A stretch of DNA of 64,000 nucleotides. Source: Nitrosopumilaceae archaeon. Lineage in GTDB: Archaea > Thermoproteota > Nitrososphaeria > Nitrososphaerales > Nitrosopumilaceae. The stretch spans positions 1-64,000 of the forward strand of contig UYNY03000017.1 of assembly GCA_900620265.3 (NCBI GenBank). Direction: 5' to 3'. The notes below the pieces were generated by a model that saw only the letters and a list, made by a program, of their open reading frames with translations, ran no database searches and was not told the DNA's origin. Shown piece after piece: positions 1 through 64,000 of the stretch. Positions within the stretch are counted from its first letter, which is position 1. Every line of letters begins with the position of its first letter. Position numbers and translations under genes: made by a program.

Positions 1-129
1 ATAGACGACTCGCACGGGATATGGAGGTGCCACTTTGCCGGGTCGTGCAGCCAGGTATGCCCCAAGGGGGTGGATCCGGCCATGGGGATACAGCTGCTGC
101 GCGGCTACATGCTGGGGTTCCGCGGCTAG
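1..129 (+). CDS. sdhB: Succinate dehydrogenase iron-sulfur subunit, C-terminal end (partial)
   Basis: The window opens in frame 1 inside a gene that ends with TAG at 127-129. The 42 visible residues contain WRCHFAGSCSQVCPKGVDPA. This matches the last cysteine-rich segment of SdhB/FrdB proteins, where a C-x5-C-x3-CPKG pattern supplies ligands to the [3Fe-4S] and [4Fe-4S] clusters. SdhB passes electrons from the flavoprotein to the membrane anchor of respiratory complex II. The gene runs in from the left edge, so its start, ferredoxin-like domain and operon partners are not visible. It converges on the acetyltransferase that ends at 180. Confidence 0.85.
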   Translation: MDDSHGIWRCHFAGSCSQVCPKGVDPAMGIQLLRGYMLGFRG

Positions 130-179
130 CACGCCTGCGCGGGGCGCAACGCCGTGGCCGACCGGCGGTACCCGCAGGC

Positions 180-611
180 TCAGTGGTCGTAGCGCATGTT
201 CTGCAGCCCCACCTTGAACCCCCTCCTAACCTGGAACGGGATTATGTGGTCCGGGCAGTTGAGGGCCGTCTTGTAGCAGCCCTTCCCGGCGGATATCTCG
301 ACCAGCGCGTCCATCAGCATGTCCCCGATCCCGCGCTTTTGGTACTCGCCTGACACCACGGTGTCCTCGATGTGCCCCACCCTGCCCCCGTTATGGATGA
401 ACTTGTGGTCGATAAAGATCGATCCCGTCCCCACTATGCTCCCCCCGGCCTCGGCCACCAGCACTATGTGGTCGGGGTTCGAGTCTATCATCCGGAACAC
501 CTCCTCGGCCTTTTCCCGCCTGATCCCGCTTGTGGGCTTTAGGTGGTCAAGCGTCTCAAGAAACCCGTTCCAGATGTCCCCGGCTTCCAGCTCCCTTATC
601 TTTACCTCCAC
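180..611 (-). CDS. GNAT acetyltransferase, GNA1 (glucosamine-6-phosphate N-acetyltransferase)-like
   Basis: This 143-residue protein is a single GNAT domain. GHIEDTVVSGEYQKRGIG, then DALVEI, GCYK and a late PFQVRRGFK follow the order of eukaryotic GNA1, which acetylates glucosamine-6-phosphate with acetyl-CoA. QKRGIG is the acetyl-CoA pyrophosphate loop. A much longer reading frame exists upstream, but it runs antisense through the flippase gene. The GTG at 611 was chosen because a minus-strand TATA element (634-642) lies about 27 bases before it. Next to a flippase and a glycosyltransferase, amino-sugar supply for surface glycans is a reasonable inference. The substrate is not proven. Confidence 0.75.
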   Translation of the reverse strand: MEVKIRELEAGDIWNGFLETLDHLKPTSGIRREKAEEVFRMIDSNPDHIVLVAEAGGSIVGTGSIFIDHKFIHNGGRVGHIEDTVVSGEYQKRGIGDMLMDALVEISAGKGCYKTALNCPDHIIPFQVRRGFKVGLQNMRYDH

Positions 612-741
612 GGCCGCGTCCTCCCGGCCCCGGCTATATATCACAACTGCCCGGCCGCCGCGCCGGCCGGACGCCCCCGCCCCGGCCCCCCGGGCCGCGC
701 GTGGGCGCAAATATAAGAACGCGGGCCGCCCGCGCCGCGAG

Positions 742-2229
742 TTGCCGGATATCAGGGTCACGTACACGGGGATCGTCTCGTTCTTCCTGCGGCTGGCCGT
801 CATGGCCGGCAACATGGCGTTCCTGCTGGTCATGACGAGGAGCCTCTCGACTGACGAGTACGGCGCCTGGGGGATCATCGGCAGCATGCTCGCGTACGCG
901 GTGGTCGCCGAGGTCATAGTGGGGTACTGGGTGTCCCGCGAGATCGCGAGGGGCAAAGAGTCCGGCCCCGCCGCCCTCGCGACAAGCGGCATCCTCTCGG
1001 TCGGCGGGACGGCCGCGTACGTGCTTCTCGCGGTCCTTGTCGGCGCACAGTCGGGGGCCGACCCGTACGTGCTGCTCCTGGCGGCGGCCCTGGTGCCGCT
1101 CAGGTACGTGCAGGCCACCCTCTCAAAGATAAACCTCAGCTGGAGGCCGCACACGACCAGCTATGCGCTGGTGGTCCAGTCGGTCCTGCACGTCCCGCTC
1201 TCGCTGCTGCTGATCTACCAACTTGACTGGGGGATCGCGGGGGCCGTCGCCACAGTTCTCGCCGGCCAGGCCGCCTGCTGCGCCATGCTTGCCGCGTACG
1301 CGCGCGAAAAGCTGCGGGGGCGGCCGGACCTCGGCCGCGCGAGGCGGTGGTTCCGCCTCTCATGGGTCTCCATATACCCCACCATCGCGGCGATCATATT
1401 CAGGGTGGACGTCCTGGCGGTCGCGGCCCTTGCCGGCTCCGTCACGCTGGTCGCGTCGTGGACCGCCGTCTTTACCGTCGCGTTCACCATAACCCACGCC
1501 TCGCAGGTCGCGACGGCCCTGTACCCGAGGCTGCTCGGCGGCACCGGCGCGGCCCACGTCCGGGACAACATGGCCCTCTTCTTCTACCTCGGGATCCCGC
1601 TTGCGGCCGTGATAATCGTCCTTGCAAGGCCCATAATGTACGCGCTGAACCCCGCGTACGAGGAGGCCCACCTTGCCCTCTCGATCCTCTCCGTCGGCAT
1701 GTTCCTCACCGCGCTGACGGCCGTGCTGCAGCTGATCCTCGAGGGAAACGAGGACGTCGACTCTGGGCGGTCCTCCGGCAGGGACATCCTCGGGAGCCGC
1801 CTCTTCCTGGTGCCCACCGTCAACGCCGTCCAGTACCTCGGGTACATCGGGGCGCTGGCAGCGGCGCTCCTGTACCTCGGGGGATCTGTCCCGGACGCCC
1901 AGATGCTCCTGGCGTGGGCCTGCATAGCCACCGCGTCCCGGGTCCCTGCGGTCATCTACCAGTACGTCCTGGCAAGGCGCGACGTGGGGCTCGAGGTGGG
2001 GGCCTCTAGCGTCGCAAGGTACCTGGCGGCCGCGGCGTGCGCCTTTGGCGCCGTATACCTGCTGCAGGGGGGGCTCCCGGCGGCTCCGCTAGCCGAGCTC
2101 CTCCCGGCGCTGCTAGGCCTGGCCGCGGCCGGCACCGCCGCGTATGCGGCGATCACCTGCGCGATAGACGGCAGGGCCAGGGGGCTTGCGGCCGCGGCCG
2201 TCCGCAGGATGGGCCGGGCCCGGCAATAA
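742..2229 (+). CDS. Polysaccharide flippase-like membrane protein (MOP/Wzx superfamily)
   Basis: A 495-residue protein, hydrophobic almost throughout, with roughly 12-14 predicted membrane segments and the N-terminal pattern of MOP-superfamily flippases (TRSLSTDEYGAWGI). Such proteins move lipid-linked oligosaccharides across the membrane for surface polysaccharide or protein glycosylation. An ATG at 802 would cut the first membrane helix. A TTG at 742 keeps it and lies about 29 bases after an AAATATAA element at 709-716, so the TTG is preferred and the transcript is probably leaderless. A glycosyltransferase with its own promoter follows 32 bases downstream. The exact substrate cannot be read from sequence. 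Confidence 0.8.
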   Translation: MPDIRVTYTGIVSFFLRLAVMAGNMAFLLVMTRSLSTDEYGAWGIIGSMLAYAVVAEVIVGYWVSREIARGKESGPAALATSGILSVGGTAAYVLLAVLVGAQSGADPYVLLLAAALVPLRYVQATLSKINLSWRPHTTSYALVVQSVLHVPLSLLLIYQLDWGIAGAVATVLAGQAACCAMLAAYAREKLRGRPDLGRARRWFRLSWVSIYPTIAAIIFRVDVLAVAALAGSVTLVASWTAVFTVAFTITHASQVATALYPRLLGGTGAAHVRDNMALFFYLGIPLAAVIIVLARPIMYALNPAYEEAHLALSILSVGMFLTALTAVLQLILEGNEDVDSGRSSGRDILGSRLFLVPTVNAVQYLGYIGALAAALLYLGGSVPDAQMLLAWACIATASRVPAVIYQYVLARRDVGLEVGASSVARYLAAAACAFGAVYLLQGGLPAAPLAELLPALLGLAAAGTAAYAAITCAIDGRARGLAAAAVRRMGRARQ

Positions 2230-2261
2230 CCGATATATCGGCAGCCCGGGCGGCCCCTCCC

Positions 2262-3320
2262 ATGAGGCTGCTCATCGGGGCCGGCCCCAACAGGCTCCGC
2301 CACGTGGGCATCCTGGCGGCCGGGCTTGAAAGGCTTGGCGTGACGTGCATGGTGGCAGACGACGACCCGTACGAGGGGTACCCCGGGGGCGACCTTGCGT
2401 CCTGGCCGAGGGCGGGCGCCAGGTTCGGCAGGCTGGTCTCGGGGTTCGAGCCCGACGTCATAATGGCCGACCGGATCCGGGGCTTTGCGGCGCGCGCCGT
2501 GGCGTCGGGCATACCGACCGTGGTCCACCTGCGGGGCGACTATTGGGAGGAGATGCGCCTTGCGTTTGAAGAGTCGGGGGTGGTAAGGCGCGCCGCGCTC
2601 GGGCGCCGCGCGGCAGTATCGGCAAGGTGCCTTGAGGGCGCCGCGGCAATCATGCCGATCTGCACCTACCTTGAGAGGACCGCCGCCGAGAGGCTGCCTA
2701 ACTCGCGCATCGCCCCGCTGCAGAACTACCTTGACGTGGACGGCTGGCCCCGCCCGGAACCCATGGATCTGCGCCACCCGTGCGTCGGGCTGCTGCAGCA
2801 CGCGGTATCCCAGAGCAAGAGTGGCGTCATGGCCGACCTTGCCGACGCCGTACAGGGGATGCCGGACGTGACGTTCTACTGGGCGGGCACCGGCAAGTAC
2901 TCGCACAGGGTCCGGGACGCGCTGGGCCGGTTCCCCAACTTTGTGGAGCTCGGGCGCGTCCAGTACCCGGACGGCGCCGCGGCGTTTTTGGCCGGGATCG
3001 ACGTGTACGCGCTCATCACGGAGCTGGAGATGTCGCCAAGCTCGATCCTCGAGGCGCAGCTCTCAGGAAAGCCCGTCCTCGGATCCGACGTGTACGGCGT
3101 GCCGGACGTCATGGTGGATGGGGAGACCGGGTTCCTCGTAGGGGCGGGCGACCGGGAGGGGTGGTCGCGCCGGATACGGCAGCTGCTTGACGACCCGGAT
3201 CTTGCATCGCGCATGGGGGAGGCCGGCAGAAAATTCGTCCTTGGAAGCTTTGGCGTCGAAAAGAGGGCCGCCGAGTTGGCGGAGATACTAGAGTCGGTAT
3301 CTAGGCCGGGCCGCCGCTAG
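2262..3320 (+). CDS. Glycosyltransferase, family 4-like (GT-B fold)
   Basis: A 352-residue GT-B type transferase. The C-terminal half carries the nucleotide-sugar-binding signature of family 4 enzymes: a PSSILEAQLSGKPVL segment with the two spaced acidic/loop elements, then GVPDVMVDGETGFLV. The N-terminal MRLLIGAGPNRLRHVG is the usual Rossmann start. The ATG at 2262 is about 27 bases after ATATAT at 2233-2238, so the transcript is probably leaderless. With the flippase upstream it likely acts in cytoplasmic assembly of a surface glycan or N-glycan. Its 3' end overlaps the convergent DUF59 gene by 20 bases. Confidence 0.85.
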   Translation: MRLLIGAGPNRLRHVGILAAGLERLGVTCMVADDDPYEGYPGGDLASWPRAGARFGRLVSGFEPDVIMADRIRGFAARAVASGIPTVVHLRGDYWEEMRLAFEESGVVRRAALGRRAAVSARCLEGAAAIMPICTYLERTAAERLPNSRIAPLQNYLDVDGWPRPEPMDLRHPCVGLLQHAVSQSKSGVMADLADAVQGMPDVTFYWAGTGKYSHRVRDALGRFPNFVELGRVQYPDGAAAFLAGIDVYALITELEMSPSSILEAQLSGKPVLGSDVYGVPDVMVDGETGFLVGAGDREGWSRRIRQLLDDPDLASRMGEAGRKFVLGSFGVEKRAAELAEILESVSRPGRR

Positions 3321-3705
3321 GAGGCGGCGCCGGGCCGCCCGCCTGGCCGGCCGCCGGATCCCCGGCCTGCCCTCCCTGCTGGCCCCCGGCCTTTTTCGGG
3401 TTGGGGCTCGAGTTGACCTGGTTGTTTATCTGCTCCGCCATGAAGTGGTTCGAGACGTTCACCTTTACGTCGTCGATCCCGTCTATCTTTAGCAGGTTGT
3501 CGTGTATGTCCTGGCATATCTTGAACCCGAATACGGCCGGGCAGAACGGGCTGGTAAGGTGCAGGTCCACCTTTACGTCGGACCCCGCTATGTCCACCTC
3601 GTCTATGAGCTCCAGCTCGGTGATGGTGGTGTTTATCTCAGGATCGACGATCTTTGAGAGCTCGTCGAATATCTTTACGCGCATCTGCCTCGCGTCGTCT
3701 CCCAT
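3301..3705 (-). CDS. MIP18/DUF59 family Fe-S assembly-type protein with Gly/Pro/Ala tail
   Basis: Residues 8-95 form a DUF59 (SufT/PaaD/MIP18) domain: DELSKIVDPEIN, then LHLTSPFCPAVFGF with the conserved Cys, then GIDDVKVNVS. The family helps mature iron-sulfur proteins. After residue 98 comes a low-complexity tail of about 35 residues rich in Gly, Gln, Ala and Pro, which the family does not need. Start candidates are at 3720 and 3705. The second is 26 bases from the centre of TATATATAA at 3727-3735, so it is chosen. The same TATA box lies 26 bases before argH on the other strand. Confidence 0.85.
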   Translation of the reverse strand: MGDDARQMRVKIFDELSKIVDPEINTTITELELIDEVDIAGSDVKVDLHLTSPFCPAVFGFKICQDIHDNLLKIDGIDDVKVNVSNHFMAEQINNQVNSSPNPKKAGGQQGGQAGDPAAGQAGGPAPPPSGGPA

Positions 3706-3726
3706 GCCGGCCCCCCGCATGGATCC

Positions 3727-3735
3727 TATATATAA
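3727..3735. promoter_or_regulatory. Single symmetric TATA box between divergent DUF59 and argH genes
   Basis: TATATATAA is the only AT-rich element in the 51-base gap between the two divergent genes. Its centre (3731) lies exactly 26 bases from the chosen start on each strand (3705 minus, 3757 plus). This is the spacing seen for leaderless genes throughout the window. The element is nearly self-complementary, so one TBP site could direct transcription both ways. Confidence 0.6.
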
Positions 3736-3756
3736 CAACTTCTGAGATCCGCCCCC

Positions 3757-5202
3757 GTGTACCGGGCCAGGATGGGGGGCGGGATGGGGGACGGCCCCCT
3801 CGGGTACGTCTCGTCGATGGCCGACGACGCCGAGCTCCTCATGTACGACATTGACGGCAGCCGGGCCCACGTCCTGATGCTCGAGGCCCGCCGGATAATC
3901 CCTCGGAGGGACGCGGGCAGGATCCTGGCCGCCCTCTCGAGGGCCGAGGCCGGCGTCCCGGCCGGCAGGGCCGAGGACATACACGAGGCGCTCGAGGCGG
4001 CCGTCGTGAGGGGCGCCGGGAGGGAGAGCGGGGGCCGGATGCACACGGGCCGGTCCCGCAACGACCAGGTTGCCCTTGACATGAGGATGAAGGTGCGCGA
4101 TGACACCAACGCCATCTGCGGCATGGCCCTCGACCTTGCTGGGGCCCTCGTCGGGGTCGCGTCGGCGCACAAGAGGACCGCGATGCCGCTGTACACCCAC
4201 ATGCAGCAGGCGCAGCCGGGGCTGCTCTCCCACTATATGATCTCGCAGGCCGACGCGCTGCTCCGCGACGAGGAGCGCCTCTCGGGGTCGTACGCGCGCA
4301 CCAACAAGAGCCCGCTCGGGGCGGGGCCGGCCGGCGGCACCGCCATACCGGTCGACAGGGCGATGGTCGCAAGGCTGCTCGGCTTTGACGGGATAGTGGA
4401 GAACTCGCTTGACGCGGCAGGCTCGCGCGACTTTGCCGCAGAGTACGTCTCTGTCCTTGCCATCATGATGGCGAACCTGAGCCGCCTGGCCGAGGACATG
4501 GTGGTCTGGTCGACCTCCGAGTTCGGGTTCGTCGAGCTCGCCGACGAGTTCGCGTCGCCGTCAAGCGTCATGCCGCAGAAGAAGAACCCCGACGTGCTGG
4601 AGCTGACGCGCGGCAGGGCCGGCCGCGTCCTCGGGGACCTCGTGGCAGTCATATCATCCTACAAGGGGCTCGCCTCGGGGTACGGGCGCGACCTCCAGGA
4701 GGCAAAGGGCGCCGTCTTTTCGGCCACGCGGATAGCGTCGGGCGCCCTCCCGGTCCTCGGCTCGCTGGTATCGACGGCCCGGTTTGACAGGGCAAGGATG
4801 CTAGAGGCCGCAGAGTCCGGCGGGATAACCGCGCTGGACGTCTCTGACGCGCTGGTCCGCGCCGGCGTCCCGTTCCGTACCACCCACGGGATCGCCGGCT
4901 CCCTCTCGCGCCTGGCCCATGAGGCCGGCGTGCCCGTCACGGGGGTCGGGATCAGGGAGGCCGGGATCGCCGCACGCGGGACGGGCGTGGACCCGCGCGC
5001 GGTCCTCGGGGCGGCCAGGTCCGCCACGGTCGAGGCCTCGCTCCGGGCCCGCGCGTCGGCCGGATCGGCCGGCTATTCGGCCCAGGCGGGGATGGTCTCA
5101 TCGAGGCGGCGCGAGATAGCCGCGCGCAAGAGGCGCCTTGCCGTCAGGTCCAGGAGGGTCGCCGCCGCCGTCTCGGCGATGAGGAAGAGGGCCCGCCGCT
5201 AG
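3757..5202 (+). CDS. argH: Argininosuccinate lyase
   Basis: A 481-residue member of the fumarase/aspartase superfamily. It cleaves argininosuccinate to arginine and fumarate, the last step of arginine synthesis. Evidence includes GGRMHTGRSRNDQVALDMR, the HMQQAQP segment, and the superfamily signature SSVMPQKKNPD near residues 270-280 with the catalytic serine. Length fits the family. GTG at 3757 is taken because it sits 26 bases from the TATA box at 3727-3735; ATG codons at 3772 and 3784 are alternatives. The gene converges on the TFE gene with a 4-base overlap. Confidence 0.93.
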   Translation: MYRARMGGGMGDGPLGYVSSMADDAELLMYDIDGSRAHVLMLEARRIIPRRDAGRILAALSRAEAGVPAGRAEDIHEALEAAVVRGAGRESGGRMHTGRSRNDQVALDMRMKVRDDTNAICGMALDLAGALVGVASAHKRTAMPLYTHMQQAQPGLLSHYMISQADALLRDEERLSGSYARTNKSPLGAGPAGGTAIPVDRAMVARLLGFDGIVENSLDAAGSRDFAAEYVSVLAIMMANLSRLAEDMVVWSTSEFGFVELADEFASPSSVMPQKKNPDVLELTRGRAGRVLGDLVAVISSYKGLASGYGRDLQEAKGAVFSATRIASGALPVLGSLVSTARFDRARMLEAAESGGITALDVSDALVRAGVPFRTTHGIAGSLSRLAHEAGVPVTGVGIREAGIAARGTGVDPRAVLGAARSATVEASLRARASAGSAGYSAQAGMVSSRRREIAARKRRLAVRSRRVAAAVSAMRKRARR

Positions 5203-5714
5203 AAGACCTGCTGCATGTCGCGCGTTATCTGCTCTATCTTCTTTGCGTACGCCTTGCGGGCCCTCTCGTTCTTCTTTAGGTTCAGGACGCCGCCGCACGA
5301 GGGGCACTTGAACATGCCCTCGAGCGCGTCCTCGAACGTGACGCGGTTGCACTCTGCGCTGCCGCAGTGGTAAAAGTCCGACGCGTTCTCATAGTCGAGG
5401 CGCTGCTGCAGGCGCTCCATTATCTTCTTCTTCTGGTTCTCGATAAAGTGCTCCACCTCGTCCCGCCGCGTCCTCCACCTGTAGACGAACCACCCCTTCC
5501 TCTCGTCCTTTACGCGGATGCCCGTTATCAGCGACTTGCCGAAGAGGTCGTAGAGCACCTTCCGCACCATGTTTATCCGGAGGCCCGTCGAGCTGGCGAT
5601 CTCCTCGTCCGTCGCGTCCTCGGACTTTAGCAGCGACCTTGCCACCTTGAGGTACTCGTCGCCCCCTATCATGGAGGCTATCCGGGCGAACGGGTCCTCG
5701 TACTTTTCGGGCAA
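5199..5714 (-). CDS. tfe: Archaeal transcription factor E (TFE, TFIIE-alpha homologue)
   Basis: A 171-residue protein with the two-part architecture of archaeal TFE. An N-terminal extended winged helix (DPFARIASMIGGDEYLKVAR, ATDEEIASSTG, NMVRKVLYDLF) is followed by a linker helix and a C-terminal zinc ribbon with CGSAEC and CPSCG. TFE stabilises open promoter complexes with RNA polymerase, TBP and TFB. A much longer upstream reading frame lacks family similarity. TTG at 5714 gives the expected N-terminus and lies about 30 bases from a minus-strand TTAATA at 5741-5747. Lack of an ATG in the right place makes the start less certain than the identity. Confidence 0.92.
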   Translation of the reverse strand: MPEKYEDPFARIASMIGGDEYLKVARSLLKSEDATDEEIASSTGLRINMVRKVLYDLFGKSLITGIRVKDERKGWFVYRWRTRRDEVEHFIENQKKKIMERLQQRLDYENASDFYHCGSAECNRVTFEDALEGMFKCPSCGGVLNLKKNERARKAYAKKIEQITRDMQQVF

Positions 5715-5901
5715 CGCGGGGGCCGCCCCCGGCCCCCCGCTATTAACCCTTGTCAGAGGTGACGCGCGCGGGGCGGCCCGGGACGGGGGATGCGCCCGTG
5801 GAAGGGCCACCCCCCCGGGGGGGGGGGGCGCCGCCGCCGCGCGGATCCCGGCCCCGGAGCCGGGGACGCCGGCCCGATACGGGGGTGCGTGGCCCCCGGC
5901 G

Positions 5902-6300
5902 TTACGCGTGCAGGGCGGTGTCGACCGCCAGGTATGCGAACACGACGGCCACCGATGCCGCGAGGCACGCGAATGCAAGATCCGCCGCGGTCGGCCCCGC
6001 GCGGCGCCCGTGCAGGAGCCCCGCCAGCCTGGAGCACGTGCCGGCAATGCGGGACGCGTCGGCTAGCAGGAACGCCGACCACGATGCAAGCACGATGACG
6101 GCGGCCGCCACCAGCACGGCCGCCACGTTCCCGCCCGAGCAGGCGAGGGGGCCGCCGGCGCACCCGCCGTACGGGGAGAGGATCCATGCAAAGTGGACCG
6201 TGGCAAACATTGCGGCCGCAAAGACGGCGGCGACCAGCATGACGATGGCCGGTATCCTCAGCCATGACAGGATCCAGGCCCGCCCGGCGCGGGCCGTCAC
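5902..6300 (-). CDS. Small membrane protein of unknown function
   Basis: A 132-residue Ala/Val-rich protein with three to four predicted membrane segments (around residues 12-38, 57-80 and 105-128) and a loop between the first two containing two cysteines (GGCAGGPLACSGG). No family was recognised. The GTG at 6300 is chosen because it overlaps the stop of a tiny upstream membrane gene as GTGA, which suggests translational coupling. It is the last gene of a three-gene unit with the 36-residue protein and the secreted protein upstream. Confidence 0.6.
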   Translation of the reverse strand: MTARAGRAWILSWLRIPAIVMLVAAVFAAAMFATVHFAWILSPYGGCAGGPLACSGGNVAAVLVAAAVIVLASWSAFLLADASRIAGTCSRLAGLLHGRRAGPTAADLAFACLAASVAVVFAYLAVDTALHA

Positions 6301-6407
6301 GGGGCGCCCCCCGACGCGAGCCGCAGCCGCAGGATCAGCATCAGCGAGATCCCGCCCACGGCGGCCAGCCCGAGGGCGGCGGCCAGGGCCGCATCGGCGG
6401 CCCTCAT
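6297..6407 (-). CDS. 36-residue membrane micro-protein
   Basis: ATG at 6407 opens a 36-codon frame ending in TGA at 6297-6299. The product begins MRAADAALAAALGLAAVGG, has one hydrophobic stretch to about residue 28, then a basic RLRLAS segment, as in a single-pass membrane peptide. Its stop overlaps the GTG of the next membrane gene (GTGA), and its start lies 12 bases after the stop of the secreted-protein gene. That packing matches the operon style of this genome and is the main support for it being real. Function unknown. Confidence 0.5.
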   Translation of the reverse strand: MRAADAALAAALGLAAVGGISLMLILRLRLASGGAP

Positions 6408-6419
6408 GCAACCGCCCGG

Positions 6420-7319
6420 CTAGTTCGCCCAGTGCCACGCCAGGACATAGCCTGCCCACCACCATACCGGCATCGGGTAACTGAACACCTCGGGATTAGG
6501 CTCCGGACCCTGCGTATTGTGATAATACGTCGATCCGGAGGGCTTTATGACGACCTGATCCCTGAACTCACCGCTATTGCACCCATAGGCGGACGCCGTT
6601 TTCGCATAATCATTGCCGTAATTTCCACCAAACTGCTGCAGTCCCGTGGCATAGAGCGGGACCTTGTGGTAACCCGCATCAAGCAGGTCCAGTATGGCAG
6701 CCGCCTTGGTTAGAAAACTCCCCACGGGCCTTTCCGGGGGTTCCTTGTGCGGATCGTCACCGCTGCCCCCGCACACCGTGCCCGGCAGGCCGTGGTATGC
6801 TGGCACATGGCCGTACATTCCAAACGGCCCGCCGGCCCGCGCGGCATCGTGCCCGGACCGGATGGGATGCGAGGCGGTCACCACTGACATGGCTGATTGA
6901 TCAGGGTCACCGCGGTTTATAAAATTCCTGAATTTGCCGCCTACAAAGTCTTCAACGGCGGCGGCCAGCTCGGAGTTGCCGGGTTCCAGCTCATTGACAC
7001 GTCCCAGCGACCCGTGCATTGCCCCAATCATGGCATTGTTATGAAGCGCATAGTCGTGTGCAATTGTAACATGGAGTGCCGATATGCCCGGATCAAGCAA
7101 CGCGGCAGTCCCGTTCACCGTCAGGTACAGATCATCATCCATGGTTACGAACGGCCCCATGACGCCAAGCGCCCGATATATGTCACTTGCTGCATATGGA
7201 TCGGTGCTGTCGCGGGCGTCGGCATTGGCATGGGGCATGGGCGTGACCATGGCAGTACCGCATGCCGCGGCCGCCACTGGCGGCAGGAGGCAGAGGGCCG
7301 TATTCTTTGATCCGCTCAC
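6420..7319 (-). CDS. Secreted protein of unknown function, lower GC than neighbours
   Basis: A 299-residue protein with an N-terminal signal-peptide-like segment (residues 5-33, Ala-rich with a likely cleavage after HANA) and a mature part rich in Gly, Tyr, Asn and His. It ends in an unusual aromatic tail, WWWAGYVLAWHWAN, which may insert in or bind the membrane. No domain was recognised. The GTG at 7319 is 25 bases from a minus-strand TATA (7341-7347). Codon use is visibly less GC-biased than the flanking genes, which suggests later acquisition or relaxed selection. Two small membrane genes follow in the same unit, so the three may work together at the cell surface. Confidence 0.7.
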   Translation of the reverse strand: MSGSKNTALCLLPPVAAAACGTAMVTPMPHANADARDSTDPYAASDIYRALGVMGPFVTMDDDLYLTVNGTAALLDPGISALHVTIAHDYALHNNAMIGAMHGSLGRVNELEPGNSELAAAVEDFVGGKFRNFINRGDPDQSAMSVVTASHPIRSGHDAARAGGPFGMYGHVPAYHGLPGTVCGGSGDDPHKEPPERPVGSFLTKAAAILDLLDAGYHKVPLYATGLQQFGGNYGNDYAKTASAYGCNSGEFRDQVVIKPSGSTYYHNTQGPEPNPEVFSYPMPVWWWAGYVLAWHWAN

Positions 7320-7655
7320 GTTATCATTCGTTTGTTATGGTATATAACCACGACGTACTGCAGTAGTTACTGGTGTGCCCCGTGACTCCCGAGGCGGCCC
7401 CCCGTGCCCGGTCCGGGGGCCGCGTGGCGGCGGCCGTGGCGGGGCCGGGGGCCTGACACGCGGCACGGTCCCGCCGGCCGGGCCTGCGGGGGACGTGCAC
7501 GGGTCCCTGTCCCTGAATATGGGGTCCCCCGACGGGCCAAAGCACGCGACGGGCGCCGCGGGTACCGCGGCCGGGCCGTATTTATCGGACGCGCCGTCTC
7601 CGCCCGCGCCGGCGCGCCGCCGATCGGCGGATCCCGCCCGGGATCGCCGCCCCCG
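7320..7655. other. Intergenic region with an orphan TATA-like element
   Basis: This 336-base stretch lies between the start of the secreted-protein gene and the end of trm56. It holds the promoter of the former (7341-7347) and, near 7577-7586, a second TATA-like TATTTATC with no gene at the usual 24-29 bases on either strand. The rest is very GC-rich, with runs of C and G. No convincing gene or RNA was found. Confidence 0.5.
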
Positions 7656-8192
7656 TCACGTGGGGCGGCCCGGCCCCCCCACGACGCGCTTGCCGGTCCC
7701 CGACGGGATGATCCGGCTCCTGGCCCCCGCGAACCCGGCCCGGAACTGGGCGCCCCCCTGGATCCTGTCAAGGAAGACGGCCAGCGCGGCCACCTCCGAG
7801 TGCGGCTGGCTCCCGACGGCCACGTTATAGTCGGCAGAGTCGTAGACCCCGCGCGGCACCTTGCCGGCGCCCACCACGGCAAGCACCCTCTCCTCCGACG
7901 CTATCCTGCCCTGGATCTCCTCGACCGGCTCGCCGTACATGGTCAGGTGCGCGACGGCAAACCCGTCGCGGCGCTTTTGCGCCAGGACCCTCCTCCACCC
8001 CTCTATGATCTCCACCTCGAATGAGCCCCCCCACGTCCCGTTCACCGCAGATATGGTCTCCCTGATGTCAGGTGCCACGTCGTCCATCAGTATCCTCGAG
8101 GCCCCGAACGCCCTGGCCACCAGGGCCGCGTGCGTGGTGGTGCGGTCGTCCCGGACGAGGCGCTGCCCTATCCGGAGCACCTCTACCAGCAA
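7656..8192 (-). CDS. tRNA (cytidine-56 2'-O)-methyltransferase Trm56
   Basis: A protein of about 178 residues from the archaeal Trm56 family, a SPOUT methyltransferase that methylates the 2'-O of C56 in the tRNA T loop. The family N-terminus [20 protein letters not shown] is followed by RAFGAS, then a central AHLTMYGEP and [11 protein letters not shown], the knot that binds S-adenosylmethionine. Two starts are possible: TTG at 8192, overlapping the hflX stop and keeping the first beta strand, or GTG at 8180. The first fits family length better. It is the last gene of a phoU-hflX-trm56 unit on the minus strand. Confidence 0.88.
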
Positions 8193-9232
8193 GAGGGCCC
8201 CCCCGCCACGCGCGCGACGGCGCGGCCCAGGTCCTCGACGCCCTCGCCGGTCACCCCCGAGACGCGCGCGCACCTCCAGTCGCCCTCCAGCCCGAGGCAG
8301 GCCGACGGGTCGGGCGCCACGTCGGACTTGTTGAGCGCGTAGGCCATCCTCTCCCTGCCGACGCCGAGCTCGGCCAGCGTGCGCACGCAGCTTGAGAACT
8401 TTGCGCGCGCCGCGTCCGGCGCGTCGCGCGAGTCCACCACGAGGATGACGGCGTCGGCGTGCGCGATCTCCTCGAGGGTCGACCTGAACGCGTCTATCAT
8501 GTATGCGGGCAGCCTGCTGATGAACCCGACCGTGTCCGAGACGAGGAACTGCCCCCCGCCGAGCCGCGCCCGGCGCGTCGTGGTGGAGAGCGTCGTGAAG
8601 AGCTCGGGGCCGGCGTCGGCCTCCTCGCCGGTGATCCTGTTGAAGAGGGTGCTCTTGCCGGCCGACGTGTATCCTGCAAGCGAGACCGTGCGCAGGCCGG
8701 CGCGCCTCCGCGCCTGCCTGTGCAGCTCGCGCTGCCTGCCGGCCTTTGCCAGCCTGGCCCTCACCGCGTGCATCCTGTGCCGTATGTCGTCATAATAGGC
8801 GTCCACGCCGAACTTGCCTATCCCCATGAAGCCCGGCTGCTCGCCCTGGCTTGCAAGGCGCACCTTCTCCCTGGCGCGGGCCATCTCGTACCGGAGCTGC
8901 GCCAGCTTTGTCTGCAGCCTCGACTCGGAGCTTGACGCCCGCCTCTCGAATATGGCCAGTATGAGGGCCTCCCTGTCCAGTATCTCCGTCTTTAGCTCTG
9001 TGGCCAGGTTATAGTTCTGCCCCGGCTTTAGCATCCCGTCAAATATGATGACGTCGGGCCGGTGCCTTGACGCAGCCTCCCTGAGGGACTCGAGGCCCCC
9101 CTCCCCGATGCCGTACTTTTGGCCGCGCAGCGACCTCTGCCGGATTGTGTGGACGACCCTGTACCCGGCAGAGCCGCACAGCCCCTCCGCCTCCTCCCCG
9201 TCCCCCTGGACCACCAGCACGGCTCCGCCCAT
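8183..9232 (-). CDS. hflX: GTPase HflX
   Basis: A 349-residue HflX-type GTPase. An N-terminal HflX domain ([18 protein letters not shown]) precedes a helical linker and a G domain with G1 GYTSAGKST (187-195), G3 DTVGF (233-237) and G4 NKSD (301-304). HflX binds the large ribosomal subunit and is linked to ribosome rescue or splitting. Length is near that of other archaeal members. The ATG at 9232 lies five bases after the PhoU-like gene stop, so the two are probably co-transcribed from the promoter at 10295-10302. Confidence 0.93.
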
Positions 9233-9237
9233 CAGTA

Positions 9238-10272
9238 TCAGCCGGGCCTCTTTAGCGCCTTTTCGATGTTCAGGTTCAGCACGATCTCGGCGATATCGCT
9301 GGCATACTCTGAGATCCTCCTGATGTTCTCAGACGTGCGCCTCACAAGGTACGTCTGCCCCGCGTCGAGCGAGCCGGATGCCTCGTGCACCCTCTCCTCG
9401 TACGCCGATATGCCGGCCGTCTCCGATATTATCTGCTCCGCGCCCGCGTGGTCCTCCTTGAAGAGGGCGAGGCACGCCGCATCAAGCGACCCGAGGCAGA
9501 ACTCGTTCATCTCGCGCAGCCGCTCCAGCACCCCGCCGCGCAGCGGCCTGCCGTGCTCTAGCATGTCCCTGGCGATATAGGCCGCGTGGTCCCCCGTCCT
9601 CTCTACGTTCTTGACCGCGATCCTGTATCCGAGGCAGTCGCCGGCCCCCTTTAGCCCCATCTCGGCCAGCACGTGCTCGCTCCGTATCGCTATTGCAAGC
9701 TGCCTGATGATGTAAAAGCCGAACCTGTCTACCTCGTCGTCTGCCAGTATGACCCCCTCCGCGAGCGCGCGGTTCCCCTCGGCGAGCGCAAGCAGCGCGT
9801 CGCCGGACATTGACTTTGCAAGGTGCACCATCCTCCGGAACGCGCCACCTATCGAGAGCTCCAGCAGGCCGACTAGCACCTGCACCGTCATGCCGCTGCT
9901 CGAGTCCGACGTTATCTCGGCGCCCATCAGCATCCTCCTGACGGCCCCCTTTACGGCGTCCCTCTGGGACGGGCTGAGCCTGCCGGAGCGCGGCCGGAGG
10001 CTTATCGAGCCGAACCCGACGATATACAGCGATATGACCTTCCTGATGATGGCAGACTCGTCCTCGTCCTGGCCTATCTCGACGACGGCCTCCTCCCTCC
10101 TGGCGGGGGCCGCGTCGCCGGGGGGGTGTATCTCTAGCGCCTTTGCGCCGCGCCGGACCAGCACCACCTGGTCGCCCTGCGACAGCCCGAGGTCGGTGAC
10201 CCACCCCTTGGGGAGCGAGACCACGTACGTGGACCTTCCCGTGAACTGGATCTTCCTGCTCTCGCCCTCCAC
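9238..10272 (-). CDS. AbrB/SpoVT-type DNA-binding domain fused to PhoU domains
   Basis: A 344-residue protein. Residues 1-50 form an AbrB-like swapped-hairpin domain ([20 protein letters not shown], then [11 protein letters not shown]). The remainder is helical with two PhoU-like repeats ([36 protein letters not shown]). PhoU proteins bind metal clusters and regulate phosphate transport, and the archaeal fusion is probably a phosphate-responsive regulator. No transporter genes are adjacent, so its target is unknown. GTG at 10272 lies about 26 bases from CTATATAG at 10295-10302, a palindrome that also precedes the divergent PUA gene. Confidence 0.85.
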
Positions 10273-10294
10273 GATCTAAATGGGCCGGCCCCGT

Positions 10295-10302
10295 CTATAT
10301 AG
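10295..10302. promoter_or_regulatory. Palindromic TATA box shared by divergent phoU-like and PUA genes
   Basis: CTATATAG is a perfect 8-base palindrome and the only clear TATA element in the 48-base gap. Its centre lies about 26 bases from the GTG of the minus-strand PhoU-like gene (10272) and about 22 from the GTG of the plus-strand PUA gene (10321). Both genes could start leaderless from this one site, as with the DUF59/argH pair. Confidence 0.5.
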
Positions 10303-10320
10303 TCTGATCCCCGGCGCACG

Positions 10321-10797
10321 GTGCGCATTGGACTAATATTTAGCGGTACGTCCGGCCCGCCGTTGGACCACGAGGAAAAGGTGCGCCGGACGGTGGACGC
10401 CCTCTTCGGGGACGGCGCGGCCTCGGCGCTGCCGCGCGGGCTCGAGATGTCCTTCTCAAGGTCAGGGCGGCTCCGGGGCGTCCTGCACGGGGGCGAGCTG
10501 CTCTGCACGGTGAGGCCGGACGGGGGGCTGGCCATCACCATGGCGATGGCGCGGATGCTGGCCTCGCGCAAAAAGTTCCGCGAGAACTGTGTCGTGGTGG
10601 ACGGGGAGGCGGCCCCGTTCGTCAGGGACGGCAGGTCCGTCTTTGCAAGGCACGTCACGTGGTGCGGCGGGAACGTGCGGGTCGGCTCCGAGACGCCTGT
10701 CCTCCACCGGGGCCGCGTGATAGCAGTCGGCAGGGCGGCCCTCTCGGCGGCGATGATCCGGGACTTTGGGCGTGGCGTGGCCGTACGGGTCAGATAG
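10321..10797 (+). CDS. PUA-domain RNA-binding protein
   Basis: A 158-residue protein ending in a typical PUA domain: VFARHVTWCGGNVRVGSETPV, HRGRVIAVGRAALSAAMIRDF and GVAVRVR (residues about 85-158). PUA domains occur in pseudouridine synthases, archaeosine transglycosylases and ribosome-associated proteins, and bind structured RNA. The N-terminal 80 residues resemble the pre-PUA part of archaeal stand-alone PUA proteins, with no catalytic motif seen. The start is GTG at 10321, from the shared TATA at 10295-10302. It lies just before the NAC gene. Confidence 0.8.
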   Translation: MRIGLIFSGTSGPPLDHEEKVRRTVDALFGDGAASALPRGLEMSFSRSGRLRGVLHGGELLCTVRPDGGLAITMAMARMLASRKKFRENCVVVDGEAAPFVRDGRSVFARHVTWCGGNVRVGSETPVLHRGRVIAVGRAALSAAMIRDFGRGVAVRVR

Positions 10798-10826
10798 CTT
10801 AAAAGGCGAGGCGCCCCCCGGCCCGG

Positions 10827-11189
10827 GTGATGATGGGAGGCAGCCGCGGCGGGGGCCGCGGCGGGAACCGCGAGGCGCGCCGAATGATAGACCGGATGGG
10901 CCTTGACATGAACGAGGTGGGGGGCGTGCGCGAGGTCCTCATCAGGACCGAGACCCGGGAGATGGTGATCGCAAAGCCGTCGGTCGTCGAGATGAAGGGA
11001 AAGGACGGCACCTCGATATTCACCGTGACCGGCGAGTGCGAGGAGCGCGAGCTTGAGACGCCGGTCTTCTCCGACGAGGACGTAAAGCTGGTGGCCCAGC
11101 AGGCCGGTGTCGACGAGGAGCGCGCAAAGGAGGCGCTCGCAGAGTCCGGCGGCGATCTTGCCCAGGCGATACTCCTGCTCGGCGGATGA
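10827..11189 (+). CDS. Archaeal nascent polypeptide-associated complex protein
   Basis: A 120-residue NAC protein. A Gly/Arg-rich start is followed by the NAC domain (EVLIRTETREMVIAKPSVVEMK, TSIFTVTGECEE) and a C-terminal UBA domain (DVKLVAQQAGVDEERAKEAL, GGDLAQAILLL). The archaeal homodimer binds ribosomes near the exit tunnel and shields nascent chains. Possible starts are GTG 10827 and ATG 10830 and 10833. All lie 24-30 bases from TTAAAAGG at 10799-10806, so the exact first residue is open. Confidence 0.93.
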   Translation: MMMGGSRGGGRGGNREARRMIDRMGLDMNEVGGVREVLIRTETREMVIAKPSVVEMKGKDGTSIFTVTGECEERELETPVFSDEDVKLVAQQAGVDEERAKEALAESGGDLAQAILLLGG

Positions 11190-11222
11190 ATGGTTTAATT
11201 ATCGGCGCGTCCGCGGCGCGGC

Positions 11223-11543
11223 ATGGCAGAGGTCGCGGCGATCGTGAGGTCCCTCGGGGGGCTGGAGGACGATCTTGACAGGCTGGAGGAGGACGCCGCC
11301 AAGATGGGGCGCCAGCTGGCGGCCGGCGCCCAGACGGAGGCGGAGTCCCTGATGGAGGCCGTAAGGAAGGAGGCGGGCGCCGAGGCTGCCCGGATCGTAG
11401 AGGCGGCCAAGAAGGAGGCCGAGGCCGGCTCGCGGGACGCCCAGGCGGCCGGCGAGGCGAGGGTCCAGGAGATGAGGTCCAAGATCGACGCGAACTTTGA
11501 CAAGGCCGTGGAGCGGGTCGTCTCCACGGTGCTAGAGGGATAG
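11223..11543 (+). CDS. Coiled-coil protein resembling A/V-type ATPase subunit H/G
   Basis: A 106-residue, almost wholly helical protein with heptad repeats rich in Ala, Glu and Lys (EAVRKEAGAEAARIVEAAKK). This is the pattern of the peripheral-stalk subunit H (AhaH) of archaeal A-type ATP synthases. No other ATPase subunit is nearby in the window, so the assignment rests on composition alone and another coiled-coil role is possible. ATG at 11223 is 25 bases from TTTAATTAT at 11194-11202. The next gene follows 27 bases after its stop, in the same frame. Confidence 0.5.
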   Translation: MAEVAAIVRSLGGLEDDLDRLEEDAAKMGRQLAAGAQTEAESLMEAVRKEAGAEAARIVEAAKKEAEAGSRDAQAAGEARVQEMRSKIDANFDKAVERVVSTVLEG

Positions 11544-11570
11544 GCCACGGACGTACTGCGCGGCGCCCGC

Positions 11571-12176
11571 GTGGGGGTCGCGACGGCGCGCGGCGGTCCC
11601 TACTATGGATTTGCCTCCCTGCTGAGGGGGTCCGGCATAAGGTTCGACGCGATACTCCCCGAGGAGGCCGCCGCGTACGGGGGCGACCTCGTTCTCACCA
11701 CCCGGTCGGAGTCGGCCTCCTGCGCGGCGCCGGCCCTCTACGAGGACCTGCTGGGCCTTGACCCGGCAGTCGCCCGCGGCATGCTGGTCGAAAAGCTGCG
11801 CGGCGCAGCCGAGCCGGGGGACCTCGTCTTTGGGGTGGATCCCGGCAGCAGGACCGGGCTCTCCGTCGAGTACTGTGGCGCCGAGATCGAGGCGTCATCA
11901 TACCCGTCGCCCGGCGAGCTTGGCTCCCACATCGCCGAGGTGATGTCGGGGCTCCGCGCCGCGAGGAGGGTGGTGCGCATCGGGGACGGCGACGCGCCGG
12001 CGGCCGGCGCCGTGCTGCGCGCCCTGTGCGCCCCGGGATGCCCCGAGTTCGAGCTCGAGGTGGTCGACGAGCACGACACGAGCCCGCGGGGCCGGAACCG
12101 CAACCAGGGCGGCAAGCGCGACATGCTCTCGGCCAGGAGCATCCGGATGCGCGGCGGCAGGCCGGCGGCGCCGTGA
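11571..12176 (+). CDS. RNase H-fold (YqgF/RuvC-like) protein of unknown function
   Basis: A 201-residue protein. Around residues 86-98 it has LVFGVDPGSRTGLSV, the first strand and acidic residue of RNase H-like resolvases. Near residue 164 it has VVDEHDTSPRG, similar to the VDE/TS segment of YqgF Holliday-junction-resolvase-like proteins. The first 80 residues match nothing known to me. It ends with a basic, Gly/Arg-rich segment that could bind nucleic acid. GTG at 11571 is the first start after the preceding in-frame stop, and it likely shares the promoter at 11194-11202. Confidence 0.6.
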   Translation: MGVATARGGPYYGFASLLRGSGIRFDAILPEEAAAYGGDLVLTTRSESASCAAPALYEDLLGLDPAVARGMLVEKLRGAAEPGDLVFGVDPGSRTGLSVEYCGAEIEASSYPSPGELGSHIAEVMSGLRAARRVVRIGDGDAPAAGAVLRALCAPGCPEFELEVVDEHDTSPRGRNRNQGGKRDMLSARSIRMRGGRPAAP

Positions 12177-12324
12177 GCCGGGGGCGCCATGGCGGTATCG
12201 CGCCCCCCGACCGGCCCCGCGCCATATGCCTCCGGGACGGGCGTCCCGGGGGCATCCGGCGTGCCCGCGTAGGCGTGCCGCGCGCCCCCGCGGACCGCTC
12301 GACGGCTATACATATTTATTGATG

Positions 12325-12342
12325 ATTTTTCGCATTTTTTTT
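12325..12342 (+). terminator. T-rich tract, probable archaeal terminator
   Basis: T5 at 12326-12330 and T8 at 12335-12342 lie about 150 bases after the stop of the RNase H-like gene, in an AT-rich island. Runs of T on the coding strand terminate archaeal transcription without a hairpin. T8 tracts are rare in this GC-rich window. Confidence 0.45.
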
Positions 12343-12455
12343 GCAAGATACTTGTAATATCTGGCACTCATATTATGGGAATTACAGGTTTTAAGGTGCC
12401 AACATGTAATATTTCCTGATCCAACCTTATATAGCTTGAGATCCCAAGGGTACCC

Positions 12456-12830
12456 ATGACGTGCAAGGGGATCTGCATCCGGTACAAGGCGCAAAAGCCG
12501 GTCGGCACCGGGAGGTACGCCTCCGGCCAGCGCCGCTGCCAGATATGCGAGATATTCATAAAGTGGGAGGGGCTCTGGTGCCCCTGCTGCGGGTACCGCC
12601 TGCGGACAAAGCCGCGCAACCTAAAGTACAAGGCAAAGCTGCGCGCCCGCGTCGAGGCCGACTCGCTGGAGGCAAAGGCGGCGCGCCGCAAGTCAGCGCG
12701 GACCAGGACGAAAAAGCCGTGCAAGTACTGCAAGCGGCTCTTCGTGTACCCCGACCGGCACGGCAAGATATGCAAAAAGAACCCCGCCGTTGCGGCCCCC
12801 GCAAACGAGGCAATAGCAATAAAAACATAG
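12456..12830 (+). CDS. Zinc-ribbon protein of the Thaumarchaeota-type small family
   Basis: A 124-residue basic protein. The N-terminal half has CQIC and CPCCG pairs separated by about 16 residues (RCQICEIFIKW, LWCPCCGYRLRTKPRN), a zinc ribbon. A second CKYC pair at about residue 89 is followed by a late Cys. The opening MTCKGICIRYKAQKPVGTGR is a conserved signature I recognise from Thaumarchaeota, where such proteins are numerous. Function is unproven; a nucleic-acid-binding or transcription role is likely. ATG at 12456 is about 26 bases from TTATATAG at 12427-12434, so the transcript is leaderless. Confidence 0.8.
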   Translation: MTCKGICIRYKAQKPVGTGRYASGQRRCQICEIFIKWEGLWCPCCGYRLRTKPRNLKYKAKLRARVEADSLEAKAARRKSARTRTKKPCKYCKRLFVYPDRHGKICKKNPAVAAPANEAIAIKT

Positions 12831-12848
12831 GATCCGGGGGATCCCCGG

Positions 12849-13166
12849 ATGAAGAGCAGGAAGGCCGTGGTGGGCGGGCGCGAGTTCCTAATCGAGGCGG
12901 CCGACTTTGAGAACGGGTGCGCAGTCTTCGTCTCGGAGGGCCCCGGCAGGCTCGGCTCGATCACCGTCTCCCTGGCGACGGGGCCGGCGCCCGTCACGGC
13001 CGAGGTGATACCGGCGCGCGCCGGATCGCTCTTCCTCCGGATGGTGGCAGAGCGGCTCAGCACCAGGCTCCGCGGGGTGGCGCTCGTCTCGCTGTATGCA
13101 AAGGGGGACCTTGGCGGCGAGGAGTCAAAGAAGCTGATGTCAGAGGTGGTGGAGCTGGTCGGATGA
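12849..13166 (+). CDS. Conserved hypothetical, possibly proteasome-assembly-chaperone-like
   Basis: A 105-residue protein without membrane segments. The pattern of short beta strands followed by SLFLRMVAERLSTRLRGVALVSLYA recalls the small PAC3/PAC4-type proteasome assembly chaperones, but this is a weak likeness and no catalytic residues are evident. ATG at 12849 follows an AATAAAAAC element at 12817-12825. Its stop overlaps the start of the UbiD gene as ATGA, so the two are translated together. Confidence 0.5.
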   Translation: MKSRKAVVGGREFLIEAADFENGCAVFVSEGPGRLGSITVSLATGPAPVTAEVIPARAGSLFLRMVAERLSTRLRGVALVSLYAKGDLGGEESKKLMSEVVELVG

Positions 13167-14497
13167 GCGACCTGCGGTCGTACCTGTCGCGCGTCGACCG
13201 CGCAGGCCAGCTCTGGCGCGTCCCAAGGCCGGTGTCAAGGAGGTTCGAGATCGCGGCGGTGACGGCGGCCGCCGACGGGTCAAACGCCCTGCTCTTCGAG
13301 GACGTCAGGGGCGGGTTCAGGGTCGTCTCGAACCTGGTGGGGACCCGGCGGCGCCTCGAGATGGCGGTCGGGGGCGCCGGGGTGCACGCCAGGATAACCG
13401 CCGCGATGCGCGCGGCAAAGAGGCCGGGGAGGGCCCCCGGCAGGTTCATGGCAAACAGGTCCGGCGACATGCGCCGGCTCCCGGTGGTGACCCACTTTGA
13501 AAAGGAGCCGGGCCCGTTCATCACGTCCTCGGTGATATACGCCCGGAACCCCGAGACCGGGAGGCAGAACTCGTCGTTCCACAGGATGATGCCCGTCGGT
13601 AAAAAGTCCCTGACGGTGAGGATGGTCGAGGGGAGGCACCTGCACCGGTGCTTTGAGGACGCGCGGGCGCACGGCGAGGACCTGAGGGTGGCCGTCGCCA
13701 TAGGCGTGCACCCGGCCATATCCGTGGCCGGCGCGTGCCAGGCCGAGTGGGGCCGGGACGAGATGCTGATAGCAAACTCGCTGCTCGGCGGCAGGCTGCG
13801 CCTTGCCAGGCTCCCGTACTCGGGGCTCGACGTGCCGTCCGGCGCCGAGATCGTGCTGGAGGGCCGGATACGGCGCGACGCGACCAGCAAGGAGTGGATG
13901 GTCGAGATGCTGCGCACCTACGACCACGCGAGGGAGCAGCCGGTCTTTGAGCTCGAGTCCATGTACCACCGGGACGACCCCGTATACCACGACATACTGT
14001 CGGGGTACACGGAGCACCGGCTCCTTATGGGGGTGCCGGCAGAGGCAAAGCTTGCCGGCGGCCTCTCGAGGGCGTTCCGGGGCACGAGGCGCGTCACGCT
14101 CTCGGCCGGCGGGTGCGGCTGGCTGCACGCCGTGGTCCAGATCAGGAAGCGGGGCGACGGGGACCCGGGCCGCGTGATAAGGGAGGCGTTCAGGATACAC
14201 CGGTCGCTAAAGCAGGTGACGGTGGTCGACGAGGACATTGATCCGGACAGCGCAGAGTCCGTCGAGTACGCGGTGGCGACCCGGTTCCAGGCCGACCGGG
14301 ACCTGGTGGTGCTAAGGGGGGTGCGCGGCTCCAGCCTGGACCCGTCGAGCGACCAGGCGAGGCTGCGCACCGCAAAGACGGGGATCGACGCCACGCGGCC
14401 CCTCTCAAAGCGCCCCGAGGGGTTCGAGCTGGCCCGGATCCCGGGGGCGGGCCGGACAAGGCTCGGCAGGTACGTCCGGAACCTGAGCGAATCTTAA
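13163..14497 (+). CDS. UbiD-family decarboxylase, candidate anhydromevalonate phosphate decarboxylase
   Basis: A 444-residue UbiD family protein, which uses prenylated FMN to decarboxylate unsaturated acids. Family marks are the N-terminal NALLFEDVRG, SSVIYARNPETGRQN, the GRHLHRCFEDAR region, and VDEDIDPDSAESVEYAVATRFQ split around the acidic DEDID core. Most archaea make isoprenoids by a modified mevalonate route in which a UbiD homologue decarboxylates anhydromevalonate phosphate. The window also holds mevalonate kinase, isopentenyl phosphate kinase and GGPP synthase. That this is the pathway enzyme is therefore inference. Its ATG overlaps the previous stop (ATGA). Confidence 0.85.
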   Translation: MSDLRSYLSRVDRAGQLWRVPRPVSRRFEIAAVTAAADGSNALLFEDVRGGFRVVSNLVGTRRRLEMAVGGAGVHARITAAMRAAKRPGRAPGRFMANRSGDMRRLPVVTHFEKEPGPFITSSVIYARNPETGRQNSSFHRMMPVGKKSLTVRMVEGRHLHRCFEDARAHGEDLRVAVAIGVHPAISVAGACQAEWGRDEMLIANSLLGGRLRLARLPYSGLDVPSGAEIVLEGRIRRDATSKEWMVEMLRTYDHAREQPVFELESMYHRDDPVYHDILSGYTEHRLLMGVPAEAKLAGGLSRAFRGTRRVTLSAGGCGWLHAVVQIRKRGDGDPGRVIREAFRIHRSLKQVTVVDEDIDPDSAESVEYAVATRFQADRDLVVLRGVRGSSLDPSSDQARLRTAKTGIDATRPLSKRPEGFELARIPGAGRTRLGRYVRNLSES

Positions 14498-14523
14498 AAT
14501 TCAAGCGGGCGGGGCGCACCCGC

Positions 14524-15432
14524 ATGCCAGACGAGGGGGCCGGCGCCAAGCCCGAAGAGACAAAGGCGGATCCCAAGCCGGCAAAGGCCGGGGCCGAAGA
14601 GCCGGCAAAGGCCGCACCAAAGCCCGAAGAGCCAAAGGCGGATCCCAAGCCGGCAAAGGCCGGGGCGGAAAAGCCAAAGGATCCCAAGCCCGCAAAGGCC
14701 GGGGCGGAAAAGCCAAAGGATCCCAAGCCCGCAAAGGCCGCACCAAAGCCCGAAGAGCCAAAGGCGGATCCCAAGCCGGCAAAGGCCGGGGCGGAAAAGC
14801 CAAAGGATCCCAAGCCCGCAAAGGCCGCCCCCAAGGAAAAGCCGGAGCAGGATCCCGGGGCCGCGGCGGAGGCGGCCGCGCTGATGGCGGAAAAGGCCGA
14901 GGCGGCGGCCAAAAAGGCGATCGAGGAGGCGCGCATCGCAAAGGAAAAGGCCGAGGCGGCCGCCGAGGCCCAGTACAAGGCGATAGCCGACGAGGTAAAG
15001 GCCGGGGCCGTAAAGAAGCCGGCCTATACCGACAAGAGGACGTCCGAGGAGATATTCAGGCGCCAGATGGGCGAGCCCGAGTTCTTCCTCGACAAGAAGG
15101 ACCGCTTCCCGAGGCCCATCCTGTCGGCCGAGGAGCAGGAAAAGATAACGAGGAAGGCAGAGGTCCCGGAGAACCACATACCCGAGTACGTCCCCGAGCA
15201 CGTGCTGAGCCCCGAGTTCGGCGGGATGTCAAACTACGAGCGCGGCGTCACGAAATACCTCGAGGACGCGCGCGCCCGCCTCGAGGCGATGCGCAAGGAC
15301 CCGGAGGCCTCGCCGGGCGACATCACCCGGGCCGAGGACGACGTCTCGTACCTCGAGTCGCTGCACGAGAACTATTACCTCGGGATGAACGTCTTTAGGA
15401 CCGCAAAGGGCGGCAGGACGAGGGCCGGCTGA
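14524..15432 (+). CDS. KP-rich tandem-repeat protein, unknown
   Basis: A 302-residue protein in two parts. Residues 1 to about 110 are a low-complexity array of PKPAKAGAEKPKD-type units, with nucleotide repeats built on AAGGATCCCAAG and GCAAAGGCC. Residues 115-165 are an Ala/Glu/Lys helix, probably coiled coil. The C-terminal 130 residues are well-behaved sequence (TSEEIFRRQMGEPEFFLDKK, GGMSNYERGVTKYLEDAR) with no recognised family. ATG at 14524 is about 26 bases from TTAAAATT at 14494-14501. The HemA-like gene starts two bases after its stop, so co-transcription is clear. A similar KPA-rich segment is attached to NuoC. Confidence 0.7.
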   Translation: MPDEGAGAKPEETKADPKPAKAGAEEPAKAAPKPEEPKADPKPAKAGAEKPKDPKPAKAGAEKPKDPKPAKAAPKPEEPKADPKPAKAGAEKPKDPKPAKAAPKEKPEQDPGAAAEAAALMAEKAEAAAKKAIEEARIAKEKAEAAAEAQYKAIADEVKAGAVKKPAYTDKRTSEEIFRRQMGEPEFFLDKKDRFPRPILSAEEQEKITRKAEVPENHIPEYVPEHVLSPEFGGMSNYERGVTKYLEDARARLEAMRKDPEASPGDITRAEDDVSYLESLHENYYLGMNVFRTAKGGRTRAG

Positions 15433-15433
15433 G

Positions 15434-16513
15434 ATGGACCGCGTGAGCTTTGACCTGATGAACGCCAGGGTCACGTTCAAGAACGTCCCGCTCCACGCGC
15501 TCTCAAAGTTCGCGTTCAAGGACGTGGCGGCCGCCGCGCGCGAGTTCATCAAGATACCCGACGTCGAGGAGTGCGTCATCGTGCAGACTGCCAGCCGCGT
15601 CGAGGTCTTCATAGTCGGCAACGTCGTCACCGGCGACACGCCGGACGGCAGGCGCCCCGAGGGCAAGGGCCTCGTGCTCAACAAGGTAAAGGAGACCTGG
15701 ATATCCCTCTCCTCGCTCGAGCAGGTGGACATCGACCACTTTGACCAGACGCTCGAGGTGTACCGCGGGGACGACGTCTACCTCCAGCTGCTCCGCCTCG
15801 CGTCCGGGATAGACTCGTTCGTGCTCGGCAAGCAGGAGGTCTTTGACGAGATAGTCCAGTCGATAGCGGCCGCAAAGGAGGCCGGGGTCTCCGGCAAGGT
15901 CACCAACCGCCTCTTTGAGAGCGTCATACGGATGGGGACCCGGATGAGGGACACCACCGGGATCGCCAACAACACCGTCTCGCTCGGGGACGTGGCCGTA
16001 AAGCTCGTCGACGAAAAGGCGGGGCTCGACGCCAAGAAGAAGGTGCTGCTGATTGGGACCGGCGAGCCGGCCGCCATGATAGCAAAGACGCTCGCAAAGA
16101 TGGGGATCGGGTTCGACGTGGCAAGCAGGACGGCCGAGCGGGCCGCCGGCTTTGCGGCCCTGCTGGGCGGCACCCCGCTGGCGTTCGAGGAGGCGCTCGC
16201 CGGCTTTGACAAGTATGACATCATCTTCGTGGCTACCACGGCGGACTACTTTTTGGTGACGTACGAGCGCATACGCCTCGTGATGGAGGAGAAGAAGAAG
16301 GGCACGCTGGTGCTTGACCTCTCCGACCCGAGGACCGTCGACGAGGGGATAACGGCCCTGCCGGGGATAAAGCTGCTCTTCCGCGACCAGGTGTACGAGG
16401 CGTACGAGGAGAGCGCCAGGGAGAAGAGGGAGATCGTGCCGGCCGTCGAGAAGATAATAGAAAAGGAGATCGTCGTGCTGTCGGCCGCGATGGGCCGGCT
16501 CGACGGCCACTAG
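15434..16513 (+). CDS. hemA: Glutamyl-tRNA reductase-like protein lacking the catalytic cysteine
   Basis: A 359-residue protein with all three GluTR domains: an N-terminal catalytic domain (RVTFKNVPLHALSKFAF), a Rossmann NADPH-binding domain (KKVLLIGTGEPAAMIAKTLA) and a C-terminal dimerisation helix. GluTR reduces glutamyl-tRNA to glutamate-semialdehyde, the first step of tetrapyrrole synthesis. The nucleophile normally lies in TCNR. Here the segment is QTASRVEVF, so the Cys is Ala53. The only cysteine in the protein is Cys48, five residues earlier. The usual LGE-QI stretch also reads LGKQEV. It may be a divergent active form or a paralogue with another role. Confidence 0.8.
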   Translation: MDRVSFDLMNARVTFKNVPLHALSKFAFKDVAAAAREFIKIPDVEECVIVQTASRVEVFIVGNVVTGDTPDGRRPEGKGLVLNKVKETWISLSSLEQVDIDHFDQTLEVYRGDDVYLQLLRLASGIDSFVLGKQEVFDEIVQSIAAAKEAGVSGKVTNRLFESVIRMGTRMRDTTGIANNTVSLGDVAVKLVDEKAGLDAKKKVLLIGTGEPAAMIAKTLAKMGIGFDVASRTAERAAGFAALLGGTPLAFEEALAGFDKYDIIFVATTADYFLVTYERIRLVMEEKKKGTLVLDLSDPRTVDEGITALPGIKLLFRDQVYEAYEESAREKREIVPAVEKIIEKEIVVLSAAMGRLDGH

Positions 16514-16516
16514 CAG

Positions 16517-17356
16517 TCAGCCGTACGACTCGAACTTTATCCCAAAGCTGCCGTCGGGGTTCTTCTCGTGCTCGGTAACGAACCCCTTGGGGCCGAGGTG
16601 CTCGATGACGCCGTCGATCGTCCCCTGGTACCCGCATATGTACACGATGGTGTTGTCGGGCGTGAGCTTTTCTCCGACCATCTCCTCGACCGGCGACAGT
16701 CCGGACTTGCCCGGCTTGAAGAACGACTCGACCCTGCCCACATGCCCCGACCACGACCTGTTGAAGAACTCCTTGGGGCGGCTTATGGCGGCCCTGTACT
16801 TGAAGTTCCACTCGGCCTCGCCGCGCCTCTTGCTCTCCATCTCAAGATCCGTGAGCATCCTCTTGTAGCTGAGCTCGTCGACATAGCTGGCCCCGTGCAG
16901 CACCATGACCTCCCTCTTGTCGCCGGTGTCGTGGAAGTGGTTGGCAAACGCGATGAACGGCGCTATGCCGGTGCCGCCGCCCACGCAGATGACGCGCCTC
17001 CCGTCCGTCCCGCCGCCCGGCAGCCTGTCGCTTATCTGCAGGGCCGTCCCGGTGGGCTCCCCTATCGAGACCTCGTCCCCGGCGCTCAGGTAGAACAGCT
17101 CGGTGGTGACCCTGCCCGGCAGCGGCTTCCTGACCCACCTTATGACGAACTCGTAATAGTCGCGGTTCTCAGGATGCGACGCTATCGAGTAGGCCCTCCT
17201 GACTATCTTCTTCTCTGACGGGATGGGGAGCCCTATGGTGAGGAACTGGCCCGTCTTGTACTCGGGGACGCCCCCGTCCGGCACCAGCCTGATTATCGCG
17301 AGGTCCTCCTTTAGGAGCTCCACGTACGTGACCTCCGCCCTCCTCTCCGCCGCCAT
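16517..17356 (-). CDS. Ferredoxin-NADP reductase family flavoprotein
   Basis: A 279-residue single-chain FNR. FAD domain: RRAYSIASHPENRDYYEF, the RxYS flavin motif. NAD(P) domain: VICVGGGTGIAPFIAF and VYICGYQGTIDGV. Such enzymes shuttle electrons between NAD(P)H and ferredoxin or flavodoxin. Two starts at 17380/17377 would lie inside the promoter. ATG at 17356 is about 29 bases from minus-strand TTAATAC at 17381-17388, and is chosen. It converges on hemA. Since the complex I here has no NADH module, a reductase linking NADPH and ferredoxin is metabolically sensible, but its partner is unknown. Confidence 0.85.
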   Translation of the reverse strand: MAAERRAEVTYVELLKEDLAIIRLVPDGGVPEYKTGQFLTIGLPIPSEKKIVRRAYSIASHPENRDYYEFVIRWVRKPLPGRVTTELFYLSAGDEVSIGEPTGTALQISDRLPGGGTDGRRVICVGGGTGIAPFIAFANHFHDTGDKREVMVLHGASYVDELSYKRMLTDLEMESKRRGEAEWNFKYRAAISRPKEFFNRSWSGHVGRVESFFKPGKSGLSPVEEMVGEKLTPDNTIVYICGYQGTIDGVIEHLGPKGFVTEHEKNPDGSFGIKFESYG

Positions 17357-17408
17357 CTGCGGGGGCCGCCGGGGCATCACGTATTAACGTTAACGCGCGG
17401 TCCGCCCG

Positions 17409-18224
17409 TCAGCTGGTCCGGTCGGCGCCGGCCGGCACGCCCGCAAGCGCCCCCTCCAACACGTCCCTGCCGGACGCGGCCAGGAACGAGATCCGGGCGT
17501 CGTACCCTAGCCCGGAGTCAAGCGGCTTCATGTCCGCGTCGAGGACGACCCCCCCGGCCTCCCTGACCAGCAGGTACCCGGCCGCTATGTCCTGGATCCG
17601 TATCCTGCCCCGCAGGTCCACCATCACGTCGACCCTGCCGGCCGCCAGCATCGCCATCTCGAGCGCGTTGGCGCCAAAGTGCCTCGCGTGGTTGTTCTCG
17701 AGGACGGGCTGCAGCCTGGCTGCCAGCCCCGCGCCGGCGCCCGACATGTTGACGCAGACGATCCTGTACATGGGGTCGCCCGTCCTCACCGAGAGGCGCC
17801 CCGCCTCTGAGAACGCCCCCCCGCCGGAGGCGGCCCAGTACGAGGAGCCGTCGGCCAGGTTCGTCACGACGCCGGCCGAGACGGAGCTGAGGCTGTCGCC
17901 GGGCGCGTACGCGAGCGAGCTGCAGAAGAACGGGACCCCGCGCACGGCGTTGGCCGAGCCGTCTATGGCGTCCATTATCACGTGGCCGCCCGGCCCGCCG
18001 GGGATCTCCACCCTGCCGCACTCCTCGCCGAGCACGGTGCACCCGAACCCGATATCGCGCAGGTGCGAGAGGACCGCCTCCTCGGCGGCCACGTCTATGC
18101 CCCTCGAGATGTCGCCGCCGGCCCCGCGCCCAAAGTCGCCGGCGGCACGTTCGGTGCCGGCCATGCCGTCCACGGCTCTGCGTATCTTGAGCGAGGCGCC
18201 GCGCAGCGCCTCGATGGGCTCCAT
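17409..18224 (-). CDS. Inositol monophosphatase / fructose-1,6-bisphosphatase family phosphatase
   Basis: A 271-residue lithium-sensitive-type phosphatase. Metal ligands are visible: GEE (66-68), DAIDGS (85-90) and the C-terminal IQDIAAGYLLVREAGGVV. Archaeal members often act on both inositol-1-phosphate and fructose-1,6-bisphosphate, serving lipid head-group synthesis or gluconeogenesis, and sequence alone does not separate the two. ATG at 18224 is about 27 bases from a minus-strand TTAAATTG near 18247-18255. An upstream GTG at 18248 lies inside that promoter and is rejected. Confidence 0.87.
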   Translation of the reverse strand: MEPIEALRGASLKIRRAVDGMAGTERAAGDFGRGAGGDISRGIDVAAEEAVLSHLRDIGFGCTVLGEECGRVEIPGGPGGHVIMDAIDGSANAVRGVPFFCSSLAYAPGDSLSSVSAGVVTNLADGSSYWAASGGGAFSEAGRLSVRTGDPMYRIVCVNMSGAGAGLAARLQPVLENNHARHFGANALEMAMLAAGRVDVMVDLRGRIRIQDIAAGYLLVREAGGVVLDADMKPLDSGLGYDARISFLAASGRDVLEGALAGVPAGADRTS

Positions 18225-18305
18225 GCGGGCGCGCCGGCCCGGTGCCAATTTAAGTGAATGACGCCCGGGCGGGCCCCGCCCCGCGGGATCCGGGGCGCGG
18301 GCCGC

Positions 18306-18881
18306 CTAGTAGAATATCTGGATCCCCATCCGTCTCATGTTGTTAAAGATCTTGTCCTGGGTGACCCCCAGCAGCTCCGAGGCGCGCCCAGAGCTGATCT
18401 TCTCCTTTTCAACCAGCGACATTATCAGGTGCTCCATATCCGGCTTGATGTCCGCGTATCCGGGGGATCCTGACGCCATCGCCGGGAACATCGCGTATAT
18501 GAAGGCCAGCATCTCCCTGTCGGTCATGCCGCCGAGGAGCTCCCTGTACTCCCCCAGCAGGCGCATGATCCTGCCGTCGATCATGCCGGTGATGCCGCCC
18601 GCGGCCTCCCTTCCCCTGCCGGTGATCGATATGCCGCCCGGGCCCTCCGACGCCATCCCAGCGTCCCTCAGGTGCTCCAGCGCGCGGTCCGCCACCCTGC
18701 CGTCCATCCCCTCCGAGTAGCCAAGCTGCCCCCTGATCCCCGGCACGTCGTCGGCCAGAAGGAAGAAGATTCCGCGCAGCTTTGCCCTCCCGTCCACGGG
18801 CCCGATGCCCAGCAGCGATACCATCTGCCTGTGGACGTCCCCGTGGAGGATATCCCTGCCGTCTGCTGCCGCCTGTCCCAT
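18306..18881 (-). CDS. A3: antitoxin-like protein, third copy, no toxin following
   Basis: A 191-residue paralogue of the proteins at 19429-20016 and 20573-21160. Residues 18-85 resemble a winged-helix module (RQMVSLLGIGPVDGRAKLRG, then ALEHLRDAGM). The C-terminus, KEKISSGRASELLGVTQDKI, has the short helix-turn-helix pattern of UPF0175-type antitoxins. ATG at 18881 is 25 bases from a TATA that contains the stop codon of the PIN gene before it. It is the most diverged of the three copies and no PIN gene follows, so it is either an orphan antitoxin or the surviving half of a module. Confidence 0.65.
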   Translation of the reverse strand: MGQAAADGRDILHGDVHRQMVSLLGIGPVDGRAKLRGIFFLLADDVPGIRGQLGYSEGMDGRVADRALEHLRDAGMASEGPGGISITGRGREAAGGITGMIDGRIMRLLGEYRELLGGMTDREMLAFIYAMFPAMASGSPGYADIKPDMEHLIMSLVEKEKISSGRASELLGVTQDKIFNNMRRMGIQIFY

Positions 18882-18902
18882 GCGCCGCCTACCGTGCGGG
18901 AC

Positions 18903-18909
18903 ATATTAA
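18903..18909 (-). promoter_or_regulatory. Promoter of A3 overlapping the T2 stop codon
   Basis: On the minus strand the sequence reads GCGGGGTTTAATATG. The TAA stop of the T2 PIN gene (18906-18908) lies inside the TATA element TTTAATA, which is 25 bases before the A3 start at 18881. The same arrangement occurs at 20039-20046. Confidence 0.6.
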
Positions 18910-19427
18910 ACCCCGCGCCCCGGATCGCCCCTCTTGGATACAGACCGCATCCTAAAGCCCTTCTCCTTTAGCCGCTCCCTGGTTCTATCTATCGTGTCCC
19001 TGTCGGTAATCCCCTTGTCCACTAGGTCGTCGAGCAGGCCGGTAAACCTGATCCCTAGACGTGACGCAAGCTTGCGCGCCGGCTCGTCGTCCAAGATACA
19101 GCGCACCACGGCCATATCAGAAAAATGCTTTTTGTACGTAAGTATAACGTCCAGCTCCCCCAGTCCGTATACGAATGCTCCCGGCTCCGATACCTCTGAC
19201 CTCAACTTGCCGATCTCCTCCAGCGTGTTTGCAACCAGTATGCGCATACTGCCCTCTGACACGTACCTACCCAGCCCACCCCGCGTGTCGGGGTCGAGTA
19301 TCTCGTGCTCCCATAGGTTGGACGGGATTACAAGATCCGAATCCAGCTTTAGCAGCATGGCCACCAGACCTGGGAGCCCGGCTTCCTTGAATATCGCGAT
19401 CAGGGCAGAGGCATCGAATATGAACAA
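18906..19427 (-). CDS. T2: PIN-domain (DUF3368-like) ribonuclease toxin candidate
   Basis: A 173-residue PIN-fold protein. MFIFDASALIAIF supplies the first acidic residue, GLGELDVILTYKK the middle acidic residue, and CILDDEPARKLASRLGIRFTG split around LDDEPAR supplies the last pair. That order is the DUF3368 layout. PIN toxins cut RNA in a Mg-dependent way. The start is a weak TTG at 19427, one base after the A2 stop, so translation is probably coupled to A2. It is clearly homologous to the protein at 20041-20571, with many substitutions between the two. Confidence 0.7.
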   Translation of the reverse strand: MFIFDASALIAIFKEAGLPGLVAMLLKLDSDLVIPSNLWEHEILDPDTRGGLGRYVSEGSMRILVANTLEEIGKLRSEVSEPGAFVYGLGELDVILTYKKHFSDMAVVRCILDDEPARKLASRLGIRFTGLLDDLVDKGITDRDTIDRTRERLKEKGFRMRSVSKRGDPGRGV

Positions 19428-19428
19428 C

Positions 19429-20016
19429 CTAATGCAAGACCTGTAGCCCCATGCGGTTCATGTTGTCTATTACCCTGTCGAGGGTGACCCCCAGCAGCTC
19501 CGCGGCGCGACCAGAGCTGATCTTCTCCTTTTTGACGAGGGCCATCACCAGGGGCTCAAGGTCTGACATTATCCTGTCGTGATCCTCCGACTCTGCCGCC
19601 ATGTCGGGGAACAGCGTGTACATGAACGCCAGCAGCTCGTCGCCCGTCAGGTCGTTGAGGGCGTCCCTGTAGGCGCCAAGCAGGCGCATTATCCACGGGT
19701 CCATCCCGCCGCGGATGGCCGCCCCTGCCTCCCTGCCGCGATCAGTGAGCGATATGCCGCCGGGGCCCTCGGTGATCATCCCCCCGGCCACCAGGTGCTC
19801 AAGGGCGTCCCTTACCACCTCGCTGTACGGGCCGTGCCGGCCGGGGGCATAGCGCAGGACGGGCCCGGCCTCCGGCACGTTGTACGTGACCAGAAACAGC
19901 ATCCCCTGCAGCTTTGCCCTGCCGTCCACGGGCCCGATGCCCAGCAGCGATACCATCTGCCTGTGGACGTCATCCCGGAGTACCTCGCCCCCCTCTAGCT
20001 CCGTCCCCTGTCCCAT
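19429..20016 (-). CDS. A2: antitoxin-like protein (winged-helix-like plus UPF0175-type tail)
   Basis: A 195-residue protein nearly identical to A1 over most of its length, but ending LLGVTLDRVIDNMNRMGLQ instead of the tail shared by A1 and A3. The N-terminal module has RAKLQGMLFLVTYNV and GRHGPYSEVVRDALEHL, reminiscent of archaeal winged-helix regulators and Panacea-like antitoxin domains; that likeness is inference. ATG at 20016 is 26 bases from TTTAATACG at 20039-20046. An ATG nine bases upstream (20025) is too close to the TATA. The PIN gene T2 follows after one base. Confidence 0.65.
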   Translation of the reverse strand: MGQGTELEGGEVLRDDVHRQMVSLLGIGPVDGRAKLQGMLFLVTYNVPEAGPVLRYAPGRHGPYSEVVRDALEHLVAGGMITEGPGGISLTDRGREAGAAIRGGMDPWIMRLLGAYRDALNDLTGDELLAFMYTLFPDMAAESEDHDRIMSDLEPLVMALVKKEKISSGRAAELLGVTLDRVIDNMNRMGLQVLH

Positions 20017-20038
20017 GGCCGGCATGTAGCCCGGGCCG

Positions 20039-20046
20039 TATTAAAC
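20039..20046 (-). promoter_or_regulatory. Promoter of A2 overlapping the T1 stop codon
   Basis: Minus-strand GCGGGGTTTAATACG: the TAA stop of T1 (20041-20043) is part of the TATA element, 26 bases before the A2 start at 20016. The flanking GCGGGG is shared with the promoters of A1 and A3 and may include the BRE. Confidence 0.6.
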
Positions 20047-20571
20047 CCCGCGTCCGTGATCACCTGATGCGGACGCCGGTTTCATCCTGAAGCCCCCCTT
20101 CCTCAGCCGCCTCTTTATCTCGTCCGCCTCGCCCCTGCCCATGATGCCCCTGTCCGCCAGGGCATCCAGCAGGCCGAGTAGGCCGGTAAACTTGATCCCC
20201 AGGCGCGTCGCAAGATTTCGCGCCGGGCGGTCGTCCAGCACGCAGCGCGCCGCGGTCCCGGACGGTGAGATCTTTTTGTACGCCAGTATGACATCCAGCT
20301 CGCCAAGCCCGTAGGCGTATGATTTTGGGTCTGAAACTTCTGCCCTAAACTTATCAATCTCTTCCAGCGTGTTTATATCCAGTATGGTCATCTTGCCGGT
20401 TGATACGTACCCGGCCACGCCGTTCCGCGTCGTGGGGTCGATTATTTCATGCTGCCATACGTTTGACGGTACCACAAGATGCATGTCCAGCTCTAGCAGC
20501 ATCTCCACCAGGTCGGGCCGCCCCGCCTCCATGAATATAGCGATCAGGGTGGTAGAGTCGAATATGAACAA
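20041..20571 (-). CDS. T1: PIN-domain (DUF3368-like) ribonuclease toxin candidate
   Basis: A 176-residue PIN protein with MFIFDSTTLIAIF, GLGELDVILAYKK and VLDDRPARNLATRLGIKFTG split around DDRPAR, so the expected acidic residues are present. It is homologous to T2 but clearly diverged, more so than A1 is from A2. It starts at TTG 20571, one base after the A1 stop. Its last codons (GRGV and TAA) overlap the promoter of the next module. The pairing of a helix-turn-helix antitoxin-like gene with a PIN gene strongly suggests a type II toxin-antitoxin pair. Confidence 0.7.
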   Translation of the reverse strand: MFIFDSTTLIAIFMEAGRPDLVEMLLELDMHLVVPSNVWQHEIIDPTTRNGVAGYVSTGKMTILDINTLEEIDKFRAEVSDPKSYAYGLGELDVILAYKKISPSGTAARCVLDDRPARNLATRLGIKFTGLLGLLDALADRGIMGRGEADEIKRRLRKGGFRMKPASASGDHGRGV

Positions 20572-20572
20572 C

Positions 20573-21160
20573 TCAGTAGAATATCTGGATCCCCATCCGT
20601 CTCATGTTGTTAAAGATCTTGTCCTGGGTGACCCCCAGCAGCTCCGCGGCGCGACCAGAGCTGATCTTCTCCTTTTTGACGAGGGCCATCACCAGGGGCT
20701 CAAGGTCTGACATTATCCTGTCGTGATCCTCCGACTCTGCCGCCATGTCGGGGAACAGCGTGTACATGAACGCCAGCAGCTCGTCGCCCGTCAGGTCGTT
20801 GAGGGCGTCCCTGTAGGCGCCAAGCAGGCGCATTATCCACGGGTCCATCCCGCCGCGGATGGCCGCCCCTGCCTCCCTGCCGCGATCAGTGAGCGATATG
20901 CCGCCGGGGCCCTCGGTGATCATCCCCCCGGCCACCAGGTGCTCAAGGGCGTCCCCTACCACCTCGCTGTACGGGCCGTGCCGGCCGGGGGCATAGCGCA
21001 GGACGGGCCCGGCCTCCGGCACCTTGTACGTCACCAAGAAGAACATCCCCTGCAGCTTTGCCCTGCCGTCCACGGGCCCGATGCCCAGCAGCGATACCAT
21101 CTGCCTGTGGACGTCCTCCCGGAGTACCTCGCCCCCCTCTAGCGCCGTCCCCTGTCCCAT
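20573..21160 (-). CDS. A1: antitoxin-like protein, mosaic of the other two copies
   Basis: A 195-residue protein. Its body matches A2 with only a few base differences. Its last 72 coding bases (20575-20646) are identical to those of A3 (18308-18379), giving the tail LLGVTQDKIFNNMRRMGIQ. The switch happens in a stretch common to all three copies, as expected of gene conversion. ATG at 21160 is 26 bases from TTTAATACG at 21182-21189. The T1 PIN gene follows after one base. It is the first gene of the array. Confidence 0.65.
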   Translation of the reverse strand: MGQGTALEGGEVLREDVHRQMVSLLGIGPVDGRAKLQGMFFLVTYKVPEAGPVLRYAPGRHGPYSEVVGDALEHLVAGGMITEGPGGISLTDRGREAGAAIRGGMDPWIMRLLGAYRDALNDLTGDELLAFMYTLFPDMAAESEDHDRIMSDLEPLVMALVKKEKISSGRAAELLGVTQDKIFNNMRRMGIQIFY

Positions 21161-21181
21161 GGCGGTCATGGCGCCCGGGCC

Positions 21182-21189
21182 GTATTAAA
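21182..21189 (-). promoter_or_regulatory. Promoter of A1 with a toxin-tail-like upstream sequence
   Basis: Minus-strand CGCGGGGTTTAATACG, 26 bases before A1. Read in one frame, the bases leading into it encode RGRGV followed by TAA, the same ending as T1 and T2, although no toxin gene remains upstream. It may be a relic of a lost module or simply the conserved promoter. Confidence 0.45.
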
Positions 21190-21257
21190 CCCCGCGACCA
21201 CGCACGCGGCGGCCCCGATCCCACACGTTAAATAGAAACGGGCGCCCCGCCCGGCCC

Positions 21258-22352
21258 GTGGGCGGCAAGGACCGGTCTGTGACGCGCGCGGGATCCCTTG
21301 CGCGCACCGGCCCCGGCAGGAGGATGCTCCTCCAGGGGGCGGCAAAATCGCCCGGCTACAGGTCGTACGCGGCGTACTCTGCAGAGGCCGAGGCCCGGCT
21401 GCCGGGGCTCGCCGACGGGATAGCGCGGGACATCCGCGGCCGGATACGGGACGACGCGTCGCCGGCATCGACCCAGCGGGCGTTCGCCGACGAGGTCGGG
21501 TACCCCGAGATGGAGCTGTCGGGCGGCGCGCTCGGCGACGCCGCGGCCAGGCTCGCGGATCCGGCCGCCGTGCTCGACCGCGTCATGAGGATCCTCGACT
21601 CCAACTTTGTAAAGATGACCCTGCCGGTCCTCTACGCGCTGTACGACGGGGCCGCCGAGCACGCCGGGCGCGACGCCTCGCTGAGGCGGGACGTGGTCGA
21701 GGGGCACGTGCTGGCAATCGACCTGAGCGAGCCGATGGACCGCATAATGGACCGGGACGAGGACCTCGAGTACCTTGACGACTACCGCCTGATGAACCCG
21801 CACCTGCTGGCCGCCGCCAGATCCATGATATCGCGCGGCGGCGAGGCGGTGCTCTCTGGGTTCGAGGAGGGCTTCCGCGACGCGATGGCCGGACAGCGCC
21901 TTGACGCGGAGCTAAAGTCGAGGCCGCGCCAGATAACGTGGCAGGACATGGAGGAGTCGTACAAAAAGTACAGGTCGGTGATGGGGACTGCCGGCAGCAA
22001 CATGGCGCTGGCCGAGCGCCCGCTCTGCGAGGCGTACAGGACCGGCATGGGGCGCGCCGCCGAGGCGGCCGGGTGCGGCAACGAGATAGAGGACTCTGTA
22101 AAGTCCGGCACGGTAAAGGTGCCCTCGTGGCCGCTCTACTACTCCGTGATCACCGGGGACGTCGGGTCGGGGTTCAGGATGGCGCTCGGGCGCGGGTCTG
22201 CGTACCTGCGCGACGCGCGGATGGCGCTCGACATGCTGCCCGACGGGTACTCGCGCAGGGGCATGCTCGAGTTCCTCTTCCTGGCGCTCGACCACTACAA
22301 CAGGCACTGGTACGGCCGCCTCGGCGGCGCCATGCCGGGGATGATCCCATGA
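21258..22352 (+). CDS. Conserved hypothetical protein upstream of rfcL
   Basis: A 364-residue soluble, mostly helical, acidic protein. I do not recognise a family or catalytic motif. Notable stretches are MLLQGAAKSPGYRSYAAY, ITWQDMEESYKKYRSVMG and ALDHYNRHWYGRLGG. GTG at 21258 is about 27 bases from TTAAATAG at 21228-21235, so it is the leading, leaderless gene of the unit. Its stop overlaps the rfcL start as ATGA. Tight coupling with rfcL and a zinc protein suggests a role near DNA replication or repair, but this is inference from position only. Confidence 0.65.
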   Translation: MGGKDRSVTRAGSLARTGPGRRMLLQGAAKSPGYRSYAAYSAEAEARLPGLADGIARDIRGRIRDDASPASTQRAFADEVGYPEMELSGGALGDAAARLADPAAVLDRVMRILDSNFVKMTLPVLYALYDGAAEHAGRDASLRRDVVEGHVLAIDLSEPMDRIMDRDEDLEYLDDYRLMNPHLLAAARSMISRGGEAVLSGFEEGFRDAMAGQRLDAELKSRPRQITWQDMEESYKKYRSVMGTAGSNMALAERPLCEAYRTGMGRAAEAAGCGNEIEDSVKSGTVKVPSWPLYYSVITGDVGSGFRMALGRGSAYLRDARMALDMLPDGYSRRGMLEFLFLALDHYNRHWYGRLGGAMPGMIP

Positions 22353-23479
22353 TGTGGTCCGAGCGCCACCGCCCCGCGTCGGTCGCCGGGATGGTGGGAA
22401 ACGAGGAGGCGCGGGCCGCGGCTGCCTCCTGGCTTGCAAAGTGGAAGAAGGGCGTCAAGCCGCTCCTGATGACCGGGCCGCCGGGCACCGGCAAGACCAC
22501 GACGGCCAGCCTGCTGGCGGCCCGGTACGGGTACGACGTCATCGGGCTCAACGCCAGCGACGCCAGGTCAAAGTCGCGCATACGCGGGATCCTCGGGCCC
22601 GTGCTGGAGAGGGGCAGCGTGACGGGCAGGCCGCAGCTTGTCTTCGTGGACGAGGCCGACGGCATACACGGCAGGTCCGACTACGGGGGCGCCGCCGAGC
22701 TTGCCGCGATACTAAAGGAGCCGGCCGTCCCGATGATACTGGCCGCCAACGACGACTCGCACGACCGCATGAAGCCGATCAAGAAGGCGTGCAAGCAGGT
22801 GCGGTTCATGCGCGTCCCGCCCCGGCTCATGCGCGTCTTCCTCGAGGGCGTGCTCGAAAGGGAGGGCGCGCACCTCGGGCCGGGCGCCATGATACGCGTG
22901 GTGGAGGAGTCGCGCGGCGACATGCGCGCGATGCTCAACCTGGCGCAGCAGCTCGCGGGCGGGACGGGGCTGCAGACCGGCGCGCCGCCCGGCGGGCTCG
23001 ACGTCGGGTCCGGCGTGGACGCGTTCTTTGCGGCCGGTGACGCCGACGGCGCGCGCGCCGCGCTCTGGTCGATCAGCGCCGACCCGCTGGAGAAGATCAG
23101 GGCGTTCTTCTCGAGCGTCGTGATGTCCGGCATGCCGGCGGCGGATCTTGCCGACTGCCTCGACGCCATATCCCGGGCCGACGTGCTGCTGGGCAGGATC
23201 CGGAAGGGGCAGAACTGGCGCCTCCTGCGGTACCTTGACAGCGAGCTTGAGAGGACGCGCGGCAGGAAGGTCAGGTACGCAAGGTACGACCTGCCCTGGC
23301 AGCTGCTGGGGCGCATACGGTGGGAGGCGGCAAAGCACCGCAAGTTCGCAGGGCGCGAGGCGCCAAGGCTGCACGTCTCGAGGAGCTTCTTTGCAACGTC
23401 GTGCCTGCCGTGCATGATCCGGTGCACCCGCGACGGCACGCTCGAGCCGCCCGAGGGGATCGAGGAGCTGATGGGATGA
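22349..23479 (+). CDS. rfcL: Replication factor C large subunit
   Basis: A 376-residue AAA+ clamp-loader subunit. RHRPASVAGMVGNEE is the RFC box I region, GPPGTGKTT (43-51) the Walker A and LVFVDEADG (97-105) the Walker B motif. GLNASDARS follows the sensor region layout of archaeal RfcL. With RfcS it loads the PCNA clamp. It is shorter than many archaeal RfcL proteins (often 400-500 residues) and the basic C-terminal tail with PIP motif is not obvious. It starts with two ATG codons at 22349 and 22352; ATGA overlap upstream and downstream shows an operon. Confidence 0.92.
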   Translation: MMWSERHRPASVAGMVGNEEARAAAASWLAKWKKGVKPLLMTGPPGTGKTTTASLLAARYGYDVIGLNASDARSKSRIRGILGPVLERGSVTGRPQLVFVDEADGIHGRSDYGGAAELAAILKEPAVPMILAANDDSHDRMKPIKKACKQVRFMRVPPRLMRVFLEGVLEREGAHLGPGAMIRVVEESRGDMRAMLNLAQQLAGGTGLQTGAPPGGLDVGSGVDAFFAAGDADGARAALWSISADPLEKIRAFFSSVVMSGMPAADLADCLDAISRADVLLGRIRKGQNWRLLRYLDSELERTRGRKVRYARYDLPWQLLGRIRWEAAKHRKFAGREAPRLHVSRSFFATSCLPCMIRCTRDGTLEPPEGIEELMG

Positions 23480-23781
23480 GCTGGCGCCGCATCACGATAA
23501 AGTTCCCCGGGTCGTGCGTGGTCTGCGGCAAGGAGGTCGAGGCCGGCAAGCCGGGGCTCTGGGCAAAGGGCGAGGGGGTAAAGCACGAGGACTGCGTGAC
23601 GCTCGAGCTTGCCTGCGCCGTCTGCGGGGGGCCGGCAGGCTGCCCCACGTGCGAGCACGCCGACACCTGCGACATACCTAGCGTCTCGCAGGCGTGCATA
23701 TGCGGCAGGTGCGGCGAGAGCCCCGGGGCGCTCGAGAGGTACCTTGAGGCGGCAGCAAAGAAGCTCCCCGCCGGGCCCTGA
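23476..23781 (+). CDS. Cysteine-rich zinc-binding protein
   Basis: A 101-residue protein with at least twelve cysteines: CVVC, HEDC, CAVC, CPTC, TC and CICGRC. This suggests two or three zinc sites in treble-clef or zinc-ribbon style. No family was identified. The ATG overlaps the rfcL stop (ATGA). As the third gene of the rfcL unit it may help bind DNA or a replication partner, but there is no direct sign of this. Confidence 0.7.
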   Translation: MSWRRITIKFPGSCVVCGKEVEAGKPGLWAKGEGVKHEDCVTLELACAVCGGPAGCPTCEHADTCDIPSVSQACICGRCGESPGALERYLEAAAKKLPAGP

Positions 23782-23866
23782 CGCGGCGGGCCCCCGCCGG
23801 CGATCGCGGCCCCCGGCCGGGACCCGTCCCGAAATTTAATATAGGAACCGGGGGCGGGGCCCGGCA

Positions 23867-25414
23867 GTGCATTCTAAAAAGATCGACGAGCACGCGAGGG
23901 TCGTGGCTGAGGCGGCCCTCGGGGGCGGCGAGGCGCGGATAAGGGCCCAGCACGAAAAGGGCAAGCTGACCGCCCGGGAGCGGATAGGCATACTGCTTGA
24001 CGGGGGCACCTTCTCCGAGGTGGATCAGCTTGCGACCCACCACTACCACGAGTACGGCATGCAGGACAAAAAGTTCCACACGGACGGCGTGGTGGGCGGC
24101 AGCGGCACCATAAACGGGCGCCGCGCCTTTGTCTTTGCGTACGACTTTACGGTGCTAGGCGGCACGCTGAGCCAGATGGGCGCCAAAAAGATAACAAAGC
24201 TGATGAGGATGGCCGTCTCGACCGGCTGCCCGATAATAGGGATCATGGACTCGGGGGGCGCGCGCATCCAGGAGGGGATAATGAGCCTCGACGGGTTCGC
24301 CGACATCTTTTACCACAACCAGGCCGCCTCGGGGGTGGTCCCGCAGATAACCGCCAGCATCGGCCCGTCGGCAGGCGGGTCCGTCTACTCGCCGGCGATG
24401 ACCGACTTTGTCGTGATGGTTGAAAAGGCCGGCAGCATGTTCGTCACGGGGCCGGACGTCGTAAAGACCGTGCTCGGCGAGGAGATCTCGTTCGAGGACC
24501 TCGGGGGCGCGGCCGCGCACGGGACCAAGAGCGGCGTGGCGCACTTTGTCGCAAGGAACGAGTACGAGTGCATGGACCGCATAAGGCGGCTGCTCTCGTT
24601 CATCCCGCAGAACAGCGGGGAGGGCCCGCCGGCGGCCGAGTGCAGGGACGACCCGGGCAGGACGGAGCCGGGGCTCGCCGGCATACTGCCGGAGAACGCG
24701 CAGCAGCCCTACGACATGAAGGAGGTGATCACGTCCGTGGTGGACGGCGGCGACTTTTTCGAGGTGCACGAGGGCTTCGCGCCCAACATCGTGGTCGGGT
24801 ACGCCAGGCTCGGCGGCGCGTCAGTCGGCATCGTGGCAAACAACCCGATGCACCTTGCGGGCGCGCTCGACATCGACTCGTCGAACAAGGCGGCCAGGTT
24901 CATCAGATTCAACGACGCGTTCAACATACCGATAGTCACGCTGGTTGACACGCCGGGGTACATGCCGGGCTCGCAGCAGGAGCACGGCGGGATCATCCGG
25001 CACGGCAGCAAGCTGCTGTACGCGTACTGCGAGGCGACGGTCCCGCGCGTCACGCTGGTGGTCGGCAAGGCGTACGGGGGGGCGTACATCGCGATGGGGA
25101 GCAAGAACCTCAGGACGGACGTCAACCTGGCGTGGCCGACGGCAAGGTGCGCCGTCCTCGGCGGCGAGGCGGCAGTCGGCATCATGTTCAGGAAGGAGCT
25201 GGCGGCGGAATCGGACCCCGAGGGGCTCCGGAGGAGGCTGGTATCGGAGTTCACCGAAAAGTTCGACAACCCGTACGTGGCCGCGTCGCACGGGACGGTC
25301 GACTCGGTGATAGACCCGGCGTCAACCCGGCCCGCCCTGATAGGGGCGCTCCGGATGCTGGCCGGCAAGAGGCGCGAGGGCGTGAGGAGGAGGCACGGGA
25401 ACATCAACCTGTGA
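23867..25414 (+). CDS. Acetyl-CoA/propionyl-CoA carboxylase, carboxyltransferase subunit
   Basis: A 515-residue PccB-type carboxyltransferase with both crotonase-like halves: MGAKKITKLMRMAV, GIMDSGGARIQEG, SASIGPSAGGSVYSPA-like SIGPSAGG and FVTGPDVVKTVLGE, then VDTPGYMPGSQQEHGGIIRHG. It moves the carboxyl group from biotin to acetyl- or propionyl-CoA. In Thaumarchaeota this enzyme serves the 3-hydroxypropionate/4-hydroxybutyrate cycle, since these archaea lack fatty-acid synthesis of the bacterial kind. GTG at 23867 is about 28 bases from TTTAATATA at 23835-23843. The next two genes supply the other subunits. Confidence 0.93.
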   Translation: MHSKKIDEHARVVAEAALGGGEARIRAQHEKGKLTARERIGILLDGGTFSEVDQLATHHYHEYGMQDKKFHTDGVVGGSGTINGRRAFVFAYDFTVLGGTLSQMGAKKITKLMRMAVSTGCPIIGIMDSGGARIQEGIMSLDGFADIFYHNQAASGVVPQITASIGPSAGGSVYSPAMTDFVVMVEKAGSMFVTGPDVVKTVLGEEISFEDLGGAAAHGTKSGVAHFVARNEYECMDRIRRLLSFIPQNSGEGPPAAECRDDPGRTEPGLAGILPENAQQPYDMKEVITSVVDGGDFFEVHEGFAPNIVVGYARLGGASVGIVANNPMHLAGALDIDSSNKAARFIRFNDAFNIPIVTLVDTPGYMPGSQQEHGGIIRHGSKLLYAYCEATVPRVTLVVGKAYGGAYIAMGSKNLRTDVNLAWPTARCAVLGGEAAVGIMFRKELAAESDPEGLRRRLVSEFTEKFDNPYVAASHGTVDSVIDPASTRPALIGALRMLAGKRREGVRRRHGNINL

Positions 25415-25420
25415 TATGCC

Positions 25421-26878
25421 ATGATCGAAAAGGTGCTAGTTGCAAACAGGGGCGAGATAGCGCTGAGGGTGATGCGCACGTGCTCCGCCCTCGGCATCAG
25501 GACGGTCGCCGTCTATTCCGACGAGGATGCAAACTCGCTTCACGTCAAAAAGGCATCAGAGTCTTACCACATCGGCGAGGCGGCCCCCGCAAAGTCGTAC
25601 CTCAACCAGGAGAGGATCCTCGAGGTGATAACGTCGTCGGGCGCCGACGCCGTCCACCCGGGGTACGGGTTCCTCTCCGAGAACGACGACTTTGCCGCGC
25701 TCTGCGAGAGGAACGGGGTCACGTTCATCGGGCCGCCCGCCTCCTCGATGGAGCTCTGCGGTGACAAGATGAAGTGCAAGGCGGCGCTGACAAAGGCGGG
25801 CGTGCCGACGGTCCCCGGCAGCCCGGGGCTCGTAAAGGACGCCGACGAGGCCGCCTCGATAGCGGGCGATATAGGGTACCCCGTCATGCTAAAGTCCGTC
25901 TACGGGGGCGGCGGGCGCGGGATCCGCATAGTGACGAACGAGCAGGAGCTGCGCAAGGCGTACGAGTCGGTGACCGGCGAGTCGATAGCGGCAGTCGGCA
26001 AGTCGGCCATACTGGTCGAAAAGTTCCTCGAAAAGACGCGCCATATAGAGTACCAGATGGCGCGCGACTCGCAGGGCAACTCTGTCCACATATTCGAGCG
26101 CGAGTGCTCGATACAGCGGCGCAACCAGAAGCTCATCGAGCAGACGCCGTCCCCCGTGGTGGACGCCGAGACGCGCGAGAGGGTGGGCAGGCTGGTCTGC
26201 GACGCGGCCGACGCGGTCGGGTACGGGAACCTCGGGACGGCCGAGTTCCTGCGCGCCGACAGCGGCGAGTTCTACTTTATCGAGATAAACGCCCGGCTCC
26301 AGGTGGAGCACCCGATTACGGAGATGGTCTCGGGGCTGGACCTCGTAAAGCTGCAGCTTGACATCGCCAACGGCGAGCCGATCCCCTTCAAGCAGTCGGA
26401 CCTTGCGATGAACGGCTATGCCATCGAGTGCAGGATAAACGCAGAGGACACGTTCCTTGACTTTGCGCCGTCCACGGGGCCCGTCCCCGAGGTGGAGCTG
26501 CCCGCCGGCCCCGGCGTCAGGTGCGACACGTACCTGTACCCGGGGTGCACCGTCTCGCCGTTCTACGACTCGCTGATGGCAAAGCTGGTCACCTGGGGGC
26601 AGACGTTCGACGAGTCGCGGACCCGGATGCTCTCGGCGCTCGGCGACTTTTACGTGCAGGGGGTCGAGACGTCCATACCGCTCTACAGGACGATACTGGC
26701 GTCCGACGAGTACAGGAGGGGCGAGCTCTCGACTGACTTCCTGAAGCGGCACGGGATGATAGACAGGCTGGCGGCCGACATCAGGCGCGAGCGCGGGGAA
26801 AAGGCCGACGCGGCGGCCGCGGCCGCCCTGCTGCACGCCGAGAGCGCGCGGGCCGGCGCCGCGGGGGGGACCTGTTGA
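25421..26878 (+). CDS. accC: Acetyl-CoA/propionyl-CoA carboxylase, biotin carboxylase subunit
   Basis: A 485-residue biotin carboxylase with the ATP-grasp fold. MIEKVLVANRGEIALRVMR starts the N-domain, KSVYGGGGRGIR is the glycine-rich ATP loop, and FIEINARLQVEHPITEM holds the catalytic Glu/Asn/Arg set. It carboxylates biotin with bicarbonate and ATP. The C-terminus adds a short Ala-rich tail. ATG is at 25421, six bases after the carboxyltransferase stop. Its stop overlaps the next start as TTGA. Confidence 0.94.
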   Translation: MIEKVLVANRGEIALRVMRTCSALGIRTVAVYSDEDANSLHVKKASESYHIGEAAPAKSYLNQERILEVITSSGADAVHPGYGFLSENDDFAALCERNGVTFIGPPASSMELCGDKMKCKAALTKAGVPTVPGSPGLVKDADEAASIAGDIGYPVMLKSVYGGGGRGIRIVTNEQELRKAYESVTGESIAAVGKSAILVEKFLEKTRHIEYQMARDSQGNSVHIFERECSIQRRNQKLIEQTPSPVVDAETRERVGRLVCDAADAVGYGNLGTAEFLRADSGEFYFIEINARLQVEHPITEMVSGLDLVKLQLDIANGEPIPFKQSDLAMNGYAIECRINAEDTFLDFAPSTGPVPEVELPAGPGVRCDTYLYPGCTVSPFYDSLMAKLVTWGQTFDESRTRMLSALGDFYVQGVETSIPLYRTILASDEYRRGELSTDFLKRHGMIDRLAADIRRERGEKADAAAAAALLHAESARAGAAGGTC

Positions 26879-27387
26879 CGTACGCGGTGCGGGAGACTGA
26901 CGTCTCCGTGGACGCCCGGATCGCCGGCAGGCCCGGCGGCGGCGAGTACTCTGTCGTGATAGGCGGCGCAGAGAGGACGCTGCGCGTGCTGTACCTGGAC
27001 TCGCGCCGCGCAGAGTTTTTGCTGGACGGCAGGTACCACGTAGCGCGGTTCATCGAGGCCGGGACCGGCGAGCTCTCAATGTCCGTCGACAACGTGCCGG
27101 TCACGCTGGGCCTGCACGCGCACCTTGACGAGATCGTCTACAAGAACTCGGGCGGGGGCGGGCCGGCCGGATCACAGGCCGGCCTCAAGAGCCAGATACC
27201 GGGCAAGGTCGTCTCGGTGGCAGTAAAGGAGGGCGATGAGATCTCCGAGGGCGACCCCGTCTGCACGCTCGAGTCTATGAAGATGCAGGTGGCCGTAAAG
27301 GCGCACAAGGGGGGCAGGGTCTCAAAGGTGTCCGTGCGCGAGGGTGACACGGTCGCGAGGGGCGACCTCGTCGCGGAGATAGAATAG
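26875..27387 (+). CDS. Biotin carboxyl carrier protein
   Basis: A 170-residue carrier. Residues 105-170 are the biotinyl domain with the lysine to be biotinylated in ESMKM (Lys136) and the mirrored half GGRVSKVSVREGD. The first 90 residues are a beta-rich region typical of BCCP domains of propionyl-CoA carboxylases. The linker NSGGGGPAGSQAG is flexible. TTG at 26875 overlaps the stop of accC. All three subunits of one carboxylase are thus made in one operon. Confidence 0.92.
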   Translation: MTYAVRETDVSVDARIAGRPGGGEYSVVIGGAERTLRVLYLDSRRAEFLLDGRYHVARFIEAGTGELSMSVDNVPVTLGLHAHLDEIVYKNSGGGGPAGSQAGLKSQIPGKVVSVAVKEGDEISEGDPVCTLESMKMQVAVKAHKGGRVSKVSVREGDTVARGDLVAEIE

Positions 27388-27434
27388 GCGGGATCGCGAG
27401 CCCCGGATCAACACGCCACATTACGGCGCAGCGC

Positions 27435-27899
27435 TCAGGCCGACACTGCCGCCCTTACGGCGTCATAGTCGGGCTCTACCAGCGGGTCGTCCGACACCCA
27501 CTTGTAGGTGACGGTGCCGCCCCCGTCCACCACGAAGACGGAGCGCTTTGCAGCGTTATAGTCCTTGATGTGCAGCAGGTCCTTCATGAGGACGCCGTAC
27601 GCCCGGATGGTCCCGCTGGTATAGTCCGCCAGCAGGGGGAACTTTAGGCCGTTCTTCTCGGCGAACGCCTTGTTCGCGAACGGGCCGTCGTTGCTGATGG
27701 ATATGACCTGGGCGCCCGCCGCCGCTATGTCGTCCCACGAGTCGCGGAACCGGCACAGCTCCGTCTCGCAGACGGGCGAGCTTGCCGCCACGATGAACGC
27801 CACCACCACCTTCTTCCCCGAGAACTCGGAGAGGGACCTCATCTTGAGGTCCGTGTCGGGCAGCTCGAACCCCGGCGCCCTGTCGCCCACCTCGACCAT
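27435..27899 (-). CDS. Peroxiredoxin (AhpE/Bcp-like)
   Basis: A 154-residue thioredoxin-fold peroxidase. VGDRAPGFELPDTD opens the fold. The peroxidatic cysteine is Cys44 in AASSPVCETELC; Cys49 could be resolving. The family Pro of PxxxTxxC is replaced by Val here, a mild departure. It reduces peroxides or peroxynitrite. ATG at 27899 is about 25 bases from minus-strand TTAATAGG at 27920-27928. It is divergent from the complex I operon, and a 17-base palindrome lies between them. Confidence 0.9.
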   Translation of the reverse strand: MVEVGDRAPGFELPDTDLKMRSLSEFSGKKVVVAFIVAASSPVCETELCRFRDSWDDIAAAGAQVISISNDGPFANKAFAEKNGLKFPLLADYTSGTIRAYGVLMKDLLHIKDYNAAKRSVFVVDGGGTVTYKWVSDDPLVEPDYDAVRAAVSA

Positions 27900-27947
27900 G
27901 CGGGACGGGCCGGGAGGGGGCCTATTAAGCCGTTTCCAGCCCGGGCC

Positions 27948-27964
27948 CGATCAGATTCTGATCG
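27948..27964. promoter_or_regulatory. 17-base perfect palindrome, candidate operator
   Basis: CGATCAGATTCTGATCG has 8-base arms around a single T. An overlapping GATCGCGATC palindrome spans 27960-27969. It lies upstream of both divergent promoters: about 20 bases before the peroxiredoxin TATA and 55 before the nuoA TATA at 28019-28028. That is where a dimeric regulator of either unit could bind. No regulator is identified. Confidence 0.45.
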
Positions 27965-28051
27965 CGATCACACCATCCGGGGCCGCCCCGGCTTTCAGGC
28001 CCCGATCCGTGCCAATACCTATTTATACAAAAATCCGGCCGGGCGGGCAGG

Positions 28052-28426
28052 TTGGTAGGCGAGCTGGCTGGGGGATACGGCACAGTTGTTCTGATGTTCG
28101 GCTTTGCGGCCGTCGCGATGGCCCCCGCCCTGGTGGTGTCGAGGATGGTCTCCCCCCGCAAGCGCAGCAACCCCGTAAAGTTCCTCCCGATGGAGTGCGG
28201 CCAGGTGCCCTCCGGGGCCGGCAGGACGCACTTTATGATGCAGTACTACCCGTACATCCTGATGTTCGTGGTCTTTGACGTCATGGCGATATTCCTGTAC
28301 GCGTGGGGCGGCTCGCTGCTCTCGCTCCCGAGGGACGCGACGCTTCCCATGATGGGGTTCCTCGGGATCATGTTCGGGGCGATGGCGTTCGCCCTCTACC
28401 AGACGGGGAGGAGGCAGATATGGTAG
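28052..28426 (+). CDS. nuoA: Complex I subunit NuoA
   Basis: A 124-residue, three-helix membrane subunit. Marks are KRSNPVKFLPMECGQVP, the conserved matrix loop with Glu-Cys-Gly, and MMQYYPYILMFVVFDVMAIFLY. NuoA helps form the quinone chamber. TTG at 28052 is about 28 bases from TATTTATAC at 28019-28027 and seems leaderless. It is the first gene of an eleven-gene operon. Confidence 0.9.
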   Translation: MVGELAGGYGTVVLMFGFAAVAMAPALVVSRMVSPRKRSNPVKFLPMECGQVPSGAGRTHFMMQYYPYILMFVVFDVMAIFLYAWGGSLLSLPRDATLPMMGFLGIMFGAMAFALYQTGRRQIW

Positions 28427-28442
28427 CCGGGGGAGCGGCGGC

Positions 28443-28967
28443 ATGATCCGGGACCTCGTGACGCCCGAGAACGCCAACGTCTTCGTCGGCAAGCTCGGCG
28501 ACGTGCTGGAGAGGGCCGTCGGCAAGCCGCTCGGCTACGCGATAAACTGGGGCAGGATCTGGTCGCTGTGGCCTGTACACATCGAGACGGCCTGCTGCAG
28601 CGTGGAGTTTGGCGCCGCGTCCAGCCCCAGGTACGACGTGGAGCGGTTCGGGATCATAGAGGCGTTCGGCTCGCTGAGGCAGTGCGACCTGATAGTCGTC
28701 CAGGGGACGATAACTAGGAAGATGGCGCCGCGGCTGCGCCTTGTCTACGACCAGATGCCGGAGCCAAAGTACGTGGTCGCGATGGGGGCGTGCGCCATCA
28801 CCGGCGGCCTCTACTTTGACTCTTACAACGTGCTGCCCGGGATTGACGGGGTGATACCGGTGGACGTCTACGTGCCCGGGTGCCCGCCGCGGCCGGAGAC
28901 GCTGATACAGGGCTGCATCCTCCTGCAGGAGAAGATCAAGAGGATGAAGGCAAGGGTGACCGTCTGA
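28443..28967 (+). CDS. nuoB: Complex I subunit NuoB (cluster N2)
   Basis: A 174-residue subunit that binds the last Fe-S cluster (N2) before quinone. TACCSVEF, with two adjacent cysteines, then MGACAITGG and PGCPPRPE provide the ligands. The length fits the family. ATG is at 28443, 16 bases after nuoA, and its stop shares a base with the nuoC start. Confidence 0.93.
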   Translation: MIRDLVTPENANVFVGKLGDVLERAVGKPLGYAINWGRIWSLWPVHIETACCSVEFGAASSPRYDVERFGIIEAFGSLRQCDLIVVQGTITRKMAPRLRLVYDQMPEPKYVVAMGACAITGGLYFDSYNVLPGIDGVIPVDVYVPGCPPRPETLIQGCILLQEKIKRMKARVTV

Positions 28968-29800
28968 TGGCCGACGGGCAGGACGATCCGGCCGACGCCG
29001 AGCAGGCGGGCTCAAAGGCCGGAGAGGCCGCGCCAAAGCCGGCCGAAAAGCCGGCGGCCGCAAAGCCCGCTGAAAAACCAGCCGAAAAGCCGGCCGATTC
29101 AAAGCCGGCAGAAAAGCCGGCGGCCGCAAAGCCCGCCGAAAAACCGGCCGATTCAAAGCCGGCCGAAAAGACAGAAGCAAAGCCCCCCGCCAAGCCGGCA
29201 GAGAAGCCGCCTGCAAAGACCGCCGAAAAGCCGGCGGCCGCAAAGCCGCCTGCAAAGCCGGCCGCAAAGCCCCCCGCCAAGCCGGCGGCAAAGCCCGAGC
29301 CCGAGCCGCCCGCGTTCGAAAAGGGGATCTCCGAGAGGATCGCCTCAAAGTTCGGCGACAGGGCGGAGGTAAAGTTCGTAAAGGAGGGCCGGATCGGCGT
29401 CTCTGCCGGGCGCGACGACGTGCACGACGTCCTCCTGTACGTCCGGGACGAGCTGGGGTACGACCACGCAGAGTCGGTCGCCGGCGTCGACTATCCGCAG
29501 GACGGGGAGATAGAGGTCGTCTACCACCTCGGGTCGTACACCGACCCGGAGCTTGCCGGCCAGGTGCTCTCCGTCTCGACCCGCGCAAAGAGGGAGGAGG
29601 TGCCCATCCCCGGCAGCGACGGGACGCGCCTGCCGAGCATGCGCGACGTCTTTTACAGCGTCGAGTTCCACGAGAGGGAGGTGTTCGAGATGCTCGGCGT
29701 CTACTTTGAGGGGCATCCGGACAACAGGCGGCTGCTGCTGCCGGAGGACTGGGCAGACCTGCCGCCGCTGCGGAAGGACTTTGCCATAAAGGGGAGATGA
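28967..29800 (+). CDS. nuoC: Complex I subunit NuoC with a long KPA-rich N-terminal extension
   Basis: A 277-residue protein. The NuoC domain begins near residue 112 (FEKGISERIASKFG) and continues with AESVAGVDYP, REVFEMLGVYFEGHPDNRRLL and LPEDW. Before it lie about 105 residues of Ala/Lys/Pro repeats (AEKPAAAKPAEKPADSK-type). These are absent from ordinary NuoC and recall the gene at 14524. The ATG at 28967 overlaps the nuoB stop, so the extension is translated unless an internal start is used. Confidence 0.9.
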   Translation: MADGQDDPADAEQAGSKAGEAAPKPAEKPAAAKPAEKPAEKPADSKPAEKPAAAKPAEKPADSKPAEKTEAKPPAKPAEKPPAKTAEKPAAAKPPAKPAAKPPAKPAAKPEPEPPAFEKGISERIASKFGDRAEVKFVKEGRIGVSAGRDDVHDVLLYVRDELGYDHAESVAGVDYPQDGEIEVVYHLGSYTDPELAGQVLSVSTRAKREEVPIPGSDGTRLPSMRDVFYSVEFHEREVFEMLGVYFEGHPDNRRLLLPEDWADLPPLRKDFAIKGR

Positions 29801-30936
29801 CCATGGCCGCCGAACTGCCCCCCGGGCTCGCTCTGCAGAAGGTGGACGAGAGGATAATGACCCTCAACGTCGGGCCGCAGCACCCCGGGTCCGGCCACAT
29901 GCGCCTGGTGGTGCAGATAGACGGCGACCATATAGTGGCGTGCGACCCCGACCCCGGGTACGTGCACCGCGGCGAGGAGAAGATGGCAGAGTACCGCAAC
30001 TACATACTCAACATACCGCACCTCGAGAGGCCCGTCATACACGACTCGTGCAACATACTGTACCCGTACGTGCTCGGCGTCGAGGAGCTGCTCGGCGTCG
30101 AGACGCCCGAGCGCGCAAAGTACGTCCGCGTGATAGCGTCCGAGATCAACCGCTGCATATACACGATGTACTGGCTGGCCATCTACGGCATATTCCTCGG
30201 CCACTCGACGATGTTCATGTGGCCGGCCGGCGACCGCGAGCTGCTCATCGACCTGATGGAGCGGATGACCGGCGCCCGCGTCACGCACGCGCACTTTGTC
30301 CCCGGCGGCGTGCGGAACGACCTGCCCGCCAACTTTGAGGACGTGTGCCGCCGCCAGGTGGACTATTTTGAAAAGCGCATAAGGGAGTACGCCGACATCT
30401 TCTACGACAACCCCATCCTGATATCCCGGACCCGTGACACCGGCGTCCTCTCCCGCCAGGACGCGATCCGCCTCGGCACGACCGGCTCCGTCCTGCGCGC
30501 GAGCGGCGTCGACTATGACCTGCGGAAGAAGGAGCCGTACGACGTGTACGGCGAGCTCGACTTTTCCACCAGCGTGATGAAGGAGGGCGACTCGTACGCG
30601 CGCTCAAAGGTGCCCTGGCTGGACATGCTGGAGAGCTGCCGCATCATCAGGCAGGCGCTCGAGAAGATGCCAAAGTCCGGCTCCGTACGCGTAAAGCTAA
30701 AGCCCAACCCCAAGGGGGCCGTCGGCTCCGTATACAAGCGGGTCGAGTCGGGGCGCGGCTCGCTCGGCTGCTATATCGTCTCGGACGGCAAGCCCGAGCC
30801 GTACAGGCTCAAGATGAGCGTCGGCTCGTTCCGCAACCTGATAGCGCTGCCGTACCTGCTAAAGGGCGAGAAGCTGGGCAACATGCCGTCCGTATACTGG
30901 AGCCTCAACTACTGGCCCGTGGAGGCCGACCGCTGA
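29797..30936 (+). CDS. nuoD: Complex I subunit NuoD
   Basis: A 379-residue 49-kDa-type subunit, descended from the hydrogenase large subunit. MTLNVGPQHPGSGHMRLV is the quinone-site loop with the conserved His, PGYVHRGEEKMAE follows, and the C-terminus IALPYLLKGEKLGNMPSVYWSLNYW is split around LLKGE. It lines the quinone pocket with NuoB. The ATG overlaps nuoC (ATGA). Confidence 0.93.
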   Translation: MTMAAELPPGLALQKVDERIMTLNVGPQHPGSGHMRLVVQIDGDHIVACDPDPGYVHRGEEKMAEYRNYILNIPHLERPVIHDSCNILYPYVLGVEELLGVETPERAKYVRVIASEINRCIYTMYWLAIYGIFLGHSTMFMWPAGDRELLIDLMERMTGARVTHAHFVPGGVRNDLPANFEDVCRRQVDYFEKRIREYADIFYDNPILISRTRDTGVLSRQDAIRLGTTGSVLRASGVDYDLRKKEPYDVYGELDFSTSVMKEGDSYARSKVPWLDMLESCRIIRQALEKMPKSGSVRVKLKPNPKGAVGSVYKRVESGRGSLGCYIVSDGKPEPYRLKMSVGSFRNLIALPYLLKGEKLGNMPSVYWSLNYWPVEADR

Positions 30937-32234
30937 TGTCCGTCATAGCACCCGACTTCAAGCTGAGCGAGTTCATAAAGTCGCTCTTTGACAACGCGTT
31001 CTGGGGGCTGATGCTGATGGTGCTGGTGGGGCTGCCGGCCATCATGATGGTGCTGTTCGTGATCGAGATGCCCGTAATAGACGGCGAGCTGCTCACGCCG
31101 TTCCTGGCGTTCACCTGGCTGGCCGACCCGACGAGGACGCTCCCGATCGTGCACGCGTTCATGGCGACCGACATGTTCCGCGTGATGGTGTTCCCCGGGT
31201 TCGGCTTCGCGGCGCTGCTGGCGGCCGGCACCATCTTCGTCGAGCGCAAGATGCTGGCCAAGCTCCAGCTGCGCGTCGGCCCGTTCTACTGCGGCAAGGT
31301 GGAGGGGATCCTCCAGCTGATGGGCGACGGGCTCAAGCTCATCTCAAAGGAGATAATAATTCCTGCAAAGGCCGACAAGCCGCTCTTCTGGGCGGCCCCC
31401 GTCCTGTTCGTGGCGACGGCGGCGGCGTTCGTCTCCCTGATACCGGTGGCCCCCGGCTGGGTGGTCGCCGACATCGACATGGGGCTGCTTGCGGTCTTTG
31501 CCATCATCGGGTTCTTCCCGATAATCACCATCCTGTCGGCGTGGTCGGCCAACTCAAAGTACCCGTTCATCGGCGGCATCAGGGCCCTCTTCCAGATGGT
31601 CTCCTTTGAGATCCCCCTGATACTCTCGCTGCTCGGCGTGGTGATGGTCACCGGGACGCTGAGCCTGAGCGGGATAGTCGAGAGCCAGTCCTCCTTCCCG
31701 TGGATCATCTTTCTGCCCATAGGGGCGATCGTCTTCTTCATCACCATGCTTGCCGAGCTCGAGAGGATCCCGTTCGACCTGCCCGAGGCCGAGAGCGAGA
31801 TCGTCGCCGGCTGGCTGACGGAGTTCTCCGGCATGATGTACGGCCTGGTCCAGCTGGGCACCTACCTAAAGCTGTACGCGTTCGCGGCCCTCTTCACCGT
31901 GCTCTTCCTGGGCGGGTGGCACGGCCCCATGATCGTGCCCCCGTTCCCGCACGAGATAATCACCGAGGGGATCGTGATGGGCCCCGTCTCGGCCCAGATC
32001 CCGGGGCTGCCCCTCTTCACCCAGGAGATGCTCAACGGGGCGCTCTGGTTCGTCCTCAAGACGGTCGGGGTGATCTTCTTCATACTGCTGCCGAGGGGGG
32101 TCTTTCCGAGGATCCGCATAGACATGCTGCTGGGGCTGGGGTGGACGAAGCTGATCGGGCTCTGCTTCGTCAACGTCTTTATTGCCCTCGGGCTGCTGTA
32201 CGCCGGAGTGCTCGGACCGGGGGGGCTGCAATGA
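30936..32234 (+). CDS. nuoH: Complex I subunit NuoH
   Basis: A 432-residue membrane subunit with eight or more helices. FVERKMLAKLQLRVGPFYCG is the conserved loop, followed by SNSKYPFIGGIRALFQM-type NSKYPFIGG, and ERIPFDLPEAESEIVAGW holds the acidic residues that link quinone reduction to proton pumping. It is longer than bacterial NuoH (about 325), with extra N-terminal helix sequence. The ATG shares a base with the nuoD stop. Confidence 0.93.
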   Translation: MSVIAPDFKLSEFIKSLFDNAFWGLMLMVLVGLPAIMMVLFVIEMPVIDGELLTPFLAFTWLADPTRTLPIVHAFMATDMFRVMVFPGFGFAALLAAGTIFVERKMLAKLQLRVGPFYCGKVEGILQLMGDGLKLISKEIIIPAKADKPLFWAAPVLFVATAAAFVSLIPVAPGWVVADIDMGLLAVFAIIGFFPIITILSAWSANSKYPFIGGIRALFQMVSFEIPLILSLLGVVMVTGTLSLSGIVESQSSFPWIIFLPIGAIVFFITMLAELERIPFDLPEAESEIVAGWLTEFSGMMYGLVQLGTYLKLYAFAALFTVLFLGGWHGPMIVPPFPHEIITEGIVMGPVSAQIPGLPLFTQEMLNGALWFVLKTVGVIFFILLPRGVFPRIRIDMLLGLGWTKLIGLCFVNVFIALGLLYAGVLGPGGLQ

Positions 32235-32731
32235 CGAACACAGCTACCGGGATCATCCGCGCCCTGAACTCCGGCGTCAAGCACCTCGCCGTCAGGCGCT
32301 TTACGCTAAAGTACCCCGAGGAGAAGCTAAAGTTCTCCGGCGACGGCTACCAGTTCGACCCGTCCACCGGGGTGGGGATCGCCGGCCTCAAGGGGCGGCA
32401 CATGCTCTTCCACGACCACTGCACGGGGTGCCAGCTCTGCTCGATAGCGTGCGAGGGGGTCGCCGAGGCGATCGCGATGGTAAAGGTGCCCGAGGAGCAA
32501 AAGCAGAACAAAAAGTCGATAATGCCCCAGATAGACTACGGCAAGTGCGTCTTCTGCGGGCTGTGCGTGGACGCGTGCCCGTTCTACGCCCTGTACATGA
32601 CCAACGACTACGAGCTCTCCTCGTTCACGAAGGAGGGGCTCATATACACGCCGGCCCAGCTCCAGGTAAAGCCGGCGATCTCGCAGGACAGCGAGATCCA
32701 GATAACCGACAGGGGTGCCACCCATGGCTGA
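32231..32731 (+). CDS. nuoI: Complex I subunit NuoI (two 4Fe-4S clusters)
   Basis: A 166-residue ferredoxin-like subunit. CTGCQLCSIAC and CVFCGLCVDACP give eight cysteine ligands for clusters N6a and N6b. With no NuoEFG encoded here, electrons probably enter this subunit directly, from ferredoxin or another carrier. The ATG overlaps nuoH (ATGA), and the nuoJ start lies within its last codons. Confidence 0.93.
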   Translation: MTNTATGIIRALNSGVKHLAVRRFTLKYPEEKLKFSGDGYQFDPSTGVGIAGLKGRHMLFHDHCTGCQLCSIACEGVAEAIAMVKVPEEQKQNKKSIMPQIDYGKCVFCGLCVDACPFYALYMTNDYELSSFTKEGLIYTPAQLQVKPAISQDSEIQITDRGATHG

Positions 32732-33236
32732 CCCGGTCTTCCTCGGGCTCTCGGTGATCACCATCGGGTCGGCCATCGCGGCGCTGGAGCTGCGCTCGCT
32801 AGTCTACGGCTCGATAGCGCTCATGGGGACGCTCGGCGGGATAGCGGGGTTCTTCCTACTGCTCGACGCCCCGTTCGTGGCGCTGTTCCAGCTGGCCGTC
32901 TACGTGGGGTCCATCGCGGTCCTGATACTGTTTACGGTCATGCTGGTGCGGCGCGAGCTCATATTCAAGAAGATCGAGGACGGGCGGAGGCGCCTTGCCG
33001 GCATCGGCCTGATGATGGCCGTGATGATATCGCTCGGGGCCGTCTTCCTCGACTCGGGGATCAAGGGGATCGAGACGGACGAGCCCCCGGTCGACTTTAG
33101 GGAGATAGGGGCCGACTTTGTCGTATACTACTGGCCGGCGCTGGTCGCCATGGCCCTGGTGCTGGCGGGGTCGGTGACGGGGGCCCTGGTGCTTGCCAGG
33201 AGGGAGGACACGGAGAATGGCGGCGGAACTGGTTGA
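32724..33236 (+). CDS. nuoJ: Complex I subunit NuoJ
   Basis: A 170-residue membrane subunit with five predicted helices. SLVYGSIALMGTLGGIAGFF and FVALFQLAVYVGSIAVLILF, split around AVYVG, are the helix with the pi-bulge used in coupling. A GTG at 32715 is also in frame, but the ATG at 32724 gives the usual N-terminus. It overlaps nuoI by eight bases and nuoK by twenty. Confidence 0.9.
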   Translation: MADPVFLGLSVITIGSAIAALELRSLVYGSIALMGTLGGIAGFFLLLDAPFVALFQLAVYVGSIAVLILFTVMLVRRELIFKKIEDGRRRLAGIGLMMAVMISLGAVFLDSGIKGIETDEPPVDFREIGADFVVYYWPALVAMALVLAGSVTGALVLARREDTENGGGTG

Positions 33237-33522
33237 CTTTGCGCTGGTGTCCGTGGCGCTCCTCGGCATCGGCATCTACGGCCTCGCCGTAAAGCGCAAC
33301 TTTATACGGATGCTCTTTGCCGTCGAGATCGTGATAAACGCGGCCAACCTCAACCTGGTCGCATTTGCCAGGTTCATACCGGACAGCGGCGGGCAGACGC
33401 TCGCGCTCTTCTCGATCGCCATAGCGGCCGCCGAGGTGGCCGTCGGGCTCTCGCTCATCATCGTCGCCTACAGGATGTACCAGAACGTCGACGTGGCCGA
33501 CTTTAGGAGCCTGCGGGGATGA
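33217..33522 (+). CDS. nuoK: Complex I subunit NuoK
   Basis: A 101-residue three-helix subunit homologous to MrpC. LFAVEIVINAANLNLVAFA carries the conserved membrane Glu of helix 2, and AIAAAEVAVGLSLIIV the second Glu, both in the proton path. ATG at 33217 was chosen over an upstream in-frame start because it gives the standard length. The stop overlaps nuoM (ATGA). Confidence 0.92.
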   Translation: MAAELVDFALVSVALLGIGIYGLAVKRNFIRMLFAVEIVINAANLNLVAFARFIPDSGGQTLALFSIAIAAAEVAVGLSLIIVAYRMYQNVDVADFRSLRG

Positions 33523-35075
33523 CAGAGTTCGCGCTGCTCCAGGCGGTCTTCATACCGCTGCTCCTCTCCCCCGCCGCGTACCTCGTCGGGCGCAGGTACG
33601 GGACGGGCGCCGCCATGTGGGTCGCCTTCGGGACGCTCCTCTACTCGACGGCCCTCGTGGTGGCGGCCGCCGCGCAGGGGGGCGCCGAGGAGCGCTACCC
33701 GTGGACGTCGCACTTTGGCGAGTTCGGCATGCTGCTTGACGGGCTCGCATCGCCGTTCGCGATCATGATATACGTGCTGTGCACGATCCTGGCCCTCTAC
33801 TCGAGGCCCTACATGGTCCACAAGTTCCGCGAGCAGTTCGCCGAGGAGCGCGGCATCACCGTGTCGCACGGCGGCCACTCGGGGCTCGAGGGCCAGGAGG
33901 GGCTCGACGAGTACGTGCGCGCAAAGTCGGGCCTCTACTATGCGCTGTACATGGTCTTCTCGATGGGCATGCTCGGGACCGTGCTTGCCACCAACCTGAT
34001 CGAGTTCTACGTCTTCTTCGAGTTCATGCTGGTGCCCGGGTTCTTCCTCGTGGCGCTCTGGGGCGACGGCCCGCGGCGCCGGATCGGCCTCATGTTCCTC
34101 TTCTGGACCCACGCGGGCGCCGTCGTGCTGCTGCTCGGGTTCCTGATGATCGGGCTGACTGCCGGCGGCTTTGACTTTGAGGCCGTGCGCGCGGCCGACA
34201 TACCGCCGGACATCGCGCTCGTCTCGGCCGTCGCCATAGCCGTCGGGCTGGGCGTAAAGCTTGCCGTCTTTATGTTCCACGTCTGGCTCCCGTACGTCCA
34301 CGGGTCGGCGCCGACCCCGATAAGCGCACTCCTCTCGCCGGCCATGATTGGGATCGGCGCGTACGGGATCTTCCGCCTCATAGTCGAGCTGCTGCCGGGC
34401 GCGTTCGCGGACATGGCCATCTGGCTGCACGTCTGGGGGATTGCCACCATGATATACGGGGGCGCGATGGCCCTCATGCAGGACGACGTAAAGCGGCTGC
34501 TCGCGTACTCGAGCATAAGCCAGATGGGGTACCTGCTCTTCGGGATAGGATCCGGGTCGGTGCTGGGCATGGCCGGCGCCGAGATGATGTACGTGACGCA
34601 CGCGCTCGGCAAGGGGCTGCTCTTCATGACGGCCGGGATCCTGATAGTAAGGGCGGGCACGCGGAGCCTCACGCGGCTCGGCGGGCTGGCGGGCAAGATG
34701 CCGGTGACCGCAGTCTGCGCCGTGATAGGGGCGCTCACTATCGCCGGCGTGCCGCCGACCAGCGGGTTCATGGGCGAGTGGCTCCTCTTCTACGGGGCGC
34801 TAGAGACGGCGCTCGAGGAGGGCTCTACGCTCAGGGCCGTCACGTTCGGGCTCGGGCTGCTGGCAACGGCCCTCACGATGTCGTACATGCTCTGGATGCT
34901 AAAGAGGATCTTCTTCGGCAAGACGCCCGAGCACCTCTCGCACGCGCGCGACCCCGGCTGGCACATGAAGGCGCCCATGATGGTGCTTGCCGGGTTCACC
35001 GTGGTGCTCGGGATATACCCTGACATATTCCTGGCCGGGATAGTGCCCTACATGGGCGGGGTGCTGGGGGCGTAG
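33519..35075 (+). CDS. nuoM: Complex I subunit NuoM
   Basis: A 518-residue antiporter-like pump subunit with about 14 helices. FEFMLVPGFFLVALWG holds the key Glu of helix 5, FHVWLPYVHGSAPTPISALL the broken helix 7, and DDVKRLLAYSSISQMGYLLF the helix-9/10 loop. It precedes nuoL here, the reverse of the bacterial L-M order. The stop lies two bases before the nuoL ATG. Confidence 0.93.
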   Translation: MTEFALLQAVFIPLLLSPAAYLVGRRYGTGAAMWVAFGTLLYSTALVVAAAAQGGAEERYPWTSHFGEFGMLLDGLASPFAIMIYVLCTILALYSRPYMVHKFREQFAEERGITVSHGGHSGLEGQEGLDEYVRAKSGLYYALYMVFSMGMLGTVLATNLIEFYVFFEFMLVPGFFLVALWGDGPRRRIGLMFLFWTHAGAVVLLLGFLMIGLTAGGFDFEAVRAADIPPDIALVSAVAIAVGLGVKLAVFMFHVWLPYVHGSAPTPISALLSPAMIGIGAYGIFRLIVELLPGAFADMAIWLHVWGIATMIYGGAMALMQDDVKRLLAYSSISQMGYLLFGIGSGSVLGMAGAEMMYVTHALGKGLLFMTAGILIVRAGTRSLTRLGGLAGKMPVTAVCAVIGALTIAGVPPTSGFMGEWLLFYGALETALEEGSTLRAVTFGLGLLATALTMSYMLWMLKRIFFGKTPEHLSHARDPGWHMKAPMMVLAGFTVVLGIYPDIFLAGIVPYMGGVLGA

Positions 35076-35077
35076 GC

Positions 35078-37135
35078 ATGGCGACCGAGGCGATAGGCGG
35101 CGACCCGGCGCTCGCGTGGCTGGTCTGGGTGCTCCCGTTCGCCGGCGCACTCGTGATCCCCGCCGTCGCGAGGCTGCGCGGATCCCCCGCGGGATACGCG
35201 GCAGTCGGCGTGGCGCTGGCCAGCGCGCTGTGCGCCGCGTCGCTGCTGCCGGGCGCGCTCGGCGGCGCAGAGGTGCACCACCAGGTGTCCTGGATAGCGG
35301 CAGTCGGGCTCGACGCCGGCGTGCTGGCCGACCCGCTGTCCGTGATAATGGCAAACGTGGTGGCCTGGATATCTCTGCTGATAGTCATATACAGCACCGG
35401 GTACATGCGCGGCGAGCGCGACTATGTCCGGTTCTGGTTCTGGATGCTCTTCTTCATCGGGTCGATGCAGCTGATCGTGCTCTCCGACAACCTGCTGCAG
35501 GTCTTCTTCGGGTGGGAGGGCGTCGGGCTCGCCTCGTACGGGCTGATCAGCTTTTGGTACAGGGACAAGAAGAAGGACCACGTCGGCACCGAGGGGAGGA
35601 CCGTGCTCGGCATGCTGGACTATTACTCGCCGACGCACGCCGGCATGAAGGCGTTCGTGATGACAAAGATCGGCGACATCATGATGCTGGCAGGCATGTT
35701 CCTGATATTCGCGTACGCCGGCACGTTCGGGTTCCGCGAGCTGGTGGCCGAGACCGCCTGGGCGGCCGAGATGTCGGCCGCCGGGCTGCTGGTGCCGGCC
35801 TTCGTGCTGCTCTTCGGCGGGGCCGTAGGCAAGTCGGCCCAGTTCCCGCTCAACGAGTGGCTGCTCGAGGCGATGACCGGCCCGACGGCCGTCTCGGCCC
35901 TGATACACGCGGCCACGATGGTAAAGGCCGGCGTCTTTCTGGTGGCCAGGATCGGCCCCATCGTGTTCGCGCTGGGCGCGGCCGGGCTCCTGGCCGACCA
36001 GTTCTTTGAGATCGTGGCCTGGACGGGCGCCATAACTGCGCTTCTGCTTGCCACCCAGGGGATGGTGAACAGGGAGATAAAGAAGGTGCTTGCCTACTCG
36101 ACCGGCTCGCAGATAGGCTACATGATGATGGCGCTCGGCGTGGCGGGGCTCTCCCACCAGTACGCCGACGGGTACACGGCCGGCTTCTTCCACCTAGTCT
36201 CGCACGCAATGTTCAAGGCGTCGCTCTTCATGGCGGCCGGCTCGCTGCTCCACGTCGTGGGGTCGAGGTTCATGGACCAGATGGGCGGCCTGCGCGACAG
36301 GATGAGAAAGACGCACGCATTCATGTGGGCCGCCGGGCTCGGGCTGATGGGCGCCCCGTTCATAACGACGGGGTTCTGGAGCAAGGACGCCATATTCGCG
36401 GCAGTCTACGAGTCCGGCGGCTGGTGGGCCACGCCGCTCTTTGCCATAGCGGTGCTGACGGCCGTCATCACGGCGTTCTATACCATGCGGATGATCGGGA
36501 TGGTCTTCTACGGCCCAAAGAGCGCCCACGCGCAGGAGGCGGACAAGGCCGGCCTGCTGCACGAGGCGCCGCTCTCGATGTGGGCCCCGTACGGGATACT
36601 CGCGGTATTGACGATCGGCATCGGGATAATAGGGCTGTCGGCCGAGGAGGGGCTGCACCACCTCTTTGACGAGTACCTGGTCCACACGTTCGGCATACAC
36701 TCGGCGCACGGCGAGCCGTCGGGCCTGCCCGGGTTCCTCTCCGCGCTCAACCCCGCGGCGCTCGGCGCCTCGCTGGTCGCGTTCGGGGCGGGCGCCGGCC
36801 TCGGGTACATCTTTTACGTGGCCAGGTGGGCCGACCCGGCGCGCGTCGTGGGGTCAAACCCCCTCTTCCGCGGCGTGCACGCCCTCTTCCTGAACCGGTG
36901 GTACATCAACGCGGCCATCTACTGGTGCTTTGTGGCCGCCCCGCTCTGGGTCTCAAGGGCCGTGTACAGGTACTTTGAGAGGACCGCCGTGGACCACGGC
37001 ATGAACATAGGGCTTGAGAGGGCCGCCGGCTGGGGCGCCAGGGTCGTCCAGGGGACGCAGACGGGCGTCTCCCAGTCGTACCTCTTCGTCTTCGGGGCGG
37101 GGATCCTCTTCGTGGTGATGGTGCTGGTGATATAG
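35078..37135 (+). CDS. nuoL: Complex I subunit NuoL
   Basis: A 685-residue antiporter-like subunit with the long C-terminal lateral helix. FFGWEGVGLASYGLISFWY is the helix-5 Glu region, AQFPLNEWLLEAMTGPTAVS the broken helix 7, and MVNREIKKVLAYSTGSQIGY the helix-9/10 loop. It is the distal pump of the membrane arm. Length is typical of the family. Confidence 0.94.
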   Translation: MATEAIGGDPALAWLVWVLPFAGALVIPAVARLRGSPAGYAAVGVALASALCAASLLPGALGGAEVHHQVSWIAAVGLDAGVLADPLSVIMANVVAWISLLIVIYSTGYMRGERDYVRFWFWMLFFIGSMQLIVLSDNLLQVFFGWEGVGLASYGLISFWYRDKKKDHVGTEGRTVLGMLDYYSPTHAGMKAFVMTKIGDIMMLAGMFLIFAYAGTFGFRELVAETAWAAEMSAAGLLVPAFVLLFGGAVGKSAQFPLNEWLLEAMTGPTAVSALIHAATMVKAGVFLVARIGPIVFALGAAGLLADQFFEIVAWTGAITALLLATQGMVNREIKKVLAYSTGSQIGYMMMALGVAGLSHQYADGYTAGFFHLVSHAMFKASLFMAAGSLLHVVGSRFMDQMGGLRDRMRKTHAFMWAAGLGLMGAPFITTGFWSKDAIFAAVYESGGWWATPLFAIAVLTAVITAFYTMRMIGMVFYGPKSAHAQEADKAGLLHEAPLSMWAPYGILAVLTIGIGIIGLSAEEGLHHLFDEYLVHTFGIHSAHGEPSGLPGFLSALNPAALGASLVAFGAGAGLGYIFYVARWADPARVVGSNPLFRGVHALFLNRWYINAAIYWCFVAAPLWVSRAVYRYFERTAVDHGMNIGLERAAGWGARVVQGTQTGVSQSYLFVFGAGILFVVMVLVI

Positions 37136-38602
37136 ATGACAGAGCCGTTCTCCACCCCCCTGCTGCTCATCGGAATACTCGGGACGGCGGGCGCCGCGCT
37201 GCCGCTTCTGGGGATAGCAAGGCGCGACCGCGGCTCCCACCTGTACGCGGCCATCGCGCTCGGGGCGCTCGCCGCCTCGCTGGCGCTCGTCGGCTACCAG
37301 GTGATCTCGGGGGTGGCCGGCCCGCCGGCCGCGCTGCCCGACGGCGTGCTTGCCGACGACGCGTTTGGCGCCGTGCTGGCGGCCGCCATGATAATAGTGG
37401 CCCTGATATCGACGGCCGGGTCCATCGAGTACATGCGCAAGAGGTCGGCGCCGGCCGTCTATTACTCGCTGATACTGCTGGCGACGGTCGGGATGGTGCT
37501 GGTCGTCTACTCGGCGGACCTCGTGATGCTCTTCGTCGCGTGGGAGCTGATGAGCATACCCACCTACGTGCTGGTCGGGTTCAACAAGCGCAACCCCGGC
37601 TCCAACGAGGCGGCGCTAAAGTACTTTCTGTTCGGCGCGCTGGCGTCCGCCGTCATCGTCTATGCCATATCGCTGGCGTACGGGCTCACCGGGTCCACCA
37701 ACATAGGCGAGGTCGTGGCCGGGTTCGCCGCGCTGGACATCTCGATGGTGCCGCTGGCGCTGCTGTCAGTCGGCCTCTTCATAGCGGGGTTCGGCTTCAA
37801 GATGGGGCTGGTCCCGTTCCACCAGTGGCTGCCCGACGCCTACGAGGGGGCGCCCGCCCCGGTGGCCGCCCTGCTGGCGGCGGCGACCAAGAAGGCCGGC
37901 TTTGCGGCCGCTATCCGTGTGGTGGTGATGGGGATGATCTCGCTCAGCGTCGACTGGACGCTCGCCCTCGGGGTGCTGGCCGTGATGACGATGACCGTGG
38001 GGAACGTGGCTGCCATCATGCAGAGGAGCGTCTCAAGGATGCTTGCCTACTCGAGCATCGGGCACGCCGGCTATATCCTGGTGGGGCTGGCCGTCGCCCC
38101 GCACTCGCAGCTCGGCATGCAGGGCGCCATATACCACATCTTCAACCACGCGGTGATGAAGGGGGCCGCGTTCGTGGCAGTCGCCGGGATGGTGGTCGCG
38201 CTGGCCGCCACCCACATGGACAAGCTCGCAGGGCTCGGGCGCAAGATGCCTGTCACGTCGCTCGGGTTCGTCCTCTCGCTGTTCGCGCTCGCCGGGATCC
38301 CGCCGCTGTCGGGGTTCTGGAGCAAGCTAGTCCTGTTCGAGGGCGCGATCGACGCGGGGTCGTCGCTGTGGTGGGCGCCGTGGCTTGCGATAGCCGGCGT
38401 GCTCAACAGCGCCCTCTCGCTCGCGTACTATGGGTGGATAACGCGCAGGATGTACTTTGAGGGAGAGCGCGAGAAGAGGATCGCGGAGCCGCGGTCGATA
38501 GCGGCCGTGATGATAGCGGCGTCCGTCTTCCTTGTGGCGTTCGGAATATACCCAGAGCCGCTGCTGGGGCTCGCCTCCTCGGCCGCGCCGCTCATCCCTT
38601 GA
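37136..38602 (+). CDS. nuoN: Complex I subunit NuoN
   Basis: A 488-residue antiporter-like subunit. LFVAWELMSIPTYVLVGFN has the helix-5 Glu, VPFHQWLPDAYEGAPAPVAAL the broken helix, and RSVSRMLAYSSIGHAGYIL the loop before helix 10. Its ATG directly follows the nuoL stop. It is the last gene of the operon and overlaps the convergent prenyl synthase by 11 bases. No nuoE, F or G gene is present. Confidence 0.93.
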   Translation: MTEPFSTPLLLIGILGTAGAALPLLGIARRDRGSHLYAAIALGALAASLALVGYQVISGVAGPPAALPDGVLADDAFGAVLAAAMIIVALISTAGSIEYMRKRSAPAVYYSLILLATVGMVLVVYSADLVMLFVAWELMSIPTYVLVGFNKRNPGSNEAALKYFLFGALASAVIVYAISLAYGLTGSTNIGEVVAGFAALDISMVPLALLSVGLFIAGFGFKMGLVPFHQWLPDAYEGAPAPVAALLAAATKKAGFAAAIRVVVMGMISLSVDWTLALGVLAVMTMTVGNVAAIMQRSVSRMLAYSSIGHAGYILVGLAVAPHSQLGMQGAIYHIFNHAVMKGAAFVAVAGMVVALAATHMDKLAGLGRKMPVTSLGFVLSLFALAGIPPLSGFWSKLVLFEGAIDAGSSLWWAPWLAIAGVLNSALSLAYYGWITRRMYFEGEREKRIAEPRSIAAVMIAASVFLVAFGIYPEPLLGLASSAAPLIP

Positions 38603-39410
38603 ACGACGCGAGCCTGGTGAGCTCCTCGAGCCCGTCCCTTGCGGCGTTTGCGGGCGCGCCGAGGAGCGCGGAGCGCGCCCTGTCAGAGTACTCTGCGAGC
38701 ATCTCCTCCATCCTGTCAAAGACGGACCTCGGGTCCGAGCCGCGCCTTACCAGCGCGTTGAAGAGGCGGTCCTCGTTCTTCCAGTCGAGCAGGTCGTCCC
38801 GTATCTGGTACGCGATGCCGACGTTCTTCCCGTATGATGCCAGCGCGCCGGCCTGCGCGTCGGTCCCGCCGGCGATTATGGCGCCCGTCCGGGCGGCGAC
38901 CTCGAAGGCCGTCGCCGTCTTGTACTCGATGACGCGCAGATAGTCGTCGAACGTGACATCGCCCTCCTCGCCGAGCCGGCCCTCTATCATCTCGCCCTCG
39001 CTCATCAGCATGGCGGTGGTCGCAAGGTCCGCGGTTATCCTGGGGCTGTCGAGGCGGGCCGATATGGAGAGTATCATGCCGAGTACAAAGTCGCCGGTGA
39101 GTATGCTGGTGGTCTGCCCGTACCTCTTGTGGAACGGCTCCCTGCCCCTGCGGGACGTCTCCTCGTCTATTATATCGTCGTGTATTATGGACTCCATGTG
39201 GAGCAGCTCGACTGCGCACGCGGCTGCCAGGGCGTTGCCGTCGACCGACCCGACGCAGTCGGCGGCCAGGGCCAGTATCACGGGGCGGATCCTCTTGCCG
39301 CCCTCCAGCGAGTACCTGAGGGGACCGATGAACTCGGACCCGGCGTGGGAGCCCAGCTCGTCCTCTAGCGCCCTGTCTATCATCCTGACGTACCTGCCGT
39401 ACGTCTCCAT
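38592..39410 (-). CDS. Polyprenyl diphosphate synthase (short-chain, FPP/GGPP type)
   Basis: An E-prenyl synthase of about 272 residues. EGGKRIRPVI is the IPP-binding start, HDDIIDEE the first Asp-rich motif and QIRDDLLDW the second. It condenses isopentenyl and allylic diphosphates to make lipid precursors. The start is uncertain. ATG at 39410 has a weak GAGG 12 bases upstream, while TTG at 39434 lies about 33 bases from TTTAATTAC at 39463-39471. It is one of two prenyl synthases in the window and stands outside the mevalonate cluster. Confidence 0.87.
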   Translation of the reverse strand: METYGRYVRMIDRALEDELGSHAGSEFIGPLRYSLEGGKRIRPVILALAADCVGSVDGNALAAACAVELLHMESIIHDDIIDEETSRRGREPFHKRYGQTTSILTGDFVLGMILSISARLDSPRITADLATTAMLMSEGEMIEGRLGEEGDVTFDDYLRVIEYKTATAFEVAARTGAIIAGGTDAQAGALASYGKNVGIAYQIRDDLLDWKNEDRLFNALVRRGSDPRSVFDRMEEMLAEYSDRARSALLGAPANAARDGLEELTRLASFKG

Positions 39411-39480
39411 CAGCGGGTTTGCCTCTGCGTCCAAGACGGCCGGCCACGCGGGGGGCCGCTTTGTAATTAAACCTTGGCGT

Positions 39481-39570
39481 GCTCCAGCCGGGACTTTCAC
39501 CTAGCGGATTTGAACCCGGGATCACTGCCTTGAAAGGGCAGTATGCTTGACCGGACTACACCACTGGAGC
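39481..39570 (-). tRNA. tRNA-Glu (TTC) with a 15-base insertion in the T arm
   Basis: On the minus strand a 7-bp acceptor stem GCTCCAG/CTGGAGC encloses a tRNA with the D arm of archaeal tRNA-Glu and the anticodon arm CTGCC CTTTCAA GGCAG, so the anticodon is TTC. The T arm is CCGGG TTCAAAT and then CCCGG, but 15 extra bases (about 39488-39507) separate the T loop from the end of the stem. Removing them restores a normal 75-base tRNA, so this is most likely an intron at a non-canonical place. No CCA is encoded. A minus-strand TATA lies near 39596-39604. Confidence 0.85.
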
Positions 39571-39810
39571 GCGTCGGCGGGCGGCGGGGCGTCTCCATAA
39601 AACCCTTTATGCCCGGCGGGGGCCGCGCGCGGCTGGTTCCGCCGGTGATCAGGATGCTGGCACCATGCGGCGGCCCGGGGCCCGCCGGCGGCTCCCCGTT
39701 CTATGCCGACCGGCCCGCCGCGGGGGAGCCGCCGTGACGCCCCGGATCGCCGCCCCGGGCCGCCGGTGGCCGGCAGACCCGTGATGTGCATCGCCGGCGG
39801 GCATTCCCGC
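39571..39810. other. GC-rich intergenic region with a perfect hairpin
   Basis: This part holds the likely promoter of tRNA-Glu (ATAAAACC near 39596) and no convincing gene; a 64-codon plus-strand frame is Pro/Gly-rich with no family signs. Near its right end CCGGCGGG CATT CCCGCCGG (39794-39813) forms an 8-bp hairpin next to an A run. Confidence 0.45.
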
Positions 39811-39952
39811 CGGAAAAAGTTTGCAGAGTTTGCTTTTATATACTAAAACCGGCCCCTGCGGCCCGCCCCGAAAAGGTTTACAAGGTTTGGTTTTATATAC
39901 TGCCCAGCGACCGCCCGCCCCGAAAAGGTTTACAAGGTTTGGTTTTATATAC
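39811..39952 (+). repeat. Three tandem copies of a TATA-containing element
   Basis: A unit of about 33 bases recurs three times, ending at 39843, 39900 and 39952. Copies 2 and 3 are identical over at least 40 bases (39861-39900 and 39913-39952); copy 1 is degenerate. Each carries AAGGTTTACAAGG or a variant, followed by TTTTATATAC, a strong plus-strand TATA element. The spacings are 57 and 52 bases. Because 52 is not a multiple of three, the copies are not in one reading frame, which argues against coding. They look like tandem promoters. Confidence 0.7.
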
Positions 39953-40135
39953 TGCCCATGCCTGATCGAAAATACCTGCAGTGGGGGCTCGGCCCATTGG
40001 TAGTGGCTAATCTGATGATCGACTGCTATACGGGGGCCTCGTAGTGGTATGGTAGACGGCAATCCATTCAAGCCCGGCTCCGGGCTGGATCCGCCGCCGC
40101 AAAGACTTTTTTACCGGGGTACTGGCGGCGGGCGC
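39953..40135 (+). other. Region after the tandem promoters, possible non-coding RNA
   Basis: No gene is seen from the last repeat to the CADD-like gene. Two sub-sequences start alike, GGGGGCTCGGCCC (39984) and GGGGGCCTCGTAG (40033), each followed by TGGTA-type D-arm-like bases, but neither completes a tRNA. A stable hairpin AGCCCGG CT CCGGGCT lies near 40070-40085. TTTTTTACC at 40108-40116 is the probable TATA of the next gene. A structured RNA made from the repeat promoters is possible. Confidence 0.35.
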
Positions 40136-40756
40136 ATGGGGATAGCCGAGCGCATCGACCGGATCGTGGAGGGGAGGAGCCTCCTCAAGCACCCGTTCTA
40201 CCGGGACTGGAGCGACGGCAAGCTCTCGCTCGAGTCCCTGGCGGGGTATTCCATGGAGTACTACCAGCTCGTAAAGGCCGTCCCGCTGATGATGGACCCG
40301 ATAATACGCGCGGCGCCGACCGGCGCGAGGGCGGAGCTGGAGGAGAACCGGCAGGAGGAGGCCGACCACGTCGCCCCGTGGGAGGCGTTCGCCGGCGGGC
40401 TCGGCGTATCCGCCGCCGACCTGGCCGACTATACGGGGCTGGAAAAGACGAGGCGGGCAGTATCCGACCTGGTGGGCCTTGCCGGGGAGGGCCCGGCCGA
40501 GGGGGCCGCCGCCATGTACGCCCTGGAGCTTGAGATACCAAAGATCAGCGCCACAAAGCTGGAGGGGCTCTCCGAGTTCTACGGGATCACGTCGGCGGCT
40601 GCCACCGAGTACTTTGAGCTCCACATGGAGGCCGACGTGAGGCACGCCGCCTCGTGGAGGGGCCTGCTCCGGGACGGGACCGAGGGGGCCGCCGAGAGGT
40701 CGATGGACGCCCAGAACCTCCTGCTTGACGCCTGCTACGAGGAGTACTGCTCATAA
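40136..40756 (+). CDS. CADD/PqqC-like haem-oxygenase-fold di-metal protein
   Basis: A 206-residue helical protein of the TenA/PqqC/CADD superfamily. LLKHPFYRDWSDGKLS, then LAGYSMEYYQLVKAVP and late EYFELHMEADVRHA supply the His/Glu residues of a di-metal site. The pattern is closer to chlamydial CADD (CT610), an oxygenase reported to make para-aminobenzoate from its own tyrosine, than to thiaminase TenA. Whether this protein does so is inference. ATG at 40136 is about 25 bases from the TATA at 40108-40116. Confidence 0.7.
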   Translation: MGIAERIDRIVEGRSLLKHPFYRDWSDGKLSLESLAGYSMEYYQLVKAVPLMMDPIIRAAPTGARAELEENRQEEADHVAPWEAFAGGLGVSAADLADYTGLEKTRRAVSDLVGLAGEGPAEGAAAMYALELEIPKISATKLEGLSEFYGITSAAATEYFELHMEADVRHAASWRGLLRDGTEGAAERSMDAQNLLLDACYEEYCS

Positions 40757-40790
40757 CGCTTTATAGAGAGGCGCCCGGGGGGCCTCCCCG

Positions 40791-40864
40791 GGGCCCGTAA
40801 CTCAGCTTGGTAGAGTAACCGGCTCATAACCGGTGAGCCAGGGGATCAAAGCCCTTCGGGCCCA
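40791..40864 (+). tRNA. tRNA with CAT anticodon (probably Ile2, or elongator Met)
   Basis: Acceptor GGGCCCG/CGGGCCC, D stem ACTC/GAGT, anticodon arm ACCGG CTCATAA CCGGT and T stem AGGGG/CCCTT form a complete 74-base cloverleaf. The acceptor sequence resembles archaeal tRNA-Ile2, whose C34 is changed to agmatidine to read AUA; elongator Met cannot be excluded. G1-C72 and the lack of GGG/CCC in the anticodon stem argue against an initiator. The T loop is ATCAAAG, with A instead of T at position 54. A TTTATAG element lies at 40760-40766. No CCA is encoded. Confidence 0.88.
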
Positions 40865-41019
40865 CTACCGCCCCTCCCCACGGTTTTAATCCGGGGGATC
40901 CCCGCCGGCCGCCGGCCGCGATGAGGAGTCAGAGTTAACATGAACCGTGATTAAAAGGCATTTGACCGAGCGGCCACGATCCCGCTGGATTTATTTGGTT
41001 TCGCCGGGGCCGGATCCGC

Positions 41020-42093
41020 GTGACGGAGATCTGGTTCAGCTACGGGCCCACCGAGGCGGTGCTCGACGTGCGGGCCGAGAACGAGGGGGCCAGGTACTCG
41101 TCGGACGCCGGCGAGATGGACGACGGGGCGCTCTCTGCCGCGCTCGCCGAGGCCGGGCTGGCCGGGATCCCCGACCTTGCCGTCCTGCACGACACGCCGG
41201 CCGTGCGCAGGACCGTCGCGTCCCTCTTCATGCTGTGCGCGCAAAAGTCCGCCCCCCCGCCCCGCGTGCTGGCAGACCGTGGCGTGCTGCGGTCGCTGCG
41301 CGCCGGGCTGCCGGAGGGGTGCCGCTCCGCCGAGCTCGAGGCGTCCGATCCCGGCGGGCTCGTCTTCGTCTCGGAGGTCGAGTTTGACGGGCTGTTCGGG
41401 TACGAGACTGCGGCGACGCGCCTGCTGCGCAGGTACGGCGGCGAGGCGATGCTGACCGCGTACTCGAGGCGCGACGGCAACTCGCCCTCCCCCGGGCGCC
41501 GCACGGGCGCGTACGAGGCGGCGCTCGGGTTCGCCGACAGGTTCGAGGCGCGCGCCGTCGACGTCGTGGCCGGGTCCGGCGGGTTGTCCGGCGTGTGGTG
41601 CGGCCACCCCTCAAAGTCGGGCGCACCTGCGATGCTGGAGGGATCCGGCGTGCTAGATGCCGAGCCGCACGCGGCCGCCATAATAGGAACCGGCAGGTCG
41701 GCCGGCAACGCGACGCTGTCCGGATCGCTTCGCTCCCTGTGGAACTGCGCCGGCGCCGTGAAGAAGGGCGGGCTTGCGATCCTGGTCGCAGAGTGCGCCG
41801 GCGGGCTCGGCTCCGCCGCGCTCCGGAGGCGCGTCGAGGGCGGCCTCCCCGACGCGAGCCTGCGCAGCCCCGCCAGGTACGTCGGCGGGATGGAGGACCT
41901 GCTGTACCTTGCCGACGCGCGCGACAGGTACCAGGTGGCGCTAGTCTCCGTGCTGCCGGAGCTCTACTCTGAAAAGCTCGGCATCGTGCCGGTCGCCGGC
42001 GCGGGCGCGGCCATGGGGCACGCGCTAAAGGCGCAGGGCCAGAGGCTAAAGGCGGCCGTCATCACGGACGGCGCGAGGATCCTGCTGCGCTAG
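41020..42093 (+). CDS. Lactate racemase (LarA)-like protein, divergent
   Basis: A 357-residue protein. MTEIWFSYGPTEAVLDVRAE resembles the N-terminal strand of LarA/DUF2088 proteins. The C-terminal WNCAGAVKKGGLAILVAECAGG resembles the LarA C-terminal domain. The nickel-pincer cofactor residues are not obvious, so racemase activity is doubtful. GTG at 41020 is about 28 bases from GATTTATTT at 40988-40996. It converges on the site-2 protease with a 4-base overlap. Confidence 0.55.
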   Translation: MTEIWFSYGPTEAVLDVRAENEGARYSSDAGEMDDGALSAALAEAGLAGIPDLAVLHDTPAVRRTVASLFMLCAQKSAPPPRVLADRGVLRSLRAGLPEGCRSAELEASDPGGLVFVSEVEFDGLFGYETAATRLLRRYGGEAMLTAYSRRDGNSPSPGRRTGAYEAALGFADRFEARAVDVVAGSGGLSGVWCGHPSKSGAPAMLEGSGVLDAEPHAAAIIGTGRSAGNATLSGSLRSLWNCAGAVKKGGLAILVAECAGGLGSAALRRRVEGGLPDASLRSPARYVGGMEDLLYLADARDRYQVALVSVLPELYSEKLGIVPVAGAGAAMGHALKAQGQRLKAAVITDGARILLR

Positions 42094-43175
42094 ATGCCGG
42101 GGATCGGCAGCTCGGCCGGTATCGGGGCGCACAGGACCGCGAGCGCCACGATCCCCGCGTACGCGGCCTTTCTGTTGCGCGGCAGCGGCGAGACGTTGTC
42201 AAGCGTGCTGGCGCTCGGGTTCCTCATGCTCATCACCAGTATCAGGACCGCCATCAGCCAGTAGTCGAGCAGGACCAGCACGGCCACGCTCCCGTAGGTC
42301 GAGTACCTGTGCAGCGACGGCCTCAGCAGAGTCCGCGCCATGTGGCCGCCGTCAAGCTGCCACGCGGGCAGCATGTTCAGGAACGTGATGAGGAACCCTA
42401 TCCAGGCGGCGAACATCACCGGGGTCAGCACCACCACGTCGCCGTCCCCCTTGCCGAACAGCGCCAGGCTGGCAGTCATCAGCAGCGGCTCGCCCTGCCC
42501 CCACCTCGTGAGCGCCTCGTCATCAAGCATCGAGCTGTCTACCGTGGGCGCCCCGTAGGCGCCGTATATCGAGACGGCGACTGCCACGGCGAGGCCCGCC
42601 ACGGGGCCCGCTATCGCCACGTCAAACAGTATCTCCCTGTTTATGGTAAGGCCCCTTGACTGGATGAACGCCCCGAACGTGGGTATGCCAAGCACCGGTA
42701 TCCCCGGTATGAAGTACGGCCAGCTGGTGCGCAGCCCGTGGAACCTGGCCGCCATGATGTGCCCGAGCTCGTGCACCCCGAGTATCCCGAGCAGGGACGC
42801 CGTGTACACCGCGGCGACTGACAGCGGGTCTCCGATGTCGACGACCCTGTTGGTGCCCGCCGCCCTGTAATACCCGTCGATCATTACGAGCGATATGACG
42901 GCCGCGAACAGCAGCCTCGGGATCCACGGGGACGAGAGCCAGGCGCGCCCCTCCTCCCTGACGAACTTTTGGACTATCACGTACCTCGCGCCCCCCGACT
43001 CCTCGAGCCGGCAGACGTACCCCCACGCCTCGAGCCTCCTTGCAAGGGCGACGAACTTTTCCTTGAACTCCGCGTCCTCGATCCGGAACTCGAGCGAGAA
43101 CTCCGCCCGCTCGAACCCCGAGACGTCAAACGCCGCGTGGACTGCCGACACCACGTCGTCCTGGTCGGGCTCCAT
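42090..43175 (-). CDS. Site-2 protease-type membrane metallopeptidase (M50)
   Basis: A 361-residue intramembrane zinc protease. HELGH (135-139) is in a membrane helix and LDGGH (274-278) is the second zinc motif. The first 75 residues are a soluble domain without recognised family; about seven membrane segments follow. Such proteases release membrane-bound regulators or process signal peptides. ATG at 43175 is about 27 bases from a minus-strand TTTTAATAG at 43198-43206. No candidate substrate is adjacent. Confidence 0.9.
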   Translation of the reverse strand: MEPDQDDVVSAVHAAFDVSGFERAEFSLEFRIEDAEFKEKFVALARRLEAWGYVCRLEESGGARYVIVQKFVREEGRAWLSSPWIPRLLFAAVISLVMIDGYYRAAGTNRVVDIGDPLSVAAVYTASLLGILGVHELGHIMAARFHGLRTSWPYFIPGIPVLGIPTFGAFIQSRGLTINREILFDVAIAGPVAGLAVAVAVSIYGAYGAPTVDSSMLDDEALTRWGQGEPLLMTASLALFGKGDGDVVVLTPVMFAAWIGFLITFLNMLPAWQLDGGHMARTLLRPSLHRYSTYGSVAVLVLLDYWLMAVLILVMSMRNPSASTLDNVSPLPRNRKAAYAGIVALAVLCAPIPAELPIPGI

Positions 43176-43520
43176 GCGGGTGGGCCCGTCCGTGCCTCTA
43201 TTAAAATGGACTATAGGGGGGCCGCCGCGGCCCGACTCTCCTGTCCCGGTCGGCACGGCCGGGTTGATCCGCCCCGTGTCCGGCCGTCCCTGCAGCGGGG
43301 CATGGCGCGGACGTCGGCCGGAAAGACGTTCCCGGCAGGCAGAACCGCGTCCCCCCGGCGCCGCCTGCGCGGAAACCCGTGCCCTTGCCGGTCATGCCTT
43401 CCGCGGCCGGATCCCGTGCTGTGGACGGCGGGCGCCGGCCTGCGCGGCCCCGGTTTTCATATAAGCTCCCCCGGCCCCGATCGGTTAGACTAATTACCGA
43501 GCCGGGGGGCGGGGCGGCCG
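43176..43520. other. Intergenic region between site-2 protease and RimI genes
   Basis: These 345 bases hold the protease promoter (near 43202) and the RimI promoter (GACTAATTA near 43487-43496). A further CATATAAG at 43459-43466 has no gene at the usual distance. The remainder is GC-rich with no credible reading frame; a 64-codon minus-strand frame (43201-43395) lacks any family sign. Confidence 0.5.
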
Positions 43521-44039
43521 ATGCAGGCGGCAGTGGGGCTCACGGGGGGCTGCGCCATCAGGCGGGCGTCGCGGGAGGACCTCATACAGGTGATGGAGAT
43601 AAACCTAAAGACGCTCCCGGAGCACTATTCGGACTATTTCTACGAGAGCCTGCTCGCCGAGATACCGGAGGCGTTCCTGGTGGCCGACTCGGGGGGGCGC
43701 CTCGCCGGGTACGTCATGTGCAAGACGGAGTACGGGTTCTCCAACTTCAAGCGCCTCGGGTTCGTCAAGAAGGGCCACATGGTGTCCGTCGCCGTGCTGC
43801 ACGAGTTCCGCGGCAGGGGGGTCGGGCGGGCCCTCGTGGAGGGGTCGGCCGAGGGCGTGCGGCTGCGCGGGTGCGACGAGTACTACCTGGAGGTGCGGTG
43901 CAGCAACACGGACGCCGTCAGGCTGTACGAGAGGATGGGCTTCTCGATAAGGCAGCACCTGAAGAACTACTACAAGGACGGCGAGGACGCGTACCTGATG
44001 TCGGCTGACCTCAGGGGATCCCGCCCAAGCAATAAATAG
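43521..44039 (+). CDS. RimI-like N-terminal acetyltransferase
   Basis: A 172-residue GNAT protein. IRRASREDLIQVMEINLKTL, FLVADSGGRLAGYVM, VSVAVLHEFRGRGVGRALVE (with the acetyl-CoA loop RGRGVG) and EVRCSNTDAVRLYERMGF are all typical of archaeal RimI/Ard1 enzymes, which acetylate protein N-termini. ATG at 43521 is about 28 bases from GACTAATTA. The small membrane gene that follows has its own TATA. Confidence 0.88.
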   Translation: MQAAVGLTGGCAIRRASREDLIQVMEINLKTLPEHYSDYFYESLLAEIPEAFLVADSGGRLAGYVMCKTEYGFSNFKRLGFVKKGHMVSVAVLHEFRGRGVGRALVEGSAEGVRLRGCDEYYLEVRCSNTDAVRLYERMGFSIRQHLKNYYKDGEDAYLMSADLRGSRPSNK

Positions 44040-44061
44040 ACGCGGGCGCGGCGCGTCCGCG

Positions 44062-44277
44062 ATGGACAGGCGCAAGGCGGGCGGGGCCTCCATCTTTGCG
44101 CTCTGCATAGCCGGGTTCTTCACCTACGCGTACCTGCTGATGCTCTCCGAGTGGAGCCCCATAGTGCTGCAGCTCTCCGTCCTGATGATAGCCGGCGGCA
44201 TACTGGGGGTGATAGCGTGGATAGGGTACGTGATGGCCACGACGCGCCCCTCGCCGGCATCGATATCCGACGAGTAG
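44062..44277 (+). CDS. 71-residue two-helix membrane protein
   Basis: A small protein with a basic N-terminus (MDRRKAGG), two membrane helices (about 10-28 and 34-58) and a short polar tail. No family was recognised. ATG at 44062 is 26 bases from AATAAATAG at 44031-44039, which supports it being a separate, leaderless gene and not a chance frame. Function unknown. Confidence 0.65.
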   Translation: MDRRKAGGASIFALCIAGFFTYAYLLMLSEWSPIVLQLSVLMIAGGILGVIAWIGYVMATTRPSPASISDE

Positions 44278-44312
44278 CGCATTTATGGGCGCCGGCCCCA
44301 CCGGCGCCCGCC

Positions 44313-45098
44313 ATGCTGGAGGACGACCACCTGTCCCGGGCGATGATCCTGTCCGGCCTCGGGAGGCACGAGGAGGCGCTCGCGTGCGCCGACATGGCGC
44401 TGGCCGGCGACCCCGGCCGGCTGGCCGCGCACGCGTGCAGGGGGATCGTGCTCGGAAGGATGGGGCGCCACGAGGAGGCGCTCGCCTGCTACGACCGGGT
44501 GCTGGAGGCCGACCCGCGCAACCCGCTCGTGCTCAGCAACAAGGCCACGTCGCTGATATCGACGGGCAGGGGCGGCGAGGCGCTCGGCTGCTATGACAGG
44601 GCGCTCGAGGCGCAGCCGGACAACACCGACATACTCTGCAACAAGACGTCGGCGCTCAACCACCTGGGGATGGCGGAGGAGGCGGCCAGGCACGCCGACC
44701 GCGTGCTCGAGCTGGATCCGGACAACCACGTCATGATGGGCGCAAAGGCCGCGGCGCTGGTCCAGCTGGGCCGGGACGAGGAGGCGCTCGACCTGTACGA
44801 CCGGGCGCTCGACATCCGGCCCGACTATGTGACGGGGCTCAACAACAAGGCCGCCACGCTCGCAAAGATGGGCAGGTACGAGGAGGCGCTCGAGTGCGCC
44901 GACGACTCGATAGCGACGGATCCCGCGCGCACGTCCGCCTACAAGAACAAGGCGCAGGCGCTCATCGGGCTCGGGAGGGACGCCGAGGCGCTCGAGTGCC
45001 TTGAAAAGGCGCTCGACGCGGACCCCGGGGACGCCGTGGCGCTGTACGGCAGAAAGTACGTGCTGGGGCGGCTCGGTGATCCGCGGCCGGACCCATGA
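44313..45098 (+). CDS. Tetratricopeptide repeat protein
   Basis: A 261-residue protein made almost wholly of seven TPR units, each with GRHEEALACYDRVLEADP-like sequence and 34-residue spacing. There is no signal or membrane segment, so it should be a cytoplasmic scaffold. ATG at 44313 is about 28 bases from ATTTATGG at 44281-44288. Its partner is unknown; the Trm5-like gene converges on it. Confidence 0.88.
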   Translation: MLEDDHLSRAMILSGLGRHEEALACADMALAGDPGRLAAHACRGIVLGRMGRHEEALACYDRVLEADPRNPLVLSNKATSLISTGRGGEALGCYDRALEAQPDNTDILCNKTSALNHLGMAEEAARHADRVLELDPDNHVMMGAKAAALVQLGRDEEALDLYDRALDIRPDYVTGLNNKAATLAKMGRYEEALECADDSIATDPARTSAYKNKAQALIGLGRDAEALECLEKALDADPGDAVALYGRKYVLGRLGDPRPDP

Positions 45099-45105
45099 CG
45101 GCGCC

Positions 45106-45933
45106 TCATCCGGGGACGCGCGCGTCGACCACCGCCTGGTAGTACCTCGGCCCCACCGCCCTGACGGTCCTCGAGGAGACCACCTCGATATCCCCCGGGT
45201 ACGCGCCCCTTAGGCGCGCCTCTGCCGCGCGCCCGGCCTCCTGCTTTCTTGCGGCCGCCACGTGCGTGTAATAGTGGATGGTGCAGCCGGCGGCCGCCGC
45301 CCCCGCCGCGGCGCCGAGGAACCCGTCGGACCCCTCGGGCAGCGGCATCAGTATGCGGTCCGCCTTGGGCAGCCCCGCCGACACCTCGGCCGCGTCCCCG
45401 AGCACCGGTACCACCACGCCGGCCGTCCTGTTCATCGCGATGCTGCGCCCGCACAGGTCGATCGCGTCGGGGTTGATGTCGACGTTGTATACGGTGCACT
45501 CCGTGTCCCTGGCAGCTATTATCGAGAACGCGCCGGTCCCGCCGAACATGTTGAGGACCACCTCGCCGGGGCGCACCAGCCCCGCTATGCGCGCGCGCTC
45601 AGTCGACAGCCGCGGCGTAAAGTACGCCCTCCCGGCGTCGACGGCGAGGCGGCACCCCGACTCGCGGTACTCTGTGCGCGTGCCGCCCTCCCCCGCGATC
45701 CTCTCAAGGTCCCTCGTGCGGCGCTCGCCGCCGACCGGCGACACCTGGCAGAAGACGGCCCTGGCAGGACCCACCCCGTCAAGGAGCGCCCGGCCTATCT
45801 CTGCCCTGCGGTGCATCATCCCGGCGGGGATCCTGACCACCACGACGTCCCCTATCTGGTCGAACGCGCCCCAGACCCTGCCCGCCTCGTCCCCGAGCGA
45901 GTCCCTGAGCGCCTCGCGCAGCATGCGGGTCAA
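45106..45933 (-). CDS. tRNA (guanine-N1) methyltransferase Trm5 / Taw2-like
   Basis: A 275-residue class I methyltransferase. FGGTGAF, within VLNMFGGTGAFSIIAA, is the SAM motif. VYNVDINPDAIDLC binds the ribose, and RILMPLPEGSD takes the place of the NPPY-like motif. YFTPRLSTERARIA is the Trm5/Taw2 signature. Trm5 makes m1G37; Taw2 transfers the aminocarboxypropyl group in wyosine synthesis. The two are hard to separate by eye. It starts at TTG 45933, overlapping the ABCE1 stop (TTGA). Confidence 0.8.
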   Translation of the reverse strand: MTRMLREALRDSLGDEAGRVWGAFDQIGDVVVVRIPAGMMHRRAEIGRALLDGVGPARAVFCQVSPVGGERRTRDLERIAGEGGTRTEYRESGCRLAVDAGRAYFTPRLSTERARIAGLVRPGEVVLNMFGGTGAFSIIAARDTECTVYNVDINPDAIDLCGRSIAMNRTAGVVVPVLGDAAEVSAGLPKADRILMPLPEGSDGFLGAAAGAAAAGCTIHYYTHVAAARKQEAGRAAEARLRGAYPGDIEVVSSRTVRAVGPRYYQAVVDARVPG

Positions 45934-47711
45934 CAGTTGTAATAGTTCCCCGCCGCCTTCTGCCCCTTGTCGAGGCGGCTGCCCTCCTTGTTGACGCGCG
46001 GCCTCATGCTCCGCTCGTCCCTGCGGAACGACATGCCGAGCGATCCGAGAAAGCTGTTCATCGCGTCGGACTTGGCGGCGGGGCGGCCCGCGGCCCCCTC
46101 CCTGCCGGGCGTGCCGGTGAATATCACCATCGAGTCCGAGACGAGGTCCATCAGCTGCAGGTCGTGGTCTATGACTACGGCGGCCCTGCCGAACGAGCGC
46201 GCGAACCTCTGGATGAACCTGGCCACCGCTATGCGGTCCTCGATGTCAAGGAACGCCGACGGCTCGTCTAGCGCGTACACGTCGGCCTTTTGCAGGAGGC
46301 ACGAGGCGACGGCCACCTTCTGCAGCTCGCCGCCTGACAGGGTGCTCGCGTTCTTGGGGTAGAGGCGCCTGATCCGGAGCGGGGAGAGCACCTGCTCCTC
46401 CTCCATGGTGCCGGCGACGGGGCCGCCGTTGGCCATCCCGAGCACCTCCTCCACGTCCCTGTCGGGGCCCCCCTGCAGGTACTGGGGCTTGTATGATATC
46501 CTTATCTTCCCGTCGACGCTGCCAGAGTCCGGCCCGACGGCGCCCGCCAGCATCTTCATCAGGGTCGTCTTGCCGAGCGCGTTTGCGCCCATTATGCCGA
46601 GCACCTCGCCCCTCCTGACGGCGCCCGGCTCCGCGCGCACGGAGAACCCCTCGTACGCCTTTGAGAGCGCCGGGTATGATACGACCTCGGTCCCCTCCTG
46701 GAACTCGGCGGCCGTCGACGAGGCGTCCAGCGTGAACCCCTTGTCGCGGAACCTGACGTTCTCTGCCGGCAGGTACCCGTCGAGGAACGCGTTGATCCCC
46801 GCCTTTGAGGACATGGGGCCCGAGACGATCCCGTACGCGCCCGGCTCGCCGTACAGGACGCTCACGCGGTCGCTCAGCAGGTCGAGCAGCACGAGGTCGT
46901 GCTCGACGACCATCACGCTCCTGCCGGCCCCGGCAAGCGACCTTATCACGCGCGCCACGCCGGCCCTCTGGAAGACGTCGTTGTAGGAGGACGGCTCGTC
47001 GAAAAAGTACATCTCGGCGTCGCGCGCGGCGGCGGCCGCGATCGCAAGGCGCTGCAGCTCGCCGCCGCTCATCTCCGGCAGGCGCCTCTCGAGCGATGCG
47101 CCAAGCCCGAGCTCGGCGGCAAGCTGCCGCGCGGCGCCCCTCTCGTCGTACTTTTCGAGCAGCTCCGCGCCCGTGCCGTCAAACGCCCCCGCTATCATGT
47201 GCACCTGCTGCGGCTTTATGGACGACCTGAGCGACCCGTCGCGTACCGCCTCAAAGTGAGCCTTCATCTCCGTCCCCTTGTAGTGCTCCAGTATGCCGTC
47301 CCAGCCGGGAGGGTCGCGGTAGTCGCCCATGTTGGCGCGGATGGAGCCTGAGAGCACCCCGACGACCGTGCTCTTGCCGGTGCCGTTCCTGCCGAGCAGC
47401 CCGACCACCTCGCCCCTCCCGGGGGACGGGAGCCTGTAGAGGCGGAACGAGTTGGGGCCGTACTGGTGGACGCGGTCAGTCGCCAGCTCGCCGGCCAGGT
47501 TCACGATGGTGATGGCGTCAAACGGGCAGACCTTTACGCAGATGCCGCACCCGTTGCAGATGTCCTCGTCTATGCGGGCCTTGCCGGACTCGTCGGATAT
47601 GGTGATACAGTCGGCGCCCGACTTGTTGACGGGGCAGTACTTTACGCACTCGAGGCCGCACTTCTTGGGCTGGCAGAGCTCCTGGTCTAGGACGGCCACG
47701 CGGTGGGTCAT
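45930..47711 (-). CDS. Ribosome recycling ATPase ABCE1 (RLI)
   Basis: A 593-residue ABCE1. The N-terminal Fe-S domain has CQPKKCGLECVKYCP and CNGCGICVKVCP for two 4Fe-4S clusters. Two ABC domains follow, with Walker A GRNGTGKST and GANALGKTT and signatures MSGGELQ and LSGGELQ. ABCE1 splits ribosomes after termination. ATG at 47711 is about 25 bases from minus-strand GGTATAAG at 47734-47741. The Trm5-like gene follows in the same unit. Confidence 0.96.
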   Translation of the reverse strand: MTHRVAVLDQELCQPKKCGLECVKYCPVNKSGADCITISDESGKARIDEDICNGCGICVKVCPFDAITIVNLAGELATDRVHQYGPNSFRLYRLPSPGRGEVVGLLGRNGTGKSTVVGVLSGSIRANMGDYRDPPGWDGILEHYKGTEMKAHFEAVRDGSLRSSIKPQQVHMIAGAFDGTGAELLEKYDERGAARQLAAELGLGASLERRLPEMSGGELQRLAIAAAAARDAEMYFFDEPSSYNDVFQRAGVARVIRSLAGAGRSVMVVEHDLVLLDLLSDRVSVLYGEPGAYGIVSGPMSSKAGINAFLDGYLPAENVRFRDKGFTLDASSTAAEFQEGTEVVSYPALSKAYEGFSVRAEPGAVRRGEVLGIMGANALGKTTLMKMLAGAVGPDSGSVDGKIRISYKPQYLQGGPDRDVEEVLGMANGGPVAGTMEEEQVLSPLRIRRLYPKNASTLSGGELQKVAVASCLLQKADVYALDEPSAFLDIEDRIAVARFIQRFARSFGRAAVVIDHDLQLMDLVSDSMVIFTGTPGREGAAGRPAAKSDAMNSFLGSLGMSFRRDERSMRPRVNKEGSRLDKGQKAAGNYYNC

Positions 47712-47813
47712 GCGGGGCCCTGCGGCGCGTCATCTTATACCTGTTTTGGGGGATCCCCGGCCCGGGGTCCCCCCGCCGCCGCTACCTTAATAGGCGGGCC
47801 CCCGCCGGGGGCC

Positions 47814-47934
47814 GCCAAGCCGGCCATAGCGTCAGGGCGCGACCCAACCCCTTTCCGAACTTGGAAGTCAAACCTGGCGTCGCTGTCGTGGTACTAAGAT
47901 GCGAGAGCCCTTGGGAAGCGGCAGTGCTGGCATC
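47814..47934 (+). rRNA. rrf: 5S ribosomal RNA
   Basis: About 121 bases with the conserved parts of archaeal 5S rRNA: GGCCATAGCG, then CCTTTCCGAACTTGGAAGTC, TGGTACTAAGATG and the closing CTGGC, which pairs with the 5' GCCA. The ends are inferred from the terminal helix and from a TTAATAGG promoter at 47787-47794, about 24 bases before the 5' end. It stands alone, not next to 16S or 23S genes, as in other Thaumarchaeota. Confidence 0.92.
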
Positions 47935-47966
47935 AACTTAATACCGGGGGATCCGCCGCGCCCCGC

Positions 47967-48092
47967 ATGCCGGCCTGCATGGTATGCGGGGAGGAGATGG
48001 ACGACATCCGCCTCCTCAACCACATGATGGAGAGGCACGGCTGGCGCAACCCCGCCGTTGGAAGGCCCGACCGCAACTCGCGCGGCTACTGA
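47967..48092 (+). CDS. 41-residue C2H2-like zinc-finger protein
   Basis: A short frame starting MPACMVCGEEMDDIRLL and continuing NHMMERHGW. Two cysteines spaced C-x2-C and two histidines spaced H-x4-H form a compact zinc finger. ATG at 47967 is about 27 bases from CTTAATACC at 47936-47944, the standard leaderless layout of this genome. It ends seven bases inside the convergent aminopeptidase gene. Function unknown; nucleic-acid or protein binding is likely. Confidence 0.65.
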   Translation: MPACMVCGEEMDDIRLLNHMMERHGWRNPAVGRPDRNSRGY

Positions 48093-49519
48093 CGGAGCAT
48101 CTCGAGCGCCAGGCGGACGCCGAACCCCGTGGCCCCGCCGGGGTTGTACGGCCGCTTCCTTGACGCCTGCTGCATCCACGCCGTCCCCGCGATGTCGACG
48201 TGCGCCCACGGGGTTGATCCGGCGGCCATCCTGAGGAACTCGGCCGCCGATATGGCGCCGGCCGCCGTCCCGATGCCCATGTTCCTCGAGTCGGCCACCT
48301 CCGACCTTATGAGCCTCTCGTACCTGTCGCCGACCGGCAGGCGCCAGACGTCCTCGCCGGACCTTGCCGACGCCGCCTCGACCCTGGCGGCCAGCCTGTC
48401 GTCGTTGGAGAAGAGCCCCGCCACGTCGGAGCCGAGCGCGACTATGCAGGCGCCCGTCAGCGTGGCAAAGTCCAGCATGTACTCGGGCGAGTACTTTTCC
48501 CTCGCATAGGCGAGCGCGTCGGCCAGTATGAGCCTGCCCTCGGCGTCCGTGTTGATTATCTCGGCGGTCCTCCCGCCGTACAGCGTCACGATGTCGCCGG
48601 GCCTGTACGCGCCGCCCCCCGGCATGTTCTCGACGGACGGTATTATCCCGACCACGTTGGCCTTTACGCGCATCAGCGCGGCCGCGCTCAGCGCCCCCAG
48701 CACGGCGCAGCCGCCGCACTTGTCGAACTTCATCTCCTCCATCCTCTCGCGCGGCTTTAGCGAGATCCCGCCCGTGTCGAACGTGACGGCCTTGCCGACC
48801 AGCGCGGCAGGCCTGGCCCCCCTCGGGCCCCCCATGTACTCGAGTATTATCAGCCTGGGGCCGTTCCTGCTGCCGCCGCCGACGGCCATCATGCCGCCGA
48901 ACCCGCGCCTTGAGAGCTCGGCGGGCCCCAGCACGGTGCACCGCAGGCGCGGCCCCGACAGCTTTTTCGCCGCGCTGGCCAGGTCCGCCGGCGCGCACTC
49001 GTTGGGGGGCGTGTTTGCAATGTCCCGCGCGAGCCTGACGCCGCCGGCCGCCAGCGCCGCGCCCCTTGCGCCGGCCGCCTCGCTGTCCCTTGCCACCACC
49101 GTGATCCTGCGCGGCACCTTCTTCTTCTCAGCCCTGAACCTGTCGAACCTGTACAGCGCCAGCATGGCCCCCTCGACGGCCTCGGCGGCGGCCCCGGGCG
49201 GCGGCACTATGGCTATCTCCTGCACGCCGATCTCGGCGGCCCTCCTTGCCGCCGCCCCCGCCGCGTGCCTGGCCGCGCCGGGCCCGCCGTCCCCGAGCCC
49301 GGCCACCATCATCCTGGTGGGGGATCCCCCCGGGTTGTAGACGATCCCGGTCTCGCCGAGGCGCCCGCCCGTGTCGCCGAACGCGCGCTCCAGGGCGGCG
49401 CCGCCGCGCCCCCTCGGCGGCCTGCCCTCCTCCGCGAAGACGCAGAGCAGAGGCGTGCCGGCCGGCGGCCTCTGCACTATCCTTACGGCGGGCCCGCCGG
49501 CGCCGGGCTTTGGTATCAC
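48086..49519 (-). CDS. Leucyl aminopeptidase family M17
   Basis: A 477-residue M17 metallopeptidase. The C-terminal catalytic domain has GKAVTFDTGGISLKP, the metal-binding Lys/Asp, and NTDAEGRLIL, the family signature, plus VDIAGTAW near the end. The N-terminal 160 residues are the less conserved hexamerisation domain. GTG at 49519 overlaps the stop of the DCC gene (GTGA), and is chosen over a far longer frame that runs through that gene. It removes N-terminal residues from peptides. Confidence 0.92.
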   Translation of the reverse strand: MIPKPGAGGPAVRIVQRPPAGTPLLCVFAEEGRPPRGRGGAALERAFGDTGGRLGETGIVYNPGGSPTRMMVAGLGDGGPGAARHAAGAAARRAAEIGVQEIAIVPPPGAAAEAVEGAMLALYRFDRFRAEKKKVPRRITVVARDSEAAGARGAALAAGGVRLARDIANTPPNECAPADLASAAKKLSGPRLRCTVLGPAELSRRGFGGMMAVGGGSRNGPRLIILEYMGGPRGARPAALVGKAVTFDTGGISLKPRERMEEMKFDKCGGCAVLGALSAAALMRVKANVVGIIPSVENMPGGGAYRPGDIVTLYGGRTAEIINTDAEGRLILADALAYAREKYSPEYMLDFATLTGACIVALGSDVAGLFSNDDRLAARVEAASARSGEDVWRLPVGDRYERLIRSEVADSRNMGIGTAAGAISAAEFLRMAAGSTPWAHVDIAGTAWMQQASRKRPYNPGGATGFGVRLALEMLRQ

Positions 49520-49869
49520 CGCACCTCGCCCCTTGAGAGCATTCCGGCGGCCCTTGAGAGCGCCGAGCTGCCGCACGAGCCTGACGTGCACGCGGCCGGC
49601 GGCGGCCCGCCGCCGCCGGGGGACCCCCTGCCGATTATGGCCCTTGCAAGCGGGAGCAGCGCCGACCTGCCGCCGTACGCTCGCCCGTCCTCTATCACCC
49701 AGAACATCTCCCGCGCCGACGGCCCGAGCATCTCCCTGCCGATCCTCGCCCCCTCGTCCGTATAGTGCCCGACGGCCCTGATCCTGCCGCGGGCGGCGCG
49801 GAAGGCCGCCCTTGCGAACTTGGAGCAGGAGCCGCACTGGTCGTCGTATATGATGGTGCGCGGCGTCAT
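49516..49869 (-). CDS. DCC family thiol-disulfide oxidoreductase (DUF393)
   Basis: A 117-residue thioredoxin-like protein. IIYDDQCGSCSKFAR is the DCC motif (YDxxCxxC) with both redox cysteines. A Gly/Pro-rich stretch and another CTSGSC pair follow near the C-terminus. ATG at 49869 is about 27 bases from a minus-strand ATTTTAAGC at 49893-49901. It leads a two-gene unit with the aminopeptidase. Confidence 0.78.
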   Translation of the reverse strand: MTPRTIIYDDQCGSCSKFARAAFRAARGRIRAVGHYTDEGARIGREMLGPSAREMFWVIEDGRAYGGRSALLPLARAIIGRGSPGGGGPPPAACTSGSCGSSALSRAAGMLSRGEVR

Positions 49870-50122
49870 CGCGCGTGCGGTGCCCGGGCCTGCTTAAAAT
49901 CCTTGCGTCCGAACCGACGCACAAGCCGCGTCATGCTGCGTCCTTCGGGCCGCTCCGGGATATCGGCCCGCCTGCACGTGTTGCGGCGGCAGAGTCGGCG
50001 GCGCCAAGGCGGCATGCGTCAGACCCCTGTCGATCTGGAGCACAATGGCCGATCCCCTTTAAATACGATTTTGGTATTGCCGACCCGTGTCTCCTCCCAT
50101 GCGGCCATGTCGCCAAAATCTA

Positions 50123-50371
50123 TTACCGACCAATTTCGTCAAGTACCTCAAAAAAATACTTCTTTGATATGCCTATCTGATCCATCATAAACGAGAACAC
50201 GTCGTGGGAATACCAGCTATATTTTGCCACGGTGACCCGCCTTTTGCCCTTGGCGTATCTCATATGGCTTCCCACCTGCCTGACAAATTCAAACTCTAAA
50301 TGCTCCAACACCTTCACTACCTGCCTGTATGAAACTGATGATGGATTAGGGTTGCGGTGTTTCTTACCCAT
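50123..50371 (-). CDS. hicA: HicA-like mRNA interferase toxin
   Basis: An 82-residue protein of the HicA/YcfA fold. SYRQVVKVLEHLEFEFVRQ is helix 1, GSHMRYAKGKRRVTVAKYS, split around the catalytic SHM, carries the histidine, and the C-terminal helix is ISKKYFFEVLDEIGR. HicA binds double-stranded-RNA-like surfaces and cuts mRNA. ATG at 50371 is about 25 bases from minus-strand TTTTTATATG at 50391-50400, so it has its own promoter. Base composition is much more AT-rich than neighbours, as in acquired genes. Confidence 0.75.
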   Translation of the reverse strand: MGKKHRNPNPSSVSYRQVVKVLEHLEFEFVRQVGSHMRYAKGKRRVTVAKYSWYSHDVFSFMMDQIGISKKYFFEVLDEIGR

Positions 50372-50592
50372 GATGCGCCACAACGGGTGCCATATAAAAA
50401 GAAGGCGGTTTCTTGGATGCGGGCAGAATGGGATATACAAAACTATCATATGATTCGGTTATATGTGTAAAAAATCGCAGCAACTAAGATTTCCATGCAT
50501 CATGCGGATTTTTTCGTGCCACATACTGATTAACGAACTTTGGCTGTCCCGTGTTAGACGGCTGATGCATATCCTACCATGTGCCCGCTCTG

Positions 50593-50886
50593 CTATACCT
50601 TGATTTTTTGCGTCCGGATAACTTCGATGCCCCTCTTGCGGAAATCATCACTGCCAAAATACGTGCCAATGGCCCTGTGTTCGGATTCCTCCTGGGGGGC
50701 GTATGTGAGGCCCGCTTCATGTATGTCGATCAGCGACAAAGCGGCCACCTCCTTTATGTGCTTGATTGCCTCTTCCATGGTGGCGCCATCTGCCACGCAT
50801 GATGGCAGGTCGCGTACTATAGCATAGTATCGTCCCTGTTTCTTCCCAATTACTGCCTCAAGTAGGGTCGATTCCGATATCATCAT
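50593..50886 (-). CDS. hicB: HicB-like antitoxin
   Basis: A 97-residue protein with the partially degraded RNase H fold of HicB: GRYYAIVRDLPSCVADGAT and MEEAIKHIKEVAALSLIDI. The C-terminal part (IEVIRTQKIKV) has no DNA-binding domain that I recognise. ATG at 50886 (or 50883) is about 25 bases from minus-strand TTAAATAAT at 50907-50915. It lies upstream of hicA on the same strand, but 221 bases separate the two and hicA has a promoter of its own. Confidence 0.72.
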   Translation of the reverse strand: MMISESTLLEAVIGKKQGRYYAIVRDLPSCVADGATMEEAIKHIKEVAALSLIDIHEAGLTYAPQEESEHRAIGTYFGSDDFRKRGIEVIRTQKIKV

Positions 50887-51161
50887 GGCCCGTGGCCCCC
50901 CATTTGATTATTTAACTGTTTAACAGCAATTCTGGGCAATACGTGGGACGAAAATCGTCAGTGTCTGATCCGGCCTCTCCCCGTACAATTCCGGGCTGCA
51001 TTGATCGCCAGAGCTCCCGCCCTGTCCGGATGCTCCTTCCGGAGTATCCCGGCCGCCCTGCATCTCCGGCACGGCCCTGCGGGTAGGGACCGGGCGCGTC
51101 CTGTGATGCCGGCGTCAGTCCGGCTGGTAGATTTTTATTCGATCCGCCGGGCCCCGGCCGC

Positions 51162-52754
51162 GTGGGCCTCCAGTACTACCGCGTAAAGAGGGACGTGCTG
51201 CGGGCGCGGAGGCTGGTCGTGCGCGCCACGGCCGCGGCCGGATCCGGCCACCCCGGCGGGTCGTTCTCGATGGCCGAGATAGTCGGCTGCCTCTTTGCCA
51301 GCCACCTGCGCTTTGACCCGGGGAACCCGGACGACCCCGGGCGCGACCGCCTCGTCCTCTCAAAGGGGCACGCCGCGCCCGGCCTCTACTCTGGGATGGC
51401 AGTCGCCGGCTATATCGGCGAGGAGGAGCTTGGCACCCTCCGGCAGCTTGGCGGGCGCCTCCAGGGGCACCCGGACCTAAAGTGCCCCGGGGTCGAGTTC
51501 TGCGGCGGCTCGCTCGGCACCGGGCTCTCGTTCTCCATAGGGCTGGCGCTCGCCGCGCGGCTCGACGGGAGGGACTCGCGAACCTACGTGATAATGGGGG
51601 ACGGCGAGTCCGACGAGGGGCAGGTGTGGGAGGCGGCGATGTCGGCCGCAAAGTTCAAGCTCGGCTCCATCACGGTCTTCCTCGACCGGAACCGCATCCA
51701 GCAGGACTCGCGGACGGAGGAGGTCATGCCGCTCGGGGACGTGGCCGCAAAGTGGCGCGCGTTCGGGTGGAACGTCATCGAGATAGACGGGCACCGGATC
51801 GAGCAGGTCGACGCGGCCGCATCGGCGTCCCGCTCGTCCGGCATGCCGACCGTCGTGGTGTCGCGCACCGTAAAGGGGCGGTCCGTCGAGCACATGGAGG
51901 ACAACCCCGCCTGGCACGGCAAGGCGCCCGATCCGGCGATGGTCCCGGTCATCCAGGCGGAGCTTGGCATGCAGTTCATGGTGGCGCCGTCCATAATAGC
52001 CGGCGACATGTCGGACCTTGCCGGAGAGGTGCGGCGCTGCGAGGAGGCGGGCGCCGACCTCGTGCACCTTGACGTGATGGACGGCACGTTCGTGCCGGAG
52101 AGGACGTTCGGCCACGACAAGATAGCGGAGCTGCGCCCGCTGACGCGCATCCCGTTTGACGCGCACCTGATGATAGACGGCCCGGCGCGGCGCGTCCAGG
52201 ACTATGTCGATGCCGGGTGCGACATCATCACGGTGCACGCCGAGGCCGTCGACGGGGCCGGGTTCGGCGAGATACTCGACAGGCTCCGCGGCGCCGGCGT
52301 CGGCGCCGGCCTGGCGGTGAACCCCGGCACCGAGCTCCCCGGGTGGTCCCACGAGTTCCTCCCGTCGGTGGACCAGCTGATCGTGATGTCAGTCGAGCCC
52401 GGCAGGTCCGGCCAGAAGTTCCTGCCCGGGACCATCGGGAAGATGGCCCGGCTCCGCGAGGCGCTCGACCGGCACGGCTTTGCCGGGTACGTGGAGGCCG
52501 ACGGCGGGATAAACTGCGGCAACGCGGCCTCCTCGTTCGGCGCGGGCGCCCGCGTCTTTGTCGGGGGCGGGTCCATGTCGGGGCAGCAGGACATCGCGGG
52601 GGCCGTCCGCGCCTTTCGGGAGGCGGTCCTCGACGAGAGGCGGCGCCTCCTGATGCGGGAGGCCGCCGGGCTGGGGCTGGAGGAGCGGTGGGTGGACCTC
52701 CACGAGGGGGCAAAGCGGGACCGGCTGCGCCGGCTGGCAGGTGGCGGCGCATGA
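51162..52754 (+). CDS. Fusion of transketolase N-terminal subunit and ribulose-phosphate 3-epimerase
   Basis: A 530-residue protein. Residues 1-270 are the thiamine-diphosphate half of transketolase: GSGHPGGSFSMAEI, LSKGHAAPGLY, GDGESDEGQ (146-154) and the metal-binding DRN. Residues 273-490 are a complete ribulose-phosphate 3-epimerase: APSIIAGDMSDL, HLDVMDGTFVP (Asp304), AHLMI (His335), VEPGRSGQKF and EADGGIN (Asp447). A 40-residue helical tail follows. The frame is open without interruption. GTG at 51162 follows a TTTTTATTC at 51128-51136. The fusion places two consecutive pentose phosphate steps in one chain. Confidence 0.88.
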   Translation: MGLQYYRVKRDVLRARRLVVRATAAAGSGHPGGSFSMAEIVGCLFASHLRFDPGNPDDPGRDRLVLSKGHAAPGLYSGMAVAGYIGEEELGTLRQLGGRLQGHPDLKCPGVEFCGGSLGTGLSFSIGLALAARLDGRDSRTYVIMGDGESDEGQVWEAAMSAAKFKLGSITVFLDRNRIQQDSRTEEVMPLGDVAAKWRAFGWNVIEIDGHRIEQVDAAASASRSSGMPTVVVSRTVKGRSVEHMEDNPAWHGKAPDPAMVPVIQAELGMQFMVAPSIIAGDMSDLAGEVRRCEEAGADLVHLDVMDGTFVPERTFGHDKIAELRPLTRIPFDAHLMIDGPARRVQDYVDAGCDIITVHAEAVDGAGFGEILDRLRGAGVGAGLAVNPGTELPGWSHEFLPSVDQLIVMSVEPGRSGQKFLPGTIGKMARLREALDRHGFAGYVEADGGINCGNAASSFGAGARVFVGGGSMSGQQDIAGAVRAFREAVLDERRRLLMREAAGLGLEERWVDLHEGAKRDRLRRLAGGGA

Positions 52755-53707
52755 CCGCGATGACCGACATGCGCACAGAGTATGCCCGGACCCTGGTGGA
52801 GCTTGGCAGGTCCGACCCCCGGATCGTGGTGCTCGGCGCAGACACGACCGACTCGCTAAAGACGTCCTCGTTCGGAAGAGAGTTCCCCGGCAGGCTCTTC
52901 AACGTGGGGATAGCAGAGGCCAACATGGTCTCGGTGTCAGCCGGGCTTGCCGCCGCCGGCAAGACGGCCTTTGCCAGCACGTACGCCATATTCCTGCCCG
53001 GCAGGGCGGTCGACCAGCTGCGCAACAACGTGGCGTACCCGTCCCGGGACGGGATGCCCGGCCTCAACGTAAAGATCGTCTCCTCGCACGGCGGGCTCTC
53101 GGTCGGGCCCGACGGCGGCTCGCACCAGCAGCTGGAGGATGTGGCGATAATGAGGGCGATCCCCAACTTCCGCGTCCTGGTGCCGGCCGACTCCGCCTCC
53201 GTCGCCTCCCTGGTCCGCGTGATGGCCTCCGAGTACGGCCCCTTTTACATGAGGATGGCAAGGTCAAAGACGCACGTGGTCCACGAGGAGGGCGCCGATC
53301 TTCGACCGGGCCGGGCCGTCACGCTGCGCGACGGCTCTGACTGCACCATCGCCGCGTGCGGCATCACGGTCCACATGGCCCTCGAGGCGGCCCGCCTGCT
53401 GTCGGAGCGGGGCGTCTCGTGCAGGGTGCTTGACATGTTCTCCGTAAAGCCGGTGGATCATGCGGCCCTCGAGAGGGCGGCCCGGGAGACGGGGCGCATC
53501 GTGACTGCCGAGGAGCACAACGTCATGGGAGGCATGGGCTCGGCAGTCGCAGAGTCCGTCTCGGGGTCGTACCCGGTGCCCGTCAGCATGATCGGGGCGC
53601 GGGACGCGTTCGGCGAGTCGGCCCGGGACTCGGAGATACCGGCCCTGCTTGAAAAGCACGGGATCACGTCGGTTAATATTGCCAGGGCGGCGGGGGCGGC
53701 CCGATGA
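52751..53707 (+). CDS. Transketolase C-terminal subunit
   Basis: A 318-residue protein with the pyrimidine-binding and C-terminal domains of split archaeal transketolase: NVGIAEANMVSVSAGLAAAG with the catalytic Glu, SSHGGLSVGPDGGSHQQ, and the C-terminal TAEEHNVMGGMGSAVAE. It completes the enzyme with the preceding fusion protein. The ATG overlaps the fusion stop (ATGA). The product interconverts sugar phosphates in the non-oxidative pentose phosphate route. Confidence 0.92.
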   Translation: MTAMTDMRTEYARTLVELGRSDPRIVVLGADTTDSLKTSSFGREFPGRLFNVGIAEANMVSVSAGLAAAGKTAFASTYAIFLPGRAVDQLRNNVAYPSRDGMPGLNVKIVSSHGGLSVGPDGGSHQQLEDVAIMRAIPNFRVLVPADSASVASLVRVMASEYGPFYMRMARSKTHVVHEEGADLRPGRAVTLRDGSDCTIAACGITVHMALEAARLLSERGVSCRVLDMFSVKPVDHAALERAARETGRIVTAEEHNVMGGMGSAVAESVSGSYPVPVSMIGARDAFGESARDSEIPALLEKHGITSVNIARAAGAAR

Positions 53708-54363
53708 AGATCTTCCTTGACACGGCCGACGTAAAGGCCGTCCGCCGGTTCGCCGGGATGGGCGTCGTCGACGGCGTCACCACCAACCCGACCCTCCTTG
53801 CCAGGGAGGGCGGCGACCCCGAGGCGGCGATGGCCGAGATGGTGGGCGCCGTGGCGGGGGACGTCAGCCTCGAGGTCGTCTCGACGGACTCGGCCTCGAT
53901 GATAGAGGAGGGGAAGAAACTGCGCCGCCACGGCGGGAACGTGGTGGTAAAGGTGCCGATGACCTCGGACGGGCTCCGCGCGTGCAGCGCCCTCTCGTCC
54001 GAGGAGATACCCGTCAACGTGACTCTCGTCTTCTCCGCAAACCAGGCCCTGCTTGCCGCAAAGGCGGGCGCCGCGTACGTGAGCCCGTTCATCGGGAGGC
54101 TCGATGACGCGGGCCAGGACGGGATGGGGCTCGTCCGCGACATGGCCGAGATATTCGAGAACTATGAGATGGGCGCCGAGATCCTGGTGGCCAGCGTGCG
54201 CCACCCCGTCCACGTGCTCGAGGCGGCAAAGGCGGGCGCCGACGTGGCCACCGTGCCGCCGGCCGTCCTCGAGAAGATGCTGCGCCACCCGCTCACCGAC
54301 ATCGGGCTGGCCGCGTTCCTGGCCGACTGGGAGGCCGCGCGCGCGGCGCGCGCCGGGAAATGA
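53704..54363 (+). CDS. Transaldolase (small TalC/FSA-type)
   Basis: A 219-residue TIM-barrel aldolase. MKIFLDTADVKAVRRF, VTTNPTLLAREG, the Schiff-base Lys83 in NVVVKVPMT, NVTLVFSANQALLAAKAGA and SPFIGRLDD identify it. It transfers dihydroxyacetone units between sugar phosphates. It could also be a fructose-6-phosphate aldolase; the operon favours transaldolase. The ATG overlaps the transketolase stop (ATGA). Confidence 0.9.
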   Translation: MKIFLDTADVKAVRRFAGMGVVDGVTTNPTLLAREGGDPEAAMAEMVGAVAGDVSLEVVSTDSASMIEEGKKLRRHGGNVVVKVPMTSDGLRACSALSSEEIPVNVTLVFSANQALLAAKAGAAYVSPFIGRLDDAGQDGMGLVRDMAEIFENYEMGAEILVASVRHPVHVLEAAKAGADVATVPPAVLEKMLRHPLTDIGLAAFLADWEAARAARAGK

Positions 54364-54380
54364 AAAAATTCGGGGCCGGT

Positions 54381-54641
54381 CTAGCCCCTGCTCTTCCTGC
54401 TGCCGGTCCCCCTTCCGGTGGTCCGGGTCATGCCCTTGGTGCTCGGCTTTGACCTTGGGTCGGGGGTATCGCCCAGCTTGCGCCTGCCGGTCCCCCTGCC
54501 GGATATTACCGTCCTGCTGGAGGCCGCGATCTTGCGCGACTGCTGGATCTTCTTGAACTCCTCGCCGGTCCACTTTGACGAGTCACTGTCCACCTCGATG
54601 GTCCCCGTCCCGCGCCCGGTCCGGATCTTTATCTTGACCAT
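54381..54641 (-). CDS. Small basic protein with RGTG repeats
   Basis: An 86-residue protein of unknown family. The first 45 residues are ordinary (MVKIKIRTGRGTGTIEVDSD, WTGEEFKKIQQSRK). The rest is basic and carries TGRGTG, SGRGTGRRK and TGRGTGSRK repeats, which suggest RNA or DNA contact. ATG at 54641 is about 25 bases from minus-strand GATAAATAC at 54662-54670. The same AT element lies 47 bases before the divergent secreted protein. Confidence 0.7.
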   Translation of the reverse strand: MVKIKIRTGRGTGTIEVDSDSSKWTGEEFKKIQQSRKIAASSRTVISGRGTGRRKLGDTPDPRSKPSTKGMTRTTGRGTGSRKSRG

Positions 54642-54713
54642 GGAATACCCCCGGGGGGCTTGTATTTATCTAGATCCGTCCCTGCCCGGATCGGCGCGCC
54701 GGGGGCCCCGGGC

Positions 54714-55454
54714 ATGATAAGGTACCTCCTCGTGGCCGCCGGCCTCGGGATCCTGCTGGTCAACGCCCTCCTCGGGCACGAGCTCTACGAGACGTACGGG
54801 AGGGACGTCAGCCGGTATACGGCGTACGTGCACCTTGACGGGTGGGGGGACAGGCAGAACGTCATCATCGAGGCGTTCCGGGTCTGGGACGGGGCCGGGC
54901 CGCCCGGCCACGCCTACAACCCCAACCGGCTCGGGAGCCAGGGCGGCCTCGGGTACGTGGAGCTGCTGCACGGGCACGGCGGGTGCTCGCAGGCGTGGCG
55001 GCCCGAGCCCTACCGGATAATCACCGACACGCTGCTGGCATGGGGCGGCCTCCTCTCCGGCGGGCGCCTCGGGGCCGACCCGTATGCGGTCGAGCTGCCC
55101 CCCGCCGGGCCCGGCTCGCTAGGGGAGGGCCGCCACTTTGCCCACTTTGTGCCGGCCTGCCTGCCGGGCAACGGGACGCTCGTGGGGTACTCCGTCTCGG
55201 TGTCGGGGGCCGGCCACATGGGGGCCTACTTTGTCGACTCCGAGGCGCGGCTTGCAGAGTATCTTGGGACGGGCTCGGTGGCCCACTATCCGGGGTGCTA
55301 TTCGGAGGGGTCCGCGGCCCACGGCGGGTCGTGCACCGCCGGCGAGGGGTCGGGGCTCCTGGTGCTGGTGCCGGCCGACGGGGGCTCGCCGACGGCCCGC
55401 GTCCACGTCAGCATGTTCGTCATCCCCAGCGGCCAATCCAGCCCAGCTTCTTAA
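54714..55454 (+). CDS. Membrane-anchored or secreted protein, unknown
   Basis: A 246-residue protein with a hydrophobic N-terminus (MIRYLLVAAGLGILLVNALL), then an extracellular-looking, Gly/Tyr/His-rich part with cysteines spaced for disulfides (GCSQAW, PACLPG, PGCYSE, GSCTAG). No family was recognised. ATG at 54714 lies about 47 bases from TATTTATC at 54663-54670, so a short leader is likely. It converges on corA with a 35-base overlap. Confidence 0.65.
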   Translation: MIRYLLVAAGLGILLVNALLGHELYETYGRDVSRYTAYVHLDGWGDRQNVIIEAFRVWDGAGPPGHAYNPNRLGSQGGLGYVELLHGHGGCSQAWRPEPYRIITDTLLAWGGLLSGGRLGADPYAVELPPAGPGSLGEGRHFAHFVPACLPGNGTLVGYSVSVSGAGHMGAYFVDSEARLAEYLGTGSVAHYPGCYSEGSAAHGGSCTAGEGSGLLVLVPADGGSPTARVHVSMFVIPSGQSSPAS

Positions 55455-56436
55455 AGTACGCGAACATGACGGCCGCCGGCACCGCCGACGCGGTGATGAT
55501 GGCGGCGAACGTGGCGTACCTGCCCAGCGGCCCCGACGCGCCGGCCAGCGGCAGGTCCACGTTCATCCCGTAGAACGTGCCGACGACGGTGGCCGGTATG
55601 GCCAGCGTGAATATTATGGTGAGCATCCCGAGGACCCTGTTGGTCTTCTCGGTGCTCAGCACAAAGTCCGTGTCCTTGTAGATCTCCATCGTCTCCCTCG
55701 ACTCGTCAAGCGTCTCTATCACCTTGTCGATGTGGTCGGTCACGTCGTCATAGTACAGGCCGAGGTCGCCGTCCTCGCCGCCGAGCCTCCTGACGCTCTC
55801 TGATATCTCAGAGACGAGCCGCTTGAGGTGGGCCGCCATGCGCCTCTGCCTGTTTATCTCCCTCCTGAGGAGCGCTATGGACCTTGCGACGGGCCGCGCC
55901 TCGTCAAAGACCATCCCCTCCATCTCGTCCAGGCTGGCGATTATCCTCCTCGAGGCGTGCAGCAGGTCGTCGACCAGCGCGTCGATTATCTCGTGGAGCA
56001 GGGCGCCCGGCGGGCCCCCCATCAGCCTGCCCCGCCTGTCCGGGTCCGAGCCGTCCCTGCACGCCCGGGCCAGCTCGACGAGCGGGGCAAGGTCCCCCTG
56101 GTGGACCGTCACGAGGAACCCCCTCCCCATGAAGACTGACAGCTGGCTTATCTTTGGGGACGCCTCCCTGCTCGATAGCGGCGCAAAGTGCATCAGCACG
56201 AAGAAGTGGTCCTCGTACGCGTCAAGCTTTGGCAGCTCGAACTTTGTCATGCAGTCCTCCACGTTGAGCGAGTTGAGCCCCAGCCTGGCGGCGAGCGCCT
56301 CGACGTCGGCCCTGTCGGGGTTCTGCATGTCCACCCACTCGAACGAGCCGCCCTGGATCACCTCGGTGGACCCGCTCGCCGGCGCCTCCTCGTGCCTCCT
56401 CCCCTGGCGCAGCCGGGGAATGAACCTGCCGCCCAT
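55420..56436 (-). CDS. corA: CorA-type magnesium/cobalt transporter
   Basis: A 338-residue CorA. The large N-terminal cytoplasmic domain has LGLNSLNVEDC, KLDAYEDHFFVLMHF and a long helix. Two C-terminal membrane helices follow, the first ending with the YGMN selectivity motif. It forms a pentameric Mg2+ channel. ATG at 56436 is about 27 bases from minus-strand TTTAAATTTAC at 56458-56468. That promoter begins two bases after the stop of a tiny upstream membrane gene. Confidence 0.93.
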   Translation of the reverse strand: MGGRFIPRLRQGRRHEEAPASGSTEVIQGGSFEWVDMQNPDRADVEALAARLGLNSLNVEDCMTKFELPKLDAYEDHFFVLMHFAPLSSREASPKISQLSVFMGRGFLVTVHQGDLAPLVELARACRDGSDPDRRGRLMGGPPGALLHEIIDALVDDLLHASRRIIASLDEMEGMVFDEARPVARSIALLRREINRQRRMAAHLKRLVSEISESVRRLGGEDGDLGLYYDDVTDHIDKVIETLDESRETMEIYKDTDFVLSTEKTNRVLGMLTIIFTLAIPATVVGTFYGMNVDLPLAGASGPLGRYATFAAIITASAVPAAVMFAYFKKLGWIGRWG

Positions 56437-56471
56437 GCCACGGCGGTGCCCGGCCGTGTAAATTTAAAGGA

Positions 56472-56552
56472 TCACTTGAACGGGAGCAGCTCGTTCATGC
56501 CGATCCACGTCAGGACCGCGGCGACTGCCATCCCTAGCCACCACATTCGCAT
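56472..56552 (-). CDS. 26-residue membrane micro-protein upstream of corA
   Basis: ATG at 56552 opens a frame for 26 residues, beginning MRMWWLGMAVAAVLTWIG, and ending in TGA at 56472-56474. The peptide is one membrane helix with aromatic residues at one end and a Glu and Lys at the other. A minus-strand TTTATTATC at 56574-56582 lies 25 bases upstream, the standard leaderless spacing here. It stops right before the corA TATA box. It may be a CorA-associated peptide, by position only. Confidence 0.5.
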   Translation of the reverse strand: MRMWWLGMAVAAVLTWIGMNELLPFK

Positions 56553-56668
56553 CGGGCCGGCGGCGGGCGGGCCGATAATAAACCTACGCAGCGGCGTACC
56601 GCGGATCCGCCCTCCCCGGCGCCCGCCGCTTAAAGGGTTATTACGGGACGCGCGCCGGGGCGCCGTGC

Positions 56669-56744
56669 GGCCCTCGTAGTATAGTGGTTAGTATAGGGGA
56701 CTGTGGCTCCCCGGACAGGGGTTCGATTCCCCTCGAGGGCCCCA
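56669..56744 (+). tRNA. tRNA-His (GTG) with encoded G-1 and CCA
   Basis: An 8-bp acceptor, formed by GCCCTCG paired with CGAGGGC plus an extra G at position -1 opposite C73, is the mark of tRNA-His. The anticodon arm GGGGA CTGTGGC TCCCC gives GTG. The T arm is AGGGG TTCGATT CCCCT. The CCA end is encoded at 56742-56744, unlike the other two tRNAs in the window. A TTAAAGGGTTATTA element lies at 56631-56644. Confidence 0.93.
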
Positions 56745-56835
56745 ATACATCCTGCCGGATCCCGGCAGGGCTCCGCCGGATATGCTCGGGACTTGGGCGG
56801 CCCGCCTGCCGGGCCGCCGCCCGCCGGATCGAGCC

Positions 56836-57180
56836 CTAGAATATGCCGAACTTTGACGACTCCATCTCGTCCTTGAGGGCCAGCTTGAAGCGGGGGCCCT
56901 CCCCCGCGTTCTTCTCCAGCCAGGTGAGGAACTTTTTCTCCATCCCCTTGCCCTTTAGCGCGTCAAACTCGCCGCCGAGCATCTCGGCGAGCCTCTCGAC
57001 CATGCCGCGGCTGACGCTCAGCACGAAAAAGTGCCACCCGAACGCGAACTCCGAGTCGGTCATGGCAAACTCGTCCTGCCCGTGGGTCATCGCCTCGAGG
57101 TGCGAGAGCCTCCTTGAGAGGGCGGCGCTGGTCCTGTCATAGTCGACGGCCGAGACGTTGATGTTTATCCTCCCGTCCAT
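56836..57180 (-). CDS. Hypothetical protein
   Basis: A 114-residue soluble helical protein (NVSAVDYDRTSAALSRRL, FAFGWHFFVLSVSRGMVERL). No family or motif was recognised. ATG at 57180 is about 27 bases from minus-strand ATTTTTAGC at 57203-57211, which supports a real leaderless gene. It stands between tRNA-His and the methyltransferase gene, which has the same orientation and ends at 57214. Confidence 0.6.
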   Translation of the reverse strand: MDGRININVSAVDYDRTSAALSRRLSHLEAMTHGQDEFAMTDSEFAFGWHFFVLSVSRGMVERLAEMLGGEFDALKGKGMEKKFLTWLEKNAGEGPRFKLALKDEMESSKFGIF

Positions 57181-57213
57181 GCCGCGCCCGCGGGGCCGCC
57201 CCGCTAAAAATGC

Positions 57214-57951
57214 TTACTCGAGCAGGTGCCCGAACTCTATCCCAAAGTGCTCCCTCATTATCCCCGCGTACGCCCTGATCGGGTCGGGGATCCCGTCCCC
57301 GCAGGCGACCCCCATGGCGCGGGCGCTCGTCCAGATGGAGAGCGTCTGTATTATGGTGAGGAACCTGTCGTTCTTGGAGCCCGGCGGCGAGACGGCCCTC
57401 GTGTACCTCTCGGCGTGCTCCCAGGCCGTCACAAAGTCGACGCAGTCTGTCCCAAAGACGGCCCGCACCTGCTCGCGCACGGAGCCGGCCCTCCTCGGCG
57501 GCGTCCTGGTAAGCACGTACGGGAACCTCACCTCGTCCGGCAGGCACCCCGGAAGCGGCCCCCACAGCGTCAGCACCCTGGCGCCGTCCATCCCGTCGAA
57601 CCTCTGCACCATCTGCTCCGTGACCCCGGGATCGGCGAACCAGAAGAGCACCAGGCTGGATCCGGATATGTCCGCCTCGAGCGCGTCCGCGCAGACGACG
57701 CGGGCGCCCGGCGCCGCGGCGCGGGCCCTCTCCGCCATCCGCGGGTCCGAGTCCACCCCGAGCGCGCTTTTTGCGCCCATCCGGAGCGCCGCGGCAAGCC
57801 CCTCCCCGCCGCCGCACCCGACGTGGCAGAACGACTCGCCGGCGACCCCGGCGAACCCGAGCGCCTCCTCGAGCGCGCGCCGCGGCAGCTCCGCGGCATC
57901 GCCGCTCATCAGGTCCGCCGGCAGCCCCGCCAGGTACTCCTCTATCCTCAT
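57214..57951 (-). CDS. Class I SAM-dependent methyltransferase, unknown substrate
   Basis: A 245-residue protein with a Rossmann methyltransferase core: CHVGCGGGEGLAAALRMG is the SAM loop, LGVDSDPRMAERA the acidic ribose-binding residue, and VVCADALEAD motif III. The C-terminal half has no recognised substrate domain. ATG at 57951 overlaps the stop of the UPF0147 gene (ATGA), so a longer upstream start is rejected. Confidence 0.75.
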   Translation of the reverse strand: MRIEEYLAGLPADLMSGDAAELPRRALEEALGFAGVAGESFCHVGCGGGEGLAAALRMGAKSALGVDSDPRMAERARAAAPGARVVCADALEADISGSSLVLFWFADPGVTEQMVQRFDGMDGARVLTLWGPLPGCLPDEVRFPYVLTRTPPRRAGSVREQVRAVFGTDCVDFVTAWEHAERYTRAVSPPGSKNDRFLTIIQTLSIWTSARAMGVACGDGIPDPIRAYAGIMREHFGIEFGHLLE

Positions 57952-58217
57952 TCCCGGATGCTCTCGAGCTTGGAGACGGCCTGCCACAGCTGCGTCCTGA
58001 CGAACGAGGGCATGTTGGGATCCTGCGTCACGTCGTCAAGGGTGCTGATCGCGTTGGCCGCCCTCACGGAGAGCGAGTACTCTGGGTCCCCGAGCCCCTC
58101 GAGCAGGTCGCTTATCGACTTTTTGATGGTCTTGGGGGTGGTCGGGCTGCCCGCTATCTGGTTGAGCGTGTCCACGGCCTCCTTCATCGCGGCCTTGTTC
58201 CTTGCGGCATCCACCAT
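57948..58217 (-). CDS. UPF0147 family protein
   Basis: An 89-residue helical protein of the archaeal UPF0147 family. ALGKTIKKS-like PKTIKKSISDLLEGLGDPE, then SLSVRAANAISTLDDVTQDP and VRTQLWQAVSKLESIRE follow the family along its length. Function is unknown. ATG at 58217 is about 27 bases from minus-strand AAATTTATAC at 58240-58249, a promoter that overlaps the 3' end of the Rieske gene. Confidence 0.88.
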   Translation of the reverse strand: MVDAARNKAAMKEAVDTLNQIAGSPTTPKTIKKSISDLLEGLGDPEYSLSVRAANAISTLDDVTQDPNMPSFVRTQLWQAVSKLESIRE

Positions 58218-58247
58218 GGGGGCCCGCCGACCCACAGAAGTATAAAT

Positions 58248-58562
58248 TTACAGATCCGGCAGGTCCGCAAAGACGCCGCCGGCGTCCTCGGAGGCCGGAT
58301 ACGACCCGAGGTCCGGTATCCTGGCCGGGAACCTTGAGAGCCTGCCGGTGGTGCAGTCAAACTCGGCCCCGTGCCAGCCGCACCTCACCGTGCACCCGTC
58401 CAGCGCGCCGGCGGCCAGGCTGGCCCCCGAGTGCGTGCACGTGTCGTCCACCACGTGGTACCTGCCGCCCTCGTTGAGGACCAGCAGGTCCCTCCCCCCG
58501 GCGCGGAAGCCTGCCATCGTGCCGGGCGGCACGTCGCCGGCACCGCAGACGCGCACCCTCAC
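58248..58562 (-). CDS. Rieske-type [2Fe-2S] ferredoxin
   Basis: A 104-residue Rieske domain. CTHSGA (Cys42, His44) and CGWHG (Cys61, His64) are the four ligands. It has no membrane helix, so it is a soluble ferredoxin-type Rieske, as used by oxygenases, not a cytochrome bc1 subunit. GTG at 58562 overlaps the FAH gene stop (GTGA). No oxygenase partner is nearby. Confidence 0.88.
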   Translation of the reverse strand: MRVRVCGAGDVPPGTMAGFRAGGRDLLVLNEGGRYHVVDDTCTHSGASLAAGALDGCTVRCGWHGAEFDCTTGRLSRFPARIPDLGSYPASEDAGGVFADLPDL

Positions 58563-59428
58563 CGCCCGGCGCCCCCCGTGATCCTGACCCTGTTGCGGAG
58601 CGTCCCGAGCCCCTCTATCCCGGCCTCGACCATGTCGCCGTCCCTGAGGTACCCGCCGGGGTGGCCCCCGAGCGCCACCCCCGCCGGCGTCCCCGTCGAT
58701 ATGACGTCGCCCCTCTCGAGCGTCATCACCCTTGAGAGCCCCGATATTATCTCCGGTATCTTTACGTGCATCATCGACGTGCTCGAGTCCTGCCTCGTCT
58801 CGCCGTTGACGCGCGTCGTGATGCGCAGGTCCTGCGGGTCGCCCGCCTCGTCGGCCGTCGTTATCCAGGGGCCGCACGGGGCGAACGTGTCAAACCCCTT
58901 TGCCCTGCCGAACTGCCCGTCCCGCTCCTGTATCTCCCTGGCAGAGACGTCGTTGAGGACCATGTAGCCTAGCACGGCGCCCATGGCGTCCCCCGGCGCC
59001 ACGTCCTTGCAGTCCCTCCCGATCACCACTGCAAGCTCGGCCTCGTAGTCGAGCCTGCCGGCGAACGCCGGGCATACGATGTCGGACCCGGGGCCCGCCA
59101 GCGCCGTGGGCGGCTTTAGCACCACGGCCGGCTCGTCGGGCGGGTCGATCCCCTGCTCCCTTGCGTGGTCCTCGTAGTTGAACGCCAGGCATATTATCTT
59201 GCCCGGGCGCTGCACGGGGGCGAGCAGCTCGTACTCTGCGGTCTCGTATCTGAGGCGCCCCGACGACCTCTCGACCTCGGCGGGCCAGCCGTCAAAGAGA
59301 AACCCCCGCATCCCGTCGGGTACCGGGACGCCCGTCCTCACCGCGATCTCCTCCCGGGTTGCCACCCTGCCGTCCCTGACGAGCCCGTACGTCTCGGCGC
59401 CGCCCGCCCTTATCCTGGCTATCCTCAT
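58559..59428 (-). CDS. Fumarylacetoacetate hydrolase (FAH) family enzyme
   Basis: A 289-residue FAH-fold protein. KIICLAFNYEDHAREQG, LDYEAELAVVIGRDCKDV with metal-binding Glu residues, GYMVLNDVSAREIQ, and GDVISTGTPAGVALG are the family marks. Members hydrolyse acylpyruvates or decarboxylate oxaloacetate, and substrate cannot be told from sequence. ATG at 59428 is one base after the GluRS stop. The Rieske gene follows with overlap. Confidence 0.9.
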   Translation of the reverse strand: MRIARIRAGGAETYGLVRDGRVATREEIAVRTGVPVPDGMRGFLFDGWPAEVERSSGRLRYETAEYELLAPVQRPGKIICLAFNYEDHAREQGIDPPDEPAVVLKPPTALAGPGSDIVCPAFAGRLDYEAELAVVIGRDCKDVAPGDAMGAVLGYMVLNDVSAREIQERDGQFGRAKGFDTFAPCGPWITTADEAGDPQDLRITTRVNGETRQDSSTSMMHVKIPEIISGLSRVMTLERGDVISTGTPAGVALGGHPGGYLRDGDMVEAGIEGLGTLRNRVRITGGAGR

Positions 59429-59429
59429 C

Positions 59430-61097
59430 TCACTTGTGCGTGAATATCGCCTGCGTCTGCGAGTCCTTCCTGCAATACCCGAACCTTACAAACTGCACCG
59501 GCGCGCCCTCCTCCACGTCAAGGTATGCAGGCTCGCTATAAACGTCTAGCTCGGAGAGGCTCCCCTCGTCGTACTCGCCGTCCCTGAAGAGCTCCCCCGG
59601 CACCAGTATCCTCAGCCTGTGGGACCCTGCCGGGACCCACTGGATGGCCTGCCCGCCCGCCCCGCCCAGGTACTCGGCGGCGGGACTGCCCCCGGCCCGG
59701 GTGATCCTGACCCGCCCGATCCCCATCAGGGTCGCCTCCGAGCCCTCCGCGAGGGCCCCGGCGTCGGCCTCGGCGATGCTGATGCCGCCCGACGTGTCGA
59801 CTGTCCTGCTCCCCATCTCCGAGGAGGGGTGGTTGCGGATCTCGACGGAGGGCGGCAGCCCGGCAACGTCCAGCCGGACCGGGTCCTCGACCATGTGGAG
59901 CCTCCCTGCCACCGGGTCTATCACGGACCTGTTGAACGAGACGAGCGACTCGAAGGGGGCCGTCGACTCTGACTTTGTCATCCCGAGCGACATGACGAAC
60001 CTCCTCACCGCCTCCGGCTTTATCCCGCGCCTCTTGAGCCCCTCGAGGGTCGGCAGGCGCGGGTCGTCGTACCAGGAGACCTTGCCCTCCTCGATGAGCG
60101 GCCTCGTGGCCCTCTTGGATGTCGGCATGCCGCGCAGCTCGAGGCGCGAGAAGAACCCGCGCTCGGGCGTGCGCATGCCGAGCGCCCCGTTGATGGCGGC
60201 CGCCAGCTCGGCGCGCATCTCGAACTCCTTTGAGCGGAACGAGTGGGTGACCCCGTCCCGGCTGTCCTCGATGGCGACTGCCATGTCGTAGCTTGGCCAG
60301 ACCCTGTACCTTGTCCCCTGCCTGTAGTGCGGCACGTCGACTATCCTGAACAGGACTGGGTCGCGCATCACCGTGTTGTCCGACTTCATGTCGCCGCGGA
60401 AGCGCAGCACGGCCGAGCCGGGCCTTGACTTTGTGAACATCGCCCTCCACTTCTTCTGCGCCTCGTCCGGGCCGTCATAGCTGCACCTGCACGCGGCCCT
60501 GTCCCTCCTGTTGCGCCCCATCGCGTCCCTGCTGCACGTGCAGACGTACGCGGCCCCCGCGCCTACCAGCCTGCCGCCGGCCGCGTGGATCTCCTCCATG
60601 TCGTCGGACGTGCACTTTGTCTCGTCGGGCCTCACGCCGAGCCACTCTAGCCCCACGTTGATCGCCGCGTGGTACTCCATCCGCTCCGACTCTGGGTTGG
60701 TGTCATCAAAGCGCAGTATGAACCTGCCCCCGTACATCCGGGCGTACTCGGCGTTGATGATTGCCGCCTTTGCGTGGCCGATGTGCGGGTACCCGTTGGG
60801 CTCGGGCGGGAACCTCGTCACCACCGCCCCCATGGCGGCGCCCGGGATCTCGGGCAGCCCCTCCCTCTCCCGGCGCGGCTCCCTCGCCGGCAGGGCGGCC
60901 GCCTCCCTCTGCAGGTCCCGCGGGTCCATCGAGTTGACCTCGGAGACGGCCCTTGCCACCTCGGCGGAGGCGGCCGGCACGTCGGCCCGGAGATCCGGCC
61001 TGGCGGCAAGCAGCATCCCGAGGACGGCCCCCTCCTGCGCCCTCCCCCCGTGGGAGGCCGCGTTGGAGACGGCCATCTCGCGCAGCCCCTCTATCAC
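59430..61097 (-). CDS. gltX: Glutamyl-tRNA synthetase (archaeal, GlnRS-like type)
   Basis: A 555-residue class I synthetase. The N-terminal 85 residues are the archaeal extension. FPPEPNGYPHIGHAKAAI holds the HIGH motif, RFDDTNPESE follows, and GMPTSKRATRP takes the place of KMSKR. The C-terminal beta-barrel part is of the GlnRS type. It charges tRNA-Glu and likely also tRNA-Gln, for later transamidation. GTG at 61097 overlaps the GGPP synthase stop (GTGA). Confidence 0.94.
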   Translation of the reverse strand: MIEGLREMAVSNAASHGGRAQEGAVLGMLLAARPDLRADVPAASAEVARAVSEVNSMDPRDLQREAAALPAREPRREREGLPEIPGAAMGAVVTRFPPEPNGYPHIGHAKAAIINAEYARMYGGRFILRFDDTNPESERMEYHAAINVGLEWLGVRPDETKCTSDDMEEIHAAGGRLVGAGAAYVCTCSRDAMGRNRRDRAACRCSYDGPDEAQKKWRAMFTKSRPGSAVLRFRGDMKSDNTVMRDPVLFRIVDVPHYRQGTRYRVWPSYDMAVAIEDSRDGVTHSFRSKEFEMRAELAAAINGALGMRTPERGFFSRLELRGMPTSKRATRPLIEEGKVSWYDDPRLPTLEGLKRRGIKPEAVRRFVMSLGMTKSESTAPFESLVSFNRSVIDPVAGRLHMVEDPVRLDVAGLPPSVEIRNHPSSEMGSRTVDTSGGISIAEADAGALAEGSEATLMGIGRVRITRAGGSPAAEYLGGAGGQAIQWVPAGSHRLRILVPGELFRDGEYDEGSLSELDVYSEPAYLDVEEGAPVQFVRFGYCRKDSQTQAIFTHK

Positions 61098-62062
61098 GAG
61101 ACCCTCTCCACCACGCGGTCAAGCAGCCGCGCCAGGTCGTCCCTGGCCGGCCCCCCGTACGGCGCCAGCGACCGCCCCGCCCTCCGCGCGTACGTGCGCG
61201 CCCGCCGCCTCACCTCCGCGTCGACGCCCAGCGACCTCATGACATCGGCCGCGGACCCTATCTGCCGGGCCGTGGCGCGCGCGTTGCCGAGCGCCGCCCG
61301 CAGGGCGCGCCTCTCGGCGCCACGCGCGGCCCCCAGCGCCAGCAGCACCGGCAGCGACTTTTTGCCCTCCCTGATGTCGTTGCCGACCGGCTTGCCGGTG
61401 GCGCCGCTGTCCCCGACGGTCCCCATCAGGTCGTCGGTCATCTGGAACGCGATCCCGAGGTTCCTCCCGAACGAGGCGAGCCTCGCGACGTCGCGGCGCG
61501 GCGCCGACGCGGAGATGGCGCCCATCGCGCACGACACCTCGAAGAGAGCCGCCGTCTTCTTTGATATCATCGCCACGTACGCCGCCTCCGACGGGATCCT
61601 CCCCGAGCGCCCCATCTCGATGTCCGCCTGCTGCCCCTCGCAGACCTCGGCGCAGGCGCCGGCCAGCCTGGAGACCATCCCTGCCACGCCGTCCGGCCCT
61701 ATGCGCGAGGAGGCCAGCGCCCCGAACGCCCTCGAGAAGAGCACGTCGCCGGCCAGTATCGCGGCGTCCCCGCCGAACTTCTCATGGACCGTCGGCACGC
61801 CGTGCCTCACCTCGTCGTTGTCCATCATGTCGTCGTGCACCAGGGTAAAGTTGTGCACCATCTCGACGGCGGCCGCGGCCGGCATGGCTCCCCGCATCGT
61901 GCCGCCGAGCATCTGGCAGCTGCGCACGACCATGTACGGCCTGAGCCGCTTGCCGCCGTGCCTGACAAGGTGCGAGGCGGCGCCGTACAGGGACGCGGGG
62001 CTCCCGCGCAGGGCGCGGAGCAGGTACCTGTCGGTGGCCGCCGCCACCTCCTCAACCCTCAT
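61094..62062 (-). CDS. Geranylgeranyl diphosphate synthase-type prenyl synthase
   Basis: A 322-residue E-prenyl synthase. HGGKRLRPYMV, VHDDMMDND (first Asp-rich motif) and QMTDDLMGTVGD (second) are seen. In this operon with mevalonate kinase, isopentenyl phosphate kinase and an IDI-1-like protein, it is the best candidate for the enzyme making C20 for archaeal lipids. ATG at 62062 overlaps the IDI-like stop by 11 bases. Confidence 0.9.
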   Translation of the reverse strand: MRVEEVAAATDRYLLRALRGSPASLYGAASHLVRHGGKRLRPYMVVRSCQMLGGTMRGAMPAAAAVEMVHNFTLVHDDMMDNDEVRHGVPTVHEKFGGDAAILAGDVLFSRAFGALASSRIGPDGVAGMVSRLAGACAEVCEGQQADIEMGRSGRIPSEAAYVAMISKKTAALFEVSCAMGAISASAPRRDVARLASFGRNLGIAFQMTDDLMGTVGDSGATGKPVGNDIREGKKSLPVLLALGAARGAERRALRAALGNARATARQIGSAADVMRSLGVDAEVRRRARTYARRAGRSLAPYGGPARDDLARLLDRVVERVS

Positions 62063-62687
62063 CGACGAGCCTCCACCTGTCGGGCCCCATGTGGGCCGCG
62101 ATCGCCCTGTCCAGCTCCCCGTCCATCCGGCCCGCCCACGCGCGGGCGCCGGCCGGCAGCCCCGCCAGCGCGGCAGGATCCGACCCGCCAAGCAGCCGCA
62201 GCGCGACGAGCATCCAGGGGCAGAACGCCCGCGGGTCCGACGCCATCTCGCCCGCCAGCTGGCCCGCCGTGACGTGCCTGACGGCGTCTATCTCGCCGGG
62301 CGCCCCGCGCAGCTCCCCGTCGGTCCACCCCGCCAGGGTCGCGCAGACCTCGTTCTCCGAGCCGGCGTCCCCGTAGGGGATGTGGTACTCGAACTTGTGC
62401 AGGTATGCCAGATCGCACCTGGCGCCGAGCTCCTCTGGCATCCTGCGCTCCCCGGCGTCCACGTACGGCTCTGACACCCTCGGGTGGCTTGCGAACGTGC
62501 CGTCCCAGCGGCCGGGCCAGAGCGGCTTTGCGGCGTCGCGCCTTGCAAGCGCGAGCCTTCCCGACCCGTCAAAGACGAGCGCCGTGAACGCCCGGTGCAG
62601 CAGCCCGTCCGGCTCGTGGCACCGCTCCTTGGTGGCGGTCCCCACCTCGGCGTCGGCCCCGTCGACGAGCACCAGCGTCTCTGTCAT
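62052..62687 (-). CDS. IDI-1-like Nudix protein lacking the catalytic cysteine
   Basis: A 211-residue Nudix protein that aligns along the type I isopentenyl-diphosphate isomerase fold: GLLHRAFTALVFD, PLWPGRWDGTFASHP, RRMPEELG, ENEVC and FCPWM. Type I isomerases use a Cys in the CGHP/CSHP element to protonate or deprotonate the substrate. Here it reads ASHP, with Ala66 in its place, while the Glu of NEVC remains (Glu113). Its position between isopentenyl phosphate kinase and GGPP synthase points to isoprenoid metabolism, but activity is uncertain. The ATG overlaps the upstream stop. Confidence 0.8.
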   Translation of the reverse strand: MTETLVLVDGADAEVGTATKERCHEPDGLLHRAFTALVFDGSGRLALARRDAAKPLWPGRWDGTFASHPRVSEPYVDAGERRMPEELGARCDLAYLHKFEYHIPYGDAGSENEVCATLAGWTDGELRGAPGEIDAVRHVTAGQLAGEMASDPRAFCPWMLVALRLLGGSDPAALAGLPAGARAWAGRMDGELDRAIAAHMGPDRWRLVDEG

Positions 62688-63427
62688 GGCGCCCCCCCAA
62701 AGTACGTGCCCGGCGGCCCCCGGCCCGCGACCGCCTCTGATATCCGGCGCGGCCTGTTCCCGTTGAGCAGCACGACGGGGACGCCGCCCCTTGATATGGC
62801 GCGCGCCTCGCGCACCTTCCTTGCCATGCCGCCCGTCACGTCCGGCGCGCCGCCCGAGACCGTGGCGCGCGCCCGGTCGCCGTCCCGGAGCAGCTCGCGC
62901 GACCTGGTGTCGCGGTACAGCCCGTCCTCTGCAAGCGCGAATATGCAGAGGCGGGGCCTGGTGGCGGCAGCTATCAGCGTCATCAGCCTGTCGCCCGACA
63001 TGATGTACGTCCTCCCCCCCGACCAGAGCGCGTCGCCGTAGGTCACCGGGACGAGGCCGGACGCGGCGATCCTTGCAGCCTCCCTGATCCTTGGTGCCTG
63101 CGGGGACCTGCCCGAGACGAGGGCGGCCGGCGGCATCGAGTAGGGGGCGAGCCCGCCGGCGGCGAGCTCGCGCAGCACGATCCTGTCCAGCTCGACCATC
63201 GAGTTCTTTACGTCCGAGACGGCCCGCGGCGCGTGCCTGCCGGGCCTCGTGTGCATGTCGTGCCTCACCGACCAGTAGTGGCCGAACGAGCCGCCCCCGT
63301 GCACCAGGATTGCAGGCTCGCCTGCCCTGGCCAGCTCGCGGGCCGCGGCCCTGACGGCCGCCGGCCTCGGGGTCATCGGCCTTGACTTTTCAGTTATGAC
63401 CGAGCCGCCAAGCTTTGCCAGTATCAC
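62684..63427 (-). CDS. Isopentenyl phosphate kinase
   Basis: A 247-residue amino-acid-kinase-fold protein. MILAKLGGSVIT starts the ATP site, ILVHGGGSFGHYW holds the His that marks isopentenyl phosphate kinases, and DVTGGMARKVREA is the C-terminal site. It phosphorylates isopentenyl phosphate, the last step of the archaeal mevalonate variant. GTG at 63427 overlaps the mevalonate kinase stop (GTGA). Confidence 0.93.
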   Translation of the reverse strand: MILAKLGGSVITEKSRPMTPRPAAVRAAARELARAGEPAILVHGGGSFGHYWSVRHDMHTRPGRHAPRAVSDVKNSMVELDRIVLRELAAGGLAPYSMPPAALVSGRSPQAPRIREAARIAASGLVPVTYGDALWSGGRTYIMSGDRLMTLIAAATRPRLCIFALAEDGLYRDTRSRELLRDGDRARATVSGGAPDVTGGMARKVREARAISRGGVPVVLLNGNRPRRISEAVAGRGPPGTYFGGAP

Positions 63428-64000
63428 GCCCCCGCCCGCCCCCCCGTTCCATTAAAAACTATCAGTCCCTCGTTGTCCATCCCCGACTCAAAGCAGCCGA
63501 ACCCGGCCCCCCTGAGGGCCTCTGCCGCCCGCCCCGTGCCGTCCAGCGCGATGGCGCACCCGCCCCCGCCGGCCCCGGTGAGCTTTGCACCGGCGGACGC
63601 GCCGCCCGCCACGGATATGATCCTCTCGAGCCCCGGCGTCGAGGCGCCGGCCTCCCGAAGCAGGGCGTGGTTCCTCGACATGGCCGCCCCGAGGCCGGCC
63701 TCGTCCCCGGCCTCTATCTGCGCCGGCGCCTCCCCGACCATGCGCCCGACCTCCTCAAGGGCCCTCCCGAACCCGGCCGGATCGGCCCCCCTGTATTTGG
63801 AGACGCGCCCGACGGCCTCGCGCGTGCTGTGCCTCTGCCCCGAGTCGGCCACCGCGACGCGGAGGCCCGGCCCCGGGCGCACGGCGCGGATGCGGCCGTC
63901 CCAGAGTATCACCCCGCCGCGCGCGCACGCGGCGCAGTCGGCGCCCGACGCCCCCGGAAAGGCCGTCCTCTCGGCCTCGGACGCGAGGCGCAGCGCCTCC
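63424..64000 (-). CDS. Mevalonate kinase, C-terminal part (runs off the window)
   Basis: The frame is open from the right edge to TGA at 63424. Visible parts are GASGADCAACARGG, the middle GHMP motif region with the catalytic Asp, GAAMSRNHALLREAG, and the C-terminal AKLTGAGGGGCAIA. These place it among mevalonate kinases rather than homoserine or galactose kinases, an identification helped by the operon. The N-terminal ATP motif and start lie beyond 64000. An internal GTG at 63912 is not the true start. Confidence 0.88.
   Translation of the reverse strand, partial: EALRLASEAERTAFPGASGADCAACARGGVILWDGRIRAVRPGPGLRVAVADSGQRHSTREAVGRVSKYRGADPAGFGRALEEVGRMVGEAPAQIEAGDEAGLGAAMSRNHALLREAGASTPGLERIISVAGGASAGAKLTGAGGGGCAIALDGTGRAAEALRGAGFGCFESGMDNEGLIVFNGTGGRAGA

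Follow-up and report, generated by a model that had tools for sequence, protein, structure and literature searches.

The gene at positions 15434-16513 of the window (the whole stretch of 64,000 nucleotides of Nitrosopumilaceae DNA analysed here) encodes a paralogue of glutamyl-tRNA reductase (GluTR), which we call HemA2, that lacks the catalytic cysteine of this enzyme, and the same genome carries a canonical copy, HemA1. We consider that HemA2 is probably a neofunctionalised pseudo-GluTR that forms a module with FNR2, a ferredoxin-NADP reductase-like flavoprotein, and an adaptor-like partner protein, and that supplies the NADP(H)-type redox or regulatory part of it. What is new here is the HemA2 subfamily together with its gene context, the fold itself being already known; the open-access literature, the only literature that could be searched, yielded no account of a GluTR paralogue without the Cys in these archaea.

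HemA2 and the canonical HemA1 of the same genome

The gene and the parts of its product that bear on the argument are the following:

15434-16513, + strand: hemA2, a cysteine-less GluTR paralogue of 359 amino acids (from the ORF translation, Pfam and the structure model); the product consists of an N-terminal GluTR catalytic-type domain, an NADPH-type Rossmann domain and a truncated spinal helix, with no dimerisation domain
15572-15574, + strand: codon of Cys47, the sole cysteine of the window HemA2, common to the canonical HemA of relatives and absent from two HemA2 orthologues
15590-15592, + strand: codon (gcc) of Ala53, at the catalytic-Cys position of GluTR, the motif being TASR for TCNR
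15626-15673, + strand: HemA2-specific insert, residues 65-80, with invariant Pro70, Asp71, Arg73 and Leu80, missing from canonical HemA
15803-15853, + strand: SGIDSFVLGKQEVFDEI, counterpart of the GluTR SGLDSMVLGEEQILGQ segment, with the Glu and both Gln gone and Ser128 retained
16055-16075, + strand: GTGEPAA, the nucleotide-binding loop of the NAD(P)H-type domain, its glycines invariant (Pfam and alignment)
16244-16246, + strand: codon of Asp271, invariant in 30 of 30 HemA2 and Pro in 28 of 30 HemA1

The Pfam profiles GlutR_N (PF05201; 91.5 bits, with a cut-off of 27) and Shikimate_DH (PF01488, the nucleotide-binding Rossmann domain; 70.8 bits) matched the window HemA2, and GlutR_dimer (PF00745) gave no match in it. 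The structure model reached a mean pLDDT of 85.9, the insert loop 65-78 being of low confidence, and the closest solved structures in the structure search were the GluTR of Methanopyrus and Arabidopsis, in agreement with the sequence profile search. HemA2 has in common with GluTR HemA/GtrR (1gpj of M. kandleri; 4n7r/5yjl of Arabidopsis) the N-terminal catalytic-type fold, the NADPH-type Rossmann domain and the start of the spinal helix, but the catalytic Cys, the Glu and Gln residues of GE-QILGQ and the dimerisation domain have no counterpart in the window protein, and the active-site His is variable across HemA2. The protein further differs from GluTR in its extra insert, in the change from Pro to Asp271 and in its score of 185 bits, which falls below the cut-off of the NCBIfam GluTR equivalog TIGR01035 (209.55). 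Its likeness to shikimate dehydrogenase and NAD(P)-binding Rossmann proteins is restricted to the nucleotide-binding domain, whereas the catalytic domain is GluTR-type.

Translation of the open reading frame bore out two claims of an earlier note on this DNA, namely that TCNR had become TASR with Ala53 and that the LGE-QI segment was changed, the window protein having GKQEVFDE in place of GE-QILGQ. In addition, the conserved active-site His that precedes the SGLDS block is Gln. The note had also described a lone cysteine, Cys48, five residues before Ala53; the cysteine is indeed single, but it is Cys47 and lies six residues before Ala53.

HemA copies were counted by family and protein searches, and the profile search recovered two GlutR_N loci in the whole genome, one being the window HemA2 and the other lying on contig C69 (G000:C69, locus L001). 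The HemA1 encoded there has TCNR, GEEQILGQ and GlutR_dimer intact, clears the TIGR01035 cut-off (269.7 against 209.55 bits) and has 42% identity with HemA2 across the part that both possess. It is adjoined by hemB and by a NAD-binding_7 (precorrin-2 dehydrogenase-like) gene, and its contig also encodes HemD and a class-III aminotransferase that was the best hemL match, although below the hemL cut-off. HemA1 is the direct paralogue of HemA2, and only HemA1 has the TCNR motif, GEEQILGQ, GlutR_dimer and the hemB neighbour. The genome search for hemL, hemB and a second hemA that the earlier note had proposed therefore returned a canonical hemA, the adjoining hemB and a hemL-like gene. The note's idea that the window gene might be the sole hemA copy, with 5-aminolevulinate (ALA) made by an altered route, is ruled out by the canonical HemA1 in this 96%-complete genome, a second canonical hemA being among the findings that the note itself had named as refuting it. 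The GC content of the HemA1 contig (66-68%) agrees with that of the window (67%), so that a contaminant origin of HemA1 is unlikely. The best explanation is that glutamate semialdehyde is still made by the canonical HemA1. The loss of GluTR signature residues from HemA2 and the presence of a canonical HemA elsewhere in the genome both favour another suggestion of the note, that the window protein has a different function.

Residue changes, origin and selective constraints

In a first alignment of 74 HemA2 proteins none had Cys at the catalytic site, the residues listed there including Ala in 64, Ser in six, Thr in two and Glu in one. The catalytic Cys was likewise found in none of the 30 diverse HemA2 from which the tree was built, compared with 28 of 29 HemA1 (one gap), and across HemA2 the site is occupied by A/S/T/E/N/Q/G and others. 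Because the Cys is absent across the orthologues, TASR in the window is not a quirk of assembly or sequencing. Alanine itself is not strictly conserved, and this variability fits a loss of the old chemistry and not the fixation of a new residue at the site.

Comparison of the 30 diverse HemA2 with HemA1 identified the residues at which constraints had changed. Among those constant in HemA1 and relaxed in HemA2 are the catalytic Cys with the Asn that follows it, the His and, within GE-QILGQ, the Glu and both Gln. Retained in HemA2 are Arg55, Glu57, Ser128, the GTG loop, Arg236, Asp295, Ser297, Pro299 and Arg300, and invariant in HemA2 only are Pro70, Asp71, Arg73, Leu80, Asp101, His102, Asp104, Gln105 and Asp271. 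Arg232, the Arg of SRT, is Met or Lys in many orthologues. The GlutR_dimer domain is still present in some HemA2 (frames of 414-432 amino acids) and gone from the Nitrosopumilus-type HemA2 and that of G083 (about 358 amino acids).

The equivalent of Cys47, proposed earlier (as Cys48) to substitute for the catalytic Cys, is present in all 17 canonical, TCNR-bearing HemA of ammonia-oxidiser relatives and is kept in most HemA2, but Val takes its place in G083 and G061 HemA2 (ISGVVLVQTASR, ISEVLILQTGSR). Cys47 therefore goes back to the ancestor, and its role as a replacement nucleophile is ruled out.

Within the Nitrosopumilaceae, HemA2 is carried by almost every genome of the window's genus and is also found in several further genera, and in our sample of 201 genomes of the order it was confined to this family; the named matches belonged to Nitrosopumilus, Nitrosarchaeum and Nitrosopelagicus. 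Among the 97 good Nitrosopumilaceae genomes, 62 carry HemA2 and 35 do not. In some of the ocean's most abundant archaea, members of this clade probably carry the annotation glutamyl-tRNA reductase, which would be functionally wrong. A maximum-likelihood tree built from 65 HemA proteins grouped all 30 HemA2 in one clade (support 100/100) nested in the Nitrosopumilaceae HemA1, and a single duplication is therefore the simplest account of their origin. A structure search against viral proteins, with a viral origin in mind, gave no useful match. In our reading, a single hemA duplication inside the Nitrosopumilaceae gave rise to a second copy, from which the catalytic Cys disappeared together with the glutamyl-thioester chemistry around it. 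The fold of GluTR and its nucleotide-binding domain were retained in this copy, as were Arg55, Glu57 and Ser128 of the pocket, while it gained invariant residues of its own and dropped the dimerisation domain in some lineages, that of the window included.

Median dN/dS values were 0.144 for Nitrosopumilus HemA2, 0.113 for Nitrosarchaeum HemA2 and 0.067 for HemA1, and HemA2 is thus under strong purifying selection that is somewhat relaxed in comparison with HemA1. HemA2 would be a clean example of a duplicate of an essential enzyme in which the chemistry has been lost and selection maintained. As a separate observation from the tree, the HemA1 of the window genome (L001 709-1956, - strand; genome of about 67% GC) sits on a branch of length 0.83, long in comparison with the median of 0.16, and is unusual in composition, with its active-site motifs intact.

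Gene neighbourhood and the acyl-CoA carboxylase operon

The neighbouring genes of interest are these:

14524-15432, + strand: adaptor-like partner gene, directly upstream, its stop lying just before the hemA2 start (15432/15434)
15028-15126, + strand: conserved motif of the long partner, TDKRTSEEIFRR.MGEPEFFLDKKDRFPRPIL, which is kept where the partner is linked to HemA2 and lies outside the region matching the short homologues
15154-15423, + strand: C-terminal domain of the partner, homologous to a small protein whose gene, in other ammonia-oxidising archaea, immediately precedes the acetyl/propionyl-CoA carboxylase operon
16517-17380, - strand: FNR2, an FAD/NAD(P)-binding ferredoxin-NADP reductase-like flavoprotein, convergent neighbour of hemA2
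23840-25411, + strand: carboxyltransferase subunit of acyl-CoA carboxylase, a context gene that in several related genera neighbours HemA2/FNR2 on the downstream side
25415-26875, + strand: biotin carboxylase subunit, context gene

The partner has a Lys/Ala/Pro-rich N-terminus, the conserved motif in its middle and a conserved C-terminal part of about 150 amino acids; Pfam and NCBIfam gave no match for the long partner of the window, and its structure model, of poor quality (pLDDT 66), is hardly informative on binding. It lies immediately 5' of hemA2 on the same strand in 91 of the 94 loci, the remaining three beginning at or near a contig end.

In the genomes without HemA2, a short homologue of the adaptor C-terminal domain (about 90-145 amino acids) stands directly 5' of the carboxyltransferase and biotin carboxylase genes. 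The same order was found in two further families of the order (f3 and f8), with weaker matches in f2, and the short homologue was not found in the sampled families f4-f7 and f9-f17. Short homologues of 70-150 amino acids preceding the carboxylase operon were noted at loci L184, L186, L189, L191, L192, L194-L196, L199, L200 and L203-L208. This short protein is possibly an unrecognised carboxylase subunit or adaptor. In three HemA2-carrying genera, represented by G072, G130 and G083, HemA2 and FNR2 are situated between the adaptor and the carboxyltransferase gene, and in the window about 8 kb separate the hemA2 block from the carboxylase genes (23840-26875). In the HP/HB cycle, CO2 is fixed by acetyl/propionyl-CoA carboxylase (PMC8287830), and the HemA2 module may possibly operate near CO2 fixation. 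If the module is real, HemA2, FNR2 and the adaptor would be a candidate set for redox control or for reductive steps near the carboxylase of this cycle.

An FNR gene was present near HemA2 in 87 of the 94 loci, on the opposite strand in 71 and on the same strand in 16; rearrangement has left it across the adaptor from HemA2 in a few loci. The window genome has a second copy, FNR1 (G000:C85:7897-8751), 62% identical to FNR2. At least two FNR were found in 55 of the 62 good genomes with HemA2, compared with none of the 35 without it (Fisher p = 9e-20, kinship being ignored); the other seven HemA2-positive genomes have one FNR. Within the genus g37 alone, at least two FNR were present in 7 of 7 genomes with HemA2 and 0 of 4 without. 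FNR2 is not adjacent to HemA2 in some genomes, G134 at least; in that genome (L188 5917-9029) it adjoins an ORF of 712 amino acids that by eye resembles an ADP-forming acyl-CoA synthetase, a type of enzyme that belongs to the HP/HB cycle as well.

The window locus is also rich in unrelated housekeeping genes (RFC, ArgH and inositol phosphatase-like). Directly 5' of the adaptor there is a UbiD-family gene (12917-14497, + strand), which is not at that position in the related HemA2 loci examined. Further along, at 18306-20025 (- strand), two similar DNA-binding-like ORFs (18306-18881 and 19429-20025) flank a PIN-like ORF (18906-19427, MFIFDASALIAIFKE...), an arrangement that by eye looks like the toxin-antitoxin type.

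Readings of HemA2 function

We infer that HemA2 would still bind NADP(H) and act with FNR2 and the adaptor in one module. HemA1 would keep making glutamate semialdehyde, and HemA2 would have become the redox or regulatory part of this set. Counting against this reading are the replacement of Arg232 in many orthologues, the genomes in which FNR2 is not adjacent or one FNR was counted, and the unrelated housekeeping genes of the locus.

The main rival explanation, which we regard as possible though rather unlikely, is that HemA2 is a pseudo-subunit regulating ALA synthesis, pairing with HemA1, occupying tRNA-Glu or sensing haem in the manner of the non-catalytic partners of plant GluTR. The descent of HemA2 from the HemA1 of the same lineage, the presence of HemA1 alongside it in most genomes and the dimerisation domain kept by many HemA2 are all consistent with such pairing. 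This domain, however, has been entirely lost in the window's lineage and some others, and in the loci read hemA2 is away from the hem genes, whereas HemA1 adjoins hemB; HemA2 co-occurs instead with FNR2 and the adaptor.

A further proposal, which we advance tentatively and as improbable, gives the whole module a role at the carboxylase: HemA2, FNR2 and the carboxylase-linked adaptor could together constitute a lineage-specific NADPH-dependent reductase of acyl-CoA (malonyl- or succinyl-CoA) or an NADPH-gated regulator of acetyl/propionyl-CoA carboxylase. Were this so, archaeal CO2 fixation would have taken over a GluTR fold, whose Cys could be spared with a substrate that is already a thioester. 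More doubtful still is that HemA2 is by itself an active NADPH-dependent reductase of the HP/HB cycle acting on a ready-made thioester, malonyl-CoA or succinyl-CoA, for which its own Cys would be dispensable because the substrate is already a thioester. GluTR chemistry indeed converts a thioester to an aldehyde with NADPH (PMC7242693); in the literature consulted, several reductases of the HP/HB cycle were without an assigned gene, and the malonyl- and succinyl-CoA reductases of N. maritimus had none in a 2018 model (PMC6038301). The link to the carboxylase-operon protein and the new invariant residues, Asp271 and His102 among them, point in the same direction. Nevertheless, the old pocket is variable in HemA2, and HemA2 is missing from other families of the order with the same carboxylase operon and from about one third of the good Nitrosopumilaceae genomes. 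HemA2 cannot, therefore, be the general acyl-CoA reductase, and the cycle presumably runs without it in these relatives.

That HemA2 is still a glutamyl-tRNA reductase, through Cys47 or by non-covalent chemistry, is very improbable. The GluTR fold, Arg55 and Ser128 are kept, as is Cys47 in most HemA2; chlamydial GluTR is naturally short, and the missing C-terminus alone would not exclude activity. However, Cys47 was inherited from a HemA1 that is active through its catalytic Cys and has been replaced by Val in two HemA2, other residues of the site (Glu, Gln and His) have likewise been lost or relaxed, and the score misses the GluTR equivalog cut-off. Least probable of all is a decaying gene without function, to which the loss of catalytic residues and of one domain might point: a pseudogene is ruled out by the dN/dS values, and the strong purifying selection is accompanied by frames intact across the family, by lineage-specific invariant residues and by a conserved, operon-like gene order.
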